Origin: Gammaproteobacteria bacterium
GTDB taxonomy: Bacteria; Pseudomonadota; Gammaproteobacteria; GCA-001735895
NCBI GenBank assembly: GCA_022340305.1
Contig: JAJDOF010000023.1
Location: 1 to 64,000 of the forward strand
Length of the DNA stretch: 64,000 nt
Reading direction: 5' to 3'
In this document: in pieces, positions 1-64,000 of the stretch
Layout: the number at the start of each line of letters is the position of its first letter
Numbering within the stretch: position 1 is the first letter of the stretch
Translations under genes and position numbers: made by a program
Notes under the pieces: generated by a model
Databases searched by the model: none
The model's input: only the letters and a program-made list of their open reading frames with translations
Told to the model about the DNA's origin: nothing

Positions 1-592
1 GCTCGATGAACCGATCGAGCAACGCCTGGTCAGCCAGCCGGACAACCCTTACCAGTACAGCCTGAAGTGGGACGGGGAATGGCAGATCACCTACGAAACC
101 TTTCGCGACATGGGGCTGGCCTACTCGGTCGGATTGCTGCTGATTTACCTGTTGGTGGTCGCCCAGTTCAAATCATACTCGGTACCGCTGGTAATCATGG
201 CGCCGATACCCCTGACCCTGATCGGTGTGCTTCCCGGCCATGCGCTGCTCGGCGCTCAGTTCACCGCGACCTCGATGATCGGCATGATCGCGCTGGCCGG
301 AATCATCGTGCGTAATTCGATATTGCTGGTAGATTTTATCGACGACCAGGTTGCGCAGGGAACAGCGTTGAAGCAGGCGGTGGTGCAGGCGGCGGCGGTG
401 CGTGCGCGCCCGATCGTGCTGACTGCACTGGCCGCAATTCTCGGCGCATTTTTTATTCTCGACGATCCGATATTCAACGGACTCGCGATTGCGTTGATCT
501 TCGGCATTCTGATCTCGACGATGCTGACACTGGTGGTGATACCGGTCGTATATTACGCGCTCAGATCGGGCCGGGTAGCAAATGCAGAATGA
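1..592 (+). CDS. RND efflux transporter permease, C-terminal part (5' end outside window)
   Basis: The frame is open from base 2 to the TGA at 590-592, so the gene begins before the window. The visible ~196 residues match the end of an AcrB/HAE1-type inner-membrane pump: a periplasmic stretch, then hydrophobic helices beginning AYSVGLLLIYLLVV, the family-typical segment AGIIVRNSILLVDFID and a last helix ending in VVIPVVYY. RND pumps export drugs or other small molecules with proton exchange as part of a three-part envelope complex. The substrate cannot be told from this fragment. It ends about 90 bp from the convergent cbbR gene, and that gap holds nothing recognisable. Confidence 0.85.
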   Translation, partial: LDEPIEQRLVSQPDNPYQYSLKWDGEWQITYETFRDMGLAYSVGLLLIYLLVVAQFKSYSVPLVIMAPIPLTLIGVLPGHALLGAQFTATSMIGMIALAGIIVRNSILLVDFIDDQVAQGTALKQAVVQAAAVRARPIVLTALAAILGAFFILDDPIFNGLAIALIFGILISTMLTLVVIPVVYYALRSGRVANAE

Positions 593-682
593 CGCTTCGG
601 CATGGAGGAGTTCAGGCGTTATTTCAGGATGTGCGCCAGCCTATGTTAACGGGGTGTCGTCCCTGCTCGAGGGTTCCCGCCT

Positions 683-1615
683 TCAGGCCTGCGGCAGATA
701 ACGTCTGCCGTTGTGCGCGATAAAATCCCATAGCGCCTGGGCCGAGGGTAGAAAGCGTTTGTGGCCATGCTTGACCAGGTACCACTTGCGATTGATCGGC
801 AGGCCCTTGATATCGAGTGACACCAGCCGTTTTTCGCGAAGTTCGGCGGCCACCGTGTGCGCCGAGATCACGGCGATGCCCATACCTGCCATCACCGCCT
901 GCTTGATGGTCTCGTTGCTGCCGAATTCGAGGCCATGTTTGGGCAGGTTTTTGCAGCGCGCCAGCAACTTGTCGGTGACGCCGCGCGTACCTGACCCGGG
1001 CTCCCGCAGCAGAAAGGTGTCTTCTTTCAATGCCGACAGCGACAGGTTTACCTGGTCGGCAAGCGGGTGCTCTGGAGCGGCGATGATGATTTGCGGGTGC
1101 TTGCTGATAAACTCCTTTTTGACCTTGAAATGATCGGGGGGGATTCCGGTAATAGCGAAATCCAGTTCCATATCTTCCAGTTTCTGCAGCGTGACTTCGC
1201 GGTTACCGACCTGCAACTGTATCTTGATGTCCGGGTGAAGCTTCATAAATTCGGCAAGTACCATGGGCGCAAAATAACGTGCGGTGCTGACCACGCCCAC
1301 CGATACCACGCCGTGATCCACGCCCTTTAATTCGGTGATGACTTCGCCAAAACGGGCGAGGCAGTCCCTGATTTCCACGCTAGCCGCGAGCAGTTCCTGT
1401 CCTGCCAGGGTTGGGATCATACCGCTATCGCTACGTTCCAGCAGCGGGATGCCAATGGCCGCTTCGAGATCTCGTAATTGCAGCGATACTGCCGGAGGTG
1501 TCAGGTGCAACTCCCGCGCAGCGCCGGAAACGGTGCCGCAGTTAACCACGGATTCGAAGCCGCGCAGATGCTTAAGGGTTATCTGGCGTAACCAGGTGTT
1601 AAGTAATTCTTTCAT
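683..1615 (-). CDS. cbbR: LysR-type regulator of the Calvin-cycle operon, CbbR
   Basis: A 310-aa LysR-family protein. The N-terminal winged helix-turn-helix (about residues 14-75) contains SGAARELHLTPPAVSLQLRDLE, and a substrate-binding-like effector domain follows (about 100-300) with the segment REPGSGTRG. CbbR proteins activate cbb operons in response to metabolites such as RuBP, NADPH or PEP. The assignment rests on similarity and on its place immediately divergent from the cbb operon, with only 86 bp between start codons. That gap contains a 21-bp palindrome fitting a CbbR site, 4 bp upstream of this start codon, so autoregulation is likely. Confidence 0.9.
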   Translation of the reverse strand: MKELLNTWLRQITLKHLRGFESVVNCGTVSGAARELHLTPPAVSLQLRDLEAAIGIPLLERSDSGMIPTLAGQELLAASVEIRDCLARFGEVITELKGVDHGVVSVGVVSTARYFAPMVLAEFMKLHPDIKIQLQVGNREVTLQKLEDMELDFAITGIPPDHFKVKKEFISKHPQIIIAAPEHPLADQVNLSLSALKEDTFLLREPGSGTRGVTDKLLARCKNLPKHGLEFGSNETIKQAVMAGMGIAVISAHTVAAELREKRLVSLDIKGLPINRKWYLVKHGHKRFLPSAQALWDFIAHNGRRYLPQA

Positions 1616-1619
1616 AAAC

Positions 1620-1640
1620 GTAAAGTTTATTAAACTTTAC
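1620..1640. promoter_or_regulatory. Perfect 21-bp palindrome between cbbR and cbbF; probable CbbR operator
   Basis: The arms GTAAAGTTTA (1620-1629) and TAAACTTTAC (1631-1640) are exact reverse complements around one central T. Inside lies TTA-N7-TTA (1627-1639), which fits the TNA-N7-TNA half-site described for CbbR, and the symmetry fits the LysR T-N11-A pattern. The site sits 4 bp before the cbbR start and 61 bp before the cbbF start, so one bound regulator could control both directions. Confidence 0.75.
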
Positions 1641-1701
1641 TAAATATGCAAGTCTGCGCAGAATGATTCGCATGACTTTTTCTACGGCAAGCATTTAACC
1701 G

Positions 1702-2733
1702 ATGTCTGCAGCCATCACCCTGCAGCAATTCCTGGCGACCTGGGCACAGGGGAATCCTGCTGATGCAACCATCGAGTCGATTGTCAGTGTGATTGCCGAC
1801 GCGGGAATCCGTCTTGGCAAATTAATCGTTACCCACGATCTTTCCCGCCAGGAGGCAATGGAGTCCGCGACGATTGCCAATGGCGATATCAGCCAGCCGC
1901 TGGAACTGCTCGCGCATAACCTGTTTGTAAGCGCGTTGGCCGGGTTGCCGATTTCTATGCTGGTCTCCGCTGAGCACAACGACCCGCTGCCAATCGATCC
2001 GCCGGGCCGTTTTGCGGTTGCGATCGACCCGTTGGACGGTGCCACAAACATTGCCACCAACCTGTCGCTGGGCACCATTTTTTCAATCTTTGCAAGCAAC
2101 GGCGATGATCTTCTGGGCATGCAGCTCGGGTCGCGCCAGCTAGCCTCCGGGTTTCTGTATTACGGTCCACAAACACGCCTGATTCTGAGTTGCGGTGAAG
2201 GTACCCACCAGTTTCTGCTGGATCCCGCCAGGGAACAGTTTTACCAGTTGGCCGGGCCCCTGTGGATACCCGCAGGTAAGCACGAATTTGCGATCAATAC
2301 CGCCAACTACCGTTTCTGGGACAGTAACCTGCGCCATTTTATCGATGACTGCATTGCGGGTGAGGACGGGGCGCTGGGCGAGAATTTCAACATGCGCTGG
2401 AATGGCTCGCTGGTCGCGGAGGCGTTTCGCATCCTGGTGCGCGGTGGCGTCTTCCTGTATCCGGGTGATTCTCGCGCGAACTATCACAACGGGCGCCTGC
2501 GTCTGCTTTACCACGCGGCGCCGCTGGCGATGCTCATCGAGCAGGCTGGCGGTGCCGCCAGCGATGGCAACGAACGTATTCTGGACATGTCAGTCCCCTC
2601 GCTGCATGCGCGTGTTCCGTTGATTTTCGGCTGTAAAGACCGGGTTCACGAAGTCATCGAATATATTTCCGGTGTCGCCTTCGACAGCGGTCATTTCCCC
2701 CTGTTTTTGAATCGTGGATTATTGAGAAACTAA
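1702..2733 (+). CDS. cbbF: Class I fructose-1,6-bisphosphatase of the Calvin cycle, divergent active site
   Basis: First gene of the cbb operon. The 343 residues have the class I FBPase fold signatures: DPLDG at 109-113, GTIFSIF, GGVFLYPGD at about 249-256 and LRLLY at 266-270. The enzyme should convert fructose-1,6-bisphosphate to fructose-6-phosphate in RuBP regeneration. Several classical metal-site residues differ: the usual S-E-E is S-A-E (residues 89-91), the DGSSNID motif is DGATNIA (Asp to Ala at 118), and the Glu of LYECNP is His (271). This could be a divergent active subfamily or an impaired enzyme. The Shine-Dalgarno is weak. The stop overlaps the next ATG (TAATG). Confidence 0.85.
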   Translation: MSAAITLQQFLATWAQGNPADATIESIVSVIADAGIRLGKLIVTHDLSRQEAMESATIANGDISQPLELLAHNLFVSALAGLPISMLVSAEHNDPLPIDPPGRFAVAIDPLDGATNIATNLSLGTIFSIFASNGDDLLGMQLGSRQLASGFLYYGPQTRLILSCGEGTHQFLLDPAREQFYQLAGPLWIPAGKHEFAINTANYRFWDSNLRHFIDDCIAGEDGALGENFNMRWNGSLVAEAFRILVRGGVFLYPGDSRANYHNGRLRLLYHAAPLAMLIEQAGGAASDGNERILDMSVPSLHARVPLIFGCKDRVHEVIEYISGVAFDSGHFPLFLNRGLLRN

Positions 2734-2930
2734 TGCTCCTTCAACACGATAATTACGGGTTCAGCGCTCCTGTGGTGTCCCGCCACCGCGTTGCAGTGCT
2801 TGACAAGGGTGTGACCGGAGCCGGCCCCATGAGTGAAGCGAGTGCTTTGGGTTTTGCCTGCGAGGCACGCCTTGCCGTGAACCCAGGCAAGCTAACTGAA
2901 CTCGTAAATATCCTATTGAAGGAGCACTAA
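2733..2930 (+). CDS. 65-aa hypothetical protein coupled between cbbF and cbbP
   Basis: An open frame whose ATG overlaps the cbbF stop codon (TAATG) and which ends 3 bp before the cbbP start, so it fills the whole gap. I do not recognise the product. The C-terminal half (ACEARLAVNPGKLTELVNIL) looks like a short amphipathic helix, and there are no membrane segments. The end of the frame also supplies the AAGGAG ribosome site of cbbP, so its translation may serve coupling. It could be a small accessory subunit, a leader-like frame, or chance. Confidence 0.5.
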   Translation: MLLQHDNYGFSAPVVSRHRVAVLDKGVTGAGPMSEASALGFACEARLAVNPGKLTELVNILLKEH

Positions 2931-2933
2931 CCC

Positions 2934-3809
2934 ATGTCGAAAAAACACCCGATACTTTCGATTACCGGCTCTTCAGGGGCAGGTACCTCGACCGTGAAGA
3001 GTACTTTCGAGCAGATTTTCTTTCGCGAAAAGATCGACGCCTGCTTCATCGAGGGAGATGCGTTCCATCGCTTCGACCGCAAGCAGATGATTACCGCGAT
3101 GACCGCAGCGGACGCTGCCGGTAACAAGCACTTCAGTCATTTCGGACCCGAAGCAAACCTGTTTAGCGAACTCGAACAGGTGTTTCGCGAGTACGGTGAA
3201 AACGGGAGCGGCAAGACCCGCCATTACGTGCACGATGACCTGGAAAGTGCGCGCTACGGCGTTGCTCCCGGCGAGTTTACCGAGTGGGAAACCTTTGCCG
3301 AGGGGAGCGATCTGCTGTTCTACGAGGGATTGCACGGCGCGGTCAATACCGAGCAGGCGAATGTCGCCCAGTATGCCGATCTCAAGGTAGGCGTGGTGCC
3401 GGTCATCAATCTCGAATGGATTCAGAAGATGCATCGCGACAAGGTTGCACGCGGTTACTCGCGGGAGGCGATTACCAATACAATACTGCGGCGCATGCCG
3501 GATTATCTCGAATACATCTGCCCGCAATTCAGCAATACCGATATCAACTTTCAGCGTGTGCCCATCGTCGACACCTCGAATCCGTCGATTGCACGCTGGA
3601 TTCCGACTGCCGACGAATCGATGGTGGTAATCCGTTTCGCCAACCCGCGCGGCATCGATTTCCCCTACCTGCTGAGCATGATTCACAACAGTTTTATGTC
3701 GCGTCCCAACGTCATCGTGATTCCGGGTGGCAAGATCGATCTGGCGATGCAACTCATCCTGACCCCCCTGGTGTTACAGATGGTGGAACGCAAGCGACGT
3801 GCCGCCTGA
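2934..3809 (+). CDS. cbbP: Phosphoribulokinase
   Basis: 291 aa, the usual length of the bacterial class I octameric enzyme. It makes ribulose-1,5-bisphosphate from ribulose-5-phosphate and ATP, the step that supplies RuBisCO. The P-loop GSSGAGTST lies at residues 12-20, followed by the class I block with EGDAFHRFDR (about 41-50) and later segments such as FYEGLHG. The start has AAGGAG about 10 bp upstream, inside the preceding small ORF. The position between cbbF and cbbA fits one polycistronic Calvin-cycle unit. Confidence 0.97.
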   Translation: MSKKHPILSITGSSGAGTSTVKSTFEQIFFREKIDACFIEGDAFHRFDRKQMITAMTAADAAGNKHFSHFGPEANLFSELEQVFREYGENGSGKTRHYVHDDLESARYGVAPGEFTEWETFAEGSDLLFYEGLHGAVNTEQANVAQYADLKVGVVPVINLEWIQKMHRDKVARGYSREAITNTILRRMPDYLEYICPQFSNTDINFQRVPIVDTSNPSIARWIPTADESMVVIRFANPRGIDFPYLLSMIHNSFMSRPNVIVIPGGKIDLAMQLILTPLVLQMVERKRRAA

Positions 3810-3867
3810 TGCCCCCGGACATTCACGTTGCGGCCAGTATGCGAATTAATGAAGGAGGATTTTGATC

Positions 3868-4950
3868 ATGGCACGAATTTCCCTGAGACAGTTACTCGAT
3901 GATGCCGCCGAATACGGCTACGGCGTTCCGGCCTTCAATATCAACAACATGGAGCAGGTGCTGGCGATTATGAATGCCGCGAGCGAGGTCGATGCGCCGG
4001 TCATTCTGCAGGCCAGTCGCGGTGCGCGCTGCTACGCAGGGGATATCATGCTGCGCAAGATGGTCGAGGCGGCCGAGGAGATGTTTCCGCATATTCCCAT
4101 CTGCCTGCACCAGGATCACGGGAACAATCGTGCTACCTGCGTATCGGCCATGCAGGCGGGTTTCACCTCGGTAATGATGGACGGTTCGCTCGAGGCCGAT
4201 GCCGCGACCCCAGCGAGTTACCAGTACAATCTCGACATTACCAGCGAGGTCACGCGTATCGCCCACGACGTAGGCGTCTCGGTCGAGGGTGAGCTGGGCT
4301 GCCTGGGTTCGCTGGAAACCGGTGAGGGTGAAAAAGAAGACGGCCATGGCTTCGAGGGAAGTCTGAGCCGGGAACAGCTGCTGACCAACCCCGATCAGGC
4401 ACTCGATTTCGTCACTCGTACCCGTGTGGACGCGCTCGCCATCGCCATGGGCACCTCGCACGGAGCCTACAAATTCAGCCGCAAGCCCGATGGCGATATC
4501 CTGGCGATGAATGTCGTCCAGGATATCAATCAGCGTTTACCGGAACTGCACCTGGTGATGCATGGATCTTCATCGGTACCACAGGCGCTGCAGGATATCT
4601 TCAACGAATTCGGCGGTGAAATGCCACAGACCTACGGGGTTCCCATCGAGGAAATAGTGCGCGGCATTCGCTACGGGGTGCGCAAGGTCAACATCGATAC
4701 CGATTGTCGGCTGGCGATGACAGGGGCAATGCGGCGCATCGGCGAACAGGAGAAAGCCCAGTTCGATCCACGTAAGTTCCTGACCGCGGCCCTCGCGGAC
4801 ATGCAGGAGCTGTGCCGTGATCGCTTTGAACAGTTCGGCACCGCTGGCAAGGCCAGCCGCATCAAAACGATCAGCCTCGCGCAGATGGCGACGCGTTATG
4901 CCAGCGGCGCTCTCGATCCGAAACTGAGTAACAGCCAGTCGGCTGCCTGA
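3868..4950 (+). CDS. cbbA: Class II fructose-1,6-bisphosphate aldolase (Calvin-cycle type)
   Basis: 360 aa from the ATG at 3868. This start is chosen because AAGGAGG (3852-3858) stands 9 bp before it; an in-frame TTG at 3862 would be too close. The zinc-binding motif LHQDHG, the segment [14 protein letters not shown] and HGSSSVP are typical class II aldolase features. In the Calvin cycle it condenses triose phosphates to fructose-1,6-bisphosphate and usually also makes sedoheptulose-1,7-bisphosphate. It sits between cbbP and cbbL in the same orientation. Confidence 0.95.
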
Positions 4951-4971
4951 TTTTTACCTGGAGACTAAATA

Positions 4972-6396
4972 ATGAGCGCCAGAAAGACCTACGACGCGGG
5001 CGTTAAAGATTACCGCGAAACCTACTGGATGCCGGACTATGAACCGAGCGCTACCGATCTGCTCGCCTGTTTCAAGATTACGCCGCAACCCGGGGTGCCG
5101 CGCGAGGAAGCCGCCGCCGCGGTCGCCGCCGAGTCCTCGACCGGTACCTGGACCACGGTGTGGACCGACCTGTTGACTGACATGGATCATTACAAGGGGC
5201 GTGCCTACTCTATCGAGGATGTACCCGGTGACGATACCTGCTTTTACGCGTTCATCGCCTACCCGATCGATCTGTTCGAAGAAGGGTCGGTGGTCAACGT
5301 ATTTACCTCGCTGGTCGGCAACGTCTTCGGTTTCAAGGCGCTGCGCGCGCTGCGCCTCGAAGATGTGCGCTTTCCAATCGCCTACGTGATGACCTGCAAT
5401 GGACCGCCCAACGGCATCCAGGTCGAACGTGACAAGATGAACAAGTATGGACGGCCGTTACTCGGTTGCACCATTAAGCCCAAGCTGGGCCTGTCGGCGA
5501 AGAACTACGGGCGCGCGGTTTACGAGTGCCTGCGCGGTGGCCTGGATTTCACCAAGGACGATGAAAACGTCAACTCGCAACCCTTCATGCGCTGGAATCA
5601 CCGCTTCGACTTCGTCATGGAGGCAGTCCACAAGGCCGAGCAGGAGACCGGTGAACGCAAGGGACACTACCTCAACGTAACCGCGCCAACGCCACAGGAA
5701 ATGTTCAAACGCGCCGAGTATGCCAAACAGCTGGATGCGCCGATTATAATGCACGACTACATCACCGGTGGTTTCTGCGCCAATACCGGCCTGGCCCAGT
5801 GGTGCCAGGAAAACGGCATGTTGCTGCACATTCACCGCGCCATGCACGCGGTGCTCGATCGCAATCCGCATCACGGCATCCATTTTCGCGTGCTGGTGAA
5901 GATCCTGCGCCTGTCGGGCGGCGATCACCTGCACACCGGTACGGTAGTCGGCAAGCTCGAAGGCGATCGCGAGGCGACGCTCGGCTGGATCGATTTGTTG
6001 CGTGAATCCTACATCAAGGAAGACCGCAGCCGCGGTATCTTCTTCGACCAGGACTGGGGCCACATGCCGGGTGTATTCGCGGTCGCCTCGGGAGGCATTC
6101 ACGTCTGGCATATGCCGGCACTGGTCAGTATTTTTGGTGACGACGCCGTATTGCAGTTTGGCGGCGGTACCCTGGGCCACCCCTGGGGCAATGCCGCCGG
6201 CGCCGCCGCTAATCGCGTCGCGCTGGAAGCCTGTGTTGCCGCGCGCAACAGCGGACGCGAACTCGAACGCGAGGGCAAGGATGTGCTCACCGAAGCCGCC
6301 AGGTCCAGCCCCGAACTGCGCACGGCAATGGAAACCTGGAAGGAAATCAAATTTGAATTCGACACCGTCGACAAGCTCGACGTCGCCCACCGTTAA
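4972..6396 (+). CDS. cbbL: RuBisCO large subunit, form IA
   Basis: 474 aa, the normal form I length. Catalytic landmarks are all present: TIKPK with Lys169, [11 protein letters not shown] with the carbamylated Lys195 and metal ligands Asp197 and Glu198, HRAMHA, loop 6 GTVVGKLEG around residue 325, and [11 protein letters not shown] near the C-terminus. It fixes CO2 onto RuBP as an L8S8 enzyme with CbbS. The gene order cbbLS-cbbQ-cbbO without carboxysome genes indicates a free, form IAq-type enzyme. GGAG lies upstream of the start. Confidence 0.98.
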
Positions 6397-6413
6397 CAGA
6401 ACAGGATACCGAT

Positions 6414-6770
6414 ATGAGTGACATTCAGGATTACCCCTCCAGCCTGCGAGATCCGGCGAGCCGCAAATTTGAAACCTTTTCCTACCTGCCGGCGATGACC
6501 AGCGAACAGATCCGCAACCAGGTCGAATACATCGTCGCGCAAGGCTGGAACCCTGGCATCGAGCATACCGAGCCGGAAAACGCGATGGACAACTACTGGT
6601 ACATGTGGAAATTGCCGATGTTCGGCGAGGCCGAAGTGGACGCGATCCTGGCCGAGTGCGAGGCCTGCCACCAGGCGCATCCCGATAATCATGTGCGCCT
6701 GCTCGGCTTCGACAATTACGCGCAGTCGGTCGGGGCTTCGATGGTGATTTTCCGCGCGCCGGCAGTCTAG
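6414..6770 (+). CDS. cbbS: RuBisCO small subunit
   Basis: 118 aa, with the family pattern: an N-terminal [21 protein letters not shown], then [10 protein letters not shown], the [11 protein letters not shown] segment and a C-terminal [10 protein letters not shown]. It assembles with CbbL. The gene starts 17 bp after the cbbL stop, with an AACAGGAT ribosome site, and is followed 9 bp later by cbbQ. Confidence 0.97.
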
Positions 6771-6779
6771 GACTGCGTC

Positions 6780-7613
6780 GTGAATCAAGTCGCCAGTCAG
6801 CTGCAGACTGAAGCTCCCGAGCAGCAACAATACCGGGTTGCGCAGCAACCTTATTACCAGGCGATGCGCGACGAGGTCGAGATGTATCTGGCTGCTTACC
6901 AGGTGCGCATGCCGGTGATGCTGAAAGGGCCGACCGGTTGTGGCAAGTCGCGATTCGTCGAACACATGGCGTGGACGTTGAAAAAGCCGTTGATTACCGT
7001 GGCATGTACCGAGGACATGACCGCGTCGGACCTGGTTGGACGTTACCTGCTCGATATCAACGGAACCCGCTGGCAGGACGGACCACTGACCGTGGCGGCG
7101 CGTATCGGCGCGATCTGTTATCTCGACGAGATCGTCGAAGCGCGTTCCGACACCATCGTAGTGATTCATCCATTGACCGATCATCGGCGCCAGTTACCGC
7201 TGGAAAAGAAGGGCGAATTACTCGATGCGCATCAGGATTTCCAGCTGGTTATCTCTTACAACCCCGGCTACCAGTCGCTGATGAAGGATTTGAAACAGTC
7301 CACCCGACAGCGCTTCGGCGGTATCGATTTTGACTACCCGCAAGCGGAGGTTGAAACGGAAATAATCGCCCACGAAGGAGGGGTTGAGCGCGAAGTCGCG
7401 GCGCGGCTGGTGCAGGTGGGCGAGAGTTCGCGCAACCTCAAGGGACATGGGCTCGATGAGGGCATGTCGACACGGCTGCTTATCTACGCTGCCCAGTTGA
7501 TTGCGCAGGGGGTCGATAGTGGCGCAGCCTGTCGCATGGCATTAATCGCACCGCTTACCGACGACCCTGATTTACGCGATACGCTCTGCGCTGCCGTGGA
7601 TACCTACTTCTAG
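6780..7613 (+). CDS. cbbQ: RuBisCO activase subunit CbbQ (MoxR-type AAA+ ATPase)
   Basis: 277 aa with a GTG start. Walker A GPTGCGKS lies at residues 50-57 and a Walker B-type ICYLDEI near 110-117. CbbQ hexamers with CbbO strip inhibitory sugar phosphates from form IA RuBisCO. The N-terminal 20 residues are Gln-rich. Its place right after cbbS and before cbbO is the standard arrangement for Q-type RuBisCO operons. Confidence 0.95.
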
Positions 7614-7629
7614 CGAATGATCCGCTACT

Positions 7630-10011
7630 GTGCAGATTGAGCTTGCTCCCTATACCGAGTGCTTCGAAAGCGCTTGCGGCGTAGCGGCCGACGCCGACCT
7701 GCGCGCGCTGCTGCAGGCTTCGCATCTGGAGGCGCGGCGCGTCATGTCGCCCCGGGGACTGGAAAATTATCTGCAGGGACTGCGCGCGTTGTCGAGGCTG
7801 GGTAAAGGGCAGGATCTGTTGCTGGCCTATTTGCAGCAAATACCGACGGTGGTAAAGGCAGTCGGTGAAGATGTGCTGCCCGACATTGTCGAGTCGCTGA
7901 TGCAGATGGCCTCACTGACCTCGGGTGCCGTGTTGACCCGGTTACTTGCGAGCCTGCCGTTTGTGGCGACTCGTCTCGGCGATGCCGACCTGCTGCGTGG
8001 TTATTTAAGGCTGCTACACCAGTTAGCCGCGAAGGCGCCGCGCGGCTTGCGGCCGATGCTTGCATCCCTGGATAAATTGTTGTCTCGATTGACCCTGGGC
8101 GGCTTGCGGCGCTGGGCGATGTGGGGCGCAGAGGCGTACCAGCGTGATTTCGCGGGCCAGGCCGACTATTTCGCGATTGCCAGCGAGACTTCGAAATCGG
8201 TATTGCAGCGTGAACGCCGTGGCCGCCTGTTTGTCGATCAGCAGCGCAAGCTCAACTTTTACCTGCGGGCGCTGTGGGGCAGGGCGCTGCCGATGCGTCC
8301 GACCTCGGGCGATGTTGAAACACGGGCAGGTAACCGCCCATTCATCGAAGATTATCAACTGCACCTGCCGGATGCCTATGATGCCTGCTATGGCATTGAC
8401 GGCCTCGACGTCTACCGCGCAGCGGTGGCGCATGCAGCGGCGCATCTGGAGTACAGCGACGAACGCTTCCCCATCGATACGCTGGATGCCCTGCAGCTTT
8501 GCTGTATTGAATTGATCGAAGATGGACGTGTGGAATACCTGGCCTGTCAGCGCTTTCCCGGGTTGCGGCGTCTGTGGCTAGGCTTTTTTGTCGCGGCGTT
8601 GCATGATTCTGCTACCGCGCTCGATGCGACCGTCGCGCAGTTTTTGCGTATCGCTCGAGCGCTGCTGGACCCTGAATATCACGATGAGGCTGGATGGATA
8701 CGCGATCTGGCCACCGCCTTCTGGTCGGCAGTCGATCAGCAGCAGCCACCTCGTTTACTGGCCCTCGAACTGGGGCTCGAGTGCCACCGGCAACTGCTGT
8801 TGCGCGGAACGCCGGCGCCCGTGCATGTGCTGCAATCCTGGCCGATACCCTATCGTGACGACAATCGCTATTTTCGCCAATTCGCTGCCGATGGCATGAC
8901 GGACGAAGGCTCTGGACTATTGCCCTGGCGGCAGGCGACCTTGCGCAAAACGGTTGGACTGATGCAAATGGTCAACGAAATCGATTCGGAGCTGGAAGAC
9001 GGCAAGCCCCAGGAAATCTGGGTGCTGGCGAGTGAATTGTTTCCTTACGAAGACCGGGGCGTCAGTTACAACCAGTCGGAGGGTGGGCCCTCCCTGGCGC
9101 CACCTTGCCACTACGACGAGTGGGACTACCGCGTGCAACTGCAGCGTCCGGGCTGGACCACGCTGATCGAACATCGCGCAGCGCGCGGCGATGCCAGGCG
9201 CATGGAACAGATTCTGGAGAAATACAAACCGGTGGCAAACCGCTTGCGTCATCTGATTGAGCGGCTGCAACCGCGCGGCCTGGTGCGTCGGCGTGGCTAC
9301 GAAGACGGCGATGAACTCGATATCGACGCTGCGGTTGTCGCGCTGACCGACATTCGCCGCGGCGTAATGCCAGACCCTCGTGTCAACATTCGGATTACGC
9401 GTCACTGGCGCGACCTGTCATTGCTGGTGTTGCTCGACCTGTCGGCGTCGACTAACCAGCCGGTGGTCCGGGCAGACGAATTCGAGGGCCAGCAGCCCAC
9501 GGTGCTCGACCTGACACGCGAAGCCTGCGGACTACTCGCCTGGGCGGTCGATTCGATTGGCGATCGATTTGCGCTGCACGGCTTCGCTTCGGACGGCCGT
9601 CACGACGTGCGCTATTATCGATTCAAGGATTTTGATGAAGCCTATGACGAGACCGCACGCGCGCGGCTGGCGGGTATGCGGGGGGGGTTGTCGACGCGTA
9701 TGGGAACGGCCTTGCGCCATGCTGGCCGACAACTGTTGCAACAACCCAGCCAGAAACGCCTGGTGTTGGTGATTACCGACGGTGAACCGGCCGATATCGA
9801 TGAGCGTGATCCGCGATATCTGCGCGAGGATTGTCGGCATGCGGTTGATGAATTGAGCGCACAGGGGGTGCACAGTTTTTGTCTTACCCTGGACCCACAG
9901 GCCGATGCCTATGTTGCGCGTATTTTCGGGCCCAATAATTACGCCATCGTCGATAACGTCATGGCGCTGCCGGAACGCTTGCCACGAATGTTTTCAGCGC
10001 TGACCAGCTGA
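7630..10011 (+). CDS. cbbO: RuBisCO activation protein CbbO with C-terminal von Willebrand factor A domain
   Basis: 793 aa from a GTG start, 16 bp after cbbQ. The first ~580 residues are the helical CbbO/NorD-like region. A vWA domain follows at about 595-793 with a MIDAS motif DLSAS near residue 604 and LVLVITDGEP further on. CbbO is thought to bring the CbbQ ring to RuBisCO through the vWA domain and together they act as activase. An ATG at 7617 is out of frame, so the GTG is retained as the start. Confidence 0.92.
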   Translation: MQIELAPYTECFESACGVAADADLRALLQASHLEARRVMSPRGLENYLQGLRALSRLGKGQDLLLAYLQQIPTVVKAVGEDVLPDIVESLMQMASLTSGAVLTRLLASLPFVATRLGDADLLRGYLRLLHQLAAKAPRGLRPMLASLDKLLSRLTLGGLRRWAMWGAEAYQRDFAGQADYFAIASETSKSVLQRERRGRLFVDQQRKLNFYLRALWGRALPMRPTSGDVETRAGNRPFIEDYQLHLPDAYDACYGIDGLDVYRAAVAHAAAHLEYSDERFPIDTLDALQLCCIELIEDGRVEYLACQRFPGLRRLWLGFFVAALHDSATALDATVAQFLRIARALLDPEYHDEAGWIRDLATAFWSAVDQQQPPRLLALELGLECHRQLLLRGTPAPVHVLQSWPIPYRDDNRYFRQFAADGMTDEGSGLLPWRQATLRKTVGLMQMVNEIDSELEDGKPQEIWVLASELFPYEDRGVSYNQSEGGPSLAPPCHYDEWDYRVQLQRPGWTTLIEHRAARGDARRMEQILEKYKPVANRLRHLIERLQPRGLVRRRGYEDGDELDIDAAVVALTDIRRGVMPDPRVNIRITRHWRDLSLLVLLDLSASTNQPVVRADEFEGQQPTVLDLTREACGLLAWAVDSIGDRFALHGFASDGRHDVRYYRFKDFDEAYDETARARLAGMRGGLSTRMGTALRHAGRQLLQQPSQKRLVLVITDGEPADIDERDPRYLREDCRHAVDELSAQGVHSFCLTLDPQADAYVARIFGPNNYAIVDNVMALPERLPRMFSALTS

Positions 10012-10129
10012 TGACAGATGGTAATACCGGGTATTGCTATCGGGTTATTACATAAATCGCCCAAATTTGGTAGGTTGCGGGGTTTGGGTCGCGAAAATAC
10101 CAGTTTATCGCGCCAACAATGGGCAGAAG

Positions 10130-10876
10130 ATGATAGAAAAACAGCTTGATTTGGCCCCGGATCCGGGTAACGGGGCAGGCTCTCCTTTGCCGGTCAGCAA
10201 TCTCTTCGATCCGCAGCGGGTTCGCTTGATCCTGTTTGATCTCGACGGCACCCTGGTCGACAGCGTTGGCGACCTGGCCTGGTGCGGTAATACCATGCTG
10301 GAGCGACTTGGCATGGCGGTGCACGATGAGCAGGCGGCCAGGAGCTGGGTTGGCAACGGCCTGGAACGCTTCGTCAAGCGCGTGCTGACGGGCGCAATGG
10401 ATGCGGAACCGGCGGCGGATTTGTACCAGCGGGGTGTGGAAATTTTTCGCGAGCTTTATGCCGCGCACGCCAGCGACCGCAGTGTTGTGTATCCGGGTGT
10501 GGTCGAAACCCTGCAAAGGCTGTCGACAAGGGAGTTGAAACTCGCCTGTGTAACCAACAAGCCGGAACCGTTTACCTCGCGGCTGATCACGGAGATGGGT
10601 CTTGATGTCTATTTCGAACTGGTGGTTGCCGGTAATACCACCGCGCGCAAGAAACCCGATCCCATGCCGCTGCACTTTGCCGCCGACCATTTCGGACTCG
10701 AATATGATCGCTGCCTGATGGTGGGTGATTCGAGTAACGACGTGGTGGCCGCGCGCTCCGCCGGTTTTGCCATCGCCTGTGTACCTTACGGGTATAATCA
10801 TGGCCAGGATATTCGCCTTTCGAATCCTGACCTGGTAGTGGAAAATCTGACCCTGCTGGCAGATTTATTTAGATGA
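10130..10876 (+). CDS. cbbZ: Phosphoglycolate phosphatase (HAD family)
   Basis: 248 aa from the ATG at 10130. The frame stays open upstream to 10034, but those residues look non-coding. HAD motif I is LFDLDGTLVDS, the motif II region is VTNKPEPF, a lysine lies in ARKKPDP, and motif IV is MVGDSSNDV. It dephosphorylates 2-phosphoglycolate, the product of RuBisCO oxygenation, so its place after cbbO makes sense. It could equally be named gph. About 118 bp separate it from cbbO with no clear terminator. Confidence 0.9.
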   Translation: MIEKQLDLAPDPGNGAGSPLPVSNLFDPQRVRLILFDLDGTLVDSVGDLAWCGNTMLERLGMAVHDEQAARSWVGNGLERFVKRVLTGAMDAEPAADLYQRGVEIFRELYAAHASDRSVVYPGVVETLQRLSTRELKLACVTNKPEPFTSRLITEMGLDVYFELVVAGNTTARKKPDPMPLHFAADHFGLEYDRCLMVGDSSNDVVAARSAGFAIACVPYGYNHGQDIRLSNPDLVVENLTLLADLFR

Positions 10877-10886
10877 GAGATAGAGT

Positions 10887-12650
10887 ATGAACCTGAATCG
10901 TAGAGAATTTATTCGACTGATGGGGCTGGCGGGCGCCGCGGGGCTGTTGCCCGGGTCTAGCCTGAGAGCGGGCGGGGACGGCTCGGCCCTTTACGATATG
11001 CCAGCCTTTGGCAATGCGCGTATTTTGCACATGTCCGATTGCCATGCGCAGTTGAACCCGGTGTATTTCCGTGAACCCAGCATCAACATCGGAGTCGGCG
11101 ACTCACGCGGCAAGGCGCCTCACCTGGTGGGCAGGCATCTACTCGATCATTTCGGGCTGCCCCGGGGCGGTATCGAAGCACATGCCTATACCTATCTGAA
11201 TTTCACCGAAGCGGCGCAGATGTATGGCAAGGTGGGTGGATTTTCTCACCTGGCGACACTGGTCAAAAAGATGCGCGCAGAGGCGCCCGCGGGGCGGTCG
11301 CTGTTCATCGACAGTGGCGATACCTGGCAGGGATCGGGAACAGCCTACTGGACGCGCGGGCGGGACATGGTCGAGGCCTGTAACCTGCTCGGCGTCGATC
11401 TGATGACCGGGCACTGGGAATTTACCTACCAGGATTCGGAGGTCCTCGACAACACGGCGTTGTTCAATGGCGAATTTGTGGCGCAGAATTGCAAGGTCAA
11501 GGAAGCTGCCCTGTTTGACTATCAGCTCGCTGAGCGCGGCGATTTCAACGAAGACAGCGGGCATGTGTTCAAGCCTTACGCGATCCGTAAACTGGGAGAC
11601 TTGCGTATCGCCGTGATCGGGCAGGCTTTCCCTTACGTGCCCATCTCCAATCCGCAGCGTTTCATTCCCGACTGGACCTTTGGTATACAAGAGTCCGAGA
11701 TGCAGCAAATGGTCAACCGGGTGCGCGACGAGGAGGCACCCGATGCCGTCCTGTTGCTGTCCCACAATGGTATGGATTCGGATCTGAAGATGGCCTCGCA
11801 AGTCAGAGGTATCGACGCCATATTTGGCGGGCATACGCACGACGGTATGCCGGGCGCTACCCCGGTTGCCAACCCGGGTGGCAAGACCCTGGTTACCAAT
11901 GCCGGCTCCAATGGCAAATTTCTCGGTGTAATGGACATGGATATCAAGGGCGGCAAGCTGCGCGACTTTCGCTATCGGCTGCTGCCGGTATTTTCCAATT
12001 TGTTGCCGGCCGATGCCGAAATGGCGGCTTACATCGAGGCCACGCGCGCTCCATACCTGGATAAATTACAGGAGGAACTATCGATTGCTGAGGGTTTACT
12101 GTATCGACGCGGTAACTTCAATGGCAGTTTCGATCAGATTATCTGCGATGCCTTGCGCGTCGAGGGCGATGCACAGATATCGCTGTCACCTGGATTCCGT
12201 TGGGGCACCACGGTGCTGCCGGGCCAGGCGATTACCATGGAACACGTTATGGACCAGACCTGCATTACTTACCCGGAGACCTATGTGCGTGAGATGAGCG
12301 GCGCTGACCTCAAGCTGATACTCGAAGACGTCGCCGATAATCTGTTCAACAAGGATCCCTACTACCAGCAGGGCGGCGACATGGTGCGCCTCGGTGGGCT
12401 CGATTACAGCATCGATCCGGAAGCGGGCGCGGGCGTGCGTATCGCCGACATGCAGCTCGATGACGGCAGCCGCATCGAGGCCTCGAAGAACTACAAGGTG
12501 GCCGGCTGGGCAACCGTGGGCTCCGTGTCTTCCGGCCCACCGGTGTGGGATGTGGTCGCCAGTTACCTGCGGCGCACTGATAGCGCGCGCATCACCAAAC
12601 TCAATACGCCGAAACTCAAGAATGTTGCGGGAAATCCGGGAATCGGCTGA
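10887..12650 (+). CDS. soxB: Thiosulfohydrolase SoxB
   Basis: 587 aa, normal for SoxB. The N-terminus MNLNRREFIRLMGLAGAAG is a Tat signal, so the folded protein is periplasmic. Metallophosphatase-type dimanganese motifs are visible: MSDCHAQLNP near residue 50, SGDTWQGSGTAYWTRG near 145, GHWEF near 172, and FGGHTHDG near 312. SoxB hydrolyses the sulfonate group from the SoxYZ-bound thiosulfate adduct as sulfate. It follows cbbZ by 10 bp, and is separated by 36 kb from the other sox genes, as in some purple sulfur bacteria. Confidence 0.96.
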   Translation: MNLNRREFIRLMGLAGAAGLLPGSSLRAGGDGSALYDMPAFGNARILHMSDCHAQLNPVYFREPSINIGVGDSRGKAPHLVGRHLLDHFGLPRGGIEAHAYTYLNFTEAAQMYGKVGGFSHLATLVKKMRAEAPAGRSLFIDSGDTWQGSGTAYWTRGRDMVEACNLLGVDLMTGHWEFTYQDSEVLDNTALFNGEFVAQNCKVKEAALFDYQLAERGDFNEDSGHVFKPYAIRKLGDLRIAVIGQAFPYVPISNPQRFIPDWTFGIQESEMQQMVNRVRDEEAPDAVLLLSHNGMDSDLKMASQVRGIDAIFGGHTHDGMPGATPVANPGGKTLVTNAGSNGKFLGVMDMDIKGGKLRDFRYRLLPVFSNLLPADAEMAAYIEATRAPYLDKLQEELSIAEGLLYRRGNFNGSFDQIICDALRVEGDAQISLSPGFRWGTTVLPGQAITMEHVMDQTCITYPETYVREMSGADLKLILEDVADNLFNKDPYYQQGGDMVRLGGLDYSIDPEAGAGVRIADMQLDDGSRIEASKNYKVAGWATVGSVSSGPPVWDVVASYLRRTDSARITKLNTPKLKNVAGNPGIG

Positions 12651-13115
12651 CGCGCGGCATCGATCGAACCATCCCTCCTGTCGTGGAAATCGGTCCGCGA
12701 CTTAAGACTGCCTTAAGGTTTTCGCTTTAGGCTCAAAACTCTTTGTGATCAAAGAATTTTTAATATGGCCTTCGATATCTGTGAATTTCGAGTGGGTTTG
12801 ATTCGCTCGATGCTGACCCTGCGGCGCAACACGACGCAAAAAGTGAATCGAAAATCTGGCGTTTGGCGCAGCGCGCGGACTCTCAGGTGAGCGGTGTCGG
12901 TGGTTTTCCCTGGCGCTGAATTTGTTGACTGAAGTCAGCTCGATATCACGAAGAATGAAATATATTGCCTCAGTTTTTATCCGAATCGGCAGCTTTTATG
13001 CAATGGCCTGCCCCGACAGGGCCGCCTCGACAACCTGCAGCTGGCGCATATCATGTTGAGGTGACCACAGGTGAATACACCCCCCAGGAAATCAGGCTGT
13101 TGCAGATATACTCTT
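12651..13115. other. 465-bp stretch without a supported gene
   Basis: No coding frame of normal composition is seen. A small stem (TCTTTG 12740-12745 and CAAAGA 12750-12755, 4-base loop), followed two bases later by TTTTT, could be a weak terminator for the cbb-soxB transcript, but the stem is short and AT-rich. A ribosome site and promoter for the downstream gene must lie near 13050-13110; no clear consensus was seen. Confidence 0.5.
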
Positions 13116-14411
13116 ATGAATCCAGCGAAAAAAAATATTACGGCCGCGCTTTCCGCTGCGGTCTGTAGCCTGCTGGCGACGCCGGGACAGGCCGAGACCG
13201 GCGACTGGGATATCGATAGCGCAATTTTATACTACAGCGAAACCGACCGGGTAACGGCTGTCGAGCCGGTGATCAGTGCGACGCGCGATCTCGGTGACGA
13301 CGAATCCCTGTCGCTAAAAATGGTATTTGACAGCCTGTCCGGGGCGTCGGCGAATGGCGCCGTACCCTCTACCATGCCACAAACCTTTACCAGCCCCTCG
13401 GGTGGAGGGGGTCACGGTGGCGACGATGATGAAGGCGAGGACGACGAAGGTGGAGGTGGCGCCTACACCGTGGCGCCGAACGAAACACCGCTTGACGATA
13501 CCTTCAAGGACGAACGCATTGCTTTCAGTCTGAACTGGCAAAAGCCGGTCGATCGCAATAACCGCAGCAACCTGGGGCTCAGTTTATCGTCCGAGAACGA
13601 CTTTTTCTCGCTCGGTGCTAATGCGCTCTGGCAGCATGACCTGAACCAGAAAAACACCACGCTGAGTTACGGTGTCAATTTCGAGTTTGACACGATCGAA
13701 CCCATTGGTGGAGCACCGGTACCACTGAGCAGTATGATCGATCAACTCCGTCAGCCTGGTAGCGAAACGCGAGAGATTGTCGACCTGATAGTTGGCGTTA
13801 CCCAGGTGATCAATCGTACCAGCCTGTTCCAGGTCAACCTGTCGTTGAGCCAGGCCGATGGCTATATGACCGATCCCTATAAATTCGTCAGTGTGGTCGG
13901 TCCGGATGGCGAGCCGATCGATCAGCTTTTCGAAAATCGCCCCGACACGCGGATGCGCCAGAGTGTTTTTGGCAAATACAAGAAGCGGCTGGATGGTGGC
14001 GATATTTTGACGGCATCCTATCGCTACATGACGGATGACTGGCAAATCGATTCGCATACTTACGATCTGACCTGGCGCTTCGCCTTCAGCCGGGGCTTTT
14101 TCGTCGAGCCCCACCTGCGCTACTACCAGCAGTCTGCGGCTGAATTCTACCGTTACTTTCTACTCGACACCGAAACCCCGCCGGAATTCGTCAGCGCCGA
14201 TTATCGACTCGGTGATCTCGACACCACCACGGTCGGATTCAAGCTGGGCCGGGACCTCGGTGATGGCCAGGCCTGGTCGGTTCGACTCGAACAGTACCTG
14301 CAGAGTGGGGAATCCTCGCCGGATGAAGCGATCGGGCAACTGCAGCAACAGGATCTGTTTCCAGACGTCGAAGCGCTTATCGTGCAGTTCAATTATTCGG
14401 TTCGCTGGTAG
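13116..14411 (+). CDS. DUF3570-family outer-membrane-like protein
   Basis: 431 aa from the ATG at 13116, which gives a signal peptide (AALSAAVCSLLATPGQA). An in-frame ATG at 13071 lacks one. Alternating hydrophobic residues, many aromatics and a C-terminal Phe-Asn-Tyr-Ser-Val-Arg-Trp suggest an outer-membrane beta-barrel. Residues ~92-120 form an unusual Gly/Asp/Glu-rich insert (GGGGHGGDDDEGEDDEGGGG). DUF3570 genes often lie near ApbE-type flavin transferases and thioredoxin-like genes, but not here. Function unknown; metal binding by the acidic loop is only a guess. Confidence 0.75.
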   Translation: MNPAKKNITAALSAAVCSLLATPGQAETGDWDIDSAILYYSETDRVTAVEPVISATRDLGDDESLSLKMVFDSLSGASANGAVPSTMPQTFTSPSGGGGHGGDDDEGEDDEGGGGAYTVAPNETPLDDTFKDERIAFSLNWQKPVDRNNRSNLGLSLSSENDFFSLGANALWQHDLNQKNTTLSYGVNFEFDTIEPIGGAPVPLSSMIDQLRQPGSETREIVDLIVGVTQVINRTSLFQVNLSLSQADGYMTDPYKFVSVVGPDGEPIDQLFENRPDTRMRQSVFGKYKKRLDGGDILTASYRYMTDDWQIDSHTYDLTWRFAFSRGFFVEPHLRYYQQSAAEFYRYFLLDTETPPEFVSADYRLGDLDTTTVGFKLGRDLGDGQAWSVRLEQYLQSGESSPDEAIGQLQQQDLFPDVEALIVQFNYSVRW

Positions 14412-14546
14412 GGCCCGTGCGACCATCCAGCATGCGCAGGAAAACGTTATTCTACGACCGCCAGCGGTCTGCCTCGCGGGAATCATGGCTCCCATAACAG
14501 ATTTCGGCTCGTGCCGTGGTCTCACCTATCGGGATAAAATCTTCCA

Positions 14547-14570
14547 GTCATTCCCGCGTAAGAGGGAATC
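14547..14570. repeat. REP-like palindromic repeat
   Basis: GTCATTCCCGCGTAAGAGGGAATC: the arms ATTCCC and GGGAAT can pair around an 8-base loop. It belongs to the same dispersed family as the elements near 41718 and 41861, whose core is GTCATCCCCGCGCAAGCGG. Confidence 0.55.
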
Positions 14571-14635
14571 TTGAAGATATTGCCAGAACTCTGTTCCGTG
14601 GGCCGCCGGTGCGGGGAGTGATGATAAGCGTGCAC

Positions 14636-14685
14636 TTATTTCTCGACCTGGTTGGCGACGCGGTGGTTGTGCTCAATGTATATCA
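14636..14685 (-). pseudogene. Remnant of the 3' end of a NarL-type regulator gene (left direct repeat)
   Basis: On the minus strand this reads IYIEHNHRVANQVEK and stop, against MYIEHNHRVADQVEE and stop at the end of the regulator gene at 21661. The two 50-bp stretches agree at 41 of 50 positions and are in the same orientation. Similarity stops at both edges. It therefore is either the last 16 codons of a lost regulator gene or a duplicated insertion-site end marking the left border of the accessory segment. Confidence 0.7.
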
Positions 14686-14881
14686 AGTAGGTTGTATAAC
14701 TAGTTGAATTAAAGGTACTTATAGGCATATCTGAAGCGCTGAGTAAGGACCGAGTAAGCAAGATGTATTCTAGCTGCCTACTATTTGCTCCCGAATTAAG
14801 GTTTTAAGTTGCTTACTCGAATTAAAATAGTAAAAACAACGTAATTTAATACATCCATCTGCTTCCGATTTCACAAATTCC

Positions 14882-15099
14882 CTACTGATGAATCCGGTTT
14901 ATTTCTGGGCGGATTACACTGACTGCTGTTGGTGGCGATAACTTTTCATACAGATCCGCGGTTGAAGCGAGGATGCCATCGCCATCCTGATCAGTCCCGC
15001 GACAGACGTCGTCGCAGAGGATATAGGCATCTGACTGTTGAGCGATTTCAACAATCTGTTTCAATACGGCTTCGGCTATATTCGCTAGAAAAGTTTGCG
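14882..15099 (-). pseudogene. Fragment of a class I/II aminotransferase
   Basis: The frame reads LKQIVEIAQQSDAYILCDDV, then RGTDQDGDGILASTADLYEK, then stops shortly after. This matches the middle of a fold-type I PLP aminotransferase, where the Asp of the D-E-V-Y/R block contacts the cofactor. The PLP lysine region and C-terminal half are missing, and no proper N-terminus is present before the GST-like gene. It is probably a decayed former member of the minus-strand transporter/GST operon. Confidence 0.6.
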
Positions 15100-15124
15100 A
15101 GAAATGTCCGACAAGGCCCAGGCG

Positions 15125-15772
15125 TCAGACCGCTTTGGACTCCAGCCACCGTTGCATACCCGGGGCGTAAGCCTCCAGTTCGTTTGCTACCGCTGTATGC
15201 GCTTCGATACTGCGGCGGTATTCACGCAGATTGTCGGGCCAGTCGAGCTCGAACCCGAAAACTTGCGTAAATGCATCAATCCAGGCGAAACAAACAGGAA
15301 GCCCGCAATCACCAAGACTCAGGATTTGCAGGTCGAGTTGCTCATCTGCTGCAAGTAATCGCGACAGTTCCTGTAAACGCATACCAATGGTTTCCGCCTG
15401 GATGCTGACGATACCGCTATCCCGGGTTGCGGGGGCGACATGTGGAAACAATTTGCGAACCTCGGGTTCCAGCCGAGTGTCATGAAAGCGAGAACGTTCG
15501 CGGCATTTAGCGCGCGCGCCGGGGTCGACCGGCAGCATGGCCGGTTCGGCGATCGTTTCATTCAGGTACTCGGAGATTGCCTCGGAGTCGGCGATGACCA
15601 GCCCGCCATCCATCAGGGCGGGCATGGTGCCGCTGGGGATCAACTGTCGATAGTCCGGCGAACCGCAGCCCCCCTCCGGTTCTATTTCGCGCCACTGTGC
15701 CTGCTTGTGTCTCAACAGTATTCTAAGCTTCGCGCAATAGAGGCTTTCGGGCGTGCTGTATATGGTCAACAT
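15125..15772 (-). CDS. Glutathione S-transferase-like protein
   Basis: 215 aa from the ATG at 15772; a TTG at 15826 would add 18 residues without better support. A thioredoxin-like N-terminal domain begins MLTIYSTPESLYCAKLRI, with the GST segment GTMPALMDGGLVIADSEAI around residues 50-70. An all-helical C-terminal domain follows. The Ser/Cys near residue 9-12 may be the catalytic thiol-activating residue. It probably acts on a glutathione-linked or maleyl-type intermediate. It lies downstream of the solute-binding-protein gene on the same strand. Confidence 0.75.
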   Translation of the reverse strand: MLTIYSTPESLYCAKLRILLRHKQAQWREIEPEGGCGSPDYRQLIPSGTMPALMDGGLVIADSEAISEYLNETIAEPAMLPVDPGARAKCRERSRFHDTRLEPEVRKLFPHVAPATRDSGIVSIQAETIGMRLQELSRLLAADEQLDLQILSLGDCGLPVCFAWIDAFTQVFGFELDWPDNLREYRRSIEAHTAVANELEAYAPGMQRWLESKAV

Positions 15773-15826
15773 TTGCCTGGGGGCGTTGCCACCTCCTTTA
15801 TTAACAGTGACATCATCAGTGTCCAA

Positions 15827-16603
15827 CTAGTTATTCAAATTCCATTTTTTACCCAGCTCATTAAAAAAGCCGCGTTCCTGTTTCAGTCCGATCCAGGTGT
15901 TGACGTAGTTGATCCAGACCTGGTCCGCCTGGGGTAACAGCATCGCAATCGGTGTGGGTGATTTAGGTGCTGATACCGGTACGATCATCATTTGTGGATA
16001 CTTGATCACGAGCTTGTTGGCTTCGACGTTAGATGTGATATGAGCGTCAGCGCGCCCAGCGAGGACTTCCTGAAAATCACGTGCCGGGGCTTCTACTATC
16101 TTGTGCTCGGCATTTGGAAAATAGGTCTTGACCTGTTTTTCTTGCGTGGTTCCGAGGGTTGCGGCAACGGTTACGCCGGCCTTGTCCAAATCTCCCCAGT
16201 CTTTAAATTTAGCAGAGTTTTTAGCCAGGATTAGCGGCACCGTAGCGAGCGAGAAATAACTATTGGAATAGCCCGCTGCTTTTGCCCGCGCGGGTGACAC
16301 CGAGGCTGAGCCGGTCATGTGATACTTGCCGGAAGTGACGCCGCTAACCAGCGTTTTCCAGTCAGCTGGTACCAACTCGAGCTCGACCCCCAGATCGCTT
16401 GCCAGCTCGGTCATGACGTCGATATCGTATCCAGTGTAGCCGTTGGTGGCCGGATCTTTCATCGTCATCGGATTCCAGTCGCCGGTCGTTCCAACCTTCA
16501 ATACCCCGTTGCTGAGAATATCCTGCAGTGCTGAGGGACTCTGCGCCTGTGCAGTGCTGCCAACCAGTAACAGCAGGACTCCTGCTAATTTTATCATTTT
16601 CAT
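15827..16603 (-). CDS. ABC transporter solute-binding protein, family 3 (polar amino-acid type)
   Basis: 258 aa with a cleavable signal peptide (MKMIKLAGVLLLLVGSTAQA). The family 3 opening ILSNGVLKVGTTGDWNPMTM is followed by GYDIDVMTELASDLGVELELV and the hinge-like segment TLGTTQEKQV. Such proteins capture amino acids or related small polar solutes in the periplasm. It is transcribed away from the ATPase and permease genes that should complete the transporter, across a 140-bp divergent gap. Confidence 0.88.
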   Translation of the reverse strand: MKMIKLAGVLLLLVGSTAQAQSPSALQDILSNGVLKVGTTGDWNPMTMKDPATNGYTGYDIDVMTELASDLGVELELVPADWKTLVSGVTSGKYHMTGSASVSPARAKAAGYSNSYFSLATVPLILAKNSAKFKDWGDLDKAGVTVAATLGTTQEKQVKTYFPNAEHKIVEAPARDFQEVLAGRADAHITSNVEANKLVIKYPQMMIVPVSAPKSPTPIAMLLPQADQVWINYVNTWIGLKQERGFFNELGKKWNLNN

Positions 16604-16743
16604 TGTTACGCTCTCGACTCTGGGAAGGATCCGGTATCATTTCACGGACATTTTGTTTTTGCAATGGCAGCTTTTCTTTGCATAAGAACCGGTGGCATGC
16701 TTCAATCGCGGGCGTTTATTGAGTTATGGGAAACAGGTAAGTC

Positions 16744-17487
16744 TTGAGCACAGCATCCCTGATTTCAGTACAGGAGGTATCCAAAACCTTTGGTAATTTC
16801 CAGGCGCTGAATACTGTGTCGCTTGAAATTTGCCAGGGTGAACGCGTGGTTGTCTGTGGACCTTCGGGTTCAGGAAAGTCGACCTTGATCCGCTGCATCA
16901 ATCAACTCGAGCACCACGAGACCGGCAAGATTTTAATCGATGGCGTCGAAGTAAAGGACGGGCTCAAAAACCAGCGCCAGACCTTGTCCCGGCTCGGCAT
17001 GGTTTTTCAGCAGTTCAATCTGTTTCCTCACTTGAGCGTATTGGATAACCTCACACTCGGCCCCCAACGGGCCAGGAAGATGGAAAAGGCTGAAGCCGAA
17101 GCTCTGGCCATGTCATACCTGGAACGGGTTGATATTCCAGAACAGGCCGGTAAATTTCCACGCCAGTTATCCGGTGGTCAACAACAGCGTGTCGCCATAG
17201 CGCGATCCTTGTGCATGGAGCCCGACATCATGCTATTCGACGAGCCGACCTCTGCGCTCGATCCGGAAATGATCAACGAGGTACTCGATGTCATGGTGGA
17301 ACTGGCCGGTAGCGGCATGACGATGATTTGTGTGACCCACGAAATGGGTTTCGCGCGTAAAGTAGCCGACAAGATGGTATTCATGGACCACGGTGAAATT
17401 GTTGAATCCGCGCGGCCGGAGAAATTTTTCAGCAACCCTGATAGCAGTCGCTGCCAGGACTTTCTGCAAAAGATCTTGCGTCACTGA
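16744..17487 (+). CDS. ABC transporter ATP-binding protein, polar amino-acid type
   Basis: 247 aa. The TTG at 16744 is used as start: the only nearby ATG in frame (16726) runs into a stop, and an AGGT ribosome site lies about 8 bp upstream of the TTG. Walker A GPSGSGKST is at ~39-47, signature LSGGQQQRV at ~143, Walker B IMLFDEPTS at ~163. It closely follows the GlnQ/HisP pattern and energises the permease encoded 4 bp downstream. Confidence 0.93.
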   Translation: MSTASLISVQEVSKTFGNFQALNTVSLEICQGERVVVCGPSGSGKSTLIRCINQLEHHETGKILIDGVEVKDGLKNQRQTLSRLGMVFQQFNLFPHLSVLDNLTLGPQRARKMEKAEAEALAMSYLERVDIPEQAGKFPRQLSGGQQQRVAIARSLCMEPDIMLFDEPTSALDPEMINEVLDVMVELAGSGMTMICVTHEMGFARKVADKMVFMDHGEIVESARPEKFFSNPDSSRCQDFLQKILRH

Positions 17488-17491
17488 TGCT

Positions 17492-18232
17492 ATGACAAGA
17501 CTACTGGCAATCACGGGTTTTATATTATTTCTCAGTGGATGCTCGGGCAACTGGGGTTGGTACGTCGTCAACCCGACCACTAAAAACGGGCTATCCAATC
17601 TCGGGTTTTTACTCGACGGCCTGTATTACACAGTGTTGATATCGTTGTGTGCGATCTTGATTTCGGTAGTGATCGGATTGCTGATCGCGCTGCCCGGCCT
17701 GTCGTCGAAACGCCGTTTCAGAGGTATCAACCGTACCTATGTTGAGCTGGTACGCGCGGTGCCGATCCTGGTTTTGATTTTATGGGTTTACTACGGCCTG
17801 CCTCAACTCGCTGGCATTTCGATCAGTGTTTTCTGGGCCGGGGTGCTGGCGCTGGCACTGTCGGACAGTGCCTTCGAAGCCGAAATCTTCCGCGCCGGCA
17901 TCCAGTCCATCGACAAGGGTCAGTACGAGGCAGCACATTCGATTTCGCTGAATTATACAGATACCATGCGTTACGTGATCCTGCCCCAGGCGATTCGCCG
18001 GATTCTACCCGCGCTTGGAAATCAACTGGTTTACATGCTGAAGATGTCGTCGCTGGTTTCGATCATCGGCTTGCAGGAATTGACACGCCGCGCCAACGAG
18101 CTGGTAGTGACGGAGTATAGACCGCTCGAAATTTACACCATCCTGGTGCTGGAATACCTGTTCTTGATCCTGATTGTATCGGCCGGCGTACGCTGGCTTG
18201 AAAAACGCATGCAAACCGACGTTCGTCACTAA
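17492..18232 (+). CDS. ABC transporter permease, polar amino-acid type
   Basis: 246 aa from the ATG at 17492. An upstream ATG at 17393 lies inside the ATPase gene and is unlikely. About five membrane segments are seen. The family EAA-type loop reads RAGIQSIDKGQYEAAHSISL and the HisM/GlnP-type segment VILPQAIRRILPALGNQLV follows. The N-terminal FILFLSGCSGNWG is an uncleaved first helix, or possibly lipoprotein-like. With the ATPase and binding protein it forms one importer. Confidence 0.9.
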   Translation: MTRLLAITGFILFLSGCSGNWGWYVVNPTTKNGLSNLGFLLDGLYYTVLISLCAILISVVIGLLIALPGLSSKRRFRGINRTYVELVRAVPILVLILWVYYGLPQLAGISISVFWAGVLALALSDSAFEAEIFRAGIQSIDKGQYEAAHSISLNYTDTMRYVILPQAIRRILPALGNQLVYMLKMSSLVSIIGLQELTRRANELVVTEYRPLEIYTILVLEYLFLILIVSAGVRWLEKRMQTDVRH

Positions 18233-18243
18233 CGAGGAAAACC

Positions 18244-18840
18244 ATGAGCGCCTGGATAGAAATGATTGGGGACGAGGAAGCCGACGAGGATTTGCTCGAT
18301 GCATTGCAACTCGCGCGCACGCCGCATGGAACGGTTGATAACGTCATGCGCGTACATTCGTTACGGCCCAATACGATGCGTGGACATGTCGTTTTATATC
18401 GTGCGGCTTTGCATGATGATGCCAACACGCTACCGATGTGGTTACAGGAGACAATCAGTTCATACGTCTCCATTCTGAATAACTGTCCGTATTCGTTGGC
18501 AAATCATTGGGCCAACGCCCGACATTTGATGGACGATAACGAAAAAGCCGATGCTGTCGAGAAAGCACTGCAGTCGCGCAAACCGCAGGATGTTTTCGAT
18601 GGCCGCGAATTGGCATTGTTGAAATACGCCGAGAAACTCACGCTCAAACCCGGCCAAATGGAAGCAGCCGATATCAGCGAAATGCGCGCAAATGGCTGCG
18701 ACGATGGCCAGATACTCGAGGCTAACCAGATCATCTGTTACTTTAACTATGTCAACCGCAGTTTGAACGGACTCGGGGTAACTACCGAGAATGACACCGT
18801 CGGTTACTATTCGGGTTCGGCAGACCAGGCCCAGGCATGA
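18244..18840 (+). CDS. AhpD/carboxymuconolactone-decarboxylase-like protein (peroxidase-related)
   Basis: 198 aa, helical, with the segment ETISSYVSILNNCPYSLANH that corresponds to the AhpD active-site helix. In AhpD the motif is C-x-x-C followed by His. Here the second Cys is Ser (CPYS), so thiol-disulfide chemistry like that of AhpD is unlikely. It lies 11 bp after the permease and 7 bp before the oxygenase gene, so it is part of the same cassette. Its reaction is not known. Confidence 0.75.
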   Translation: MSAWIEMIGDEEADEDLLDALQLARTPHGTVDNVMRVHSLRPNTMRGHVVLYRAALHDDANTLPMWLQETISSYVSILNNCPYSLANHWANARHLMDDNEKADAVEKALQSRKPQDVFDGRELALLKYAEKLTLKPGQMEAADISEMRANGCDDGQILEANQIICYFNYVNRSLNGLGVTTENDTVGYYSGSADQAQA

Positions 18841-18847
18841 CCCAGGT

Positions 18848-19822
18848 ATGACTAAGGTAAGATCGACTGCCGCACAATCCATTCCGGTCATTGATATTTC
18901 ACCGCTGCGCGATGGCAGCAATCCGGCAGCCGTGGCACATGCGTTACTGGCAGCAAGCCGGGATCTCGGATTTATTTACATCAATGGGCATGGCATTCCC
19001 GATGAGGTTATCACCACGGCCCGAGGCTGTGCCCTCGATTTCTTCCTCAGCCCGGAGCAGGAAAAGCAGCGTTACACGATTTCCGACAAACATCGCGGCT
19101 GGTTATCACAAGGTGGCGCGAAAATGCGGGATGATCTGGCCGCTGATTTAAAAGAAAGTTTTATCTGGGGCTATCAGGACGATGCTGCAGGCACTCTTTG
19201 CGACCATGAATTGCGCGGGCCGAACCAGTGGCCCGATTTTGTGCCCGCGATGGAATCTGCTGCAATGGATTATTTTGACCACGCCGACCGGGTTGCACGC
19301 CATCTGTTACGTGGCTTTGCGCTGGGACTGAACCTGGATACGGATTTTTTTCTGCGCAACGCGGAAGTTCCCCTGAGCCGTGCCTCGTTTGTCTATTATC
19401 CGGGTCAGGCAGAATCATCGGATAAACCTGCTTTTGGCGTTGGCCCGCATACCGATTTCGGCCTGCTCACCGTGTTATGCCAGGACCATGTCGGCGGTCT
19501 TCAGGTTGAAAACTCAAGCGGTCAGTGGATCGAGGCGCCGCCCATCCCGGGTTCCCTGGTCGTCAACGTCGGTGATTTACTCGAACGCTGGACCGATGGT
19601 GCGTTTCGCTCGACTCCGCACCGCGTCATTAATTCATCAGCACAGGAGCGCCTGTCACTGGTACTGGCTTTCGATCCGAACCCGGAAACGATGATAGATG
19701 CCGCTGATATCTATGGCGACAGGCATCAGGCGAAACAGGACGCCATCAGTTGTGGTGACTATCTGGTCTGGCGTTTCGCAAAGGCCTTCTCCTATCGCAG
19801 TAAAGATGCGGATGCCTTATGA
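18848..19822 (+). CDS. 2-oxoglutarate/Fe(II) oxygenase of the isopenicillin-N-synthase type
   Basis: 324 aa from the ATG at 18848. The N-terminal DIOX_N-type region has IPVIDISPLRDG and GFIYINGHGIP. The catalytic jelly roll has the His-x-Asp pair in HTDFGLLTVL, a distal His in STPHRVIN and the 2OG-binding R-x-S in RLSLVLAF. It should hydroxylate or oxidise a small molecule. The stop overlaps the next gene by 4 bp (ATGA), indicating translational coupling to the NicX-like enzyme. Confidence 0.88.
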   Translation: MTKVRSTAAQSIPVIDISPLRDGSNPAAVAHALLAASRDLGFIYINGHGIPDEVITTARGCALDFFLSPEQEKQRYTISDKHRGWLSQGGAKMRDDLAADLKESFIWGYQDDAAGTLCDHELRGPNQWPDFVPAMESAAMDYFDHADRVARHLLRGFALGLNLDTDFFLRNAEVPLSRASFVYYPGQAESSDKPAFGVGPHTDFGLLTVLCQDHVGGLQVENSSGQWIEAPPIPGSLVVNVGDLLERWTDGAFRSTPHRVINSSAQERLSLVLAFDPNPETMIDAADIYGDRHQAKQDAISCGDYLVWRFAKAFSYRSKDADAL

Positions 19823-20895
19823 CTGATTTGCAATCAACTGACAGGGCTACCGATAACCTGTTGATTAATTGTTCCGGTTTGCACGCCGAAGACTCGCTAC
19901 TGATTGTCTACGAGGATCATGAGCTTGGCTGGTACGACGAAGCACTTGTTAAGCTTATCCTGGCTGCTGCTCGCAAAATCGGCATCAATACCTCGACTCT
20001 GGAGGTCGGCGCACCCGGGAACCATCGCAACGAAGACCTGCTCGCAGCGATGCAGTTGTCCGATTGCACGCTGTTTCTATCCCGGATTGGTGACCAGGAT
20101 CGGTTCGCAACACCTGAACCGGGTAAAAAAATTGTCATGTGTTATGTCCGTAGCGTGGATATGCTGGTTTCCAGTTTTGCAGCGACTTCTTACCAGGCCA
20201 TGGTCGAGATGAAAACGGCACTGGACCAGTTGTTTGGCCAGGCAAAACACATCGAGATACGTTGTCCGCTGGGAACTCACTGTGATTTCTGGTCTGAAGC
20301 GGGGGAAATACCTGCGCAGCATGATGTCAGTTTGCAGCGTTTTCCGATGGGGGTAATCACGCCGATCGACGCCGACAGGCTTGGCGGTCGAGTGGCATTG
20401 AGCAATTTTCTTACGCCGACCGGCTCGCGCGTCTACGAACCGGCGAACCTGGCATTAGCGGAGACCGTGTTTGCGGTCGTAGAATCGGGGCGCATCGTGA
20501 AATTCGAAGGAGCCTCGCAAGTTGTCGCCCAGGTCGTGCAACACTATCAGTCGGTGGCGCAATTGTTTGATATCGATGCGAACTATATTCACTCCTGGCA
20601 TGTCGGAATGCACCCTGGCCTGTCCTATCGTCAGTCGGCCGCAGATGATCCGGACCGTTGGTCCAACACGATTTTCAACCATCCACGAATTTTACATTTT
20701 CATACCTGTGGTGCGTATCCGCCCGGTGAAATCTGCTGGATTGTAAAAGATCCGACTATCGTGCTCGATGGTAAAACCGTCTGGAACAATGGAGTTCCGC
20801 AGTTGGAGCAGTTTGCAAGCACTCGTAACTGCCTGGAAAAATGGCCCGAACTCAAAATGCTATATACGCAGGAACCAGGGGCGATCGGAATCTGA
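19819..20895 (+). CDS. M29-peptidase-fold metalloenzyme, possibly NicX-like ring-cleaving dioxygenase or hydrolase
   Basis: 358 aa. The overall pattern (LLINCSGLHAEDSLLIVYED, later ANLALAETVFAVVESGRIVKFEG, then a His-rich C-terminal part with SWHVGMHPG and LHFHTCG) resembles the thermophilic aminopeptidase M29/NicX fold. In that fold two His and an acidic residue bind the metal. NicX cleaves 2,5-dihydroxypyridine; other members are leucyl-type aminopeptidases. I cannot decide between these. It ends the plus-strand cassette. Confidence 0.55.
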   Translation: MTDLQSTDRATDNLLINCSGLHAEDSLLIVYEDHELGWYDEALVKLILAAARKIGINTSTLEVGAPGNHRNEDLLAAMQLSDCTLFLSRIGDQDRFATPEPGKKIVMCYVRSVDMLVSSFAATSYQAMVEMKTALDQLFGQAKHIEIRCPLGTHCDFWSEAGEIPAQHDVSLQRFPMGVITPIDADRLGGRVALSNFLTPTGSRVYEPANLALAETVFAVVESGRIVKFEGASQVVAQVVQHYQSVAQLFDIDANYIHSWHVGMHPGLSYRQSAADDPDRWSNTIFNHPRILHFHTCGAYPPGEICWIVKDPTIVLDGKTVWNNGVPQLEQFASTRNCLEKWPELKMLYTQEPGAIGI

Positions 20896-21266
20896 AGCCG
20901 TTACCCGGGAAATGCCTGTATCAAGCAGCAAGGGTAATACATGCTGTTGAGTGGTAACCTGAGACGCTACAGCTGGCACAGGCGAGCGTCACTATCAGTA
21001 AAACCGGATTTTTCCTGTCGCTGTTCACTGTTCCGTATACTAGTGCCAGTATTTCCAATCAGCAAACTCGACACGACACTCGCTCGTGAAACAGTTCCTC
21101 GCCTGCCTTTCTATTGCCTGACTTCGCGCTGGCCGAGGGAAGCCGAAAAATCCTGTTCTGTTTCAATGCAAGCCTCGTCAATGGATTGTTTTTCAGGGTT
21201 AATTCCTGGGTAGTAAACAACAGAAACGTCTCTGCAGTTTCAGCAGCCAGGGTATTTGTTTCTTCT
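20896..21266. other. Stretch without a supported gene
   Basis: No frame here looks coding. A minus-strand frame from a GTG at 21274 down to 21059 gives 71 residues of no recognisable family, directly behind the decayed frame at 21267-21551. It may be part of the same degraded region. No repeat or RNA structure stood out. Confidence 0.4.
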
Positions 21267-21551
21267 TTAAACACGGGTTTTACGGGTTATCTCGACACCT
21301 TCTTCAATACTTTTTGCCACCACGTAATAGCCACTGGCCTCGTTCACGCAGGAAATTACGATTTCGTCGTTTTTACTTTGACCCACCATGTGGAAATAAC
21401 CGGCCTTAATAGGCCTGACAAATAGCTGGGCGGTTTCGCCCTTTTCAAACAGCCATTGGCCTCTACAGTGATAGTCGCCAATGGCCTGATCGCCCGCTGA
21501 TGCCAGATCCTGTTTTAACGCCTGCCACAGGGCTGCCGAAAAGCTGTGATT
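21267..21551 (-). pseudogene. 94-codon orphan reading frame without a start, unknown family
   Basis: On the minus strand the frame runs from just after a TGA (21554-21552) to a TAA at 21267 and looks coding: it contains DQAIGDYHCRGQWLFEKGE, QLFVRPIKAGYFHMVGQSK and SGYYVVAKSIEEGVEITRK. No start codon lies at its beginning. Upstream residues in another frame suggest a frameshift. It is probably the C-terminal part of a broken secreted or envelope protein. I do not recognise the family. Confidence 0.45.
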
Positions 21552-21660
21552 TCACGCGAATCCCGCTCAGCGCTTTGGCAGCGCACCACAGGGTTTTTTC
21601 GAATCTTTCGTTAACTTATTCGGTGAGATATGCGGGTTAGCGGATGACGGCAACTGCCCG

Positions 21661-22323
21661 TTATTCCTCCACCTGGTCGGCAACCCGATGATTGTGCTCG
21701 ATGTACATCACTGCGGCTTCGACGCGCGAGTGCACGCCAAGCTTGCGCAATACCGCTTTGACGTGCAGCTTTACCGTGCCATCGGAGATGCCGAGGTTGC
21801 GCGCGATCAGCTTGTTACCCTGGCCCTCGGCCATCAGCTCGAGAATTTCGCCTTCACGCGGAGTGAGCTCGCTAAACGGGCCTTTACTTTGTGAAACGGT
21901 CATGTCGCCCTTGACGAAACGCACCAATACCGATGTTAGTGGAGGCGCAACTACGGTCTTGCCGGCGTGGATATCGCGTAGCGCCGATACCAGGCCATCG
22001 GGTTCCATATCCTTGAGCAGGTAACCGCTGGCGCCCGCCTTCAGCGCATCGAGTAGATCCTGCTCGTTGGAGCTCGTGGTCAACATCACGATCGGCATTT
22101 CCATACCGATTTTCTTCAAATGTTTGAGTACGCTGATGCCGTCGATAATCGGCATGCGCTTGTCCAGCAGGACGATGTCGGGATGCATTTCCTGTGCCAG
22201 CCGAATGCCCTCGTTGCCGTCGCCGACTGCGGCCAGTACCTCGATATTGCGCCGTTGCAACAGGCTGATCAGACCCTCGCGAAACAGCATATGATCATCG
22301 ATCAACAGGATTTTCAGGCTCAT
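21661..22323 (-). CDS. NarL/FixJ-family response regulator
   Basis: 220 aa from the ATG at 22323; the frame stays open further upstream but those residues are not regulator-like. The receiver domain has acidic residues in LLIDDH, the phosphorylated Asp54 in VLLDKRMP, and Lys in GYLLKD. The LuxR-type DNA-binding domain begins LTPREGEILELMAEGQGNK (about residue 155). It is the last gene of the minus-strand run that begins with dsrA and follows its likely partner kinase and a redox protein. Its last 50 bp are repeated at 14636. Confidence 0.92.
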   Translation of the reverse strand: MSLKILLIDDHMLFREGLISLLQRRNIEVLAAVGDGNEGIRLAQEMHPDIVLLDKRMPIIDGISVLKHLKKIGMEMPIVMLTTSSNEQDLLDALKAGASGYLLKDMEPDGLVSALRDIHAGKTVVAPPLTSVLVRFVKGDMTVSQSKGPFSELTPREGEILELMAEGQGNKLIARNLGISDGTVKLHVKAVLRKLGVHSRVEAAVMYIEHNHRVADQVEE

Positions 22324-22340
22324 AGCGCTTATCCGTTCAG

Positions 22341-23795
22341 CTAGATGGTTTCGAACAGGAGCTGCCGTGCCGGAATGGCCTGGCGCTCGGCGTATTGTTC
22401 GCATTGCTCGCGCAGCGATTCACGCGCGCAGATATAGAAATCAAGTCCCGACGCTGCCGCTGGTTGCAACTGTGTGTCGAGGTGGTCGGCCAGGTTCTGC
22501 AAGGCACTGGCCGGCAGGGGCCGATAGGCGAAATTATCGAGGGCATCGTTCCATGATCTGCACAGGTTGTTGAGATAAGGTGGCGCATCGTCGTCGGTGA
22601 TCCAGAACAGGTAAATCTGCTCCGCGGTATCCAGCGCCATCGCGTGTTCGATCAAGCCCTTGATCGATGCGAAACCGATGCCTTCGGCGATAAAAACCAG
22701 CGCCCGGGGCGAATTCTCGTCGAGCACGAATGATCCGTTCGGGCCTTCAAGCATCAGGGTGTCGTTGCTGGAGGCCGCTTCGGCCAGGTACTTTGCGACT
22801 GCATCACCGGGGTTGAGCGCGATGTGAAATTGCAGGTTCATATCGTCGCAGGGACAGCTTGCGATCGGGTAAAGCGCAGAGCCGACCTGATCGACGCTGA
22901 GCGTGGCACGCTGGCCGGCGAGGAAGCGTAATCGGTTGGTGCGCGGGGTCCGCGTGCTGACGATCAAGACGTCCGCGCTGGGACGCTCAATGCGCTTCAA
23001 CCGCAGCGGAATAGTCTGCTTCGGTATATCGGCGCTGCCCTGGGCTTCATCGGCTTCGAGCACAACGTCGGAAACGGCCGTATGGCTGCATCCGAGAATG
23101 TAGCCAAGGCCTTTTTCAGCCTCGGTGAGCGCGTAATCGTGATGTCGGATCTTGCGCGTGTCACCGGATACCACGCGCATCTTACACAGGCCACAGTTGC
23201 CGTTGCTGCAGCCGTAATTGAGCGCGAGTCCACCGCGCAGGCCCGCTTCCAGAATCGAATCGGCGCCCTCGACGAAAAATTCGTGACCGCTTGGAATCAC
23301 CGTAGCCTGTGCCGTCATGACGCGTAAAAAGGTCTCGTTGATAAGGGGTTGATCTATTATATCACCGTCGGCGGCAAGCGTGGCCTCGGCTTCGTCCAGC
23401 CATTGACCTAGTGGGTGCGGTGCAGCGGAGTTGTCAGCGAGCCGGTCGATCTCCATACGCAGTTCACGCAGTAGTTTTCGGTAACCTGCAACCAGGCGCT
23501 GCTGCTGCGACAGTTCCTTGCCGAGCGCCATGACGCGTGTGCCGAGCGCGAGGTTGTCCGGTTTACGCGTGGCGGTATCCGTGTTGATGAAGCTTGCTTG
23601 CTCGATTATTTGCGCCACTCGATCGAGCATGCTCGAATCTTCGATCTGCGCATTGGGGTAAGCGTGTAACAAATCCGCCAGGAGAATTTCACCCTCAAAG
23701 GTCTGCAATAGTCCGGCTCGAATCTGCTGCTGCAAAACGCCTCGCTTGACGCCGACCAGGCGTGCTGCGCGGGACAGTGAAATTCGCCTCGCCAA
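22341..23795 (-). CDS. Fusion protein: HTH-like domain, plant-type ferredoxin, FAD/NAD(P) reductase
   Basis: 484 aa from a TTG at 23795, five bases after the kinase stop; the open frame continues upstream inside the kinase gene, so the start is uncertain. Residues 1-50 look like a MerR-type helix-turn-helix (LSRAARLVGVKRGVLQQQIR), followed by a probable coiled coil. A [2Fe-2S] ferredoxin domain follows with cysteines in YGCSNGNCGLC and GCSH. The C-terminal ~200 residues are a ferredoxin-reductase domain with a binding-site-like YPIASCP. The reductase family is that of oxygenase reductases. Lying between kinase and regulator genes, it may pass a redox signal. Confidence 0.75.
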   Translation of the reverse strand: MARRISLSRAARLVGVKRGVLQQQIRAGLLQTFEGEILLADLLHAYPNAQIEDSSMLDRVAQIIEQASFINTDTATRKPDNLALGTRVMALGKELSQQQRLVAGYRKLLRELRMEIDRLADNSAAPHPLGQWLDEAEATLAADGDIIDQPLINETFLRVMTAQATVIPSGHEFFVEGADSILEAGLRGGLALNYGCSNGNCGLCKMRVVSGDTRKIRHHDYALTEAEKGLGYILGCSHTAVSDVVLEADEAQGSADIPKQTIPLRLKRIERPSADVLIVSTRTPRTNRLRFLAGQRATLSVDQVGSALYPIASCPCDDMNLQFHIALNPGDAVAKYLAEAASSNDTLMLEGPNGSFVLDENSPRALVFIAEGIGFASIKGLIEHAMALDTAEQIYLFWITDDDAPPYLNNLCRSWNDALDNFAYRPLPASALQNLADHLDTQLQPAAASGLDFYICARESLREQCEQYAERQAIPARQLLFETI

Positions 23796-23799
23796 TGCC

Positions 23800-25422
23800 T
23801 TAACCCGTGGACTCGCGCAGTCTGTGCAGTGGCTCCACACTGAACTGCAAATGGATACGGGTGCCGTCTTCGACTTCGCTTTCGATGTCGAGCCTGGCGT
23901 CAATCTCGCGGGCACGATCATGCAGGATTTTGAGCCCCAGTTGCCGCCCGTGCTGCGATACTACCGCGTTTTCTTCAAAGCCGATTCCGTCGTCTTCGAT
24001 CAGCACGATAAATTCGCCGTCGCGGTAACTGAGCAGTATGCGCACGCCCTCGGCACGACTGTGCTTGCGGATATTGGTCAGGCACTCCTGCACGATCCGC
24101 AACACGTTGAGTTCGACGTTTTCGGAAAATTCCTGCTGTGGCCACTCGTTCTGAAAATAGATGGGGATACCCATTTCTTCCTGGGTCTGGCGGATACTTG
24201 CCTCGATCGATGGTATCAGTCCCTGTTCATCGATCGGTATGCGAAAATGTGCGATCAGTTCGCGTAACTGATCGTTGGCCTGATCGATGGTGTACTCGAT
24301 ACGTTCCATCTGGTGCCAGATACTCCTTTCGTCGTCCGCATGAAAAGATTCGTCGATGACGCGAATCTGGATGCGCAGGCTGGCGATAGTCTGGGCCAGT
24401 GAGTCGTGCAACTCGTGGGACAGGCGGGTGCGCTCCTGCATGACCAGTAGTTCACTTTCTTCTTCCAGCAGGCGAAACTTCTCCACCGCGCTGCCGAGAT
24501 GCTGACCGATACTGATCAATAACTCGCTGTAGCTGTCGAGATCGAAGCTGGCGTCATCGTGAAAAAACAGATGAATGGCGCCGAGGATATCGGCGCGATA
24601 CTGCAGCAGTATCGACAGCACCAGCAGCTCACCGGCGTCGTCGCTGCCGGGGCCAAATACCGTCTCGCTGGCCAGTCGATCGACGCGGTAGATACGCTCG
24701 AGGTCGACCTTGTCATCGGGCAAATGGATCCCCAGGAAGCGGTCGGCGCTGGCCAGAAAGGTATGGTTGATGTCGCCGAAGGCAGCGACGATGTCCTTTT
24801 TCTTCTTGCCCTTGATCTGGCGAATGATGCCGGCGCGTGCGTTCAGATTCTGGCACAGCGATTGTAATGACTTGTCGAACAGTTCGTTCAGATCGTGGGA
24901 CAGATTAATGCTGGACGCGACGTCGTAGAGTATCGCCAGCGCGCGCGATTCACGGGTAATGTGGTCGGTGTGTTTCTGCAACTGGATTTCGGTATCGCGG
25001 GACAGGTTGCCGATCATGGTGCCGAGCATATTGATATCGCGCGCCAGTTCGGCAAAGTCGCTGCCGGGCCCGAAGTCGACCCGGGCATCGAGAGTCACTC
25101 CACGCATCAATTCGGCCCAGTTGCACAGTTGTAGCAGCGGTTGCAGCAGTGCGCTCCAGATTTGCCGGAACAACAGCAGCAGCAGGGCGAATTCCAGGGC
25201 GTAGAACCACGCTGCATACTCGCGCAAACGCTGAGCAAATGGCTGATCGGGAAATACGGCGCCAACCAGGTTTAACAGCAGCAGCAACAGCAGCGCGGCG
25301 AACAGCATCAGCAACTGGAAGCGACTACTCTTCAGTAAATTGCGCTTTTCCTCGTCGACAGGCACGAACCAGGCCGTAAACAGGCTGGTTTTGCGTTGCG
25401 GTTGTGGCTTGTCGACTGGCAT
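23800..25422 (-). CDS. NarX-type sensor histidine kinase
   Basis: 540 aa. Two membrane helices (about residues 33-56 and 70-95) enclose only a short periplasmic loop. A HAMP-like linker with RDINMLGTMIGNLSRDTE, a GAF-like domain (about 165-320), the HisKA_3 phosphoacceptor in SHELHDSLAQ (His near 336) and an HATPase domain with VQECLTNIRKHS (near 450) and EDDGIGFEE follow. The tiny loop suggests sensing by the GAF domain. It follows dsrR by 86 bp, occupying the place of dsrS in A. vinosum, and should phosphorylate the NarL regulator two genes on. Confidence 0.9.
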   Translation of the reverse strand: MPVDKPQPQRKTSLFTAWFVPVDEEKRNLLKSSRFQLLMLFAALLLLLLLNLVGAVFPDQPFAQRLREYAAWFYALEFALLLLLFRQIWSALLQPLLQLCNWAELMRGVTLDARVDFGPGSDFAELARDINMLGTMIGNLSRDTEIQLQKHTDHITRESRALAILYDVASSINLSHDLNELFDKSLQSLCQNLNARAGIIRQIKGKKKKDIVAAFGDINHTFLASADRFLGIHLPDDKVDLERIYRVDRLASETVFGPGSDDAGELLVLSILLQYRADILGAIHLFFHDDASFDLDSYSELLISIGQHLGSAVEKFRLLEEESELLVMQERTRLSHELHDSLAQTIASLRIQIRVIDESFHADDERSIWHQMERIEYTIDQANDQLRELIAHFRIPIDEQGLIPSIEASIRQTQEEMGIPIYFQNEWPQQEFSENVELNVLRIVQECLTNIRKHSRAEGVRILLSYRDGEFIVLIEDDGIGFEENAVVSQHGRQLGLKILHDRAREIDARLDIESEVEDGTRIHLQFSVEPLHRLRESTG

Positions 25423-25508
25423 TGTAAGAAATCGAGGCAGCAGCCCATGGATCCGAAAACCGGCAGTATAGCGCGATTAGCGGGTCAGTGAACTGCCGTG
25501 GCCAACGA

Positions 25509-25823
25509 TCAGGTGAGCGGTGGCACGTAGGCGGGGTCGTTCGGATTGAGAAAAATGAATTCCAGCTTGCCGGGTTCGAGTTCGACATAGTCGATCGTCA
25601 TGCCGTCCGCAAGGTCTTTACTGCCGGAGGATACCACCAGGTCGACACCGTCGAAGTTGAAAAAGGTATCGCCGGGAAGTTTGTGCTCGTCAAAACCCAT
25701 GGCGTAGTGCAGGCTGCCATCTTCCAGTTTTTTTACGGCGATGCGTAACGGCACTGACTGCATGGCACCCGTAGCGGCCGAGTGGCGAATCTGTTCGAGG
25801 GCAGCGGTCGACAGGCTAATCAT
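25509..25823 (-). CDS. dsrR: DsrR, cysteine-less A-type (IscA-like) protein
   Basis: 104 aa of the HesB/IscA fold (ISLSTAALEQIRHSA; HYAMGFDE; DLVVSSGS; LEFIFLNPNDP) but with no cysteine at all, so it cannot be an iron-sulfur scaffold. This is the hallmark of DsrR, which in A. vinosum affects expression or stability of Dsr proteins rather than building clusters. The gene lies 8 bp after dsrN, in the canonical place. Confidence 0.88.
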   Translation of the reverse strand: MISLSTAALEQIRHSAATGAMQSVPLRIAVKKLEDGSLHYAMGFDEHKLPGDTFFNFDGVDLVVSSGSKDLADGMTIDYVELEPGKLEFIFLNPNDPAYVPPLT

Positions 25824-25831
25824 TTCTGTAC

Positions 25832-27238
25832 CTACAGCGCATTGGCAATAGTCTCCGCGTTGTTGATCTTGTGTGATTGGACGAACTGCAGAAAACGTTT
25901 AACCCAGGGAGTAGCCGAGGTATTACGCAAGTGGGTATAAGACGCGAGCAGGTTGCGATGGATATATCCGTCTTGCTGCTGTTGAATCCCGGTACCCCGC
26001 AGCACGCGATGCGCGAACCTGGCATCCCCGGGTAAACCCTGCAGGGACGAATAATGAAATTCGTGTGCCTGCAGTGAGGTTGACGCGCCCGGTAGCGATG
26101 GCCAGGGATGCGCCTGCGGGTTTTCGTCGAGCACCACGTAACCTCGACCCTGGGGGCGTTCATGCATGACGGCCTGTGCCGGCAAGACGCCCACCATGTC
26201 ATGGCTTGCACCATTCCAGTTTAACGATTGCGCCAGGTACATCAGGCCGCCACATTCCGCGTAGGTGGGTAGCCCGGCCTCTATGGCGCTACGGATCGCT
26301 TCGCGCAGGCTGCGATTGGCCGATAATGCAGCCGCGTGGCGCTCGGGAAAACCACCCCCGATGAACAGCCCGTGGATGTCAGGCAGCGATTGCCGATGCA
26401 AGGTGTCGATCTCGACCAGCTCGGCACCGGCCAGGCGCATCGCTTCCAGGTCGCCGGGATAGTAAAAGCCGAAGGCGCGATCGCGCGCGATGCCGATGCG
26501 CAGTCCGTTGAACTCGGGCTTGTGCTGCAATGGTAAAGTTGCCGGGGTTACGCGTGATTCCTGTTGAGCGATCTGCAGCAGGCGATCCACATCGACGTTA
26601 TCGGCAAACGCTGCTGCAAGCGACGCGATCTTGCGTTTTGCTGCCAGGTCTTCGTATCCGGGAATCAGGCCCAGGTGGCGCTCGCTGAGTTCCATGGCGG
26701 GATCGTTTTCGAGTGCTCCAAGGAAAGGAATATCGGTGTAGGCTTCGACCGCGGCGCGCAGTTTGGCTTCGTGACGCTTGCCGCCGGTGCGGTTGGCGAT
26801 GACGCCCGCGATATTGACGTCCTGATCGAACACCTGGTAGCCGATCAACAGCGGAGCGATGCCGCGCATGGTACCGCGCGCATCGACTACCATGATCACC
26901 GGGTTACCGAGCGCTTTAGCGAGCGCGGCGTTGCTATTGCTACCGTCCAGGTCGAGTCCGTCGTGCAACCCCTTGTTACCCTCGATCACGCAGATGTCGG
27001 CGCCCTGGCGACGATGACAGTAATCGTCGATGGTTTCCTGGCGACCGGCAACGTAAAAGTCGAGGTTGTAGCATGGTTTACCGGCGGCGAGCCCGAGCCA
27101 GACAGGATCGATGTAATCGGGGCCCTTTTTGAATGGCTGTACCTCCAGCCCGCGCGCCCTGAGCGCGGCGCAGACGCCGATGCTCAGAGTGGTCTTGCCC
27201 GAAGACTTGTGCGCGGCAGAAAAGAATAGCGATGCCAT
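25832..27238 (-). CDS. dsrN: DsrN, glutamine-dependent siroheme amidase (CobB/CbiA family)
   Basis: 468 aa from the ATG at 27238, two bases after the dsrP stop. The N-terminal dethiobiotin-synthase-like domain has a P-loop variant SSGKTTLS, and the C-terminal glutamine amidotransferase domain has a catalytic Cys in TYAECGGLMYL. By sequence it is a cobyrinic acid a,c-diamide synthase. The dsr setting argues for the DsrN role, making siroheme amide for DsrAB. Confidence 0.92.
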   Translation of the reverse strand: MASLFFSAAHKSSGKTTLSIGVCAALRARGLEVQPFKKGPDYIDPVWLGLAAGKPCYNLDFYVAGRQETIDDYCHRRQGADICVIEGNKGLHDGLDLDGSNSNAALAKALGNPVIMVVDARGTMRGIAPLLIGYQVFDQDVNIAGVIANRTGGKRHEAKLRAAVEAYTDIPFLGALENDPAMELSERHLGLIPGYEDLAAKRKIASLAAAFADNVDVDRLLQIAQQESRVTPATLPLQHKPEFNGLRIGIARDRAFGFYYPGDLEAMRLAGAELVEIDTLHRQSLPDIHGLFIGGGFPERHAAALSANRSLREAIRSAIEAGLPTYAECGGLMYLAQSLNWNGASHDMVGVLPAQAVMHERPQGRGYVVLDENPQAHPWPSLPGASTSLQAHEFHYSSLQGLPGDARFAHRVLRGTGIQQQQDGYIHRNLLASYTHLRNTSATPWVKRFLQFVQSHKINNAETIANAL

Positions 27239-27239
27239 C

Positions 27240-28427
27240 TCAGTTTTGCGCCCCCGGCAAATTCTGCGGGAGTATCGGCAATACGCGCACGACGAGCAAG
27301 GCGATGAGCAGGGCACTGGTCAGGCCACCGCAACCGAGCAGCAATTCCCACAGGCTCGGCGAGTAGGTGTTGATGACGCCATCGAAGAAGCTGCTGTCGA
27401 CACGATATCCCGGGAACAGGTTTAGCGGGAATGCCTGCCCGCCGATGATGATGACGTAGAGTTGGGCGAAGGCGCCCTGGATGATCAGCAGGCAGGCCAG
27501 TACCAGGCTGCGCGGCGAATGCTGCCAGCGCGCTGAATACAGCAGTAACAGGGGCAGTAAGCTGCCGAGACCGATCTGGAACAACCAGAACAACCAGGTG
27601 TAAACACCACCATCAAGCAGGATGAAGCGCTCGTAAGCATGATTCTGGCTCCCGTATAGCTTGGTCAGGTGGAACAGTAAAACGAAATACAGGATACCGA
27701 TGCAAAACAGGCCGAGCAGTTTGCGCAAGCGTTGCAGATGTGACGCGTCGAGTTCACGCCGATCGAGCCTGAAGCTGAGCAGCAACAGCAGGATAAACAT
27801 CGCCAGGCCGAAGGCGAAAGACATGACGATGAACATTGGCGCCAGTAGCGCCGAGTCGTAGGCCTCGCGCGCGACCAGGAAGCCGAAGATCGAACCGGTG
27901 CCGCTGGTCAGTATCAGTCGCCAGGCGAAGGCAAACATGCCCACCGGGCGGCTCCAGTGCTCGAGGCGGCGCTCCATCATCAACCACAGGTAAGCCAGCA
28001 CGATGACGATGAAGCCGCTATAAAGCAGGATGTTCCAGGCGAAAATCGACTTGAAGTTGTAATGCGTGATGGCCACGATCAAGCGATCCGGTCGCCCCAG
28101 GTCGAGCAGTAAAATGGCAAGCCCGCCGATCAACAGGGCGATCGACAGTATCGCCGAGAAGCGCGCCAGGGGTTTATATTCGGCCTTGTTGAATACCGAC
28201 GCGAGCGAGGCCAGGTTGAGTGCACCCGACGCTGCAACAATTAAAAAGATCGCAAAAACATGGGGCAGGCCCCACACCACCTGGTTGCTCATGCCGGAAA
28301 TGTGATGCCCCTCGACCTCCATGCGGTGGGCGGCGGCAATCCCGAGAGCGGTGATGACCGCAAACACCGCCAGCAGACCCCAGTATTGCGGGCTGCTGGT
28401 CCTGATCTCTGAGTATATCGTGCGCAT
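27240..28427 (-). CDS. dsrP: DsrP, NrfD-like integral membrane subunit of DsrMKJOP
   Basis: 395 aa with about ten hydrophobic helices. It begins MRTIYSEIRTSSPQYWGLLA, a typical NrfD/PsrC-family start. It exchanges electrons with quinone and passes them to or from DsrO and DsrJ. It sits 2 bp after dsrO and 1 bp before dsrN, consistent with tight co-translation. Confidence 0.94.
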   Translation of the reverse strand: MRTIYSEIRTSSPQYWGLLAVFAVITALGIAAAHRMEVEGHHISGMSNQVVWGLPHVFAIFLIVAASGALNLASLASVFNKAEYKPLARFSAILSIALLIGGLAILLLDLGRPDRLIVAITHYNFKSIFAWNILLYSGFIVIVLAYLWLMMERRLEHWSRPVGMFAFAWRLILTSGTGSIFGFLVAREAYDSALLAPMFIVMSFAFGLAMFILLLLLSFRLDRRELDASHLQRLRKLLGLFCIGILYFVLLFHLTKLYGSQNHAYERFILLDGGVYTWLFWLFQIGLGSLLPLLLLYSARWQHSPRSLVLACLLIIQGAFAQLYVIIIGGQAFPLNLFPGYRVDSSFFDGVINTYSPSLWELLLGCGGLTSALLIALLVVRVLPILPQNLPGAQN

Positions 28428-28429
28428 GG

Positions 28430-29188
28430 TTACAGGCCCTGGTAACGCACGCCGGGATCGACGCCGAGGTCCGCGCGTATTCGCGTTGCACCATGGCTTT
28501 TCAGGCGTTGCGAAATCTCGCTCTGCGGATCGTTCAGGTCACCGAACAGGATTGCCTTGTGCTCGCCACGATTGACCGCCTCGGCACAGGCCGGCACCGC
28601 ATTCGCACCGTCACGGTCGATGCGATGTACGCACAGGGTGCAGGACTCGACGGTACCCTTGCCACGTGGCGCGACCGGTAACTGGTCGTACAGGGTTTCA
28701 TGGATAAATGAGCGCGCCTTGTAAGGACAGGCCATCATGCAGTAGCGACAGCCGATACAGGTATGCTTGTTGACCAGCACGATGCCGTCGTCGCGTTTGA
28801 ACGAGGCACCGGTAGGGCAGACATCCACGCAGGGCGGGTCTGCACAATGCTGGCACATCATCGGCAGGAACTGTTGTTGTCCACTGCGCTCATCGCTGAG
28901 GCGTAACTTGCGTATCCACTGGGCGTCAGTGGCCGAACCCGCCTCGCTATGCCAGCCGTGCTCGCGCTGGCAGGCGCTTACGCAGGCATCGACATCGGCT
29001 TCGCTGAGCGCGTTGGTGTCGATCAGCAATCCCCAACGCGGTGTTTTTGCCGCCCCATTACTACTCGCCTGACCCGTTTTATACAGCAGGATGCCGGGCG
29101 CGATCAGCGTCGTGGCGAGCGCTGCCGCTCCCTGCACAAAGCGGCGCCGGGCCGGGCGTATTTCGATGTTGTCGAGCTCAGTCGCCAC
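28430..29188 (-). CDS. dsrO: DsrO, periplasmic iron-sulfur subunit
   Basis: 252 aa with a Tat-type N-terminus (RRRFVQGAAALATTLIAPG). Ferredoxin-type cysteine clusters include CQHCADPPCVDVCPTGA and CIGCRYCMMACPYKA, with additional Cys in CVSACQ and CTLCVHR. It belongs to the NrfC/HybA-like family and moves electrons between DsrP and DsrJ on the periplasmic side. The start overlaps the dsrJ end by 11 bp. Confidence 0.94.
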   Translation of the reverse strand: MATELDNIEIRPARRRFVQGAAALATTLIAPGILLYKTGQASSNGAAKTPRWGLLIDTNALSEADVDACVSACQREHGWHSEAGSATDAQWIRKLRLSDERSGQQQFLPMMCQHCADPPCVDVCPTGASFKRDDGIVLVNKHTCIGCRYCMMACPYKARSFIHETLYDQLPVAPRGKGTVESCTLCVHRIDRDGANAVPACAEAVNRGEHKAILFGDLNDPQSEISQRLKSHGATRIRADLGVDPGVRYQGL

Positions 29189-29702
29189 CGGTATCTCCCA
29201 GTTGCATCTGAAAGGTCTGCAGTGACAGTAAACCTGAGCCTGGTTGCGCTACGTTCGAATCTGCGAGCCGACCCTGCTCGATTTTTGCCAGGCCGCGGTC
29301 GGCATGGCATTCGAAACAATCGATTTTGACGCTGGCGTAGAGGTGGCAGCCGGCACAAAAGTGCTGCGGGTCGGGATAGCGGATCACGGTTTCGGCGCTC
29401 GCCGCGGGATTGTGGCAATCCATACAGCCGACCAGGCTGTAGTTTCCGTCGCGTTCGCCGTCCAGCACCGTGGCATCACGCTGATGCAACAGTAAATTCA
29501 TATGCTCACGGCGCATGATATCGAGCGGCTCGACGCAGGCGCTGGCGTTGTCTGGTTTATGCGGTTGCGGGATGGCGACTGCACCGAAGCCCGAACTTTC
29601 AACCTCGCCGGCAACGGCCTGGGTAAATGCCAGCCAGCCGAGCAGGGTGCTGATCAGCAGGCTGACCAACAGGAACGGCAAGGCTTTGCTGCAATCGATC
29701 AC
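29178..29702 (-). CDS. dsrJ: DsrJ, triheme cytochrome c
   Basis: 174 aa from the GTG at 29702, six bases after the dsrL stop. An upstream ATG at 29780 lies within dsrL, and the added residues are not signal-like. The N-terminus has an uncleaved signal anchor (ALPFLLVSLLISTLLGWLAF). Three CxxCH motifs are present: CMDCH, CAGCH and CFECH. It is the periplasmic heme subunit of DsrMKJOP. Confidence 0.92.
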   Translation of the reverse strand: MIDCSKALPFLLVSLLISTLLGWLAFTQAVAGEVESSGFGAVAIPQPHKPDNASACVEPLDIMRREHMNLLLHQRDATVLDGERDGNYSLVGCMDCHNPAASAETVIRYPDPQHFCAGCHLYASVKIDCFECHADRGLAKIEQGRLADSNVAQPGSGLLSLQTFQMQLGDTGGD

Positions 29703-29707
29703 TGGCT

Positions 29708-31660
29708 TCAGTGATCCCCGAGCGCCATATCGATGTAGCCCGTCGGACAGACATCGGCGCAGATGTGACAACCGATGCAACGGGTGTAGTCGGTGGCGAC
29801 GTAGCGGCCCATCGTTTTACTCTCTTTCGGGACCCGGTAGACCGCATCCTGCGGGCAGTAGATGACGCAGTTATCGCATTCGAAACACATGCCGCAGGAC
29901 ATACAGCGACCGGCTTCCTCGACCGCTTCGGTTTCACTCAGGCTGCGAGTACGTTCGGCGAAGTCACCGAGTACCTTTTCCGAATCGGGGCCATGCATTT
30001 CGCGCAGATGCCGCGCCTCGTAATTGAAATGCGACAGGTACAGGCGCTCGGAGGAAATGATTTCGTTGGCCGCACGATCCTCGTAATTATGCACGGCGAA
30101 GTCTGCCTCGTTGGTGCCCCAGGTGCCCTGGTGCTGAAATTCGCTTGGTGCAAGATCCATTTCCTTGAGTTTACTGAGCAGGTCGAAGTGGTGTACGTCG
30201 ACCTTGGGACGCTTACTGAACTCGCCACCACCGAGGTAGCGTTCGATGCTGTCTGCAGCAATCGCTGCGTGCCCGATAGCGGTCGTCAGCAAGTGCGGGT
30301 GAATGATGTCGCCGGCGACGAAATGACCGGGTTTTTGGGCGTGCTGGAAAAACTTGTCGGCATCCATCAGGCTACGATCATTACCCAGTTCTTCGATGCC
30401 TTGCAGGTCACCACCCTGGCCGATCGCGGAGACAATCAGATCGCATTCGATCTCGAATTCGCTGCCGTCGAGCGCGGTTGGCTTACCATCGATAAATTCG
30501 CACTTGGCGAGTTTCAGCGCGGTCGCGCGGCCTTCATCATTGACCACGATCTCGATCGGCATAACGCCGTCGAGAATGCGTACGCCCTCGCGCAATGCGT
30601 CATCGACCTCGTGTTCGGTGGCGGTCATTTCGGCACGCTCGAACAGGGAGGTCAGCGTGACTTCCGCACCCTGGCGCGAAGCGGCGTAGGCTGAATCATG
30701 CGCGGTGAAGCCACCGACCACAAATTCGGTGAGTTGATCTTTCGGCAATTTATCGATTTTACCCAGGCGTCGTGCGACCGATACCACGTCGATCGAGGTG
30801 TCGCCACCGCCTACGCAGACCACCCTGTCGGCGGTTACCTGCAGTGCGCCACGATTGAAAGCTTCGAGGAAAGCCACTCCGGAAATACAGTTGGGGGCAT
30901 CGCCATGTTCGAGCGGCAGGCCGCGCCCCGACTGGCAGCCGATAGCCCACAACAACGCATCGTATTCCTGTTCCAGGTCAGCGAGGCTGACATCGCGACC
31001 GACGCGTGTCGCCATGCGCGTATCGATATCGCCGAGTTCGAGAATGCGGTTGATTTCGTGATCGAGGAATTCACGCGGTGTGCGATAACCCGGAATGCCG
31101 TAGCGGAACATGCCGCCGAGTTCGTCGTGTTCGTCGAAAATAGTGCTGGCGATACCCTTGCGGCGCAGCTGGTAGGCCGCCGCGAGGCCGGCGGGGCCGC
31201 CACCGATGATCGCCACGCGCTGTTTGCCGATGGGCGGTGCCGCTGCGAACTTGAAACCTTCGCTTTTCGCGGTATCACCGATGTATTGCTCAACCGCGTT
31301 GATACCGACGAAATCGTCGACGTTGTTGCGATTGCAACCCTGTTCGCAGGGCGCAGGGCAGACGCGCCCCATCATCGATGGAAACGGATTGGCGTCGGTG
31401 GAGCGACGGAACGCATATTCCTGCATGCTAACTTCGCTGGGGGGTAGCTCGATACCGCGCACGATATTGAGCCAGCCACGGACGTCCTCGCCGGAAGGGC
31501 AACTGCCCTGGCAGGGTGGTGTGCGATGCACGTAGGTAGGACACTTGTTGCTGGTGTCCTCGTTAAAAATGTTCTCGCCCTGCGAGCGCCAACGATGCAC
31601 GCCGTCTTCGTACTTTCTGAAGGTGAGCTTGCGATTTACTTCGTCTTTGGAGGCTGCCAT
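29708..31660 (-). CDS. dsrL: DsrL, NAD(P)H:acceptor oxidoreductase
   Basis: 650 aa, related to the small subunit of glutamate synthase. N-terminal Cys clusters (CQGSCPSGEDV; CPAPCEQGCNR) are followed by FAD-binding GGGPAGLAAAY, NAD(P)-binding CVGGGDTSIDV, and a C-terminal double [4Fe-4S] module with CMSCGMCFECDNC and CIGCHICADVCP. In sulfur oxidisers DsrL links DsrAB electron flow to the NAD(P) pool and is needed for oxidation. It lies between dsrK and dsrJ as expected. Confidence 0.95.
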   Translation of the reverse strand: MAASKDEVNRKLTFRKYEDGVHRWRSQGENIFNEDTSNKCPTYVHRTPPCQGSCPSGEDVRGWLNIVRGIELPPSEVSMQEYAFRRSTDANPFPSMMGRVCPAPCEQGCNRNNVDDFVGINAVEQYIGDTAKSEGFKFAAAPPIGKQRVAIIGGGPAGLAAAYQLRRKGIASTIFDEHDELGGMFRYGIPGYRTPREFLDHEINRILELGDIDTRMATRVGRDVSLADLEQEYDALLWAIGCQSGRGLPLEHGDAPNCISGVAFLEAFNRGALQVTADRVVCVGGGDTSIDVVSVARRLGKIDKLPKDQLTEFVVGGFTAHDSAYAASRQGAEVTLTSLFERAEMTATEHEVDDALREGVRILDGVMPIEIVVNDEGRATALKLAKCEFIDGKPTALDGSEFEIECDLIVSAIGQGGDLQGIEELGNDRSLMDADKFFQHAQKPGHFVAGDIIHPHLLTTAIGHAAIAADSIERYLGGGEFSKRPKVDVHHFDLLSKLKEMDLAPSEFQHQGTWGTNEADFAVHNYEDRAANEIISSERLYLSHFNYEARHLREMHGPDSEKVLGDFAERTRSLSETEAVEEAGRCMSCGMCFECDNCVIYCPQDAVYRVPKESKTMGRYVATDYTRCIGCHICADVCPTGYIDMALGDH

Positions 31661-31684
31661 TGGATTCTCCCAATAATTCTCATG

Positions 31685-33175
31685 CTAATGTTCGCCACCC
31701 AACTGGATTGCGTTACTGACTAACTGGTGCACACTGACGACCTGATCCATCTCGAAGCCGTAATAGGGCAGTATTTTGCTGAACTGACTCTTGCAGATTG
31801 CGCAGATCGCGGCCATGTGGGTTACGCCGTAATCATCGACCGCCTGTTTTAGCGCTTCCATGCGCGGCAGCGAACCCTTGACGCGCAGTTCGACCAGGTC
31901 GTCGGTCAGCAGGCCACCGCCACCACCACAGCAAAATGTGGCTTCCTTCGTGGCATGTGCCGGCATGTCGTAGAAATGATTACAGCTCGCCTGGATAACC
32001 GCGCGCGGTATTACGAATTGGCCACCTTCGAAATCTCCCATACGCGAGGCGCGCGCCACGTTGCAGGAATCGTGGAAGGTCAGCACCTTGTCGTCGTTGG
32101 CGGATTTGTCCATTCTCAGCGCGTTGCGTTGCAGTAGATCGTAGGTAACTTCACAGATGTGCTGCGGCAGCGGATAGTTGGGGTCGAGAAAATCGAAGGG
32201 GCCGGCCAGCGTGTTTAAGAAATTGTAGGCGACGCGCCAGGCGTGCCCGCATTCGCCAAAGACGATGCGCTTCACGCCAAGCTCGAGCGCGGCTTCGCGA
32301 ATGCGCTGCGCCAGTATCTGCATGTTGTCGTAGGAACCGATGAACATGCCAAAATTGGCCGCTTCGCTGGCGTGACTGGAAATGGTCCAGGATAAACCTG
32401 CCTGGTGGAACACCTTGGCATAACCGATCAGCCCGTCAACGTGAGGCTCGGCGAAAAAATCGGCGGACGGGGTGACCAGCAGGATATCGGCGCCGTGCTG
32501 ATCGAGTGGCAGGCGCACGGTGACACCGGTTTCCTCTTCGATATCCTCTTCGAGTCCTTCCAGCGTGTCGAGCAGCGCAGGTTGAGGCAGGCCGAGATTA
32601 TTGCCGATGGTCTGCGCTTTGCCGATGATTTCGTTGCAGTATTTCTGACCGATGCCGATGGTATCCATGATTTCACGCGCCGCCATCGAAATCTCGGCGG
32701 TATCGATACCATAGGGGCAGTAGACCGAGCAACGGCGACACTGTGAACACTGGTGGAAATAGCTATACCAGTCGTCGAGCATTTCCTGATCCAGTTCGCG
32801 CGCGCCGACCAGCCCGGGGAAATATTTGCCCGCCAGCGTGTAGTGGCGCCGGTAGACGGAGCGAAACAGATCCTGGCGTGCCACCGGCATGTTGTTGGGG
32901 TCGGAGGTGCCGAGGTAGTAGTGGCATTTGTCGGTGCAGGCGCCGCACTTGACGCAGCTGTCGAGAAAAACGCGCAGCGCCCTGGAGTTATCGACCAGTT
33001 CGCCCATTTTGTCGATGGCGACCTGTTGCCAGTTATCAACCAGTTCACCGGGGAAGCCGATTTTCTGCTGTATCTCCGGTTTGGCGACATAGGGTTTGCT
33101 GTGCGCCATGACCCCGATCTCGATCGGTGGGATCACGGGATAGGGTTTCAGTGCGGGAGTGTCGAAGTCAGCCAT
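31685..33175 (-). CDS. dsrK: DsrK, HdrD-like iron-sulfur catalytic subunit
   Basis: 496 aa. Two [4Fe-4S] motifs (CVKCGACTDKCHYY and CSQCRRCSVYCPYG) are followed by a CCG domain with HDSCNVARAS and CCGGGGG, the type of site that binds a noncubane cluster in heterodisulfide reductases. DsrK is thought to exchange electrons with the DsrC disulfide or trisulfide. Start and dsrM stop overlap as TAATG. Confidence 0.95.
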   Translation of the reverse strand: MADFDTPALKPYPVIPPIEIGVMAHSKPYVAKPEIQQKIGFPGELVDNWQQVAIDKMGELVDNSRALRVFLDSCVKCGACTDKCHYYLGTSDPNNMPVARQDLFRSVYRRHYTLAGKYFPGLVGARELDQEMLDDWYSYFHQCSQCRRCSVYCPYGIDTAEISMAAREIMDTIGIGQKYCNEIIGKAQTIGNNLGLPQPALLDTLEGLEEDIEEETGVTVRLPLDQHGADILLVTPSADFFAEPHVDGLIGYAKVFHQAGLSWTISSHASEAANFGMFIGSYDNMQILAQRIREAALELGVKRIVFGECGHAWRVAYNFLNTLAGPFDFLDPNYPLPQHICEVTYDLLQRNALRMDKSANDDKVLTFHDSCNVARASRMGDFEGGQFVIPRAVIQASCNHFYDMPAHATKEATFCCGGGGGLLTDDLVELRVKGSLPRMEALKQAVDDYGVTHMAAICAICKSQFSKILPYYGFEMDQVVSVHQLVSNAIQLGGEH

Positions 33176-33918
33176 TACGTCTGCTTCGCCTGACTGATCG
33201 AGTGGGCATTACGTGTCGGTAGATGTCGTTTCTCGCGCGGGTTGTCGATCTGGTTGCGCGTTGGACTAAAGAAAACTCCGGGCGCGTGCAGCAACTTGCT
33301 GAACGGGAAGATGATCATTAAAACGGCCACCAGCGAGAGATGCAGCAACAGCATTACATCGGTCGGTATTGGCTGCCAGTCAAAATACATCAGCCCGAGG
33401 AAAAACGCCTTGAGAGCAACGATATCGGTGGCGGCGACATATTTCATGCCGAGGCCGGTAGCGCCGATGGCGATGAGTAAGGCCAGCATCAGGTGATCCG
33501 AGGGTGCGGATATGTAGCGTACCCGGTCAACCAGGAAACGCCTTGCCCATAATCCGCCGAGGCCGGCCAGCATCACGAAAGCGCCATAGGCGCCGAGCGG
33601 CTGAACTAAAACCACCCAGGACCAGACCGGGTCGGTGAAGTAGCGCAGGTGGCGCAGCAACACCAGCAGCAGGGCGGCATGGAACAACCAGCCGAAAATC
33701 CAGGTCCACTTGCTTGCCTTGAACAGGCTTCTGAACAAGGTCACTTCAAAAAACATACGGCCGACCACACCGGCGCCAGTGAGTGGCGCGGGCGTGGTTG
33801 GAATTCGCAATGGAACCGGCGTTTTTGCATACAGCCGAATGCGCACCGCCAGGCCGATGATCAGCAACGCTGTGGCGCAATAGAACAACAGGGTAAATGC
33901 GATCGTCAGTAATGACAT
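33175..33918 (-). CDS. dsrM: DsrM, NarI-like cytochrome b membrane subunit
   Basis: 247 aa with five or six membrane helices and several His residues suited to heme b ligation. It anchors DsrK and connects it to the quinone pool. Its stop overlaps the dsrK start. The gene follows dsrC by about 66 bp. Confidence 0.92.
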   Translation of the reverse strand: MSLLTIAFTLLFYCATALLIIGLAVRIRLYAKTPVPLRIPTTPAPLTGAGVVGRMFFEVTLFRSLFKASKWTWIFGWLFHAALLLVLLRHLRYFTDPVWSWVVLVQPLGAYGAFVMLAGLGGLWARRFLVDRVRYISAPSDHLMLALLIAIGATGLGMKYVAATDIVALKAFFLGLMYFDWQPIPTDVMLLLHLSLVAVLMIIFPFSKLLHAPGVFFSPTRNQIDNPREKRHLPTRNAHSISQAKQT

Positions 33919-33984
33919 ATGAACATCATCTCCCGGCGCCAGACGTCCGGGAAGCGCAGCAGCGCCTCCCGCAAGACGAATTGC

Positions 33985-34317
33985 CTAGACGCAGCCCGTG
34001 GGCTTGGGCAGCCCTGCATACTTACAGGCCTGCTTGGCAGGACCGTAAGGAAACAGTTCATAAAGATACTTGCTGGTACCCTTGTCCTTGCCGAGTTTCT
34101 TGCCGACGGCCTTGGTGAGCACGCGCACGGCGGGTGCAATCTGGTACTCCTCGTAATAATCGCGCAGGAAATTGATGACTTCCCAGTGATTTTCATCGAG
34201 GGTGGCACCATCGGCCTTGGCCATTGCGGTAGCGAGCTGATCATTCCAGTCGCTTAGATTGACGAGATAGCCTTCTTCGTCGGTCTCGTATGATTTTCCG
34301 TCCAGTTCAATACTCAT
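33985..34317 (-). CDS. dsrC: DsrC, sulfur-carrier substrate protein of DsrAB
   Basis: 110 aa from the ATG at 34317, which has AGAGGTAG just before it; the frame extends to 34338. The family core DEEGYLVNLSDWNDQLA and HWEVINFLRDYY is followed by the flexible arm with both redox cysteines, CKYAGLPKPTGCV, the last Cys being next to the C-terminus. Both cysteines mark a true DsrC, not TusE. It carries persulfide sulfur to DsrAB and forms the trisulfide. Confidence 0.96.
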   Translation of the reverse strand: MSIELDGKSYETDEEGYLVNLSDWNDQLATAMAKADGATLDENHWEVINFLRDYYEEYQIAPAVRVLTKAVGKKLGKDKGTSKYLYELFPYGPAKQACKYAGLPKPTGCV

Positions 34318-34353
34318 TTCTACCTCTGATTCAATCAATAACAGGTTGAGCGG

Positions 34354-34662
34354 TCATAACCATGACTGCGTTTTATCGTACTCGGTTGTCAGTTTGACAA
34401 AGCCATCGTAATCGACAAGTTGAATTCCGTCGATAAGCGAGTCAGTGGCAAGTCCCCTGGCCTGCAGATCTGCTTGCAGCGCATAAAGCGGATGATTATC
34501 CAGCGCCTGCTGTAACGTGTCGGCAGCGGAGGAGGGTTTGCGTGCTGCGTAGACGCCATCTTCGATCAGCAATATCGCACTGCCGGCAGCCGCCAGGCGC
34601 AGGCAGGTTTCCAACGAGTTGCGATCGTAGGGTGATTTGTTGACTATGTGCAGGACAGACAT
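34354..34662 (-). CDS. dsrH: DsrH, TusB-like subunit of the DsrEFH sulfurtransferase
   Basis: 102 aa of the DsrH/TusB family (HIVNKSPYDRNSLETCLRLA; ILLIEDGVYAA). A Cys near residue 20 is conserved in place. It forms the E2F2H2 hexamer with DsrE and DsrF and transfers sulfur toward DsrC. It lies between dsrF and dsrC. Confidence 0.92.
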   Translation of the reverse strand: MSVLHIVNKSPYDRNSLETCLRLAAAGSAILLIEDGVYAARKPSSAADTLQQALDNHPLYALQADLQARGLATDSLIDGIQLVDYDGFVKLTTEYDKTQSWL

Positions 34663-34699
34663 CTCTTATTTACTCAAAAAGTCCATTGGCGAAATACGC

Positions 34700-35104
34700 C
34701 TAAAAATTCAGGATTACATCCTGCTGTTCGATAATTTCGGCGAGCTCGGCACTACCGACAACATGGATTGAATCCTTTTCGGCCCAGTCATCGTCCTCGT
34801 CTTCCCAGGTCAGCGGCATCAGATCTTCCTTGACGAGTCCACGTAACTCCAGCGATTCGCGTTCGACGTAAATGCGATTGACGTCGTAATCGCCGAGCGC
34901 GCGATAAGTCGGCGCAAAATTTTTCGTACCGATGGCGCTGCTGTCCTGGTTTTGCAGCAACTGGTAAACCCCGTCGTCGATAAACGCGAGCGTCACCGCC
35001 TGTTCGAAGGCGGCTCCGATCAGAACCACTTCGAGTGACTCGAGCGCATAGATGCTGCCGTGCGGGGGTTTCCGATTAATGTATAGAAATTTTTTCGTCG
35101 CCAT
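34700..35104 (-). CDS. dsrF: DsrF, TusC-like subunit of DsrEFH
   Basis: 134 aa from the ATG at 35104; an ATG at 35125 would overlap dsrE and is less likely. Family features are FLYINRKPPHGSIYALESL and AFIDDGVYQLLQNQD. It is a structural subunit of DsrEFH. The C-terminus is acidic. Confidence 0.91.
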   Translation of the reverse strand: MATKKFLYINRKPPHGSIYALESLEVVLIGAAFEQAVTLAFIDDGVYQLLQNQDSSAIGTKNFAPTYRALGDYDVNRIYVERESLELRGLVKEDLMPLTWEDEDDDWAEKDSIHVVGSAELAEIIEQQDVILNF

Positions 35105-35114
35105 GTCGTGCCCC

Positions 35115-35507
35115 CTAGTCGCCAAACACGATCGTGCGATCCGCCTGAATCCCGGCGTCGATCAATTGTCCGAGGCCCGAGATTTCAAAACCCGGCGCGA
35201 TATTATTGCTGTCCTTGCCGGCGCGTTTGGCCTCATCCGCGTCGAGCATACCTCGCCGCTGGGCGGCGGCAACGCATAGAATCAGTTCCAGTTGATGTTG
35301 CTGGGCGAGTTGTGACCAGCGATCGCAGACATTACGGTCGTCCTGCGGCGGCACGCTGAGTCGGGTGCCGTTATTGACCCCGTCGTGATAGAAAAACACG
35401 CGTACGATTTGATGGCCGGCGCGCAGCGCGGCCTCGGTAAAGTGGTATGCGCTGTCCGAAGCCTGGTGTGTGTAAGGACCTTCATTGACCATAATGCTGA
35501 ATTTCAT
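35115..35507 (-). CDS. dsrE: DsrE, TusD-like sulfurtransferase subunit
   Basis: 130 aa. The DsrE family pattern is KFSIMVNEGPYTHQASDSAY, then RVFFYHDGVNN and the active cysteine in LILCVAAAQRRGM. That Cys receives sulfur in the DsrEFH hexamer before passing it to DsrC. The gene follows dsrB by 8 bp. Confidence 0.94.
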   Translation of the reverse strand: MKFSIMVNEGPYTHQASDSAYHFTEAALRAGHQIVRVFFYHDGVNNGTRLSVPPQDDRNVCDRWSQLAQQHQLELILCVAAAQRRGMLDADEAKRAGKDSNNIAPGFEISGLGQLIDAGIQADRTIVFGD

Positions 35508-35515
35508 ACGGCTGC

Positions 35516-36589
35516 CTAGAAACGGATATGCGTGGAGGCGTTGAGGGAATGCCGCGCACCGCGCCAGTTATCGACGTGGAACTTGGTAAACGGCAACTCG
35601 GTCAACTCGAAAAACTGTGGCCAGCCGATGCGTTCGATCCAGTCGCTGAGGCGTTCCCAGTCGCGGGCGTTGTCCTTGTAGGTCTGCAGGATCTTCTTGA
35701 CGATTGCGGTTGCCTCGGGCCAGCGCGGCGCATTATTGGGAATGCCGGCGGCGACCAGCTTCTGGAAGGTTGGCTTGCCGCGCGCATTGGAGTGGTTACC
35801 ACCGACCCAGATCGCAAGCTTGGTGTGCTCGGGGTCATTGATCTGCATCGGCGTGCAGGGTGGATAACAGGCACCGCAGCAAATGCACTTCTTTTCATCG
35901 ACTTCCAGTGATGGCTTGCCGTTGACCAGTGCCGGACGAATCGCAGCGACCGGGCAGCGCGCTACTACTGACGGCCGTTCGCAGATGTTGGCGACCAGGT
36001 CGTGGTTGATTTTGGGTGGTTTGGTGTGTTGCACATTGATGGCGATATCGCCCTGGCCACCACAGTTGATCTGGCAACAGGAAGTCGTGATATGGACGCG
36101 GTTGGGCATGTTCCAGTTTTTAAACTCCTCGATCAGCTCGTCCATCATCGACTTGACTACCCCGGAGGCGTCTGTGCCGGGTATGTCGCAATGCAGCCAG
36201 CCCTGGGTGTGTGAAATCATCGCCACCGAATTCTTGGTGCCGCCGACCACGAAGCCTTCTTTTTCCAATGCCGCGATCAGCGGTTCGACCTTGCTGCCGT
36301 CGGCCACCATGTACTCGATATTGCTGCGGATGGTGAAGCGCACATAGCCCTCGGCGTACTGGTCGCCGATATCGCAGAGTTTGCGCAGCGTGAACACGTC
36401 GAGGATACGCTGGGTGCCGGCGCGCACGGTATATATGGCTTCGCCGCCATGCGCGGTGTGTTTTAATACGCCCGGGCGCGGGTCTTCGTGGTAAGCCCAG
36501 TTGCCGTAGTTCTTGCGCATCGTGGGGTGCATGTACTGAAAACCATCAGGGCATCCGGATTCGATCGGGGTGCGTTGGCCTTGTATCAT
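35516..36589 (-). CDS. dsrB: Dissimilatory sulfite reductase beta subunit, reverse type
   Basis: 357 aa. Siroheme/[4Fe-4S] region with SCCQINCGGQGD and RCPVAAI, and a ferredoxin insertion with CICCGACYPPCTP. With DsrA it forms the alpha2beta2 enzyme that oxidises DsrC-bound sulfur to sulfite. The accompanying dsrL and dsrEFH genes identify the oxidative type. Confidence 0.96.
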   Translation of the reverse strand: MIQGQRTPIESGCPDGFQYMHPTMRKNYGNWAYHEDPRPGVLKHTAHGGEAIYTVRAGTQRILDVFTLRKLCDIGDQYAEGYVRFTIRSNIEYMVADGSKVEPLIAALEKEGFVVGGTKNSVAMISHTQGWLHCDIPGTDASGVVKSMMDELIEEFKNWNMPNRVHITTSCCQINCGGQGDIAINVQHTKPPKINHDLVANICERPSVVARCPVAAIRPALVNGKPSLEVDEKKCICCGACYPPCTPMQINDPEHTKLAIWVGGNHSNARGKPTFQKLVAAGIPNNAPRWPEATAIVKKILQTYKDNARDWERLSDWIERIGWPQFFELTELPFTKFHVDNWRGARHSLNASTHIRF

Positions 36590-36645
36590 TATCGCGCTCC
36601 TGCATTCATGTCTTGATTACTCCTGGCGTTGCGAACGAGCGCCAT

Positions 36646-37905
36646 TTACGAGGCCTGCTTTTGCTCGGCCTTGCGGTCGAACCATTTCTTGGCTTCGATA
36701 TCCCAGTCATCCATGCGTACATAGGAACTGGTGCGGGTCTCGGCAATCATGTTGGGGTCAACTTCGACGCCGATGCCTTCGAGAAAATTAACCAGTCCGA
36801 TGCGCTCGACCATTTCACCGCAGCGCTCGTGTTCGAGACCGTTCTCGGCCCAGTAGTCGATGACTTCCTCGGCGAGTTCAGTCAGGGTTTCGTAATCAGC
36901 CTCGTCTTCCAGTTTCATGAAGGGGACGATCACGGTGCCCATCAGGTCGCCGATTTTGAGCGTGCGCTTGCCACCCATCAGGATGGTTACGCCTTTGTCA
37001 TCGCCAGGCGATAGCGCCTTCGGTACCACGTTGAGGCAGTGCATGCAGCGCACGCAGTTACGGTTGTCGACACTGAGCGAATCGTCATCGTTCAATGACA
37101 GGGCATTGGTCGGGCAGCGCGTGATGATGTTATCGATGGTGTGCTGACGGCCTTTCTTGCCGACATATTCCTTGAAGGCCTGCTGGTCGACCTTCATGTC
37201 ATCGCGCCAGGTGCCGATGATGGCAAAGTCGGAGCGCTCGATCGAATTCATGCAGTCATTGCCACAACCGGAGACCTTGAACTTGAACTTGTAGGGCAGG
37301 GCGGGCCGGTGTACGTCATCGGTGAAATTGTTGAGCAGGGTACGATGCACTTTCATCTCATCGACACAGGACTGCTCGCAACGCGCCGCGCCGACGCAGG
37401 ACATTCCGGTGCGCACGCAGGGGCCGGCGCCGCCGAGGTCGAAACCGTATTCGTTAATCTCGTTGAAAAAATGCTGGGTGTTTTCAGTCGAGGTGCCGAT
37501 GAACATGATATTGCCGGTCTGGCCGTGAAAGGTGACCAGGCCTGAGCCGTATTTCTCCCAGCTATCGCCCAGCTGGCGCAACATGTCGGTGGTGTAATAA
37601 TTGCCGGCGGGGGGCTGCACCCGCAGCGTGTGAAACTCTTTCGATTCCTCGAAGGCATGCGCTACTTCGGAAAAACGCGGGATAATACCGCTGCCGTAGC
37701 CGTAGACACTGACCGTGCCGCCCTTCCAGTAACCCTTGCGGGTTTCGTAGGAATGCTCCAGCTGGCCGAGCAGGGAGTTGGCCATGCCGTTGATGCGATC
37801 GTCCTGGTGTTCGTCGCGCAGGCGCTTGATGCCGGAAATGAAACTGGGCCAGGGGCCGTTCTCGAGTTCATCGAGCATCGGCGTGACATGTGCTTTTTTA
37901 GCCAT
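36646..37905 (-). CDS. dsrA: Dissimilatory sulfite reductase alpha subunit, reverse type
   Basis: 419 aa from the ATG at 37905, preceded by AGGGAAT; an upstream ATG at 37938 gives residues unlike the family. Siroheme-[4Fe-4S] cysteines are in CVGAARCEQSC and GCGNDC, and a ferredoxin domain in CVRCMHCLNV. It is the first gene of the 14-gene dsr run. The next 360 bp contain its promoter region, shared with the divergent TauD-like gene. Confidence 0.97.
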   Translation of the reverse strand: MAKKAHVTPMLDELENGPWPSFISGIKRLRDEHQDDRINGMANSLLGQLEHSYETRKGYWKGGTVSVYGYGSGIIPRFSEVAHAFEESKEFHTLRVQPPAGNYYTTDMLRQLGDSWEKYGSGLVTFHGQTGNIMFIGTSTENTQHFFNEINEYGFDLGGAGPCVRTGMSCVGAARCEQSCVDEMKVHRTLLNNFTDDVHRPALPYKFKFKVSGCGNDCMNSIERSDFAIIGTWRDDMKVDQQAFKEYVGKKGRQHTIDNIITRCPTNALSLNDDDSLSVDNRNCVRCMHCLNVVPKALSPGDDKGVTILMGGKRTLKIGDLMGTVIVPFMKLEDEADYETLTELAEEVIDYWAENGLEHERCGEMVERIGLVNFLEGIGVEVDPNMIAETRTSSYVRMDDWDIEAKKWFDRKAEQKQAS

Positions 37906-38265
37906 AGTGTTATTCCCTAAATCTGCGTAAGCGATCAATCCTGGGTGATTATCGGAATCGAAGTCCAGAAAACCACCGAGTTGTCTGTTGAATTTTATAG
38001 ACCCGGTTAAACGTCATGATCGAACGGTAGTTTGTTGCAATCACGCCTGATCGACCATCCCCCGCATGGGGTGCACGAAATATGCCGCTTATCCCCATTG
38101 AGATAGGTGTTTGCCACAGGATTCGAAAGCATAACTGTCTCACTGGCCTAACTCGGGATATTAGTGATAAAAATCAATGCGTTGTCAGTCCAGACTGAAT
38201 GCGCTCAAATCCCCTCCCGATGGGATGCTCCATTTGCGCCGCGGCTGTAATAGAATCGACGCCTA
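37906..38265. promoter_or_regulatory. Divergent control region between dsrA and the TauD/Cas6/DsrC-like cluster
   Basis: 360 bp without a plausible gene, AT-richer than its surroundings. It must carry the promoters of the dsr operon and of the plus-strand cluster. The one clear motif is the FNR-like box at 38164-38177. A possible -10 for the plus-strand gene is TAGAAT just upstream of the TTG start, with no good -35. Confidence 0.6.
38164..38177. promoter_or_regulatory. FNR/CRP-family box, one mismatch
   Basis: GTGATAAAAATCAA; read on the minus strand it is TTGAT-TTTT-ATCAC against the FNR consensus TTGAT-N4-ATCAA, with one mismatch. It lies about 260 bp before dsrA and about 90 bp before the TauD-like start, so it is better placed for the latter. 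A perfect copy precedes tusA. Confidence 0.55.
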
Positions 38266-39252
38266 TTGAATCCTGAATCTATCTGCAAGCAACTGGATTT
38301 GAACCCAACAGTAGACCATATGAACGCTGTACTCAACCATTGCGAAGAAAACTCGCCTTACCTGCTGGCAAACGAAGAGGCCTACCAGGACTGGCGCAGT
38401 AGCAAACTCGAAAATCGTGGTCAAGTCACACCGTTGCGTGTTTTTACGCTCAACGCGCAGGGGTTGTTGGCGGAATCCCAGCTGGCAGCAGCGCAACAGC
38501 AGGTTGAGGCCTATAATTTCGTTATTTTCGAGGTGCCGTCAAGAGATTTTAGCAAGCACGATTTTGTTACGCTAAACCGTCAATTCGGCCTGCACGACCT
38601 CGATGATAATCTTGGCGCCGATGCTGATAAGGTGACCGCGCTGCGCGTGGTCGATGAAGCCGATCAGCGTGCGCAATACATTCCCTATACCAACCGCGCG
38701 ATGAACTGGCATACCGACGGCTATTACAATCCGCATGCGCGGCGCATCAACGCGTTTAGCCTGTATTGTGTCAACCAGTCCGCACGCGGTGGCGGTAATT
38801 TCCTGTTTGATCATGAAATGATGTACTTGCTGATCCGCGACCAGTCACCCGAGTTGCTGGAAGCCCTGATGCGCAACGACCTGATGCGAATTCCTGCCAA
38901 TGTCCAGAATAACCGGGTGATTCGCGCCGAGGAGACGGGGCCGGTATTTGCGCTACAACCCATTACCTGTGCGCTCAATATGCGCTTCACCTCGCGCCCG
39001 CACAATATCGTGTGGAAAAGCGATAAATGCAGCCAGCAAGCGCTTAATCTGGTGCGTGAAATCCTGATGCAAGGGGAGGCGATGATCGAGATACGTCTGT
39101 GCGCGGGCCAGGGCATTATCTGCAATAATATACTGCACGGCCGCGAGGCCTTTCAGGATGACCCGCAACATCCCGCGCGCCTGGTTTACCGCGCGCGATA
39201 TTACCAGGCGATCGACTTCGCGCGGGGCCTGGGCGCTCAATCGACGGTATGA
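38266..39252 (+). CDS. TauD/TfdA-like 2-oxoglutarate/Fe(II) dioxygenase
   Basis: 328 aa from a TTG at 38266; an ATG at 38320 would shorten it by 18 residues and is possible. The Fe-binding facial triad is recognisable: His and Asp in NWHTDGYYN (about residue 148-151) and a distal His in ILHGREAF (about 290). An Arg near the C-terminus (RLVYRARYYQ) suits 2OG binding. TauD relatives release sulfite from sulfonates, but the substrate here is unknown. It heads the plus-strand cluster and lies 10 bp from the Cas6-like gene. Confidence 0.85.
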   Translation: MNPESICKQLDLNPTVDHMNAVLNHCEENSPYLLANEEAYQDWRSSKLENRGQVTPLRVFTLNAQGLLAESQLAAAQQQVEAYNFVIFEVPSRDFSKHDFVTLNRQFGLHDLDDNLGADADKVTALRVVDEADQRAQYIPYTNRAMNWHTDGYYNPHARRINAFSLYCVNQSARGGGNFLFDHEMMYLLIRDQSPELLEALMRNDLMRIPANVQNNRVIRAEETGPVFALQPITCALNMRFTSRPHNIVWKSDKCSQQALNLVREILMQGEAMIEIRLCAGQGIICNNILHGREAFQDDPQHPARLVYRARYYQAIDFARGLGAQSTV

Positions 39253-39262
39253 ATCGTTCCAC

Positions 39263-39961
39263 ATGACTACAGAAAATTTATTCTGGCGTGAAGCTGACGA
39301 GCCCGAAACCAGCTTTCAAGTTTCCGACGAGGTCTATGACCTGGTGTTCAGTCTGCGCGGCAGCAAGCTCGAGATCGATCATGCCTTTGTGCTCGCCGAA
39401 GCCCTGAAGTCCCGTCTGGCGGCCGAGACCTGTGCTCGCATCGGCGTCCACGGGGTGCACATGGCGGCCTCTGGCAATGGCTGGACCCGGCCGCAGCAAA
39501 GCGATACGGAAATGCCGCTGTCGCGACGCGCCCGGCTTGCCATCAGGCTGCAGCGTAAGGACCATGAGGAGGTTGCAGGCATCAGTGATCAAACCCTGCA
39601 ACTTGGCGGGCAACAACTGCAAGTCGGTGCCAGCTCGATGCGCAAGTTATCGAGCATGGCCAGCCTCCATGCACGGGCTATTTGCTGCGACCCGGATCAG
39701 TCCGAGCCGGAATTCCTGGCGCAGGTCGCAGTTGATTTACAGCGGCTCAACATCAAAGTGACGCGCATGATTTGCGGGCGCAGTGGAGAAATACGCAGTA
39801 AGCGCGGGACCCTGTTTACGCGTGCACTGCTGATCGCCGACCTGAAGCCCGAAGCGTCAGTTCGACTGCAACAACAGGGGCTGGGTGAGGCGCGTCTGCT
39901 GGGTTGTGGGTTGTTTGTGCCACACCGCGGGATCGATCCCGTTTACACGGCCCAGGAATAA
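39263..39961 (+). CDS. Orphan Cas6/Cmx6-type (I-MYXAN) RAMP-fold protein
   Basis: 232 aa from the ATG at 39263. The sequence matches the Cas6/Cmx6 pattern: YDLVFSLRGSKLEIDHAFVL at the start, RRARLAIRLQ, then LQVGASSMRKLS, and a C-terminal Gly-rich loop SVRLQQQGLGEARLLGCGLF followed by VPHRGI. Cas6 proteins are ferredoxin-fold endoribonucleases that process CRISPR transcripts. No array, cas1, cas2 or effector gene is in the window, so this copy probably binds or cuts another RNA. A His near residue 40 (EIDHAFV) is where the family has its catalytic-region His. It lies between a TauD-like and a DsrC-like gene. Confidence 0.8.
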   Translation: MTTENLFWREADEPETSFQVSDEVYDLVFSLRGSKLEIDHAFVLAEALKSRLAAETCARIGVHGVHMAASGNGWTRPQQSDTEMPLSRRARLAIRLQRKDHEEVAGISDQTLQLGGQQLQVGASSMRKLSSMASLHARAICCDPDQSEPEFLAQVAVDLQRLNIKVTRMICGRSGEIRSKRGTLFTRALLIADLKPEASVRLQQQGLGEARLLGCGLFVPHRGIDPVYTAQE

Positions 39962-39995
39962 GCTGGACTGTGACAGTCTTTTAGGAGAAAACATT

Positions 39996-40337
39996 ATGGG
40001 TTTTACGATTGATGGCCGAGAAATTGCGACTACTGACAGTGGATACCTGGAAAATCTGGAGGACTGGTCGAGCGAACTTGCCGGCCTGATCGCCGTCGAG
40101 GAGGGTATCGAGCTCACACAGCGTCATTGGGACGTGATTCATTACCTGCGGGATGAATATATCAATAACGGCGCCAACCAGCCGAATACGCGAACCCTGG
40201 TCAAGGCCATGAGCCGCTGCTGGAGCGACAATAGTATCAGCGCAAAGACACTGTACGACCTGTTTCCGGGTGATCCGAGCAAACAGGGTGGTAGAATTGG
40301 CGGATTACCGGAGAGCCGTCGCAAGGGTGGTTACTAG
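39996..40337 (+). CDS. DsrC/TusE-family protein lacking both redox cysteines (RspA-like)
   Basis: 113 aa from the ATG at 39996, with TTTTAGGAG upstream. It aligns with DsrC along its length (IDGREIATTDSGYLENLEDW; HWDVIHYLRDEYINNG; TLYDLFPGDPSKQGG), but the C-terminal arm GLPESRRKGGY has neither cysteine. It cannot carry sulfur the DsrC way. Cysteine-free members have been grouped as regulatory DsrC-like proteins (RspA). A DNA-binding or protein-binding role is an inference. Its partner genes are the Cas6-like and 67-aa genes. Confidence 0.88.
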   Translation: MGFTIDGREIATTDSGYLENLEDWSSELAGLIAVEEGIELTQRHWDVIHYLRDEYINNGANQPNTRTLVKAMSRCWSDNSISAKTLYDLFPGDPSKQGGRIGGLPESRRKGGY

Positions 40338-40378
40338 TGCGGGTCCGTGCCCCCGTCAAATTATTGTGAGGAATATCA

Positions 40379-40582
40379 ATGACTGAAAAACAGGAAATCA
40401 TCAAACAGATGCTGGATTTACAGCATAAGTTTATCGAACTCGAGCAGCGTGGCGAGTTTTCTACCGCGGAATATTACGATTCCGAGGGTGATACCGAGCT
40501 GGCGCGGCACAAGCGTAGCTTCGAGGAATTGTCGACCAAACTGGTGGACCTGGCGCACGCGGATAAGGGATCAAAGCGCTGA
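40379..40582 (+). CDS. 67-aa soluble hypothetical protein
   Basis: Starts with GTGAGGA about 8 bp upstream. The sequence is charged and helical (EKQEIIKQMLDLQHKFIELE; ELARHKRSFEELSTKLVDLA), probably two helices forming a hairpin or coiled coil, with no cysteine. It follows the DsrC-like gene by 41 bp and is the last gene of the cluster. I do not recognise a family. A role as a partner of the DsrC-like or Cas6-like protein is only suggested by position. Confidence 0.7.
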   Translation: MTEKQEIIKQMLDLQHKFIELEQRGEFSTAEYYDSEGDTELARHKRSFEELSTKLVDLAHADKGSKR

Positions 40583-40649
40583 GCCGGATAAGTGCCCGCC
40601 ACGGTGCGCTTTACGGTGTCCGCAGCAGGAGTTCGGCGAGATTGCGGGT

Positions 40650-41321
40650 TTAGGAGTCGGCCCACATGCGGAACAGGTTGGCGTAGCAAAGGTTGACCTT
40701 GCGATAGCTTTCGGCATTGCTATCTCCGGCCAGCAAGCTGCGTGCCTGATCGAGCTGTAACAGGATTTCACGCTGATCGGCTCGTCGAATGTGGCTTTGT
40801 ACCCAGGTTACCGCGACCAGTCGTTCCCCGCTATTCACCGCGGTAACAGCGTGATAGCAGGTCGACGGGTACAGCAGGGCGCTACCGGCCGCTAGCTTGT
40901 AAGTCTGACTGCCGTTGGCCGTTTCGATGCACAGTTCGCCGCCGTCGTATTCCTCGGGTGCGTTGAGGAAAATACTGATCGATATATCGGAGCGATAGCG
41001 TGCTCCGGGTGCACCCATGATCGGGTCGTCGATGTGACCAGCGTATTCCATACCGGCGAGGTAGCGTGCATAAATGGGGGCGCTGATTTTTGCCGGCAGC
41101 GCAGTTTGCAGATAGACAGGGTGTTGAACCAGCGCGGTCATGACGACGTTATTGAGGGCCTCGAAGCGCTCGGCGTTGGCACGGAGTTCGAGATTGTTCT
41201 TGCCCTGGCGGGCATCATTGCCGGCGCTCAGTCTACCGTCGACGAATTCGCCCTGGCGCAGGACGGAGCACAGGGCCTCGAGTTGCGCCGGGGTCAGCAG
41301 GTCAGGAATTGTTACTACCAT
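40650..41321 (-). CDS. PKHD-type 2OG-Fe(II) hydroxylase, PiuC/YbiX family
   Basis: 223 aa, the usual length of this family. The Fe ligands are His and Asp in GHIDDP (about residue 95-97) and a distal His in TCYHAVTAV; an Arg in SGERLVAV binds 2-oxoglutarate. PiuC-type genes usually lie next to TonB-dependent iron receptors, which are absent here. It starts only 16 bp from the divergent 107-aa gene. Confidence 0.88.
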   Translation of the reverse strand: MVVTIPDLLTPAQLEALCSVLRQGEFVDGRLSAGNDARQGKNNLELRANAERFEALNNVVMTALVQHPVYLQTALPAKISAPIYARYLAGMEYAGHIDDPIMGAPGARYRSDISISIFLNAPEEYDGGELCIETANGSQTYKLAAGSALLYPSTCYHAVTAVNSGERLVAVTWVQSHIRRADQREILLQLDQARSLLAGDSNAESYRKVNLCYANLFRMWADS

Positions 41322-41337
41322 GATTTTGGGAAGCCAT

Positions 41338-41661
41338 ATGAACGTTACTGTTGAGATCCATGATAAGAGTTACGTACTCAATGTGCCAGAAGCGCTGATG
41401 CTCGAAGCGATCGAGTTTTTTGAGAAGATGGACAAGGACATGAATTGCGGCTGGCAGATGAGCCGCTGGTGGGTGCCGGACCCAGATCAAAACCAGCGTT
41501 GCCAGATCGTCGCTGACAAACTGCTCACCGCGATGCAGCAGGACAATAGCGAGTTTGCCTTGCTTATGGCGGCTTATATCCTGACTAACAAACCCAACAC
41601 CCGCCGTATCCGTATCAATACCGACGGCGAAATCCAGGGCAACGAATTCCTCGACGAGTAA
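41338..41661 (+). CDS. 107-aa hypothetical protein
   Basis: The ATG at 41338 has GGGAAG upstream; an ATG at 41320 in frame would add six residues. Acidic, soluble, with a mid-region MDKDMNCGWQMSRWWVPDPD rich in Trp and Met, and a short helical part LADKLLTAMQQD-like. No known domain was recognised. It is divergent from the PiuC-like gene and may belong with the sulfur-oxidation neighbourhood. Confidence 0.65.
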   Translation: MNVTVEIHDKSYVLNVPEALMLEAIEFFEKMDKDMNCGWQMSRWWVPDPDQNQRCQIVADKLLTAMQQDNSEFALLMAAYILTNKPNTRRIRINTDGEIQGNEFLDE

Positions 41662-42056
41662 TCGTTTCAAGGCTGAACCGACGCCCGGTCGGGCTTGTAC
41701 ATGTCCGCTATCCTGACGTCATCCCCGCGCAAGCGGCGGTCCGACGTATCGGGATCTTACCGCGCGCTAAAGCCATCATTGATTAGTCACTGATACAGAA
41801 CCTGTCCTTCTGCAACCTGCCTCTGAAGCGGAAATGCCGAATACCATGTCATTCGCGCCAGGATCCCCGCTTGCGCGGGGATGACGCCGGGGGCGGCGCT
41901 TGCGCGGGGATGACGCCGGGGGCGGCGCTTGCGCGGGGATGACGCCGGGGGTGGCGCTTGCGCGGGGATGACGCCGGGGGCGGCGCTTGCGCGGGGATGA
42001 CGCCGGGGGTGGCGCTCGCGGGGTTGACGATTGAACGGCGAGTTGTTTGAGCGGGC
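41662..42056. repeat. Intergenic REP-like elements plus 29-bp tandem repeat
   Basis: A single element GTCATCCCCGCGCAAGCGG lies at 41718-41736. Its inverted relative starts at 41861 and opens five contiguous 29-bp copies at 41870-41898, 41899-41927, 41928-41956, 41957-41985 and 41986-42014, with a decayed sixth to about 42030. Copies 3 and 5 carry the same C-to-T change. Each unit contains CGCGGGGATGACG. There are no spacers. It lies in a convergent gap and is probably REP-derived slippage. Confidence 0.9.
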
Positions 42057-42638
42057 TCAGGCGAAGACTACCCAGGTGGTGGCGATGTACTTGTGGCCGG
42101 ATAGCAGGGTGTTGCCGCGATGCAGATGTGTCCAGAAGGGGGGGAATAGCAACAGCTTGCCGGCTTTCGGGGTAATGCTTACCTGCTGATATTTAAATTC
42201 GGTTTCGCCACCCTGGCCGTCGAGATCGTTCAGATACCAGATGGCGACCAGCTGCCGTGCGGCAAATTCGTGGCTGCCGCCATCGATATGCCAATGATAG
42301 AACTCACCGGGGTCGGTACGCTGAAGCGCGTAACCCATGTCCTTGAAGGGCCCGGCGAAAAAGGGATAGTGTTCCCTGAATTCCGCCAACGCCCGGTTCA
42401 GCGAGCGAAACAGTTCGCGATCGAGGTCCTGCCAGTGAGGCTTGCCACTCATCACCAGGTCGGTCGAGCGTTTGATCGAGTCGTCGTGCTGTGCGTTCTG
42501 ACCGATTCGTCCCGGGTATTGATCGTCGCTGCAGCGTTCGAAACGGTCGATCATTTCCCGGCAGATATCAAGCGCGAGCGCGGCGGGTTGTTCGAAGACG
42601 AAGCTGCCGGGGGTGACTTCGCTGATGATCGGGTTCAT
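42057..42638 (-). CDS. 2OG-Fe(II) oxygenase, prolyl-4-hydroxylase-like
   Basis: 193 aa. Fe ligands His and Asp in YHWHIDGGSHEF (about 116-121), distal His in PPFWTHLHRGN, and a late Lys or Arg near HKYIATTW for 2-oxoglutarate. Related to a set of small P4H-type proteins that may modify proteins or small metabolites. Together with the genes at 38266 and 40650 it makes three such oxygenases within 5 kb. The 5' neighbour starts about 190 bp away divergently. Confidence 0.85.
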   Translation of the reverse strand: MNPIISEVTPGSFVFEQPAALALDICREMIDRFERCSDDQYPGRIGQNAQHDDSIKRSTDLVMSGKPHWQDLDRELFRSLNRALAEFREHYPFFAGPFKDMGYALQRTDPGEFYHWHIDGGSHEFAARQLVAIWYLNDLDGQGGETEFKYQQVSITPKAGKLLLFPPFWTHLHRGNTLLSGHKYIATTWVVFA

Positions 42639-42827
42639 GGGCTGATTTACCTTATCTGGGCAGTGAATTCTAACCCAATAAGAGCGTATATTTCCGTCTC
42701 TCCGACGGGTGTGCTAGCAGGCCTGGAAAATATCCAAATTGGGTAGAGTGTTGATCAATAAAGAAGCGTATCATGCCAACCTGAAGGAGAATTAAACGTT
42801 TAATTATCAATGTATTGAGTAATATCC

Positions 42828-43625
42828 ATGACAACTAAATCATCTTTTTCAATATTGCTGCTATGCCTTACGGCGACGTTTATCACGCCGCTGGCCGCGA
42901 GCGAATCCGATACCGCGAAAGAGCTGCGCTGGGCAGAGCAGGTCGTCGATGGTCTGCTCGATGGTGATGATCTCTGGCTGGAAGACGGCTCCGGGCATGA
43001 ATTCCTGGGTATCCTGACCGAAGGTAATTCCACGAGTGGGCGCGCGGTATTGCTGATGCACGGCATCGGCGTGCACCCGAACTGGCCCGACGTTATCTAT
43101 CCGTTGCGCAGCGGCCTGCTCAATCACGGCATTACCACTTTGTCGATACAGATGCCGATCCTTGCCAATGGCGCCGACGAGCGCGAATACCTGCGCCTGT
43201 TACCCGAAGTGGCCGGCCGTATCGATGCGGCCCTGGACAGTCTTGCTGCCGGCGGATACTCCAACGTGGTGCTGGTGGGACACAGCATGGGTGGCTCGAT
43301 GATGATGCATTACCTGTCGGGTAATCCCTCCAGCGCGGTCACCTCTGTGGTGGCGATCGGTATCGGCGCAGGCGTTGGCGCGAGGACCGTTGGCGTCGAA
43401 AATATCGATGCGCTGAAGAAGGTCAGGGTGCCGGTGCTCGATCTGTACGGTAGCGAGGATCTCGATACCGTGTTGAGTTCGGTCGCTGAGCGCGCCGCGG
43501 CGGCGACCGGGGTGCCTGAATATCGGCAGATTCGCGTTATCGGGGCGAATCATTCTTTCCAGGGCCAGGAGGCCGCGTTGGTACAAAACGTGTTCGAGTG
43601 GCTCAACGCGCAGTCCAGGCCTTAG
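42828..43625 (+). CDS. Secreted alpha/beta hydrolase, DUF3530-like
   Basis: 265 aa with a signal peptide ending in ITPLAAS. The nucleophile elbow is VLVGHSMGGSM, the oxyanion segment is VLLMHGIGVHP, the acid is in VLDLYGSEDLD, and the His in GANHSFQG completes the triad. A periplasmic esterase or lipase-like enzyme of unknown substrate. A decayed relative of its C-terminal part lies at 53884-54208. Confidence 0.8.
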   Translation: MTTKSSFSILLLCLTATFITPLAASESDTAKELRWAEQVVDGLLDGDDLWLEDGSGHEFLGILTEGNSTSGRAVLLMHGIGVHPNWPDVIYPLRSGLLNHGITTLSIQMPILANGADEREYLRLLPEVAGRIDAALDSLAAGGYSNVVLVGHSMGGSMMMHYLSGNPSSAVTSVVAIGIGAGVGARTVGVENIDALKKVRVPVLDLYGSEDLDTVLSSVAERAAAATGVPEYRQIRVIGANHSFQGQEAALVQNVFEWLNAQSRP

Positions 43626-43633
43626 GACGCAAC

Positions 43634-44194
43634 ATGGTACGGGTCAAGAAACGCTGGAATCAACACGCGGCACCGCGTTCGTTGGCGCAGATGGCGAATG
43701 CGATCAGTTCGACCGTCTGGAAGCTTGCCGCCGATGTCGTGTTGAATCTCGAAAATGAAAACTTCGAAACCTCGACGCAAGGCCAGCGGGTAGACCTGCT
43801 GGAGGAACTGGCTTGCTACCTGGTGCACTATTGCGATCGTTGGGTTTACAGCCGAACCAGCCAGGAGCAGCGCAGCGAGTTTATCGACTGCCTGGTGCGC
43901 GACATGGCGCGCCTGCTCGAGGATAGCCGAGTGGATGTTCAGGGTAGCGGACACTACCAGGCGGCTTTTATCGACAAGCTCAATCAACGTTCTGCAGACT
44001 ATGCAGCCTTTAGCTACAGCGAAGAGGATGGTTGCAGTTTTGCGATGCGTTGCCGGCTTGGAGAAAAGGTGCGGGCCACCATGGGGCTTCGAGATGAACG
44101 CTGGATCCCCGACTATATCGTTGGCCGCGAGGCTCCAGCGGTCGAGACGGCGTTGCAGCGCTCACTGACCGGCCTGGTCAGGATCGACAGTTAG
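43634..44194 (+). CDS. 186-aa hypothetical protein, helical
   Basis: Starts at the ATG at 43634, nine bases after the hydrolase stop; an upstream ATG at 43598 overlaps the hydrolase. The protein is mostly helical with LLEELACYLVHYCDRWVYSR and CLVRDMARLLEDSR, no membrane segment and five cysteines. It resembles small conserved proteins of unknown function; I do not recognise a family. Co-transcription with the hydrolase is likely from spacing. Confidence 0.65.
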   Translation: MVRVKKRWNQHAAPRSLAQMANAISSTVWKLAADVVLNLENENFETSTQGQRVDLLEELACYLVHYCDRWVYSRTSQEQRSEFIDCLVRDMARLLEDSRVDVQGSGHYQAAFIDKLNQRSADYAAFSYSEEDGCSFAMRCRLGEKVRATMGLRDERWIPDYIVGREAPAVETALQRSLTGLVRIDS

Positions 44195-44215
44195 CCGGTA
44201 TATTGCAGCAGTCGC

Positions 44216-44413
44216 CTAGGACTCGGCCCAGTTGGCAAAGTTTTCCGTGGATTTGGCACTGCCATCATCATAGCCTGCCTGGTAGGCTTCCGTGACACGC
44301 TGCTCTTCACGCAGGGGATGACCCAGAAATCCACCTTGCCAGCCCAGGATGTACTCCTGCTGGACCTTCATCTCTTCCATTTGAGTTATTGCGTCTCGAT
44401 AGGCCTGGTTCAT
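44216..44413 (-). CDS. 65-aa hypothetical protein
   Basis: Starts at the ATG at 44413. It is acidic and helical: MNQAYRDAITQMEEMKVQQE, then the Gly-rich LGWQGGFLGHPLREEQ and AYQAGYDDG. The last part is vaguely like ribosome modulation factor, but too short a match to claim it. It lies downstream of the yeeE-like gene on the same strand, after the stem-loop at 44514-44533. Confidence 0.6.
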   Translation of the reverse strand: MNQAYRDAITQMEEMKVQQEYILGWQGGFLGHPLREEQRVTEAYQAGYDDGSAKSTENFANWAES

Positions 44414-44513
44414 GCGATTCTCCGTGAATGTTCGATATCTACAGTCAAAATTAAAGTCAATATATGGGGCGATTGCCGCGACCCCGGCGCAATCTGTAAT
44501 GGTCGGCAATTCC

Positions 44514-44533
44514 CCCGGTAAAACTCTACCGGG
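44514..44533 (-). terminator. Stem-loop directly after the yeeE-like stop codon
   Basis: Arms CCCGGTA and TACCGGG (7 bp) enclose a 6-base loop, directly next to the stop at 44534. On the minus strand no T-run follows, so it may be an RNA-stability or attenuating stem rather than a full intrinsic terminator. Confidence 0.4.
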
Positions 44534-45679
44534 TTAATCATCTTCGCGCATCATCAGGTAATACTGGTATTTCATCGTCGCCGCGCTGCCGGCGATAATG
44601 GCGATAAGGGTCACAATCGATCCAAGCGCCAGTGTCGATACCCCGGTTATCCCCTGGCCGATGGTGCAACCCATCGCCAGCACACCGCCGACACCCATCA
44701 GCACCGCACCGGCGACGTGCATGCCGAAGTCCCGCCAGGTGATGAACCACTCGATGCGCAGCTTGCGAAAAATCAGCGTGTACAAAAACGAGCCGACAAT
44801 CACGCCGCCAACCGTGGCGACGCCAAAAGTCAGATAGATGGAGTCAAATCCCTGCTTGACGTATTGCACCACGTGTCCGGTCGGGCCGATAAAGGTCAGT
44901 GACTGGGCGCCGGTAAAAAACGGGCGCTGATCCCTGAAAGCGAGCTCATCCAGCAGTTCCTGCCCGCTGCTGCCAGCGGTTACGTACCAGCCGATCACGA
45001 TGAGCAGACCGATGATCAGCCCTGCGCTCAGCAACTCGAAATTGTTACGGAAATCACGCGCACGCAGAACCCACAGCAGTAACATTAACGCCAGTGTCAG
45101 GGCAACAATTAGCCCAAACGCCGGACCGGATTCATTGCCACTGAGGCCGGCGAGCACCGTGGCAATGTCCTGTCCCGCGATGTCATGCTGCGAAAAATCG
45201 ATTCCCAGCGGCAACATCCATTGCAGAAATACGTAATAGCCGAAATTGCTGAACAGCATCCACCAGGCCGCAACGCCCATAACAGCGAGCACTACCAGCG
45301 ACTTCATATTGCCTTCGCCAAGCCGCACCAGGGTCTTGTTGCCGCAACCACTGGCGAGCGTCATGCCCACACCGAACATCAGGCCGCCGACCAGGTGCCG
45401 CAGCCAGATGAAATTGGCGCTGCGATAGGGTGGATTCGAGGTGTCGTTGCTGGTGGTCAGCGACATGTCGATGCTGCCGCTGTACTCGAGAATACCGACG
45501 CCGATGATTGCGGTGGCGATCGCCAGGAACCACGCCCGCAGGCGGCTCTGGTCGCCGATGTTTACCCAGTCGGAAACCGCACCCATGGTGCAGAAGTTGG
45601 CCTTGTTGGCGATCGCCCCGAACACCAGCGAAAGGCCGAATGCCCACAGCAGCGACTGGGTGTATAAATTCAGCTCCAT
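44534..45679 (-). CDS. YeeE/YedE (TsuA-type) sulfur-compound transporter
   Basis: 381 aa with about nine to ten membrane helices. The three cysteine sites typical of the TsuA family are present: NFCTMGAVSDW, ASGCGNKTLVRLG and MGCTIGQGITG. TsuA takes up thiosulfate through these cysteines. Here the tusA-dsrE2 partners suggest movement of a sulfane-sulfur compound into the cytoplasm. It lies 21 bp after the FadL-type gene. Confidence 0.9.
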   Translation of the reverse strand: MELNLYTQSLLWAFGLSLVFGAIANKANFCTMGAVSDWVNIGDQSRLRAWFLAIATAIIGVGILEYSGSIDMSLTTSNDTSNPPYRSANFIWLRHLVGGLMFGVGMTLASGCGNKTLVRLGEGNMKSLVVLAVMGVAAWWMLFSNFGYYVFLQWMLPLGIDFSQHDIAGQDIATVLAGLSGNESGPAFGLIVALTLALMLLLWVLRARDFRNNFELLSAGLIIGLLIVIGWYVTAGSSGQELLDELAFRDQRPFFTGAQSLTFIGPTGHVVQYVKQGFDSIYLTFGVATVGGVIVGSFLYTLIFRKLRIEWFITWRDFGMHVAGAVLMGVGGVLAMGCTIGQGITGVSTLALGSIVTLIAIIAGSAATMKYQYYLMMREDD

Positions 45680-45700
45680 ATCTGGGTTCCTGCTAGTTGA

Positions 45701-47062
45701 TCAAATCCTGCGATTATACGAAATAGCGAGCTCGTATTGATCCATTTCCAGCTCGATTTCCTGCGATGGATCGAATGTATTGGTACCCTTGACCGAATTG
45801 CTGGGCGCGTACATCGCGGCGAAATTGATCGCACTCTTCGCGTCCAGTTCGCGCGTGAAACCAAAGGTGAAATGCTCTTCGACAACACCCGGCGCCAGTA
45901 TGTTGAACACTACCTCTTCTTGCGGAATCGGCTGATCGCCTTTGCTGTAACCGACGCGCCAGGTCATCTTGCCGTCCTGCCACTGGTAGCCGAGCTTTAG
46001 TATCTGCATGTCTTCCCAACCGAAGCCTGCGCCGTCAGTGCCACCAAGACAACCGTCGCCACTACCACCGGCCGGCCCTCCAGGTATGCAACTGCCATCG
46101 GTTAGCGGGGTAATGGAATTGGAAACTGCTGCAACATCTTCGTAGTTGATCTGCTGTATATCGACCACAAACACGCCGGTTTTACCAACGTCTACAGCCA
46201 GCCCAACGGTGAAATTGGAGGGGATATCAAAGTCGCCATCCTCCGCAAAAAGGCCGGAGTAATCGTCGAATTCGGACATGTTGATTTTCGGCTGGTAGGC
46301 CGCTCCAATACGGATTCCAGGTGAAACCTCGCTCTGAAAACCGACGCGCAGGCCGAGGCCGGTGGAGGTGTCATAACCGTTGTTGGAGAGATTGCCGGGA
46401 TCGCTGGAAAAGGGAGAAAAATTTGCCAGACCCGTCGCCTCGAAGCGTTGGTAGACGACGATTGCACTGAGGCCCCAGGAACTGGAATCCGATATCCTGG
46501 CGGCGTAGGTTGTCGATACGAATAGCTGAGACAGGTCGACGCCCGCGGTTCCGGCGCCGAAGGTTCCTGGCAGCTCGGCATTAGACCCTGTCGGTGTACC
46601 CAGTATCGCGGTACCGCCCCGGTACTCGGTGTTCATGCCGCCGTTACCATATACCGAGAGGCCGATAGTCCGATTGGGGTCTATCACCCAGTTGTAACCC
46701 AACTGCGGGATCAGGAAAGCTTCGTTTTCGCTGTCGATACTTTGATCACCGTCGCCGATACTAAAGGGGCAGTTGGCACCACAGAGCGCGCCTGGTGGCA
46801 GAAAGGGTCCACCAGTCGACGAATACGAGCGCATCGGGCCGAACAGCGCGGCTCCCACGTCGTAGCGCGCACCCTGCCAGACCATGCCGGCGGGGTTGTT
46901 GGAGGCTGACAGCGTGTCCTGTGAGTAGGCAACACCGGCGCCGGCGAGACCTTTTTCAGCGACACTGCTGCCGTGACTGAAGTAGCCGTTGGTGGCCCAG
47001 GCAGTCGCTGGCGAGCACAGCAGCATAACTGCCAGAAGTAAATATCTTGAACGAATGGTCAT
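45701..47062 (-). CDS. FadL/OmpP1/TodX-family outer-membrane transporter
   Basis: About 453 aa with a signal peptide (YLLLAVMLLCSPATAWA). The mature protein begins TNGYFSHGSSVAEKGLAGAG and has the FadL NPAGM motif, and ends in a beta-strand-like ELAISYNRRI. FadL channels import hydrophobic molecules. Within a tusA-dsrE2-fadL-yeeE operon it may admit sulfur or polysulfide, which is inference. A short Cys-containing extracellular loop (CGANCP) is seen near residue 90, and another with CIPGG and CLGG. Confidence 0.88.
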   Translation of the reverse strand: MTIRSRYLLLAVMLLCSPATAWATNGYFSHGSSVAEKGLAGAGVAYSQDTLSASNNPAGMVWQGARYDVGAALFGPMRSYSSTGGPFLPPGALCGANCPFSIGDGDQSIDSENEAFLIPQLGYNWVIDPNRTIGLSVYGNGGMNTEYRGGTAILGTPTGSNAELPGTFGAGTAGVDLSQLFVSTTYAARISDSSSWGLSAIVVYQRFEATGLANFSPFSSDPGNLSNNGYDTSTGLGLRVGFQSEVSPGIRIGAAYQPKINMSEFDDYSGLFAEDGDFDIPSNFTVGLAVDVGKTGVFVVDIQQINYEDVAAVSNSITPLTDGSCIPGGPAGGSGDGCLGGTDGAGFGWEDMQILKLGYQWQDGKMTWRVGYSKGDQPIPQEEVVFNILAPGVVEEHFTFGFTRELDAKSAINFAAMYAPSNSVKGTNTFDPSQEIELEMDQYELAISYNRRI

Positions 47063-47224
47063 GGTGAAGTCCTCTAACCCATAAAAGGGGTACCGCATTA
47101 AGGCCTGATTTTTATCGCCTTTGAAAATTCAGGGGGCAGTATTACCCGCTTCCCCTGGCTAGTGACTCCCTGGTTGCGTTTAACCAGCTTGTTTTGCACT
47201 TACTCGTTAAACCGGTTCATATCC

Positions 47225-47704
47225 CTAGATAAACAGGTTGACGTCCGACTCGCCGGCAAATTCGAAGAAGGTGGCGGCGCCGGCGTAATCGATGCCGTCG
47301 ATAAATTCGCTCGGCTGCATGTCGAACAGGTCGACCGTCATCTGGCAGGCGATCATTTTGACTTCGGCTTCGAGGCAGAGGTCGCGCAGTTCCGCTACGC
47401 TGGCCACGCCCTTGGATTTCATTTTCGATTTCATCATGGAGCTCATCATCGCTTCCATACCGGGCAGGGCGGTGACGATGTTCGGCATCCACGAATCCAT
47501 GCCCATCGGCATCGGCATACCGGGATTACCCAGCGGCGAGACCTTGAGGTTCAAATCCTTCTTGAGCAACTGCAGCCCGTAAAAGGTGAAGAAAATCTGC
47601 ACCTCGTAACCGATCGCTGCCGCGGTAGACGCGAGGATAAAAGGCGGATAGGCCCAGTCCAGCGTTCCCTTGGTGGCGATCAACGCCAGTTTCTTTTCGG
47701 GCAT
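47225..47704 (-). CDS. dsrE2: DsrE2-family sulfurtransferase
   Basis: 159 aa. DsrE2 features are KKLALIATKGTLDWAYPPFI, the Met-rich segment PGMPMPMGMDSWMPN, and Cys in LEAEVKMIACQMTVD. In A. vinosum DsrE2 works with Rhd and TusA in sulfur transfer to DsrEFH. The Met-rich middle stretch may be membrane-associated. It lies about 40 bp from tusA. Confidence 0.93.
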   Translation of the reverse strand: MPEKKLALIATKGTLDWAYPPFILASTAAAIGYEVQIFFTFYGLQLLKKDLNLKVSPLGNPGMPMPMGMDSWMPNIVTALPGMEAMMSSMMKSKMKSKGVASVAELRDLCLEAEVKMIACQMTVDLFDMQPSEFIDGIDYAGAATFFEFAGESDVNLFI

Positions 47705-47742
47705 GTAAAGCTCCTCGTGATGGATTCGGGCTGCAGGTGCGC

Positions 47743-47973
47743 TCAGGTCTTCTTTATGTAGTAGTGATACTTGCCATCGGCTTCGCTACTTTCCAGCAAT
47801 TCGTTACCGGTTTGCTTGCAGAAGGCGTCGAAGTCCTTCACCGAACCCGAATCGGTAGAGATCACGTAAAGTACCTCACCGCTATTCATCGAGGTCAGGA
47901 CTTTTTTAGAGCGCAAAATGGGTAACGGACAGTTGAGACCGGTGGCGTCGAATTTTTCAGTGTATTCAGACAT
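47743..47973 (-). CDS. tusA: TusA sulfur-carrier protein
   Basis: 76 aa from the ATG at 47973; the frame extends further upstream but those residues are not part of the family. The active motif is GLNCPLPILRSKK. The persulfide on its Cys passes to DsrE2/DsrEFH. First gene of a four-gene operon. A perfect FNR-type palindrome lies about 77 bp upstream. Confidence 0.95.
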   Translation of the reverse strand: MSEYTEKFDATGLNCPLPILRSKKVLTSMNSGEVLYVISTDSGSVKDFDAFCKQTGNELLESSEADGKYHYYIKKT

Positions 47974-48049
47974 CTTGGATAATTTTCCTACAGGTTGATG
48001 ATTTGCATTCCGGTTAATAACCGTTCTAACGGTTTCTTGCAAGCGTTCC

Positions 48050-48063
48050 TTGATTTAGATCAA
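48050..48063. promoter_or_regulatory. Perfect FNR-type palindrome upstream of tusA
   Basis: TTGATTTAGATCAA matches TTGAT-N4-ATCAA exactly. Distance to the tusA start is about 77 bp, suitable for an activating class II-type site if the transcript starts near 48010. A related regulator (FNR, Anr or Dnr) is expected elsewhere in the genome. Confidence 0.75.
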
Positions 48064-48170
48064 TCACTGCTAACCGCACCAGCTAAAAATCTGCTGCCAA
48101 CATTAGTGTAATTAATAGTTCGGTACTACTGCCCAGTTTGATAGTGGACTACCCCATTCGAGATAAAAAA

Positions 48171-48192
48171 ATGCCGGGACATTGCCCGGCAT
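48171..48192 (-). terminator. Rho-independent terminator of the sox operon
   Basis: Perfect 8-bp stem ATGCCGGG / CCCGGCAT with loop ACATTG; on the minus strand it is followed by TTTTTT. It lies 30 bp past the soxA stop, so it ends the soxKXYZA transcript and separates it from tusA. Confidence 0.9.
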
Positions 48193-48221
48193 TACGCTGT
48201 TGCAGGAGTCACTGGTCGGCT

Positions 48222-49055
48222 TTACTTTCTGGCGCCCGGTCCGTTAACGGCAAGTCCGTTGCTCATGTAGGTGTGGAAGTACTCCAGTGCGCGGTACTCT
48301 TCGCCCTGTGCCGGGAAAGGCTTGGCCCGAACCTGTTTGTTACAACCGTCATAGCGCCGATGAGTCGTGCCGAGACCACCCCACTTGGAACGGTACACCG
48401 GAAAGTGAGTCAGGTGGCCGAGCGCCGGGCTCAGCAGGTCGGCGCGCACCATGTTACCGGAATAAAACTTGTGGCAATCGGCACAGGCCATATTGAGTTG
48501 CCCACGCTTCTGGTAGAAGTGTTTCTTACCGCGTTCATAGGCGGCCAGGGCACGTGGATCGTCGGGTATCTTGACATCGAATACCTTGCCGCGCGAGGTA
48601 TAAGCCATGTAGGCCGATATATCCGCGATCGGACCTTTCTTCCATTTCAGCGGTTTTTCACCATTGGCTTCACGGCATTCGTTGATGGCGAGTTCCAGGG
48701 TAATGACCTCGCCACGATCGGTATCGAAAAAGGGATAGTTTTGACGAATGCCGATGCCGCCATTTTTGAAACAACTGGCGTAGGTTTTGCCATTCGCGAA
48801 GGGGGTGTTGAACATCGTTTCACCCACACTGATGTTCAGTTCGTAGGGTGCGAATTCCTCGATATCTTCCCATTGTCCGCGTGAAGCCGGGTCGATCGAG
48901 TAGACGCCGTTGGCGAAGTCCTCGAACGGCGTGTTCGGGAAGCGTTTCATGTAAAAACTCTGAAATTCCTTCAAGTCCTGTTGCGGCGTAGCGTTCACTA
49001 CGCAGGTGACTGCAAGCAGTGTGGCCAGGCTTAGGGTCGATAATAATTTTTTCAT
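48222..49055 (-). CDS. soxA: SoxA, cytochrome c subunit of SoxXA
   Basis: 277 aa with a signal peptide (LLSTLSLATLLAVTCVVNA). One heme motif CADCH is near residue 188. The catalytic cysteine is in YDGCNKQVRA near 238. A first heme motif is absent: the corresponding place reads ASCFKNGG with one Cys, so this is the mono-heme SoxA type. SoxXA joins thiosulfate to the SoxY cysteine. Last gene of the sox operon. Confidence 0.95.
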   Translation of the reverse strand: MKKLLSTLSLATLLAVTCVVNATPQQDLKEFQSFYMKRFPNTPFEDFANGVYSIDPASRGQWEDIEEFAPYELNISVGETMFNTPFANGKTYASCFKNGGIGIRQNYPFFDTDRGEVITLELAINECREANGEKPLKWKKGPIADISAYMAYTSRGKVFDVKIPDDPRALAAYERGKKHFYQKRGQLNMACADCHKFYSGNMVRADLLSPALGHLTHFPVYRSKWGGLGTTHRRYDGCNKQVRAKPFPAQGEEYRALEYFHTYMSNGLAVNGPGARK

Positions 49056-49086
49056 GCCAGTTCCTCCTCCTATGTTTTATCGGGGC

Positions 49087-49398
49087 CTATTTTATCTGGG
49101 CTTCAGCACTGTCGCCCTTGCCCATGTTATCGACCCAGCTAATCTTGACGGTATCACCCGCGGCTGCGCCCTTGAATTTAAACGACAAATAGGGATTCTG
49201 CGAAATCGCGCCCCCCCAGTTGGCGCTCATTACCTGCTTGCCATTATGTTCGGCCATTACTTCGGTAATGTGGTGCGCCGGTATTTTCTCACCGGTCTTG
49301 GAATCTTTACGCTGGCCGGACTCCATCTTGTGACTGATCAGGGTTTTGACCGTAGTGACGCCGTCCTGTGCCTTCGCGCGAATTTTGATAGAAGCCAT
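49087..49398 (-). CDS. soxZ: SoxZ
   Basis: 103 aa, beta-sandwich family with IKIRAKAQDGVTTVKTLISH and PAHHITEV, VMSANWGGAISQNPYLSF. It pairs with SoxY as the sulfur carrier. Cytoplasmic form without its own signal; it is exported with SoxY by the Tat path. Confidence 0.96.
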   Translation of the reverse strand: MASIKIRAKAQDGVTTVKTLISHKMESGQRKDSKTGEKIPAHHITEVMAEHNGKQVMSANWGGAISQNPYLSFKFKGAAAGDTVKISWVDNMGKGDSAEAQIK

Positions 49399-49429
49399 GT
49401 CTAATTCTCCAATGCTTTAAAATCTTAAG

Positions 49430-49900
49430 TTAACCGCCGCAGCCACCGATGGTGACCTTGACTTCCTTGGTTGCCGAGTAGAGCTTGCCGTCAGCCTTGA
49501 CGACCGCGATGACATCGGATGTCTTGGCCATCCTGACTCGAGTGGAAATGAAAGGCTCACAGGCGGAGGACAGGGTATAAGTTGATGTCAGTGGCCCGGG
49601 ATTGCCCGCGACGATAATAGAGATGGCAACGACATTGCTCATGCTGGCGGAAACCGTAACTGGAACCACGGCACCGTTTTCAGCGATGTCGGGCGCTTTC
49701 AGCTTGACGGAGTCCGAAGGGCTGTGCTCGGCACTGCCGAGTGAACCACTGATGGCGCCATTTACGTCCCTGGCTGCAAATGCGTCAGTGGCATAAGCTC
49801 CGAGGACACGCTGGGGCAGTAGCACTCCCGTGCCGACTAATGACGCAGCGCTACCGACAAAGGCGGCCGTTTTAACGAGCTTGCGGCGTAACAGATTCAT
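49430..49900 (-). CDS. soxY: SoxY, thiosulfate carrier
   Basis: 156 aa from the ATG at 49900, chosen because GGAGAAG lies just before it; an ATG at 49918 has no such site. The N-terminus has a twin-Arg signal (LLRRKLVKTAAFVG). The C-terminus is the swinging arm GGCGG, whose Cys carries the sulfur intermediates. Exported with SoxZ. Confidence 0.95.
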   Translation of the reverse strand: MNLLRRKLVKTAAFVGSAASLVGTGVLLPQRVLGAYATDAFAARDVNGAISGSLGSAEHSPSDSVKLKAPDIAENGAVVPVTVSASMSNVVAISIIVAGNPGPLTSTYTLSSACEPFISTRVRMAKTSDVIAVVKADGKLYSATKEVKVTIGGCGG

Positions 49901-49961
49901 CTTGAACTTCTCCTGCAAATTGGATTTGCTGAACTAAAGGCCTGAACGACAGGCGCTAAAC

Positions 49962-50324
49962 TTATAGGCTATGAATAAATTCGGTAACCAGATCGATTTC
50001 CTTTTCACTCAGAATACGATGCTTGCCAAAGGGCGGCATGATGGTGTTTGGATTGGCGACGGTCGGATCCCAGATCTGGGCACGCAGATCGGCCTTGTCG
50101 GGAAAGCGGGCCTTCATCGCCACCAGGGGTGGTCCGATATTTCCCGGCAACGAGCCACCGGCAATCATATGGCAGGCCAGGCAATTACCTTTCTTGCGAT
50201 CGAATGCCGCCTTCTTGCCATCGGCGATGTCGTCGGCAGTGGCGATCGAGATGCCTGCGACGAGCGTTATCAACAAGAGCGAAGTGGCTCTGGCAATATT
50301 GCGGCGTAACTGTTTTCTTATCAT
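49962..50324 (-). CDS. soxX: SoxX, monoheme cytochrome c
   Basis: 120 aa from the ATG at 50324 (GAGGAGG upstream); the frame extends further upstream without support. A signal-like helix is followed by one heme motif CLACH at about 45-49 and Met in NTIMPPFG as distal ligand. With SoxA it forms SoxXA. Confidence 0.94.
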   Translation of the reverse strand: MIRKQLRRNIARATSLLLITLVAGISIATADDIADGKKAAFDRKKGNCLACHMIAGGSLPGNIGPPLVAMKARFPDKADLRAQIWDPTVANPNTIMPPFGKHRILSEKEIDLVTEFIHSL

Positions 50325-50545
50325 GTTGTTCCTCCTCGATATGCCCTCAGCTTTGCCTTCCGGGACAGGTAACAATTTTAATTATTCTGACCTTTTCTGA
50401 TGAAAGAGATCAGCTGCAATTCGAAGTCCCGAAGGTATCTTATCCACAGCTACGAATACCATACCCCAATTTGGATAAGCTGAGTGCATCGGTGTTGGAC
50501 TGCTACCTGCGGGGCACTGTTTACAGGTAGCAGACCGCGCCACAT

Positions 50546-50857
50546 TCAGATATGAAGCTTGTTGCTGGATTGTGAAGTTGCCTGCATATATCCGAGCATG
50601 GCCTGGATTTCAGCTTCCTCTGCCATCTTCGCAGCTTCCTTGGTCTTGCCTTCTTTTAGCAACGCCTCGGCCTTTTGGATCATTTTACCGGTGTCACGCC
50701 ATTCTCCATCGACCGAGCTAGCCTGCTTACGCGCCTCCTTGGCGGCGGCGATCGCCTGCTCTGCACTCATGCCGGCGGCACTTGCCTGGGTAATGCAGGC
50801 GCCACTAAATAGCGCCAGGCTAGCGGCCAGTAACAAAGGTCTAGTCAGATTTTTCAT
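50546..50857 (-). CDS. soxK: SoxK, SoxXA-binding protein
   Basis: 103 aa with a signal peptide ending near ASAAG and a Cys in SGACITQ that might be a lipobox. The helical mature part (AEQAIAAAKEARKQASSVDG; EALLKEGKTKEAAKMAEEAE) matches the SoxXA-binding protein family, which supports SoxXA in A. vinosum. About 220 bp separate it from soxX. Confidence 0.82.
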   Translation of the reverse strand: MKNLTRPLLLAASLALFSGACITQASAAGMSAEQAIAAAKEARKQASSVDGEWRDTGKMIQKAEALLKEGKTKEAAKMAEEAEIQAMLGYMQATSQSSNKLHI

Positions 50858-50887
50858 GCTCTCTCTCCTCTTATGGGTTTGCTGTAT

Positions 50888-51967
50888 TTAATCATGAAAT
50901 GAATCATAACCCCAGATGTCGGTATCAAAACCGGCCTCGCGGATATGATCGGCACGCGCCGAAATGTAGCGTTGAAACTCGGCTTCTTCGAGATACGCCT
51001 TATCCAGCACATAGGCGTAAACCGATTGAAAATGAAAAGTTTTCAGGAATGCATCGATGCGCATGACTTCCTTGCCGTCGGTGTCGAAAAACACCAGCGA
51101 AGGCGTGTAAGCGATGCCCAGTTCCCGGGCCCACTGTTGAGCGGTCGTCTGCCGTCCATCGGGCGTTAGCAAGGGTTGCGAAGAAGCGACGTTGAACTGA
51201 ACATTACTGGCCTGCTGTACCAGTTTGCGCGTGGCTTCATCAGTCAGGATACGTCGATGCATGGTTTCACACTCGCGACAATTGGCCGCTTCGAAGTAAA
51301 CCACCAGTGGTGCCGCGGTCTCGCGCAACAGACCTTGCAGATCCGTACTGGCGATGAAGAAATCCTCACCCAGCAGCTTGCCGTCGCTGTCACTTCGATT
51401 GTCCAGGCGATACTGGGCGAAACTCATATCAGCTTCGAGTTTCTGCGCGACGTAGCGCAGCGCCGCGCGAAAGTCCTCGGGTGGGTAGTAACCGTTCAGT
51501 CGCAATGCAACCTTGCCGGATTCATCGAGAAAAATCAGGGTCGGCGTGTACTGCACCTTGAGGGCTGCAGCAAACGTTTTTTCGGTGAAATCGCGCCCGC
51601 CGACACTGACCACTGCGCGATCACCCCACATGTTGAGCGAAATACCGTCAAAGTGCTCGACAATATAGGCTTTAAGTTCGGGATCGGTAAAATTCTCTTC
51701 GACCAGCCGCGCGCAGTAAGGACAGCCATCCTGGTGGAAGTAGAGCATAACGCGACGGCCGGTCGCCGCCGCTTCGCTCACATCCTCTTCAAACTCGAGA
51801 AAGCTGTCTTTGAACCACGCTGGTTTTTCTGCCGTGCGCGCGCCGTGAAATGCGCCTTTCTGAATGTCGTTTGCGTGGCTGGCCTGAAATGGCTGCAGCA
51901 GCAACAGCAGGCATATAATGCCGCCGAGGTTGCGGCAAAAAAGAGTCGTTTGCCGGATCTCTGTCAT
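50888..51967 (-). CDS. Periplasmic protein with two thioredoxin-fold domains (SoxW-like)
   Basis: 359 aa with a signal peptide. Domain 1 has a CPYC site in FHQDGCPYCARL (about residue 85) and domain 2 a CREC site in FEAANCRECETM (about 230); both have the cis-Pro segment (YTPTLIFLDESG; YTPSLVFFDTDG). It is probably a periplasmic thiol reductant for SoxYZ, similar to SoxW/SoxS proteins, but the tandem form is unusual. It lies upstream of soxK on the same strand. Confidence 0.8.
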   Translation of the reverse strand: MTEIRQTTLFCRNLGGIICLLLLLQPFQASHANDIQKGAFHGARTAEKPAWFKDSFLEFEEDVSEAAATGRRVMLYFHQDGCPYCARLVEENFTDPELKAYIVEHFDGISLNMWGDRAVVSVGGRDFTEKTFAAALKVQYTPTLIFLDESGKVALRLNGYYPPEDFRAALRYVAQKLEADMSFAQYRLDNRSDSDGKLLGEDFFIASTDLQGLLRETAAPLVVYFEAANCRECETMHRRILTDEATRKLVQQASNVQFNVASSQPLLTPDGRQTTAQQWARELGIAYTPSLVFFDTDGKEVMRIDAFLKTFHFQSVYAYVLDKAYLEEAEFQRYISARADHIREAGFDTDIWGYDSFHD

Positions 51968-51977
51968 GGCGCCTGTG

Positions 51978-52211
51978 TCATTCCTGTCTGCAAAATGCCT
52001 CGAGATCGAGAAACATTCTGTCCACGCTGCGCCTGTTGCCTGGGACCGGGGCGGGATTCTTCATAAATCCCTGGTTTTGCGGATTTTGGGAGCGCGGGCC
52101 GAAGATTTTGGCGGCAACGGCCCGGAACTTGAAAGCGTCGCCTGCCAGGGTCCGTGCCTGTAGCGTGGACGGCAGGCTCATAGCGCTCATAAGTCCGGCA
52201 ATCCTGATCAT
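51978..52211 (-). CDS. Possible 77-aa small secreted protein
   Basis: The frame from an ATG at 52211 gives a signal-like start (MIRIAGLMSAMSLPSTLQA), then a basic, low-complexity tail and ends 10 bp before the tandem-thioredoxin gene. No family recognised. The remaining stretch up to 52378 has no gene; it holds the inverted repeat at 52278-52305 and divergent promoters. Could be a chance frame. Confidence 0.3.
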   Translation of the reverse strand: MIRIAGLMSAMSLPSTLQARTLAGDAFKFRAVAAKIFGPRSQNPQNQGFMKNPAPVPGNRRSVDRMFLDLEAFCRQE

Positions 52212-52277
52212 GACCGAGAATACAGATTGATTGATGCAGGGCATTGATAATTGGTTCTGTATGTTGTAATAGCCACT

Positions 52278-52305
52278 ATATGGATAGCGGTTTTGGCTAC
52301 CATAT
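52278..52305. promoter_or_regulatory. Imperfect inverted repeat in the divergent sox/thioredoxin control region
   Basis: ATATGG(A)TAGC pairs with GCTACCATAT around a 7-base loop. It could be an operator, for example of an ArsR-type SoxR repressor, or a stem near a transcript 5' end. No regulator gene of that type is in the window. Confidence 0.4.
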
Positions 52306-52378
52306 CCAATGATAGATATAGGCCGTAGGCATGAAATTTGATTCTCTGACCGATGTCGACCAGCGAGTGGAGTGATTC

Positions 52379-52582
52379 ATGAAGCATCTGTTGCCTGCCT
52401 TGTATATCAGCCTGGCAGTCTGTATTGCTGGCGATGCGCTGGCCTGGACAGCTCCACAAGGTTACCTCTCAAAGGCCGAGTCGCCGTGGCGATGTCAGTG
52501 GTTGAGCGCTGGCAGTGACGACAACCAGCGAGGTCAGGAGAAAGATGAAATGGAAGAAGAAAAGGAGCCGGATTGTGATTGA
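52379..52582 (+). CDS. 67-aa secreted hypothetical protein
   Basis: Starts with GTGGAGTGATTC before the ATG. Signal peptide MKHLLPALYISLAVCIAGDALA. The short mature part has a Cys in WRCQW and an acidic C-terminus EEEKEPDCD. No family recognised. It precedes the thioredoxin-like gene by 12 bp and is likely co-transcribed. Confidence 0.6.
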   Translation: MKHLLPALYISLAVCIAGDALAWTAPQGYLSKAESPWRCQWLSAGSDDNQRGQEKDEMEEEKEPDCD

Positions 52583-52594
52583 GAGTCAACCCAG

Positions 52595-53119
52595 ATGACG
52601 CTTCGAGCCTGGCAAAAAACAGCAAGCAGGTTTTGTGCGGGATATATCGGCTATCCCCTGATCCTGGTGACAGCAATGCTGACCTGTGGAGCGGCAAGTA
52701 GTGCCGAGAGTCCCGATATTATCGACATGCAACAGATCTCGGACCTGCGCCAGGAAGCACAGATAATACGTGCGCGCAACCTGGTGCTGGTGCTGGAGTT
52801 TTCCCGGGAAGATTGTCCTTATTGCCGTAAACTCGAGAAATTGTTCCTGTTACCGATGCAGCGCAATGCCTACTACGATGATAAAATTCTAGTTCGATCG
52901 ATATCCCTGGACGCCAATGAGACCGTGATCGATCTCACCGGACGATCCGTGGCAACCGATCAGTTCGCGACGCGTTACGGAGTGTCGATGACCCCGACCC
53001 TGTTATTTTTGAATCCCGATGGCGTCGAAATCGGCGAGCGCCTGGTCGGCATCTGGTCCGAGGATTTTTATGGATATTTTATTGACAACCGCATCGATGC
53101 AGCAAGAGAGAGTCTGTAG
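52595..53119 (+). CDS. SoxW-like periplasmic thioredoxin-fold protein
   Basis: 174 aa with a membrane/signal segment (YPLILVTAMLTCGAA). Thioredoxin site CPYC in FSREDCPYCRKLEKLF and cis-Pro region SMTPTLLFLNPDG. Similar to the tandem protein at 50888 and to SoxW. A likely role is reduction of SoxY or other exported thiols. The end overlaps the DsrE-family gene by 23 bp. Confidence 0.8.
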   Translation: MTLRAWQKTASRFCAGYIGYPLILVTAMLTCGAASSAESPDIIDMQQISDLRQEAQIIRARNLVLVLEFSREDCPYCRKLEKLFLLPMQRNAYYDDKILVRSISLDANETVIDLTGRSVATDQFATRYGVSMTPTLLFLNPDGVEIGERLVGIWSEDFYGYFIDNRIDAARESL

Positions 53120-53618
53120 CGATGTGGCAGGGTGGCGACGACGCGTTGCTGTCGTGGCGTTACTGTTGTGGACTGCTCTGGCGAGTGTTGCGCCCGCTCA
53201 GGGCCGCGATGACGTCGATGCCTTGCTGCAACGCAACGAGGCTCCCTACGGGGTCGTCTTCGAGATTGCCGAGAGTGACGAGTCGGCTCTGGAGGAATTG
53301 CTGCCCAGAGTGCATACTGCTATCGAACGCATTCGAGCGCGATTCCCGGACACTGAATTTGCCGTAGTGTCACATGGGCGCGAGGAATTCGCGTTGCAGA
53401 GTCAGTACCAGGGTGAATTAGCGCAGATTCATCAGCAGGTGCGATCACTGGTCGCCGAAGATGTGCCGGTTTACGTCTGTGCTACCCACGCTAGCTGGCG
53501 AGGGGTCAGCGCCGAAGATTTCCCGGATTATGTCAGCGTGGCGCCTACCGGCCCCGGCCAGATCCAGCTCTATCTTGAAATGGATTATGAGCTGATCTTC
53601 ATTCAATTATCTAACTGA
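53097..53618 (+). CDS. DsrE-family protein with N-terminal signal or membrane anchor
   Basis: 173 aa from the ATG at 53097; in-frame ATGs further upstream lie inside the thioredoxin-like gene. Signal-like stretch VAVVALLLWTALASVAPAQG, then a DsrE-type domain with YGVVFEIAESDESALEELLP, EFAVVSHGREEFAL and a Cys in VPVYVCATHASWRG. It is probably periplasmic, unlike DsrEFH. Its possible sulfur-binding Cys makes it a candidate partner of the Sox system. Confidence 0.75.
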   Translation: MQQERVCSDVAGWRRRVAVVALLLWTALASVAPAQGRDDVDALLQRNEAPYGVVFEIAESDESALEELLPRVHTAIERIRARFPDTEFAVVSHGREEFALQSQYQGELAQIHQQVRSLVAEDVPVYVCATHASWRGVSAEDFPDYVSVAPTGPGQIQLYLEMDYELIFIQLSN

Positions 53619-53627
53619 AAGCCAGAT

Positions 53628-53867
53628 ATGCCTTACTACTTATTTAAAATCAGTGAGCTCGACAATCACGATCTGATCAAACATCTCGAGCTGTTGCAGG
53701 TCTGCGATGCGTTCAAGTCAGCGCAGCGTGAAGCCCGGGAACTGCGTGCGGAAAAACCGCTCGATGGCATTACCTACAAGGTAATGTTTGCCGAGAACCA
53801 GTTGGCGGCAGAGGAGATCCTGCTGAAAAAGCGCGACAAACCGGTGCTTATGGAATATGAACGTTAG
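53628..53867 (+). CDS. 79-aa hypothetical protein
   Basis: Ten bases after the preceding stop. Charged and helical: LDNHDLIKHLELLQVCDAFK, REARELRAEKPL, NQLAAEEILLKKRDKPV. One Cys, no signal peptide. I do not recognise a family. Probably co-transcribed with the DsrE-family gene. Confidence 0.65.
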   Translation: MPYYLFKISELDNHDLIKHLELLQVCDAFKSAQREARELRAEKPLDGITYKVMFAENQLAAEEILLKKRDKPVLMEYER

Positions 53868-53883
53868 CCCACAGCTGCGGTGT

Positions 53884-54208
53884 ACGCAGGGCAATGGACT
53901 GGATTCGAAAACCCGGTGACGACAGTATCGATGCCTGAGTCGGACTCGGAACGGGGCTGATCGATTATGGCCAAACCATGCGGCAACCATTGCTGTTGGC
54001 ACGGATGCAGGTCGTAGCCCTCGATCTGTACGGTGGCGAAGACTATCCCGCGCTCGGACGCGGCGCGCCGGCGCTTCAGGCGGTGCTGCACAGCACCGGG
54101 CAGTCGCAATCGCAGCAGCGGTTAATGCCGCAGCCGAATCATTATTGCGCCGACCAGGGCGACGCGCGGGTGAAAGCCGTCGCGGGCCGGCTCGATTTCT
54201 TGCAGTGA
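53884..54208 (+). pseudogene. Decayed C-terminal part of a DUF3530-like hydrolase
   Basis: Two frames together match the end of the hydrolase at 42828: NPVTTVS in one frame, then GLGTGLIDYGQT and VALDLYGGEDYPAL, then LMPQPNHYCADQGDAR in another frame, corresponding to VLDLYGSED and GANHSFQG of that protein. An intervening TGA and a shift break it. The N-terminal half with the nucleophile is missing. The remainder of this 379-bp gap (up to 54246) holds only the start region of the following gene. Confidence 0.6.
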
Positions 54209-54246
54209 CGGTTGATGTCGGCTCCAGGTCTCACTTGCAACCCGGC

Positions 54247-55533
54247 TTGAACATCGCTCCCAAGGTGAAGGTCGCTCTATTGGCCCTGGTTTATTGCCTG
54301 GCCAGTGCGCCGGTATCCGCAAGTGAAGATCTTTTGCTGCTCGAGTTGGTGAATGGGCAGGATATTGAAGTAGAGCGTTTTCGCGGAAACGGCGCGGTGA
54401 CGATGCTGTGGTTACCGTCGGAGCGCGGATTCGGTGCAGCGCACCAACTGCACGCCCGCGCGCTCGCCGCGCTCGGGCACGAGGTCTGGCTGGCAGATTT
54501 GCACCCAAGCTATTTCGTGGAACCGGGAAACAACAGCATCGCCCGTTTTCCGCTCGACGATATCGTCGCGCTCATCGAAGCCGCGGTAGCGTCGTCGGCT
54601 CAGAAAGTGGTGCTGGTCAGCAGTTCGCGCGGCGCACAATCGTTATTGATCGCCGCCCGCGAGTGGCAATTGCGCAATCCCGGCAGTGGCGCGATCGCCG
54701 GTGTGATCCTGGCGCATGCCCATCTATATGAAGCTCGGCCGGCAGTGGGTGAAAACGCCCAATATCTGCCCATTGTGCGAGCGACTAATCTACCGGTTTT
54801 CCTGCTGGCGGCACAGTACTCGACCCAGTCGTCGCGCCTCGTGGAATTGGCTGAAGCGCTGGGTAGCGGCGGCAGCCAGGTATATACGCAGACCCTGGTC
54901 GGTGTGCAGGGAGGCTTTTTTACGCGCCAGTCAGCAGACAACAGCGCACTAGACGAGGCGGCAAAACAGGCGTATGCCGTCACCTTGAGTCGCGCAGCGG
55001 CATTACTCCAGGGAATTGAGCCACCATCTGCAGCCGTGGCGACCACGCAGAATACGCGTCGCTTTGGCGACAGCACGCGGAGTAACCCGGTGCTGGCGGC
55101 CCTGGCCACGCCACTGGCTGCGCCGCCGCTTGGTTTGACCGATATCAATGGTCGCCCGTCTGCACTCGATGAGCATGCCGGATACGTGGTGCTGGTCAAT
55201 TTCTGGACGAGCTGGTGTCGGCCCTGTGTTACTGAAATACCATCGCTGCGGCGGCTGGACGCGATGCTGGCCAATACCGATTTTCGCATCGTTACCGTCA
55301 ATGTTGGCGAGGATCGTGAGCGTGTCAAGCGCTTCCTGCAGCAGGTTTCGGTCGAATTACCGGTGCTGATGGACTATGATGCTGCGATGTCTAAACGCTG
55401 GATGATTTACGTTTACCCATCGAGTTTTCTGGTCGATCGCCAGGGGAATATAAGTTACGCTTACCTGGGAGCACTGGAATGGGATTCAACAGAAAACCTG
55501 AAGATAATAAGGAGCCTGCTAAGCAAGCGCTGA
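54247..55533 (+). CDS. Fusion of alpha/beta-hydrolase-like domain and ResA/TlpA-type thioredoxin domain
   Basis: 428 aa from a TTG at 54247, which gives a good signal peptide (VALLALVYCLASAPVSA); the frame extends upstream to 54145 and the true start is uncertain. Residues ~30-260 resemble a DUF3530-like hydrolase; the nucleophile elbow reads VSSSRGAQS rather than G-x-S-x-G. Residues ~290-428 are a TlpA-type thioredoxin with FWTSWCRPCVTE and YPSSFLVDRQG. It may couple ester or thioester chemistry to thiol exchange in the periplasm; this is inference. It overlaps srkA by 55 bp. Confidence 0.7.
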   Translation: MNIAPKVKVALLALVYCLASAPVSASEDLLLLELVNGQDIEVERFRGNGAVTMLWLPSERGFGAAHQLHARALAALGHEVWLADLHPSYFVEPGNNSIARFPLDDIVALIEAAVASSAQKVVLVSSSRGAQSLLIAAREWQLRNPGSGAIAGVILAHAHLYEARPAVGENAQYLPIVRATNLPVFLLAAQYSTQSSRLVELAEALGSGGSQVYTQTLVGVQGGFFTRQSADNSALDEAAKQAYAVTLSRAAALLQGIEPPSAAVATTQNTRRFGDSTRSNPVLAALATPLAAPPLGLTDINGRPSALDEHAGYVVLVNFWTSWCRPCVTEIPSLRRLDAMLANTDFRIVTVNVGEDRERVKRFLQQVSVELPVLMDYDAAMSKRWMIYVYPSSFLVDRQGNISYAYLGALEWDSTENLKIIRSLLSKR

Positions 55534-56522
55534 GCCATCCTTACACGCGCTTGACACCTGACTGCGTGATCGCTGCGGTCGAATCCACCGGACGTTTCAG
55601 TGATGCGCGCATTCTTGCGCTCAACAGCTACGAGAACCGGGTTTACCAGGTCGGCATCGAGGACGAAAGTCCGGTCATCGTCAAATTTTACCGGCCGAAC
55701 CGCTGGACGCCCGAACAGATCGACGAGGAGCACCGTTTCACGCGCCTGTTACTGGAACACGAGCTTCCCGTGGTACCTCCGCTCGAGATTGAGGCCAGCG
55801 CCGCGTTTCCGACGATCGGTATCCACGATGGTTTCATGTTTTCCATCTACCCACGCCAGGGCGGCAGGGCGCCGGAGCTCGATGATCTCGATCATTTACA
55901 TCAGCTCGGCCTTTTTATCGGTCGTATTCACGCGGTGGGCGCGGGCTTCCCATTTCGCTACCGGCAGCGGCTATCGGTCGAACAGGCTGCCACCAATGTG
56001 TCTTATCTGCAGGAAGCCGGGTTTATCCCTCACGATCTGCAGGCCGCCTATCAGGCGATCAGTAGCGAGATACTCGAAGCCATCGAGGAGAGGCGTCCGG
56101 ATGCGCCGCAATTCAAGCAGATCAGCCTGCACGGCGATTGCCACAAGGGTAATGTGCTGTGGCGAGACGATAAGCCGCATTTCGTCGATTTCGACGATGC
56201 CATTAGCGGGCCGGCAATTCAGGATTTGTGGATGTTGTTATCGGGCGATATGCCCGCCCAGCAGCGCCAGTTGCTGGAAATAATCGAAGGCTACGAGACC
56301 TTTCAGGAGTTCAATCAGCGCGAACTTGACCTGATCGAACCCCTGCGTGCGATGCGCGTTCTTTATTTCAATGCCTGGCTCGCGCGGCGCTGGGATGACC
56401 CTGCATTCCCAATGGCTTTCCCGTGGTTTAACACCGAGCGATACTGGTCCGATTACATACTTGAATTAAAGGAGTTGCTGTCGCAATTACAGCTGCCGCC
56501 GATTGCGATGCCAAAAATATGA
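55479..56522 (+). CDS. srkA: Stress-response kinase A-type (YihE/RdoA) Ser/Thr kinase
   Basis: 347 aa of the choline/aminoglycoside-kinase-like fold. Landmarks: ENRVYQVG and IVKFYRPNRW for nucleotide binding, HGDCHKGNVLW as catalytic loop, and VDFDDAISGP for Mg. In E. coli SrkA counters envelope stress-induced toxin activity. The long overlap with the preceding gene suggests coupling; an in-frame later start is possible. Confidence 0.92.
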   Translation: MGFNRKPEDNKEPAKQALSHPYTRLTPDCVIAAVESTGRFSDARILALNSYENRVYQVGIEDESPVIVKFYRPNRWTPEQIDEEHRFTRLLLEHELPVVPPLEIEASAAFPTIGIHDGFMFSIYPRQGGRAPELDDLDHLHQLGLFIGRIHAVGAGFPFRYRQRLSVEQAATNVSYLQEAGFIPHDLQAAYQAISSEILEAIEERRPDAPQFKQISLHGDCHKGNVLWRDDKPHFVDFDDAISGPAIQDLWMLLSGDMPAQQRQLLEIIEGYETFQEFNQRELDLIEPLRAMRVLYFNAWLARRWDDPAFPMAFPWFNTERYWSDYILELKELLSQLQLPPIAMPKI

Positions 56523-56573
56523 GCCTTGCTGTTTCGCTTGTCGACATCAAGCTGCGCGAAGTGGGATGGTGGC

Positions 56574-56597
56574 CAAAAAAAAGCCCCCGAAGGGGCT
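56574..56597 (-). terminator. Rho-independent terminator on the minus strand
   Basis: Stem AGCCCC / GGGGCT with a CGAA (minus: TTCG) tetraloop and, on the minus strand, a run of eight T. It is strong and directional for minus-strand transcription, although the surrounding large genes all run on the plus strand. It therefore ends a small transcript starting between 56600 and about 56890. Confidence 0.85.
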
Positions 56598-56616
56598 CGC
56601 AAAATATGCGATTAAA

Positions 56617-56733
56617 TCATATATCAACCGAGAGCGATCGTCCCTGGGTGCATCTCGGGCCGGGCGGGAAACGCATCGGAATGTGCATCCACAAACCCGG
56701 CTCATTAACCAAATGTATCGAACCTGTCTTCAT
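56617..56733 (-). CDS. Possible 38-aa small protein ahead of a terminator
   Basis: Frame starting MKTGSIHLVNEPGLWMHIPM and ending in a TGA 19 bp before the strong minus-strand terminator. The residues are not low-complexity, with a Pro-rich middle FPPGPR and one Cys. There is no convincing ribosome site (GATCAG only). It may be a real microprotein, or the transcript may be a non-coding RNA. Confidence 0.35.
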   Translation of the reverse strand: MKTGSIHLVNEPGLWMHIPMRFPPGPRCTQGRSLSVDI

Positions 56734-56892
56734 TTCTGATCAAAAATGTGACTTTTTTCTCATTAATAAAGCGATTTTTTTACACTGGCACACCAAGTAT
56801 CCTACTCTTGGCAGGCACAATACATCACCCAAACAGGTTAAATTAAGGCTTGTTAATACATTCCCTATCCAGTCAGGCCGAGGCCTACATCA

Positions 56893-57564
56893 ATGACTTC
56901 GAGTCTTCGTTTTGATCGGCAGTTGTATGACCTGATCAAAGGCAATTTGAGAAAACACAGGGTAGCAAGCCTGCAGCGCGAGGGTCGCAAGCGTGCTGCC
57001 GTGGCATTCACGCTGATCAATGCCAACGCCCCGTCCAGGATTGGCAACATTCCCTATGATAGTGCGAAAAATGACGATGCGGCCTATATTCTGACGACAC
57101 GCTCTGCCAGCCTCTCCAGTCATTCCGGGCAGCGTGCCTATCCTGGTGGACGTGTGGATCCGGGCGAGACTGCGGAACAGGCGGCCCTGCGTGAACTTGC
57201 TGAGGAAGTGGGCCTCGAACTCGATAGTGGTAGCGTGCTCGGACGTCTTGATGACTACGCCACGCGTTCAGGCTTTGTGATTACCCCGATCGTGATCTGG
57301 GGCGGTACAGACGTGGAACTGGTGGCAAACCCGGCCGAGGTCGAACTGATACACCGGATTCCCCTGCGCGAATTACTGCGTGTGGACGCGCCTTTGCTCG
57401 ATAGCATCGAAGAAAGCCCGCATCCGGTCCTGCGTATGCCGTTGGGTGACGACTGGTTTGCGGCGCCGAGCGCGGCAATCGCCTACCAGTTCCGCGAGGT
57501 CGCACTGCTCGGCAAAGCGACACGCGTGGTACATTTCGAGCAACCTTATTTTGCCTGGCAATGA
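56893..57564 (+). CDS. Nudix hydrolase, CoA diphosphatase type (NudL/YeaB)
   Basis: 223 aa. The Nudix box begins GGRVDPGETAEQAALRELAE at residue 85 and continues EVGL. Preceding it is the LTTRSASLSSHSGQRAYPGG block, matching the CoA-diphosphatase signature. It should hydrolyse CoA derivatives to phosphopantetheine and ADP. Single gene about 130 bp from the M23-type gene. Confidence 0.9.
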   Translation: MTSSLRFDRQLYDLIKGNLRKHRVASLQREGRKRAAVAFTLINANAPSRIGNIPYDSAKNDDAAYILTTRSASLSSHSGQRAYPGGRVDPGETAEQAALRELAEEVGLELDSGSVLGRLDDYATRSGFVITPIVIWGGTDVELVANPAEVELIHRIPLRELLRVDAPLLDSIEESPHPVLRMPLGDDWFAAPSAAIAYQFREVALLGKATRVVHFEQPYFAWQ

Positions 57565-57691
57565 ATGATGACTCGAATTTTCTGCCTACCGCTGCTAATT
57601 CATCACGAACTGGTGATATCAGCCTGTCACCGATGACAGTTGGCGCGAGTGCAGGCAAACTGGTGGCTTGCCCAAATCGATTATTACTGCG

Positions 57692-58360
57692 ATGAACCTT
57701 GAAGCTTTGCTGAATCAGAACCTGGCCGTTTGCGCTCCCATCTTTGCGCCGCCATTGACCCTTTCCAATTGCGTCGGCATGGACCTTTCCAGTTCGAGCA
57801 AAGAGTTTGCCGGTCTGGCGGAAGACGAACTGGATCGGGCAATTTCGCATAAGCTGACAGCCGCAGGCGCGATTGCCGGGATAGGTGGATACCTTGAAAA
57901 TCGATCCCTGTATCAGCATACCGAGTTGTTTCAGGGTGATGCCGAGCGTTGCATACACATCGGTGTCGACGTTTTCATGCCGGCAGGTACGGTGATACAC
58001 GCACCGTTCGACGCACGCGTACAGAGTTTTGCCAATCGCCAGGTTTGCGGCGACTACGGCCCGGTTATCATTCTGCGTCACGAGCTCGATGGTTTCGAAT
58101 TTCACAGTCTTTATGGACATTTGACCGAGGCCTCGCTGGATGGGCTAAGCCGCGGCAAAGCGTTTAACGCAGGTGAACCGCTGGCGGAGATCGGAGCGCG
58201 CCCGGCCAACGGCAACTGGCCGCCGCATTTGCACTTTCAATTGATTCAGGACCTGCAGGGTTATCACGGCGATTATCCGGGTGTGGTGCGCCCCGCCGAT
58301 GTCGAATTCTTCAAGACAAATTGCCCGGATCCAACCGCTGTGCTGATGAGCGCAGGCTAG
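57692..58360 (+). CDS. M23-family peptidase-like protein, probably cytoplasmic
   Basis: 222 aa from the ATG at 57692; a TTG at 57668 is an alternative. The zinc-binding H-x3-D is in CIHIGVDVFMP (about residues 89-93) and the HxH in PPHLHFQL (about 180). No signal peptide is present, so it may not act on peptidoglycan. Related domains occur beside aminotransferases and phosphotransferases. The stop overlaps the convergent permease stop by 4 bp. Confidence 0.85.
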   Translation: MNLEALLNQNLAVCAPIFAPPLTLSNCVGMDLSSSSKEFAGLAEDELDRAISHKLTAAGAIAGIGGYLENRSLYQHTELFQGDAERCIHIGVDVFMPAGTVIHAPFDARVQSFANRQVCGDYGPVIILRHELDGFEFHSLYGHLTEASLDGLSRGKAFNAGEPLAEIGARPANGNWPPHLHFQLIQDLQGYHGDYPGVVRPADVEFFKTNCPDPTAVLMSAG

Positions 58361-59661
58361 GGAAATATTCGCGCCACCGCTTGCAACCAGAGCGCCCCGA
58401 CCAGCAACATGGCGATTGCATAAGGCCAGTTCCAGAAGGCCAGCTTCCAGCCGGGTATTGAGTAACGCCCCTGGAATACCAGGTTAGTGCCCGACAGCGG
58501 GTTGGAACAGGTGCCGAGATGCCAGGCGAACAGGAAAGTCGCTGCGAGTAGATTCGGATCCGGGTCGAGAGTCATGATCATGGGTGCAAAACCTGAAATC
58601 ATGATGATCGGATGAATCCCACAAAACGCGCAAAACACCATGATGGCCAGTACCTCGGCCGCGCTGATAGCATCGAAATGAGAAAAGGGATTGTCAAATA
58701 CACCGTTGGTGATCAGCGCGGAGATACCGGCTGCGAGCACGCCGGCAGCAAGGAACAGGCATAATTCGTTGACGATTCTGGGCAAACCCTCGGTGCTGTA
58801 CTCCCTGAGCCGGGTGAAGCTTGCTGTCAAACCGTTGCGCGCCAATAGCGTCGCGGAGGTTACCAGTAATGCACTCAAGGCGATCAACACCAGAATCGGG
58901 ATGTCGGCAAACAGTTGCGACATGGCTACCACGGTGACGATGAGTAGAGCTGGTATCTTGAGCGCGCCAAGATGGGTAGGATAACCGACAAAATTTTCCA
59001 CTTCGTCGGGGTACCGCAGCCGCGCCTCGTAGTAGACACCAATGGCTCCCACCAGCATGAAGGGGAATCCAGCAACGATGATCCAGCCCAGGCTGGCGCC
59101 CTTGACATAAGTCAGCACCACGGCCATGGCGCCGAAAAAGGGCGACCAGCTGGAGACGCCGCAAAATATGCGGGTGAAGGTCTGCGCGCTAAAACGTTGC
59201 AGCGGGCGTTTACGGTGAATGCGGTCGGCAATCAGAATCGGTGCTGATATGTTGATAATCGAACTCGAGATGTTTAATCCGATAATGGTTTGCAGGAAGG
59301 CCTTTGGACCGACCGGGAGCGACTCTTCCTGCAAGCTGTCCGGAATCACCACCAGGCGCAGAAATCCGACCGCCGCGATCATGGTCATCAGCCCCGTGTT
59401 GGAGCTGATGACCCTGCCCGGGTCGACGAGTGCCGCCTGACTCTGCGCGTAAAGCATCATCGCGATGCCGATGAATAAAATCACCGATACCTGGATCTTG
59501 AGAATGCGTGAAGTGTCGATGAATAGCAGCAGGGCGGCAAGCCAGGAGGCGATACCGGCAACCCGCAATGGCAGGTAGCCGCCGCCGATCAGATTGAAGC
59601 CGTTGAGGATGGTGACCAGGATCATCAGCAGGATTAGCAATCCGGATATATTGCGGCGCAC
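58357..59661 (-). CDS. Polytopic membrane protein, possible anion or carboxylate permease
   Basis: 434 aa with about ten to twelve membrane helices. Segments such as ISSSIINISAPILIADR and FCGIHPIIMISGFAP recall the paired re-entrant SNT-like loops of ion-transporter superfamily permeases, and CSNPLSGTNLVFQGR near the end is similar in style. Substrate not known. No partner gene is near. Confidence 0.6.
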   Translation of the reverse strand: MRRNISGLLILLMILVTILNGFNLIGGGYLPLRVAGIASWLAALLLFIDTSRILKIQVSVILFIGIAMMLYAQSQAALVDPGRVISSNTGLMTMIAAVGFLRLVVIPDSLQEESLPVGPKAFLQTIIGLNISSSIINISAPILIADRIHRKRPLQRFSAQTFTRIFCGVSSWSPFFGAMAVVLTYVKGASLGWIIVAGFPFMLVGAIGVYYEARLRYPDEVENFVGYPTHLGALKIPALLIVTVVAMSQLFADIPILVLIALSALLVTSATLLARNGLTASFTRLREYSTEGLPRIVNELCLFLAAGVLAAGISALITNGVFDNPFSHFDAISAAEVLAIMVFCAFCGIHPIIMISGFAPMIMTLDPDPNLLAATFLFAWHLGTCSNPLSGTNLVFQGRYSIPGWKLAFWNWPYAIAMLLVGALWLQAVARIFP

Positions 59662-59818
59662 AGAGTGGTTCGGATCGTTGCTCAGGGTTCGGGCCTGGTT
59701 ATCAGAAAGTTGCCAATCTTACTCTAAACCAGCCCCACGCATTAGCCCCTTTTGCTGGACTGAAGCAGACAGTTCCCTATACTGTTTTGTCTGCTTTCGA
59801 GACTGTTAACCTGGATTT

Positions 59819-61579
59819 ATGTCAGCTGATTCGCTCAAACGAAAATTGACCGCTGTCCTGTATTGTGATGTGGCCGGTTACTCGCGCCTGAGCGGCAGCG
59901 ATGAGGAGGGCACACATCGGCGTGTCATGCAGGTACTCGATTTCGGCAGCGAGCAGATTAGCCGCGAAGGTGGCAAGGTTTTGCGTTTTGCCGGGGACGC
60001 AATTCTGGCCGAATTCAGTAGTGCGATTGCAGCGGTGAAAGCCGCAGTTTTCATCCAGACAGAATTACAGCAACGAAATCGAAGCCTCGACGCAGATGAA
60101 CATGTGCAGCTGCGAATCGGTATCAACATCGGCGATGTAATCGAAGATCGAGGAGAGGTCTACGGTGATGGTGTGAATCTCGCCGCACGACTGGAAGCGG
60201 CGGCAGCCGCAGGCGGTATCTGCATATCTGCCTCGGTACACGAACAACTATCGGGCAAACTCGATCTGGAATTCAGTGATGATGGCGAGGAAAGCTTCAA
60301 GAATATCAATAGGCCTGTTCACGTGTATCGTTGGATGCCACCACGGCAGGCGAGTGTGGAAGCCGTGAATGTCGATCCGCGAGTTAGTGACAAGCCCTCT
60401 ATCGCGGTTCTGGCACTGACCAACATGAGCAACGATCCAGATCAGGATTACATCGGTGATGGCATCACTGAAGATCTGATTACCGCACTCTCCAAAATCC
60501 GCTCGTTCAAGGTCATCTCGCGCGAGAGTACCTTTTCCTATAAAGGCAACGCAATCGATGTGCGCAAGGTCGCAAGCGAGCTCGATGTGCGATTTGTACT
60601 CGAAGGCAGTGTACGCAAGGCAGGCAATCGAGTACGCGCCACCGTCCAGCTGATCGACGCGCTCACCGGTCATCACGTCTGGGCAGAACGTTACGATCGC
60701 GAAATGGAAGATATTTTTGATCTGCAGGATGAAATGGTCACCATTATTGCGGCCGCACTCGAGCCCGAATTGAATGCCTTTGAGCGTGACAGGGCGATCA
60801 ATAAGCCACCGGGCAACCTGGATGCCTGGGAACTCTACCAGCGTGGGCTTTGGCACATGTGGACTTACGAAGAAGAGAACGCGCAAATCGCCATGCAGAT
60901 GTTTCAACAGGCTACGGCCGCTGATGCAAATTTCGCCCCGGCCTACGCTTATTATGCTTACAGTTGCTACATCACCGTCATCATGGGCTATGCGGAAGAT
61001 CCGGATCAGCGCTTACAGGAAGGGCTGGTGGCGGCAAAAACCGCGCTTAAGTGTGACGATAAGGATGCCATTTCCTATTTTGCCATTGGCCGTATTTACA
61101 TGATGCTGGGTGAACACGATGCATCGATTGCCGCATTGCGCAAATCAATCGAGCTGAACCCCTGTTTTGCGCAGGCCTATCATGGCCTCGGTTTCGCATT
61201 GTCGCTGGCCGGGGAACTGGATGAAGCAGGACAGACTACCAGCAAGGCGATTACCATGAGTCCGCGCGATCCAATGCTTTGGGCTTTTACCGTGGTTCAT
61301 GCGCTCAGCTGCCTTCTCAATGAGGAGTACTTGCAGGCGCTGGACTGGGCCGATCGCACCCTACAGATACCCAGCAGCACCGGCTATTGGGCGCACGCTG
61401 TCAGGGCAGCTGCACTGGCGAATCTGGATCGGCTCGACGAAGCGCGCTTGTCGTTATCGAACGCCTTGCGGGAAAAACCGGATTTGTCGATTCGCTATCT
61501 CGAAACCAACCTGCCCACAAAACATAAAGGAGGTCTTGACCTTTATCTCAATGCCTTGCGAGCATGCGGGCTCGAGTAA
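59819..61579 (+). CDS. Class III adenylate/guanylate cyclase with TolB-like region and TPRs
   Basis: 586 aa. Residues 1-185 form the cyclase domain: metal-binding Asp in VLYCDVAGYSRL and FAGDAILAEFS, and a GVNLAARLE segment. Residues ~190-330 are the FlgO/TolB-amino-like part DKPSIAVLALTNMSNDPDQD, and TPRs fill the rest. Such soluble enzymes make cAMP (or cGMP) and may sense through the TPR part. The kinase with a cyclic-nucleotide domain two genes on could be the receiver. Confidence 0.9.
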   Translation: MSADSLKRKLTAVLYCDVAGYSRLSGSDEEGTHRRVMQVLDFGSEQISREGGKVLRFAGDAILAEFSSAIAAVKAAVFIQTELQQRNRSLDADEHVQLRIGINIGDVIEDRGEVYGDGVNLAARLEAAAAAGGICISASVHEQLSGKLDLEFSDDGEESFKNINRPVHVYRWMPPRQASVEAVNVDPRVSDKPSIAVLALTNMSNDPDQDYIGDGITEDLITALSKIRSFKVISRESTFSYKGNAIDVRKVASELDVRFVLEGSVRKAGNRVRATVQLIDALTGHHVWAERYDREMEDIFDLQDEMVTIIAAALEPELNAFERDRAINKPPGNLDAWELYQRGLWHMWTYEEENAQIAMQMFQQATAADANFAPAYAYYAYSCYITVIMGYAEDPDQRLQEGLVAAKTALKCDDKDAISYFAIGRIYMMLGEHDASIAALRKSIELNPCFAQAYHGLGFALSLAGELDEAGQTTSKAITMSPRDPMLWAFTVVHALSCLLNEEYLQALDWADRTLQIPSSTGYWAHAVRAAALANLDRLDEARLSLSNALREKPDLSIRYLETNLPTKHKGGLDLYLNALRACGLE

Positions 61580-61605
61580 GCAGAATCAAAGGGGGGATGG
61601 CAGCT

Positions 61606-61980
61606 ATGCATAAGAGTCGACTGGGTACCGTCATCATCGATTGTGAAACCGATGACCTGGATTCGGAGGCGCGTTTCTGGAGCGCCGCACTCGGTGGCGA
61701 GGTTGTCAGTTCGCGAACCGGGGGACGCTACATTGACCTTCGCAGTGACCCCGCAGACCCGCATGTGATATTGCAGCGAGTCGAACACCCGAGCCGTATT
61801 CACATCGATATCGAGACCGACGATATCGAGGCCGAGGTCAAACGCCTGCAAGGCCTGGGGGCCACTGTGGTCGAGATAATGGAGCGTTGGACCGTGATGG
61901 AAGCGCCCAGCAAACATCGTTTCTGCATAATCGGCGCGCGCCGCGACGGTTTCGATGAGAAAGCCAACGTCTGGGATTAG
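61606..61980 (+). CDS. VOC-fold (glyoxalase/bleomycin-resistance-like) protein
   Basis: 124 aa. The ATG at 61606 has GGGGGG about 10 bp upstream; an ATG at 61597 is too near it. One VOC module: LGTVIIDCETDDLDSEARFW, RIHIDIETDDIEAEVKRLQG and RFCIIGARRDGF. The metal ligands would be His or Asp and Glu at the usual places. Substrate unknown. It is separated by about 110 bp from the convergent kinase gene. Confidence 0.82.
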   Translation: MHKSRLGTVIIDCETDDLDSEARFWSAALGGEVVSSRTGGRYIDLRSDPADPHVILQRVEHPSRIHIDIETDDIEAEVKRLQGLGATVVEIMERWTVMEAPSKHRFCIIGARRDGFDEKANVWD

Positions 61981-62089
61981 CCGTTTTTCAGCGCCACCAC
62001 TGCGAGATTCGGGCGATTCGGAATCTTCTAGTGTTGCGGCGTTATCAGGGGCTCACCCGTGTCGCGGCTCGTCCTATCGAGATAGTGAA

Positions 62090-63478
62090 CTAAGCGTTTT
62101 CTCCACGGTGCATTTCAAATTCGTGGTTAATGTTTTCATCGCGCAGTAATTTCTGCATCGCAGTGATGAACTTCACCGATTGCTGATTGTGGGTGTCGCG
62201 AAATCGTATCACCACCGCCAACTCACCCGGGTCGAGCATCAAATTCAAGCGGTTGGGCGTTTTCAGGATTTCGCGAATTTTCACCCAGTCCGAGATTCGC
62301 TGTCCGGGTTCCTTGCGCAGCGCGCTATCGATAAACCCGGCAAACTCGTTGTCGATGGCCGGGCAGGCGGTACGGATATTCGGTGGTTTCTGTTCAACCT
62401 GCTTGCGCAGCATTTCGGTAAGTGTCACCGCGTTGAAGGGAGGGCTACCGGCGAGCATGTGAAATGCCATGACGCCCATCGCATAGATGTCGGCGCGGCC
62501 ATCGAAGACGTCGCCGCGAATGATTTCCGGCGCCAGGTATGACGGAGTACCCAGGACGTTGGTCTCCCTGTCTTTTGGGGGGCTGGCGATACCGAAGTCG
62601 GTGAGCTTGATATTGCCGTAATCATCGATAGCGATATTCGATGGTTTGATGTCTCGGTGGACGATACCCTTTTTACCGTGATTGTGGGCGTAGTGCAGGG
62701 CGCCTGCGACCTGGTACAGGATATCTCTCGTTTTGGCCAGATCGAATGCACCATCTTCGTGGAGACAGGCAGCCAGGTCTCTACCGTGCAACTTTTCCAT
62801 GACGATGAAGCGCGTCGAATAGGCATCGATGATCTCGAACACGTTGATGATATTGGGATGATTCAGGCTGGCGATGGTCCTGGCCTCGCGTTCGAAGCGG
62901 TCGAGAAAGTCCTCGTTGTAGGCGAGCCTGTACTTGAGCATCTTGATGGCGACCTCGCGTTCCAGCTCCGGGTCCCAGGCATTGAATACCGTCGCCATGT
63001 TGCCTTCGCCGAGCTTGCCGCGCAGCTCGTATTTACCTACCTGGTTGATACCACCGCTTTGCGCCATGCGGCTGGTCATTAAATGTGACATCACCTCGGC
63101 AAACTCGGAATGTTTCTCGATCAAGGCCCGGAACCGTGGGCGATCAAGGTAAAACGCGGAGGTATCGGTCAGCGCAACGATATCGGCGGAGTAGGTCGAC
63201 TTGACCAACAGTGAGATTTCACCCACCACGTCCCCTTTGTCAATCTGGATGCGACGCTTGATCGCACCTGTAGTGTCAGGTATCTGCACTTCGGCTTTGC
63301 CATCACATATGAAATAGATCCGTTCACCCAGGGTGCCGGACCTGATCACCGTCTCACCTTGCTTGAATTCGGTGACACGGCACTGGCGGGCAATATCGTC
63401 GATGACGTCGACGTCCAGATCCTGCAGGATCTCGACGCCCGATAATAGCAGCGTGATTTCGTCGATTTCGATAGACAT
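62090..63478 (-). CDS. Ser/Thr protein kinase with N-terminal cyclic-nucleotide-binding domain
   Basis: 462 aa. Residues ~20-135 are a cNMP-binding domain (FKQGETVIRSGTLGERIYFI; GDVVGEISLL, and a C-helix). Residues ~148-410 are a Hanks-type kinase with GEGNMATVFNAW, VAIKMLKYR, HRDIKPSN, LTDFGIAS and the APE-type segment LAPEIIRGD. The architecture recalls eukaryotic PKG. It faces the cyclase gene with the VOC gene between. Conventional Arg in the phosphate-binding cassette is replaced by STYSADI, so cNMP binding is not certain. Confidence 0.88.
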   Translation of the reverse strand: MSIEIDEITLLLSGVEILQDLDVDVIDDIARQCRVTEFKQGETVIRSGTLGERIYFICDGKAEVQIPDTTGAIKRRIQIDKGDVVGEISLLVKSTYSADIVALTDTSAFYLDRPRFRALIEKHSEFAEVMSHLMTSRMAQSGGINQVGKYELRGKLGEGNMATVFNAWDPELEREVAIKMLKYRLAYNEDFLDRFEREARTIASLNHPNIINVFEIIDAYSTRFIVMEKLHGRDLAACLHEDGAFDLAKTRDILYQVAGALHYAHNHGKKGIVHRDIKPSNIAIDDYGNIKLTDFGIASPPKDRETNVLGTPSYLAPEIIRGDVFDGRADIYAMGVMAFHMLAGSPPFNAVTLTEMLRKQVEQKPPNIRTACPAIDNEFAGFIDSALRKEPGQRISDWVKIREILKTPNRLNLMLDPGELAVVIRFRDTHNQQSVKFITAMQKLLRDENINHEFEMHRGENA

Positions 63479-63569
63479 TGGATTAGCCTGTTTGTGATGC
63501 TGTGAACGGCGCCAGATAGCGCCGCTGGATCAATAAAATATAGACTAACGGCGGGCGAAAGTGAGAATT

Positions 63570-64000
63570 CTAGAACAACCCGGGATTGAGGGGGGACCCA
63601 GCAGTCATTCCGCCGTCCAGCGTATAGCACTGGCCGCTGGCGAAACCGGCCTCATCGGAGGCGAGCCAGGCCGCGAGGCTGGCGATATCGTCCGGGCGAC
63701 CGAAACGTCCGGCGGGGTGGCGTGCGAGGGCATCACTTTTGGCTGCGACCGGGTCACCGGCAAGCGCAAAGGCTGCATCCGCCATGCCGGTCATGATCCA
63801 GCCGGGGCTGATGGCGTTACAGCGAATCGCGGGACCATGGTCGACCGCAATCGAGCGGGTTAAACCCTGGACGAAAGCCTTGGAGGCATTGTATAGCGCC
63901 AGGCCTGGATCGGCGGTCGTTGCCGAAATCGAGCCGATATTGATAATCGACGCGCCTGCGACCATACGGGGAATACAGGCGCGGCAGGCGAGGAATACGC
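63570..64000 (-). CDS. SDR-family oxidoreductase (partial; N-terminus outside window)
   Basis: The open frame continues past the window edge. The visible 143 residues show the SDR catalytic Ser in INIGSISATTADPG, the Tyr-x3-Lys in LYNASKAFVQG and the C-terminal pattern GRFGRPDDIASLAAWLASDE and CYTLDGGMTAG. It would be an NAD(P)-dependent dehydrogenase; the substrate is unknown. Confidence 0.93.
   Translation of the reverse strand, partial: VFLACRACIPRMVAGASIINIGSISATTADPGLALYNASKAFVQGLTRSIAVDHGPAIRCNAISPGWIMTGMADAAFALAGDPVAAKSDALARHPAGRFGRPDDIASLAAWLASDEAGFASGQCYTLDGGMTAGSPLNPGLF

Follow-up and report, generated by a model that had tools for sequence, protein, structure and literature searches.

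In the 64,000-nucleotide stretch of DNA analysed here (the window), we found two genes of the DsrC family, a canonical dsrC and a paralog denoted dsrCx, and these were the only two detected in the 86% complete assembly of the genome. The reading frame of dsrCx is open throughout and the encoded protein ends in PSKQGGRIGGLPESRRKGGY, followed by the stop codon. Its arm, KQGGRIGGLPESRRKGGY, contains no cysteine. The sole cysteine of the protein, C75, lies in the core and was found to vary among orthologs in the alignment. The protein matched the Pfam family DsrC (PF04358) with 110 bits against a cut-off of 24.9, and TIGR03342 with 91 bits against a cut-off of 53.5. Its AF2 model had a pLDDT of 89.6, with the last three residues disordered, and the top PDB match of the model was Allochromatium vinosum (A. 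vinosum) DsrC (1yx3, TM 0.87). dsrCx therefore belongs with DsrC by fold and by PF04358, but Gly99 and Gly112 stand in place of the two arm cysteines of DsrC (C-x10-C, the second penultimate). The translations and both family matches bear out what an earlier note on this DNA had claimed, namely a second DsrC-family protein without arm cysteines beside a dsrC with both, and the absence of both cysteines supports its view that this paralog cannot form the two-cysteine trisulfide.

Table 1 Genes and features at the dsrCx locus (positions in the window).
Feature	Position	Strand	Details
Canonical dsrC, comparison gene	33985..34314	-	Arm end KQACKYAGLPKPTGCV, both Cys present
dsrA, first gene of divergent dsrABEFHCMKL	36646..37905	-	TIGR02064, 610 bits
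dsrA/tauD divergent intergenic region	37906..38265	.	Alignment of same-genus loci
TauD-like Fe(II)/2-oxoglutarate dioxygenase at dsrQ position	38266..39252	+	PF02668
Cas6/Cmx6-family protein, RAMP fold	39263..39961	+	PF09559, TIGR02807; ~34 bp upstream of dsrCx
Cys-less DsrC paralog dsrCx	39996..40337	+	113 aa; C-terminus ...GLPESRRKGGY
Tail PESRRKGGY of dsrCx	40308..40334	+	Near-invariant RKGGY; two-residue insertion relative to DsrC; Gly99 just upstream
s67, conserved 67-aa protein	40379..40582	+	No Pfam or NCBIfam family

dsrCx is the third of four genes on the same strand (tauD-like dsrQ, Cas6-like gene, dsrCx and s67), which run divergently from dsrA. The tauD-like gene is, by its place, the known dsrQ; a gene of this kind divergent from dsr is described in a passage of PMC7596348 citing Lenk et al. 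2012. Its product has His149-x-Asp151, His291 and Arg305 conserved, so that the iron and 2-oxoglutarate residues are complete. The arrangement was found to recur in the majority of 41 loci, which come from many families, and also in most of 80 contigs, including one of Thioalkalivibrio denitrificans (L112). Among the loci with enough flanking sequence, the Cas6-like gene was located directly upstream of dsrCx in 61 of 73, tauD was upstream in 49 of 58, dsrA was divergent in 43 of 53, and s67 was downstream in 48 of 70. At three loci (L154, L155 and L157) the Cas6-like gene and s67 adjoin dsrA with dsrCx absent, suggesting that the Cas6-like protein can act without dsrCx. Two further loci (L158 and L163) likewise keep the Cas6-like gene and s67 with the DsrC variant missing between them. 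Some genomes carry orphan dsrCx copies away from cas6 and dsr. Given these orphans and the genomes without dsrCx, the pairing of dsrCx with the Cas6-like gene is strong but not obligatory.

Other genes of the region were also observed. Three different Fe(II)/2-oxoglutarate oxygenases are encoded within 5 kb, namely the TauD-like protein, a YbiX-like protein (40650-41321) and a 2OG-FeII_Oxy_3 protein (42057-42638), and homologs of all three were found near dsr in many families. The gene at 44216-44509 is a homolog of Alvin_2107 (NCBIfam name: globule sulfur oxidation protein). Two genes, at 41323-41661 (112 aa) and 43598-44194 (198 aa), match no Pfam or NCBIfam family and are conserved beside dsr in many families.

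The Cas6-like protein scored 172.6 bits with PF09559 and 102.2 bits with TIGR02807 (cut-off 98.85), and by the NCBIfam equivalog cut-off its gene would be named 'type I-MYXAN CRISPR-associated protein'. Its AF2 model matched the Cas6 of a type I-B CAST (8fcu_B, TM 0.72). In the alignment, the Gly-rich loop was kept and His41 was invariant, making His41 a candidate endoribonuclease residue. The protein thus has the RAMP fold and Gly-rich loop of Cas6, but its gene has no link to a CRISPR-Cas locus, and its neighbours are dsr genes. Both genes were followed across the class in 102 genomes, with each family represented once and the window's own family left out. Of 37 genomes with dsrA, 35 had the Cas6-like gene, versus 2 of the 65 without dsrA (both genes in 35, Cas6-like alone in 2, dsrA alone in 2, neither in 63), and dsrCx and dsrA occurred together in 32, dsrCx alone in 1, dsrA alone in 5 and neither in 64; the p-values (~2e-22 and ~4e-20, respectively) serve as guides only, because the cut-offs were set by hand (dsrA above ~189 bits, variant above ~100 bits) and families do not count as independent observations. 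In the same 102 genomes the Cas6-like gene showed no association with cas1 (p 0.39); none was observed among 143 related genomes either, nor was cas1 found in the window's own genome (86% complete assembly). We therefore rejected a CRISPR function for lack of a link to cas1. A defence role was also rejected, since PADLOC matched only generic Cas6 models. The Cas6-like gene is a dsr accessory misnamed 'CRISPR-associated', and the dsrQ/tauD, Cas6-like, DsrC-variant and s67 operon, which the earlier note had missed, tracks dsrAB across the class.

Orthologs of dsrCx were identified in dozens of Gammaproteobacterial families and, outside the class, in a few genomes. None of them has arm cysteines, and their near-invariant end is -KGGY, usually as RKGGY. 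The scan that gave the 80 contigs had the tail itself among its search patterns, so the presence of the tail in 80 of 80 is biased; the unbiased evidence comes from a protein search of the 143 related genomes and from a 249-genome phylum sample. The protein search, which did not use the tail pattern, gave strong matches (above ~100 bits) in 63 of the 143 genomes, and these extend to residue 113, save one cut by a contig edge. The translated matches all end in KGGY, with one KAGY, and none has a cysteine at the two DsrC positions. This reach to the last residue, with the same ending throughout, excludes chance or error. In the phylum sample, the window's own genome and four genomes of other classes gave matches with the tail (187-195 bits), while matches to ordinary DsrC/TusE ended at about residue 105 with at most 114 bits. 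Among close relatives, the dN/dS of dsrCx was ~0.10.

To compare the arms, we aligned 97 variants with 37 two-cysteine sequences. The inner-cysteine position is occupied by Gly99 in 82% of the variants and the penultimate-cysteine position by an invariant Gly112. Relative to two-cysteine DsrC, the variants also carry two inserted residues (usually RK) and end in tyrosine. RKGGY was invariant in two alignments whose members are 47-81% identical to the window protein, one of 72 rows and one of 32 rows taken from the 143-genome search, and in the latter most of the core varied. Even two divergent class members, with a more DsrC-like arm, keep KGGY (GLPQPLGKGGY and GLPKPFGKGGY), together with the dsrA/Cas6-like neighbourhood. 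Residues K96, Q97, R52, R66 and K70, the FP pair and G-L-P are common to dsrCx and DsrC, which suggests common partner surfaces. Judging from these alignments, the arm of dsrCx is more than a cysteine-free remnant, in that its -KGGY tail is near-invariant and conserved in its own right, which the earlier note had missed.

The KGGY sequences grouped as one clade in a maximum-likelihood tree (support 99/93), separate from TusE and from two-cysteine DsrC, with the deep forks unsure because few columns were available. The Escherichia coli (E. coli) TusE row was a sequence entered by hand and the other TusE rows came from genomes. dsrCx has no penultimate cysteine of the TusE kind, and it scored 87 bits with the TusE equivalog, a model whose cut-off of 191 was not reached in any of 56 class genomes. 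Sister to the KGGY clade was another group of Cys-less DsrC sequences, with the conserved C-terminus RTKGEH (94/83; L189, L195, L226, L227, L231 and L232). Two sequences (L184 and L187) are fusions of two DsrC domains; the first half has no arm cysteine and the second half has the last one.

A copy of dsrCx was also found on an IMG/VR phage contig (L073:4974-5315, IMGVR_UViG_3300032087_002997). It is a Cys-less DsrC with the same tail and 70% identity, and nearby genes match a Mom-like DNA modification protein and a phage endonuclease. Kieft et al. 2021 (PMC8190135) describe five phage DsrC sequences without either cysteine motif.

The gap between dsrA and tauD contains three palindrome-like blocks conserved among same-genus loci, at 38056-38075 (CATCCCCCGCATGGGGTGCA), 38090-38107 (TATCCCCATTGAGATAGG) and 38214-38232 (CTCCCGATGGGATGCTCCA). 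For the intergenic regions of dsr within the genus, RNAalifold gave only weak or mixed structures, among which no conserved hairpin stood out as an RNA target for the Cas6-like protein, and a search of Rfam found nothing.

Taken together, dsrCx clearly functions within the sulfur-oxidation system, most likely as a regulator or adaptor. The predicted fold, the loss of the arm cysteines, the KGGY tail, the clade, the operon and the co-occurrence with dsrAB suggest a non-redox DsrC paralog that would not carry sulfur but serve the reverse-Dsr system as an adaptor for docking or regulation, a mechanism that we infer with slightly less than even confidence. Sulfur binding by A. vinosum DsrC required Cys111 (PMC3397948), so loss of the penultimate cysteine should abolish it. 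Purifying selection on a tail that cannot hold sulfur on a cysteine argues for a specific binding contact; a weaker argument, from the Cas6-family protein encoded alongside, points to an RNA step. The conserved DsrC core could dock dsrCx on a partner of DsrC (DsrAB, DsrEFH or DsrMK) or on nucleic acid, and the KGGY tail could make a specific contact, either with the co-encoded Cas6-like protein or inside the channel that receives the DsrC arm in a Dsr partner. dsrCx would then couple dsr gene expression or activity to the condition of the sulfur-oxidation machinery, and the most plausible route would be that the Cas6-like protein binds or processes RNA. Counting against this reading are the genomes in which the Cas6-like gene or dsrCx occurs without the other, and the failure to find a conserved hairpin target near dsr in the genus. 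A bolder and rather unlikely form of this proposal is that the two proteins together regulate sulfur oxidation by binding or cleaving RNA, independently of CRISPR; here dsrCx would sense or report the Dsr state, the Cas6-like protein would process dsr or other transcripts, and phage would carry the DsrC-like part to steer it.

It is also conceivable, though unlikely, that dsrCx is a competitor, one of the two roles (competitor or regulator) that the earlier note had suggested for it, and fills the DsrC site on DsrAB, DsrEFH or DsrK and throttles sulfur oxidation, with KGGY threading into the siroheme channel instead of the cysteine arm. The core residues, K96-Q97 and G-L-P shared with DsrC, the flexible tail of the AF2 model, the glycine exactly at the penultimate-cysteine position and the copy on a phage contig are consistent with such a decoy. 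However, most DsrC-specific positions are lost (for example, IAPAVRV became NQPNTRN), binding of A. vinosum DsrEFH depended strongly on Cys111 (PMC3397948), which is lost here, and a pure decoy leaves the Cas6-like partner unexplained.

Somewhat less likely again is an RspA-type regulator that binds DNA at the dsrA-dsrQ promoter through the HTH-like helices of the DsrC fold. The palindrome-like blocks would fit this, as would the binding of A. vinosum DsrC to DNA upstream of dsr, which is cited in a passage of PMC5944118, but the palindromes may belong to another regulator and orphan dsrCx copies lie far from dsr. Foldseek gave a weak likeness to the winged-helix proteins LexA, PerR and Fur (prob 0.6-0.8, E ~0.5-1), and E-values near 1 are no evidence of homology.

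We regard as improbable that dsrCx is a cysteine-less carrier scaffold, whose -KGGY end would be modified, or trimmed to GG and converted to a thiocarboxylate, perhaps with the co-encoded dioxygenase DsrQ or YbiX-like hydroxylases as the modifier. The extreme conservation of the last residues, the exact chain end and the complete iron and 2-oxoglutarate residues of the operon dioxygenase speak for it; against it, the terminal tyrosine is always present and the conserved neighbourhood showed no gene for an E1-like protein, a JAMM protein or a carboxypeptidase. Finally, although the NCBIfam family name covers TusE/DsrC/DsvC, we rejected the readings of dsrCx as a TusE (the tree places it outside TusE), as a decaying DsrC duplicate (dN/dS 0.10 and a conserved full-length end) or as a sequencing error (dozens of independent assemblies share the tail), which leaves them virtually no probability and settles the two objections that the earlier note had raised against itself, clustering with TusE and an error hiding a cysteine-bearing arm.

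In one of the main microbial routes of sulfur oxidation, DsrC is the central carrier of sulfur. That a Cys-less paralog is conserved and tied to dsrAB in many families implies that part of the core gene set of this pathway is not understood. The CRISPR-named neighbour that nonetheless tracks dsr makes an RNA-acting control layer in sulfur oxidation directly testable. Dsr surveys, those of phage genes among them, in which 'dsrC/tusE' is counted from family matches will mix the non-carrier dsrCx with true carriers.

Compared with known systems, dsrCx resembles A. vinosum DsrC (1yx3) in fold (TM 0.87), identity (~37%), core residues, the KQ and GLP of the arm and an adjacent dsr operon, but differs in having glycine for both redox cysteines, the two-residue insertion, the terminal KGGY and its own clade and operon. 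With TusE, from E. coli and other dsr-less genomes, it shares the superfamily TIGR03342, whereas TusE keeps the penultimate cysteine and falls outside the KGGY clade, the distribution of which follows dsr. Venceslau et al. are said to have described in 2014 RspA, DsrC homologs without both cysteines, as proposed regulators. dsrCx likewise has neither cysteine, and by this definition RspA may equal the KGGY clade, the KGEH clade or both. The Cys-less phage DsrC homologs of Kieft et al. 2021 are similar and L073 carries the KGGY variant, but the tail motif and the module are not reported in the part of PMC8190135 consulted. The tauD/dsrQ gene beside dsr in PMC7596348 corresponds to the first gene of the dsrCx operon, divergent from dsr, while the passage concerned does not mention downstream Cas6-like and Cys-less DsrC genes. 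The Cas6-like protein shares its fold, Gly-rich loop and a score above the family cut-off with Cas6/Cmx6 (type I-MYXAN; type I-B CAST Cas6, PDB 8fcj), but it tracks dsrAB instead of cas1 and adjoins dsr, outside any cas cluster. Our search covered open-access literature and found no description of the KGGY clade, the RKGGY tail or the module of dsrQ, Cas6-like gene and DsrC variant. Cys-less DsrC homologs and dsrQ are already known, and apparently new, as far as the open-access literature goes, are the KGGY signature, its clade and a Cas6-like partner tied to dsr and not to CRISPR.
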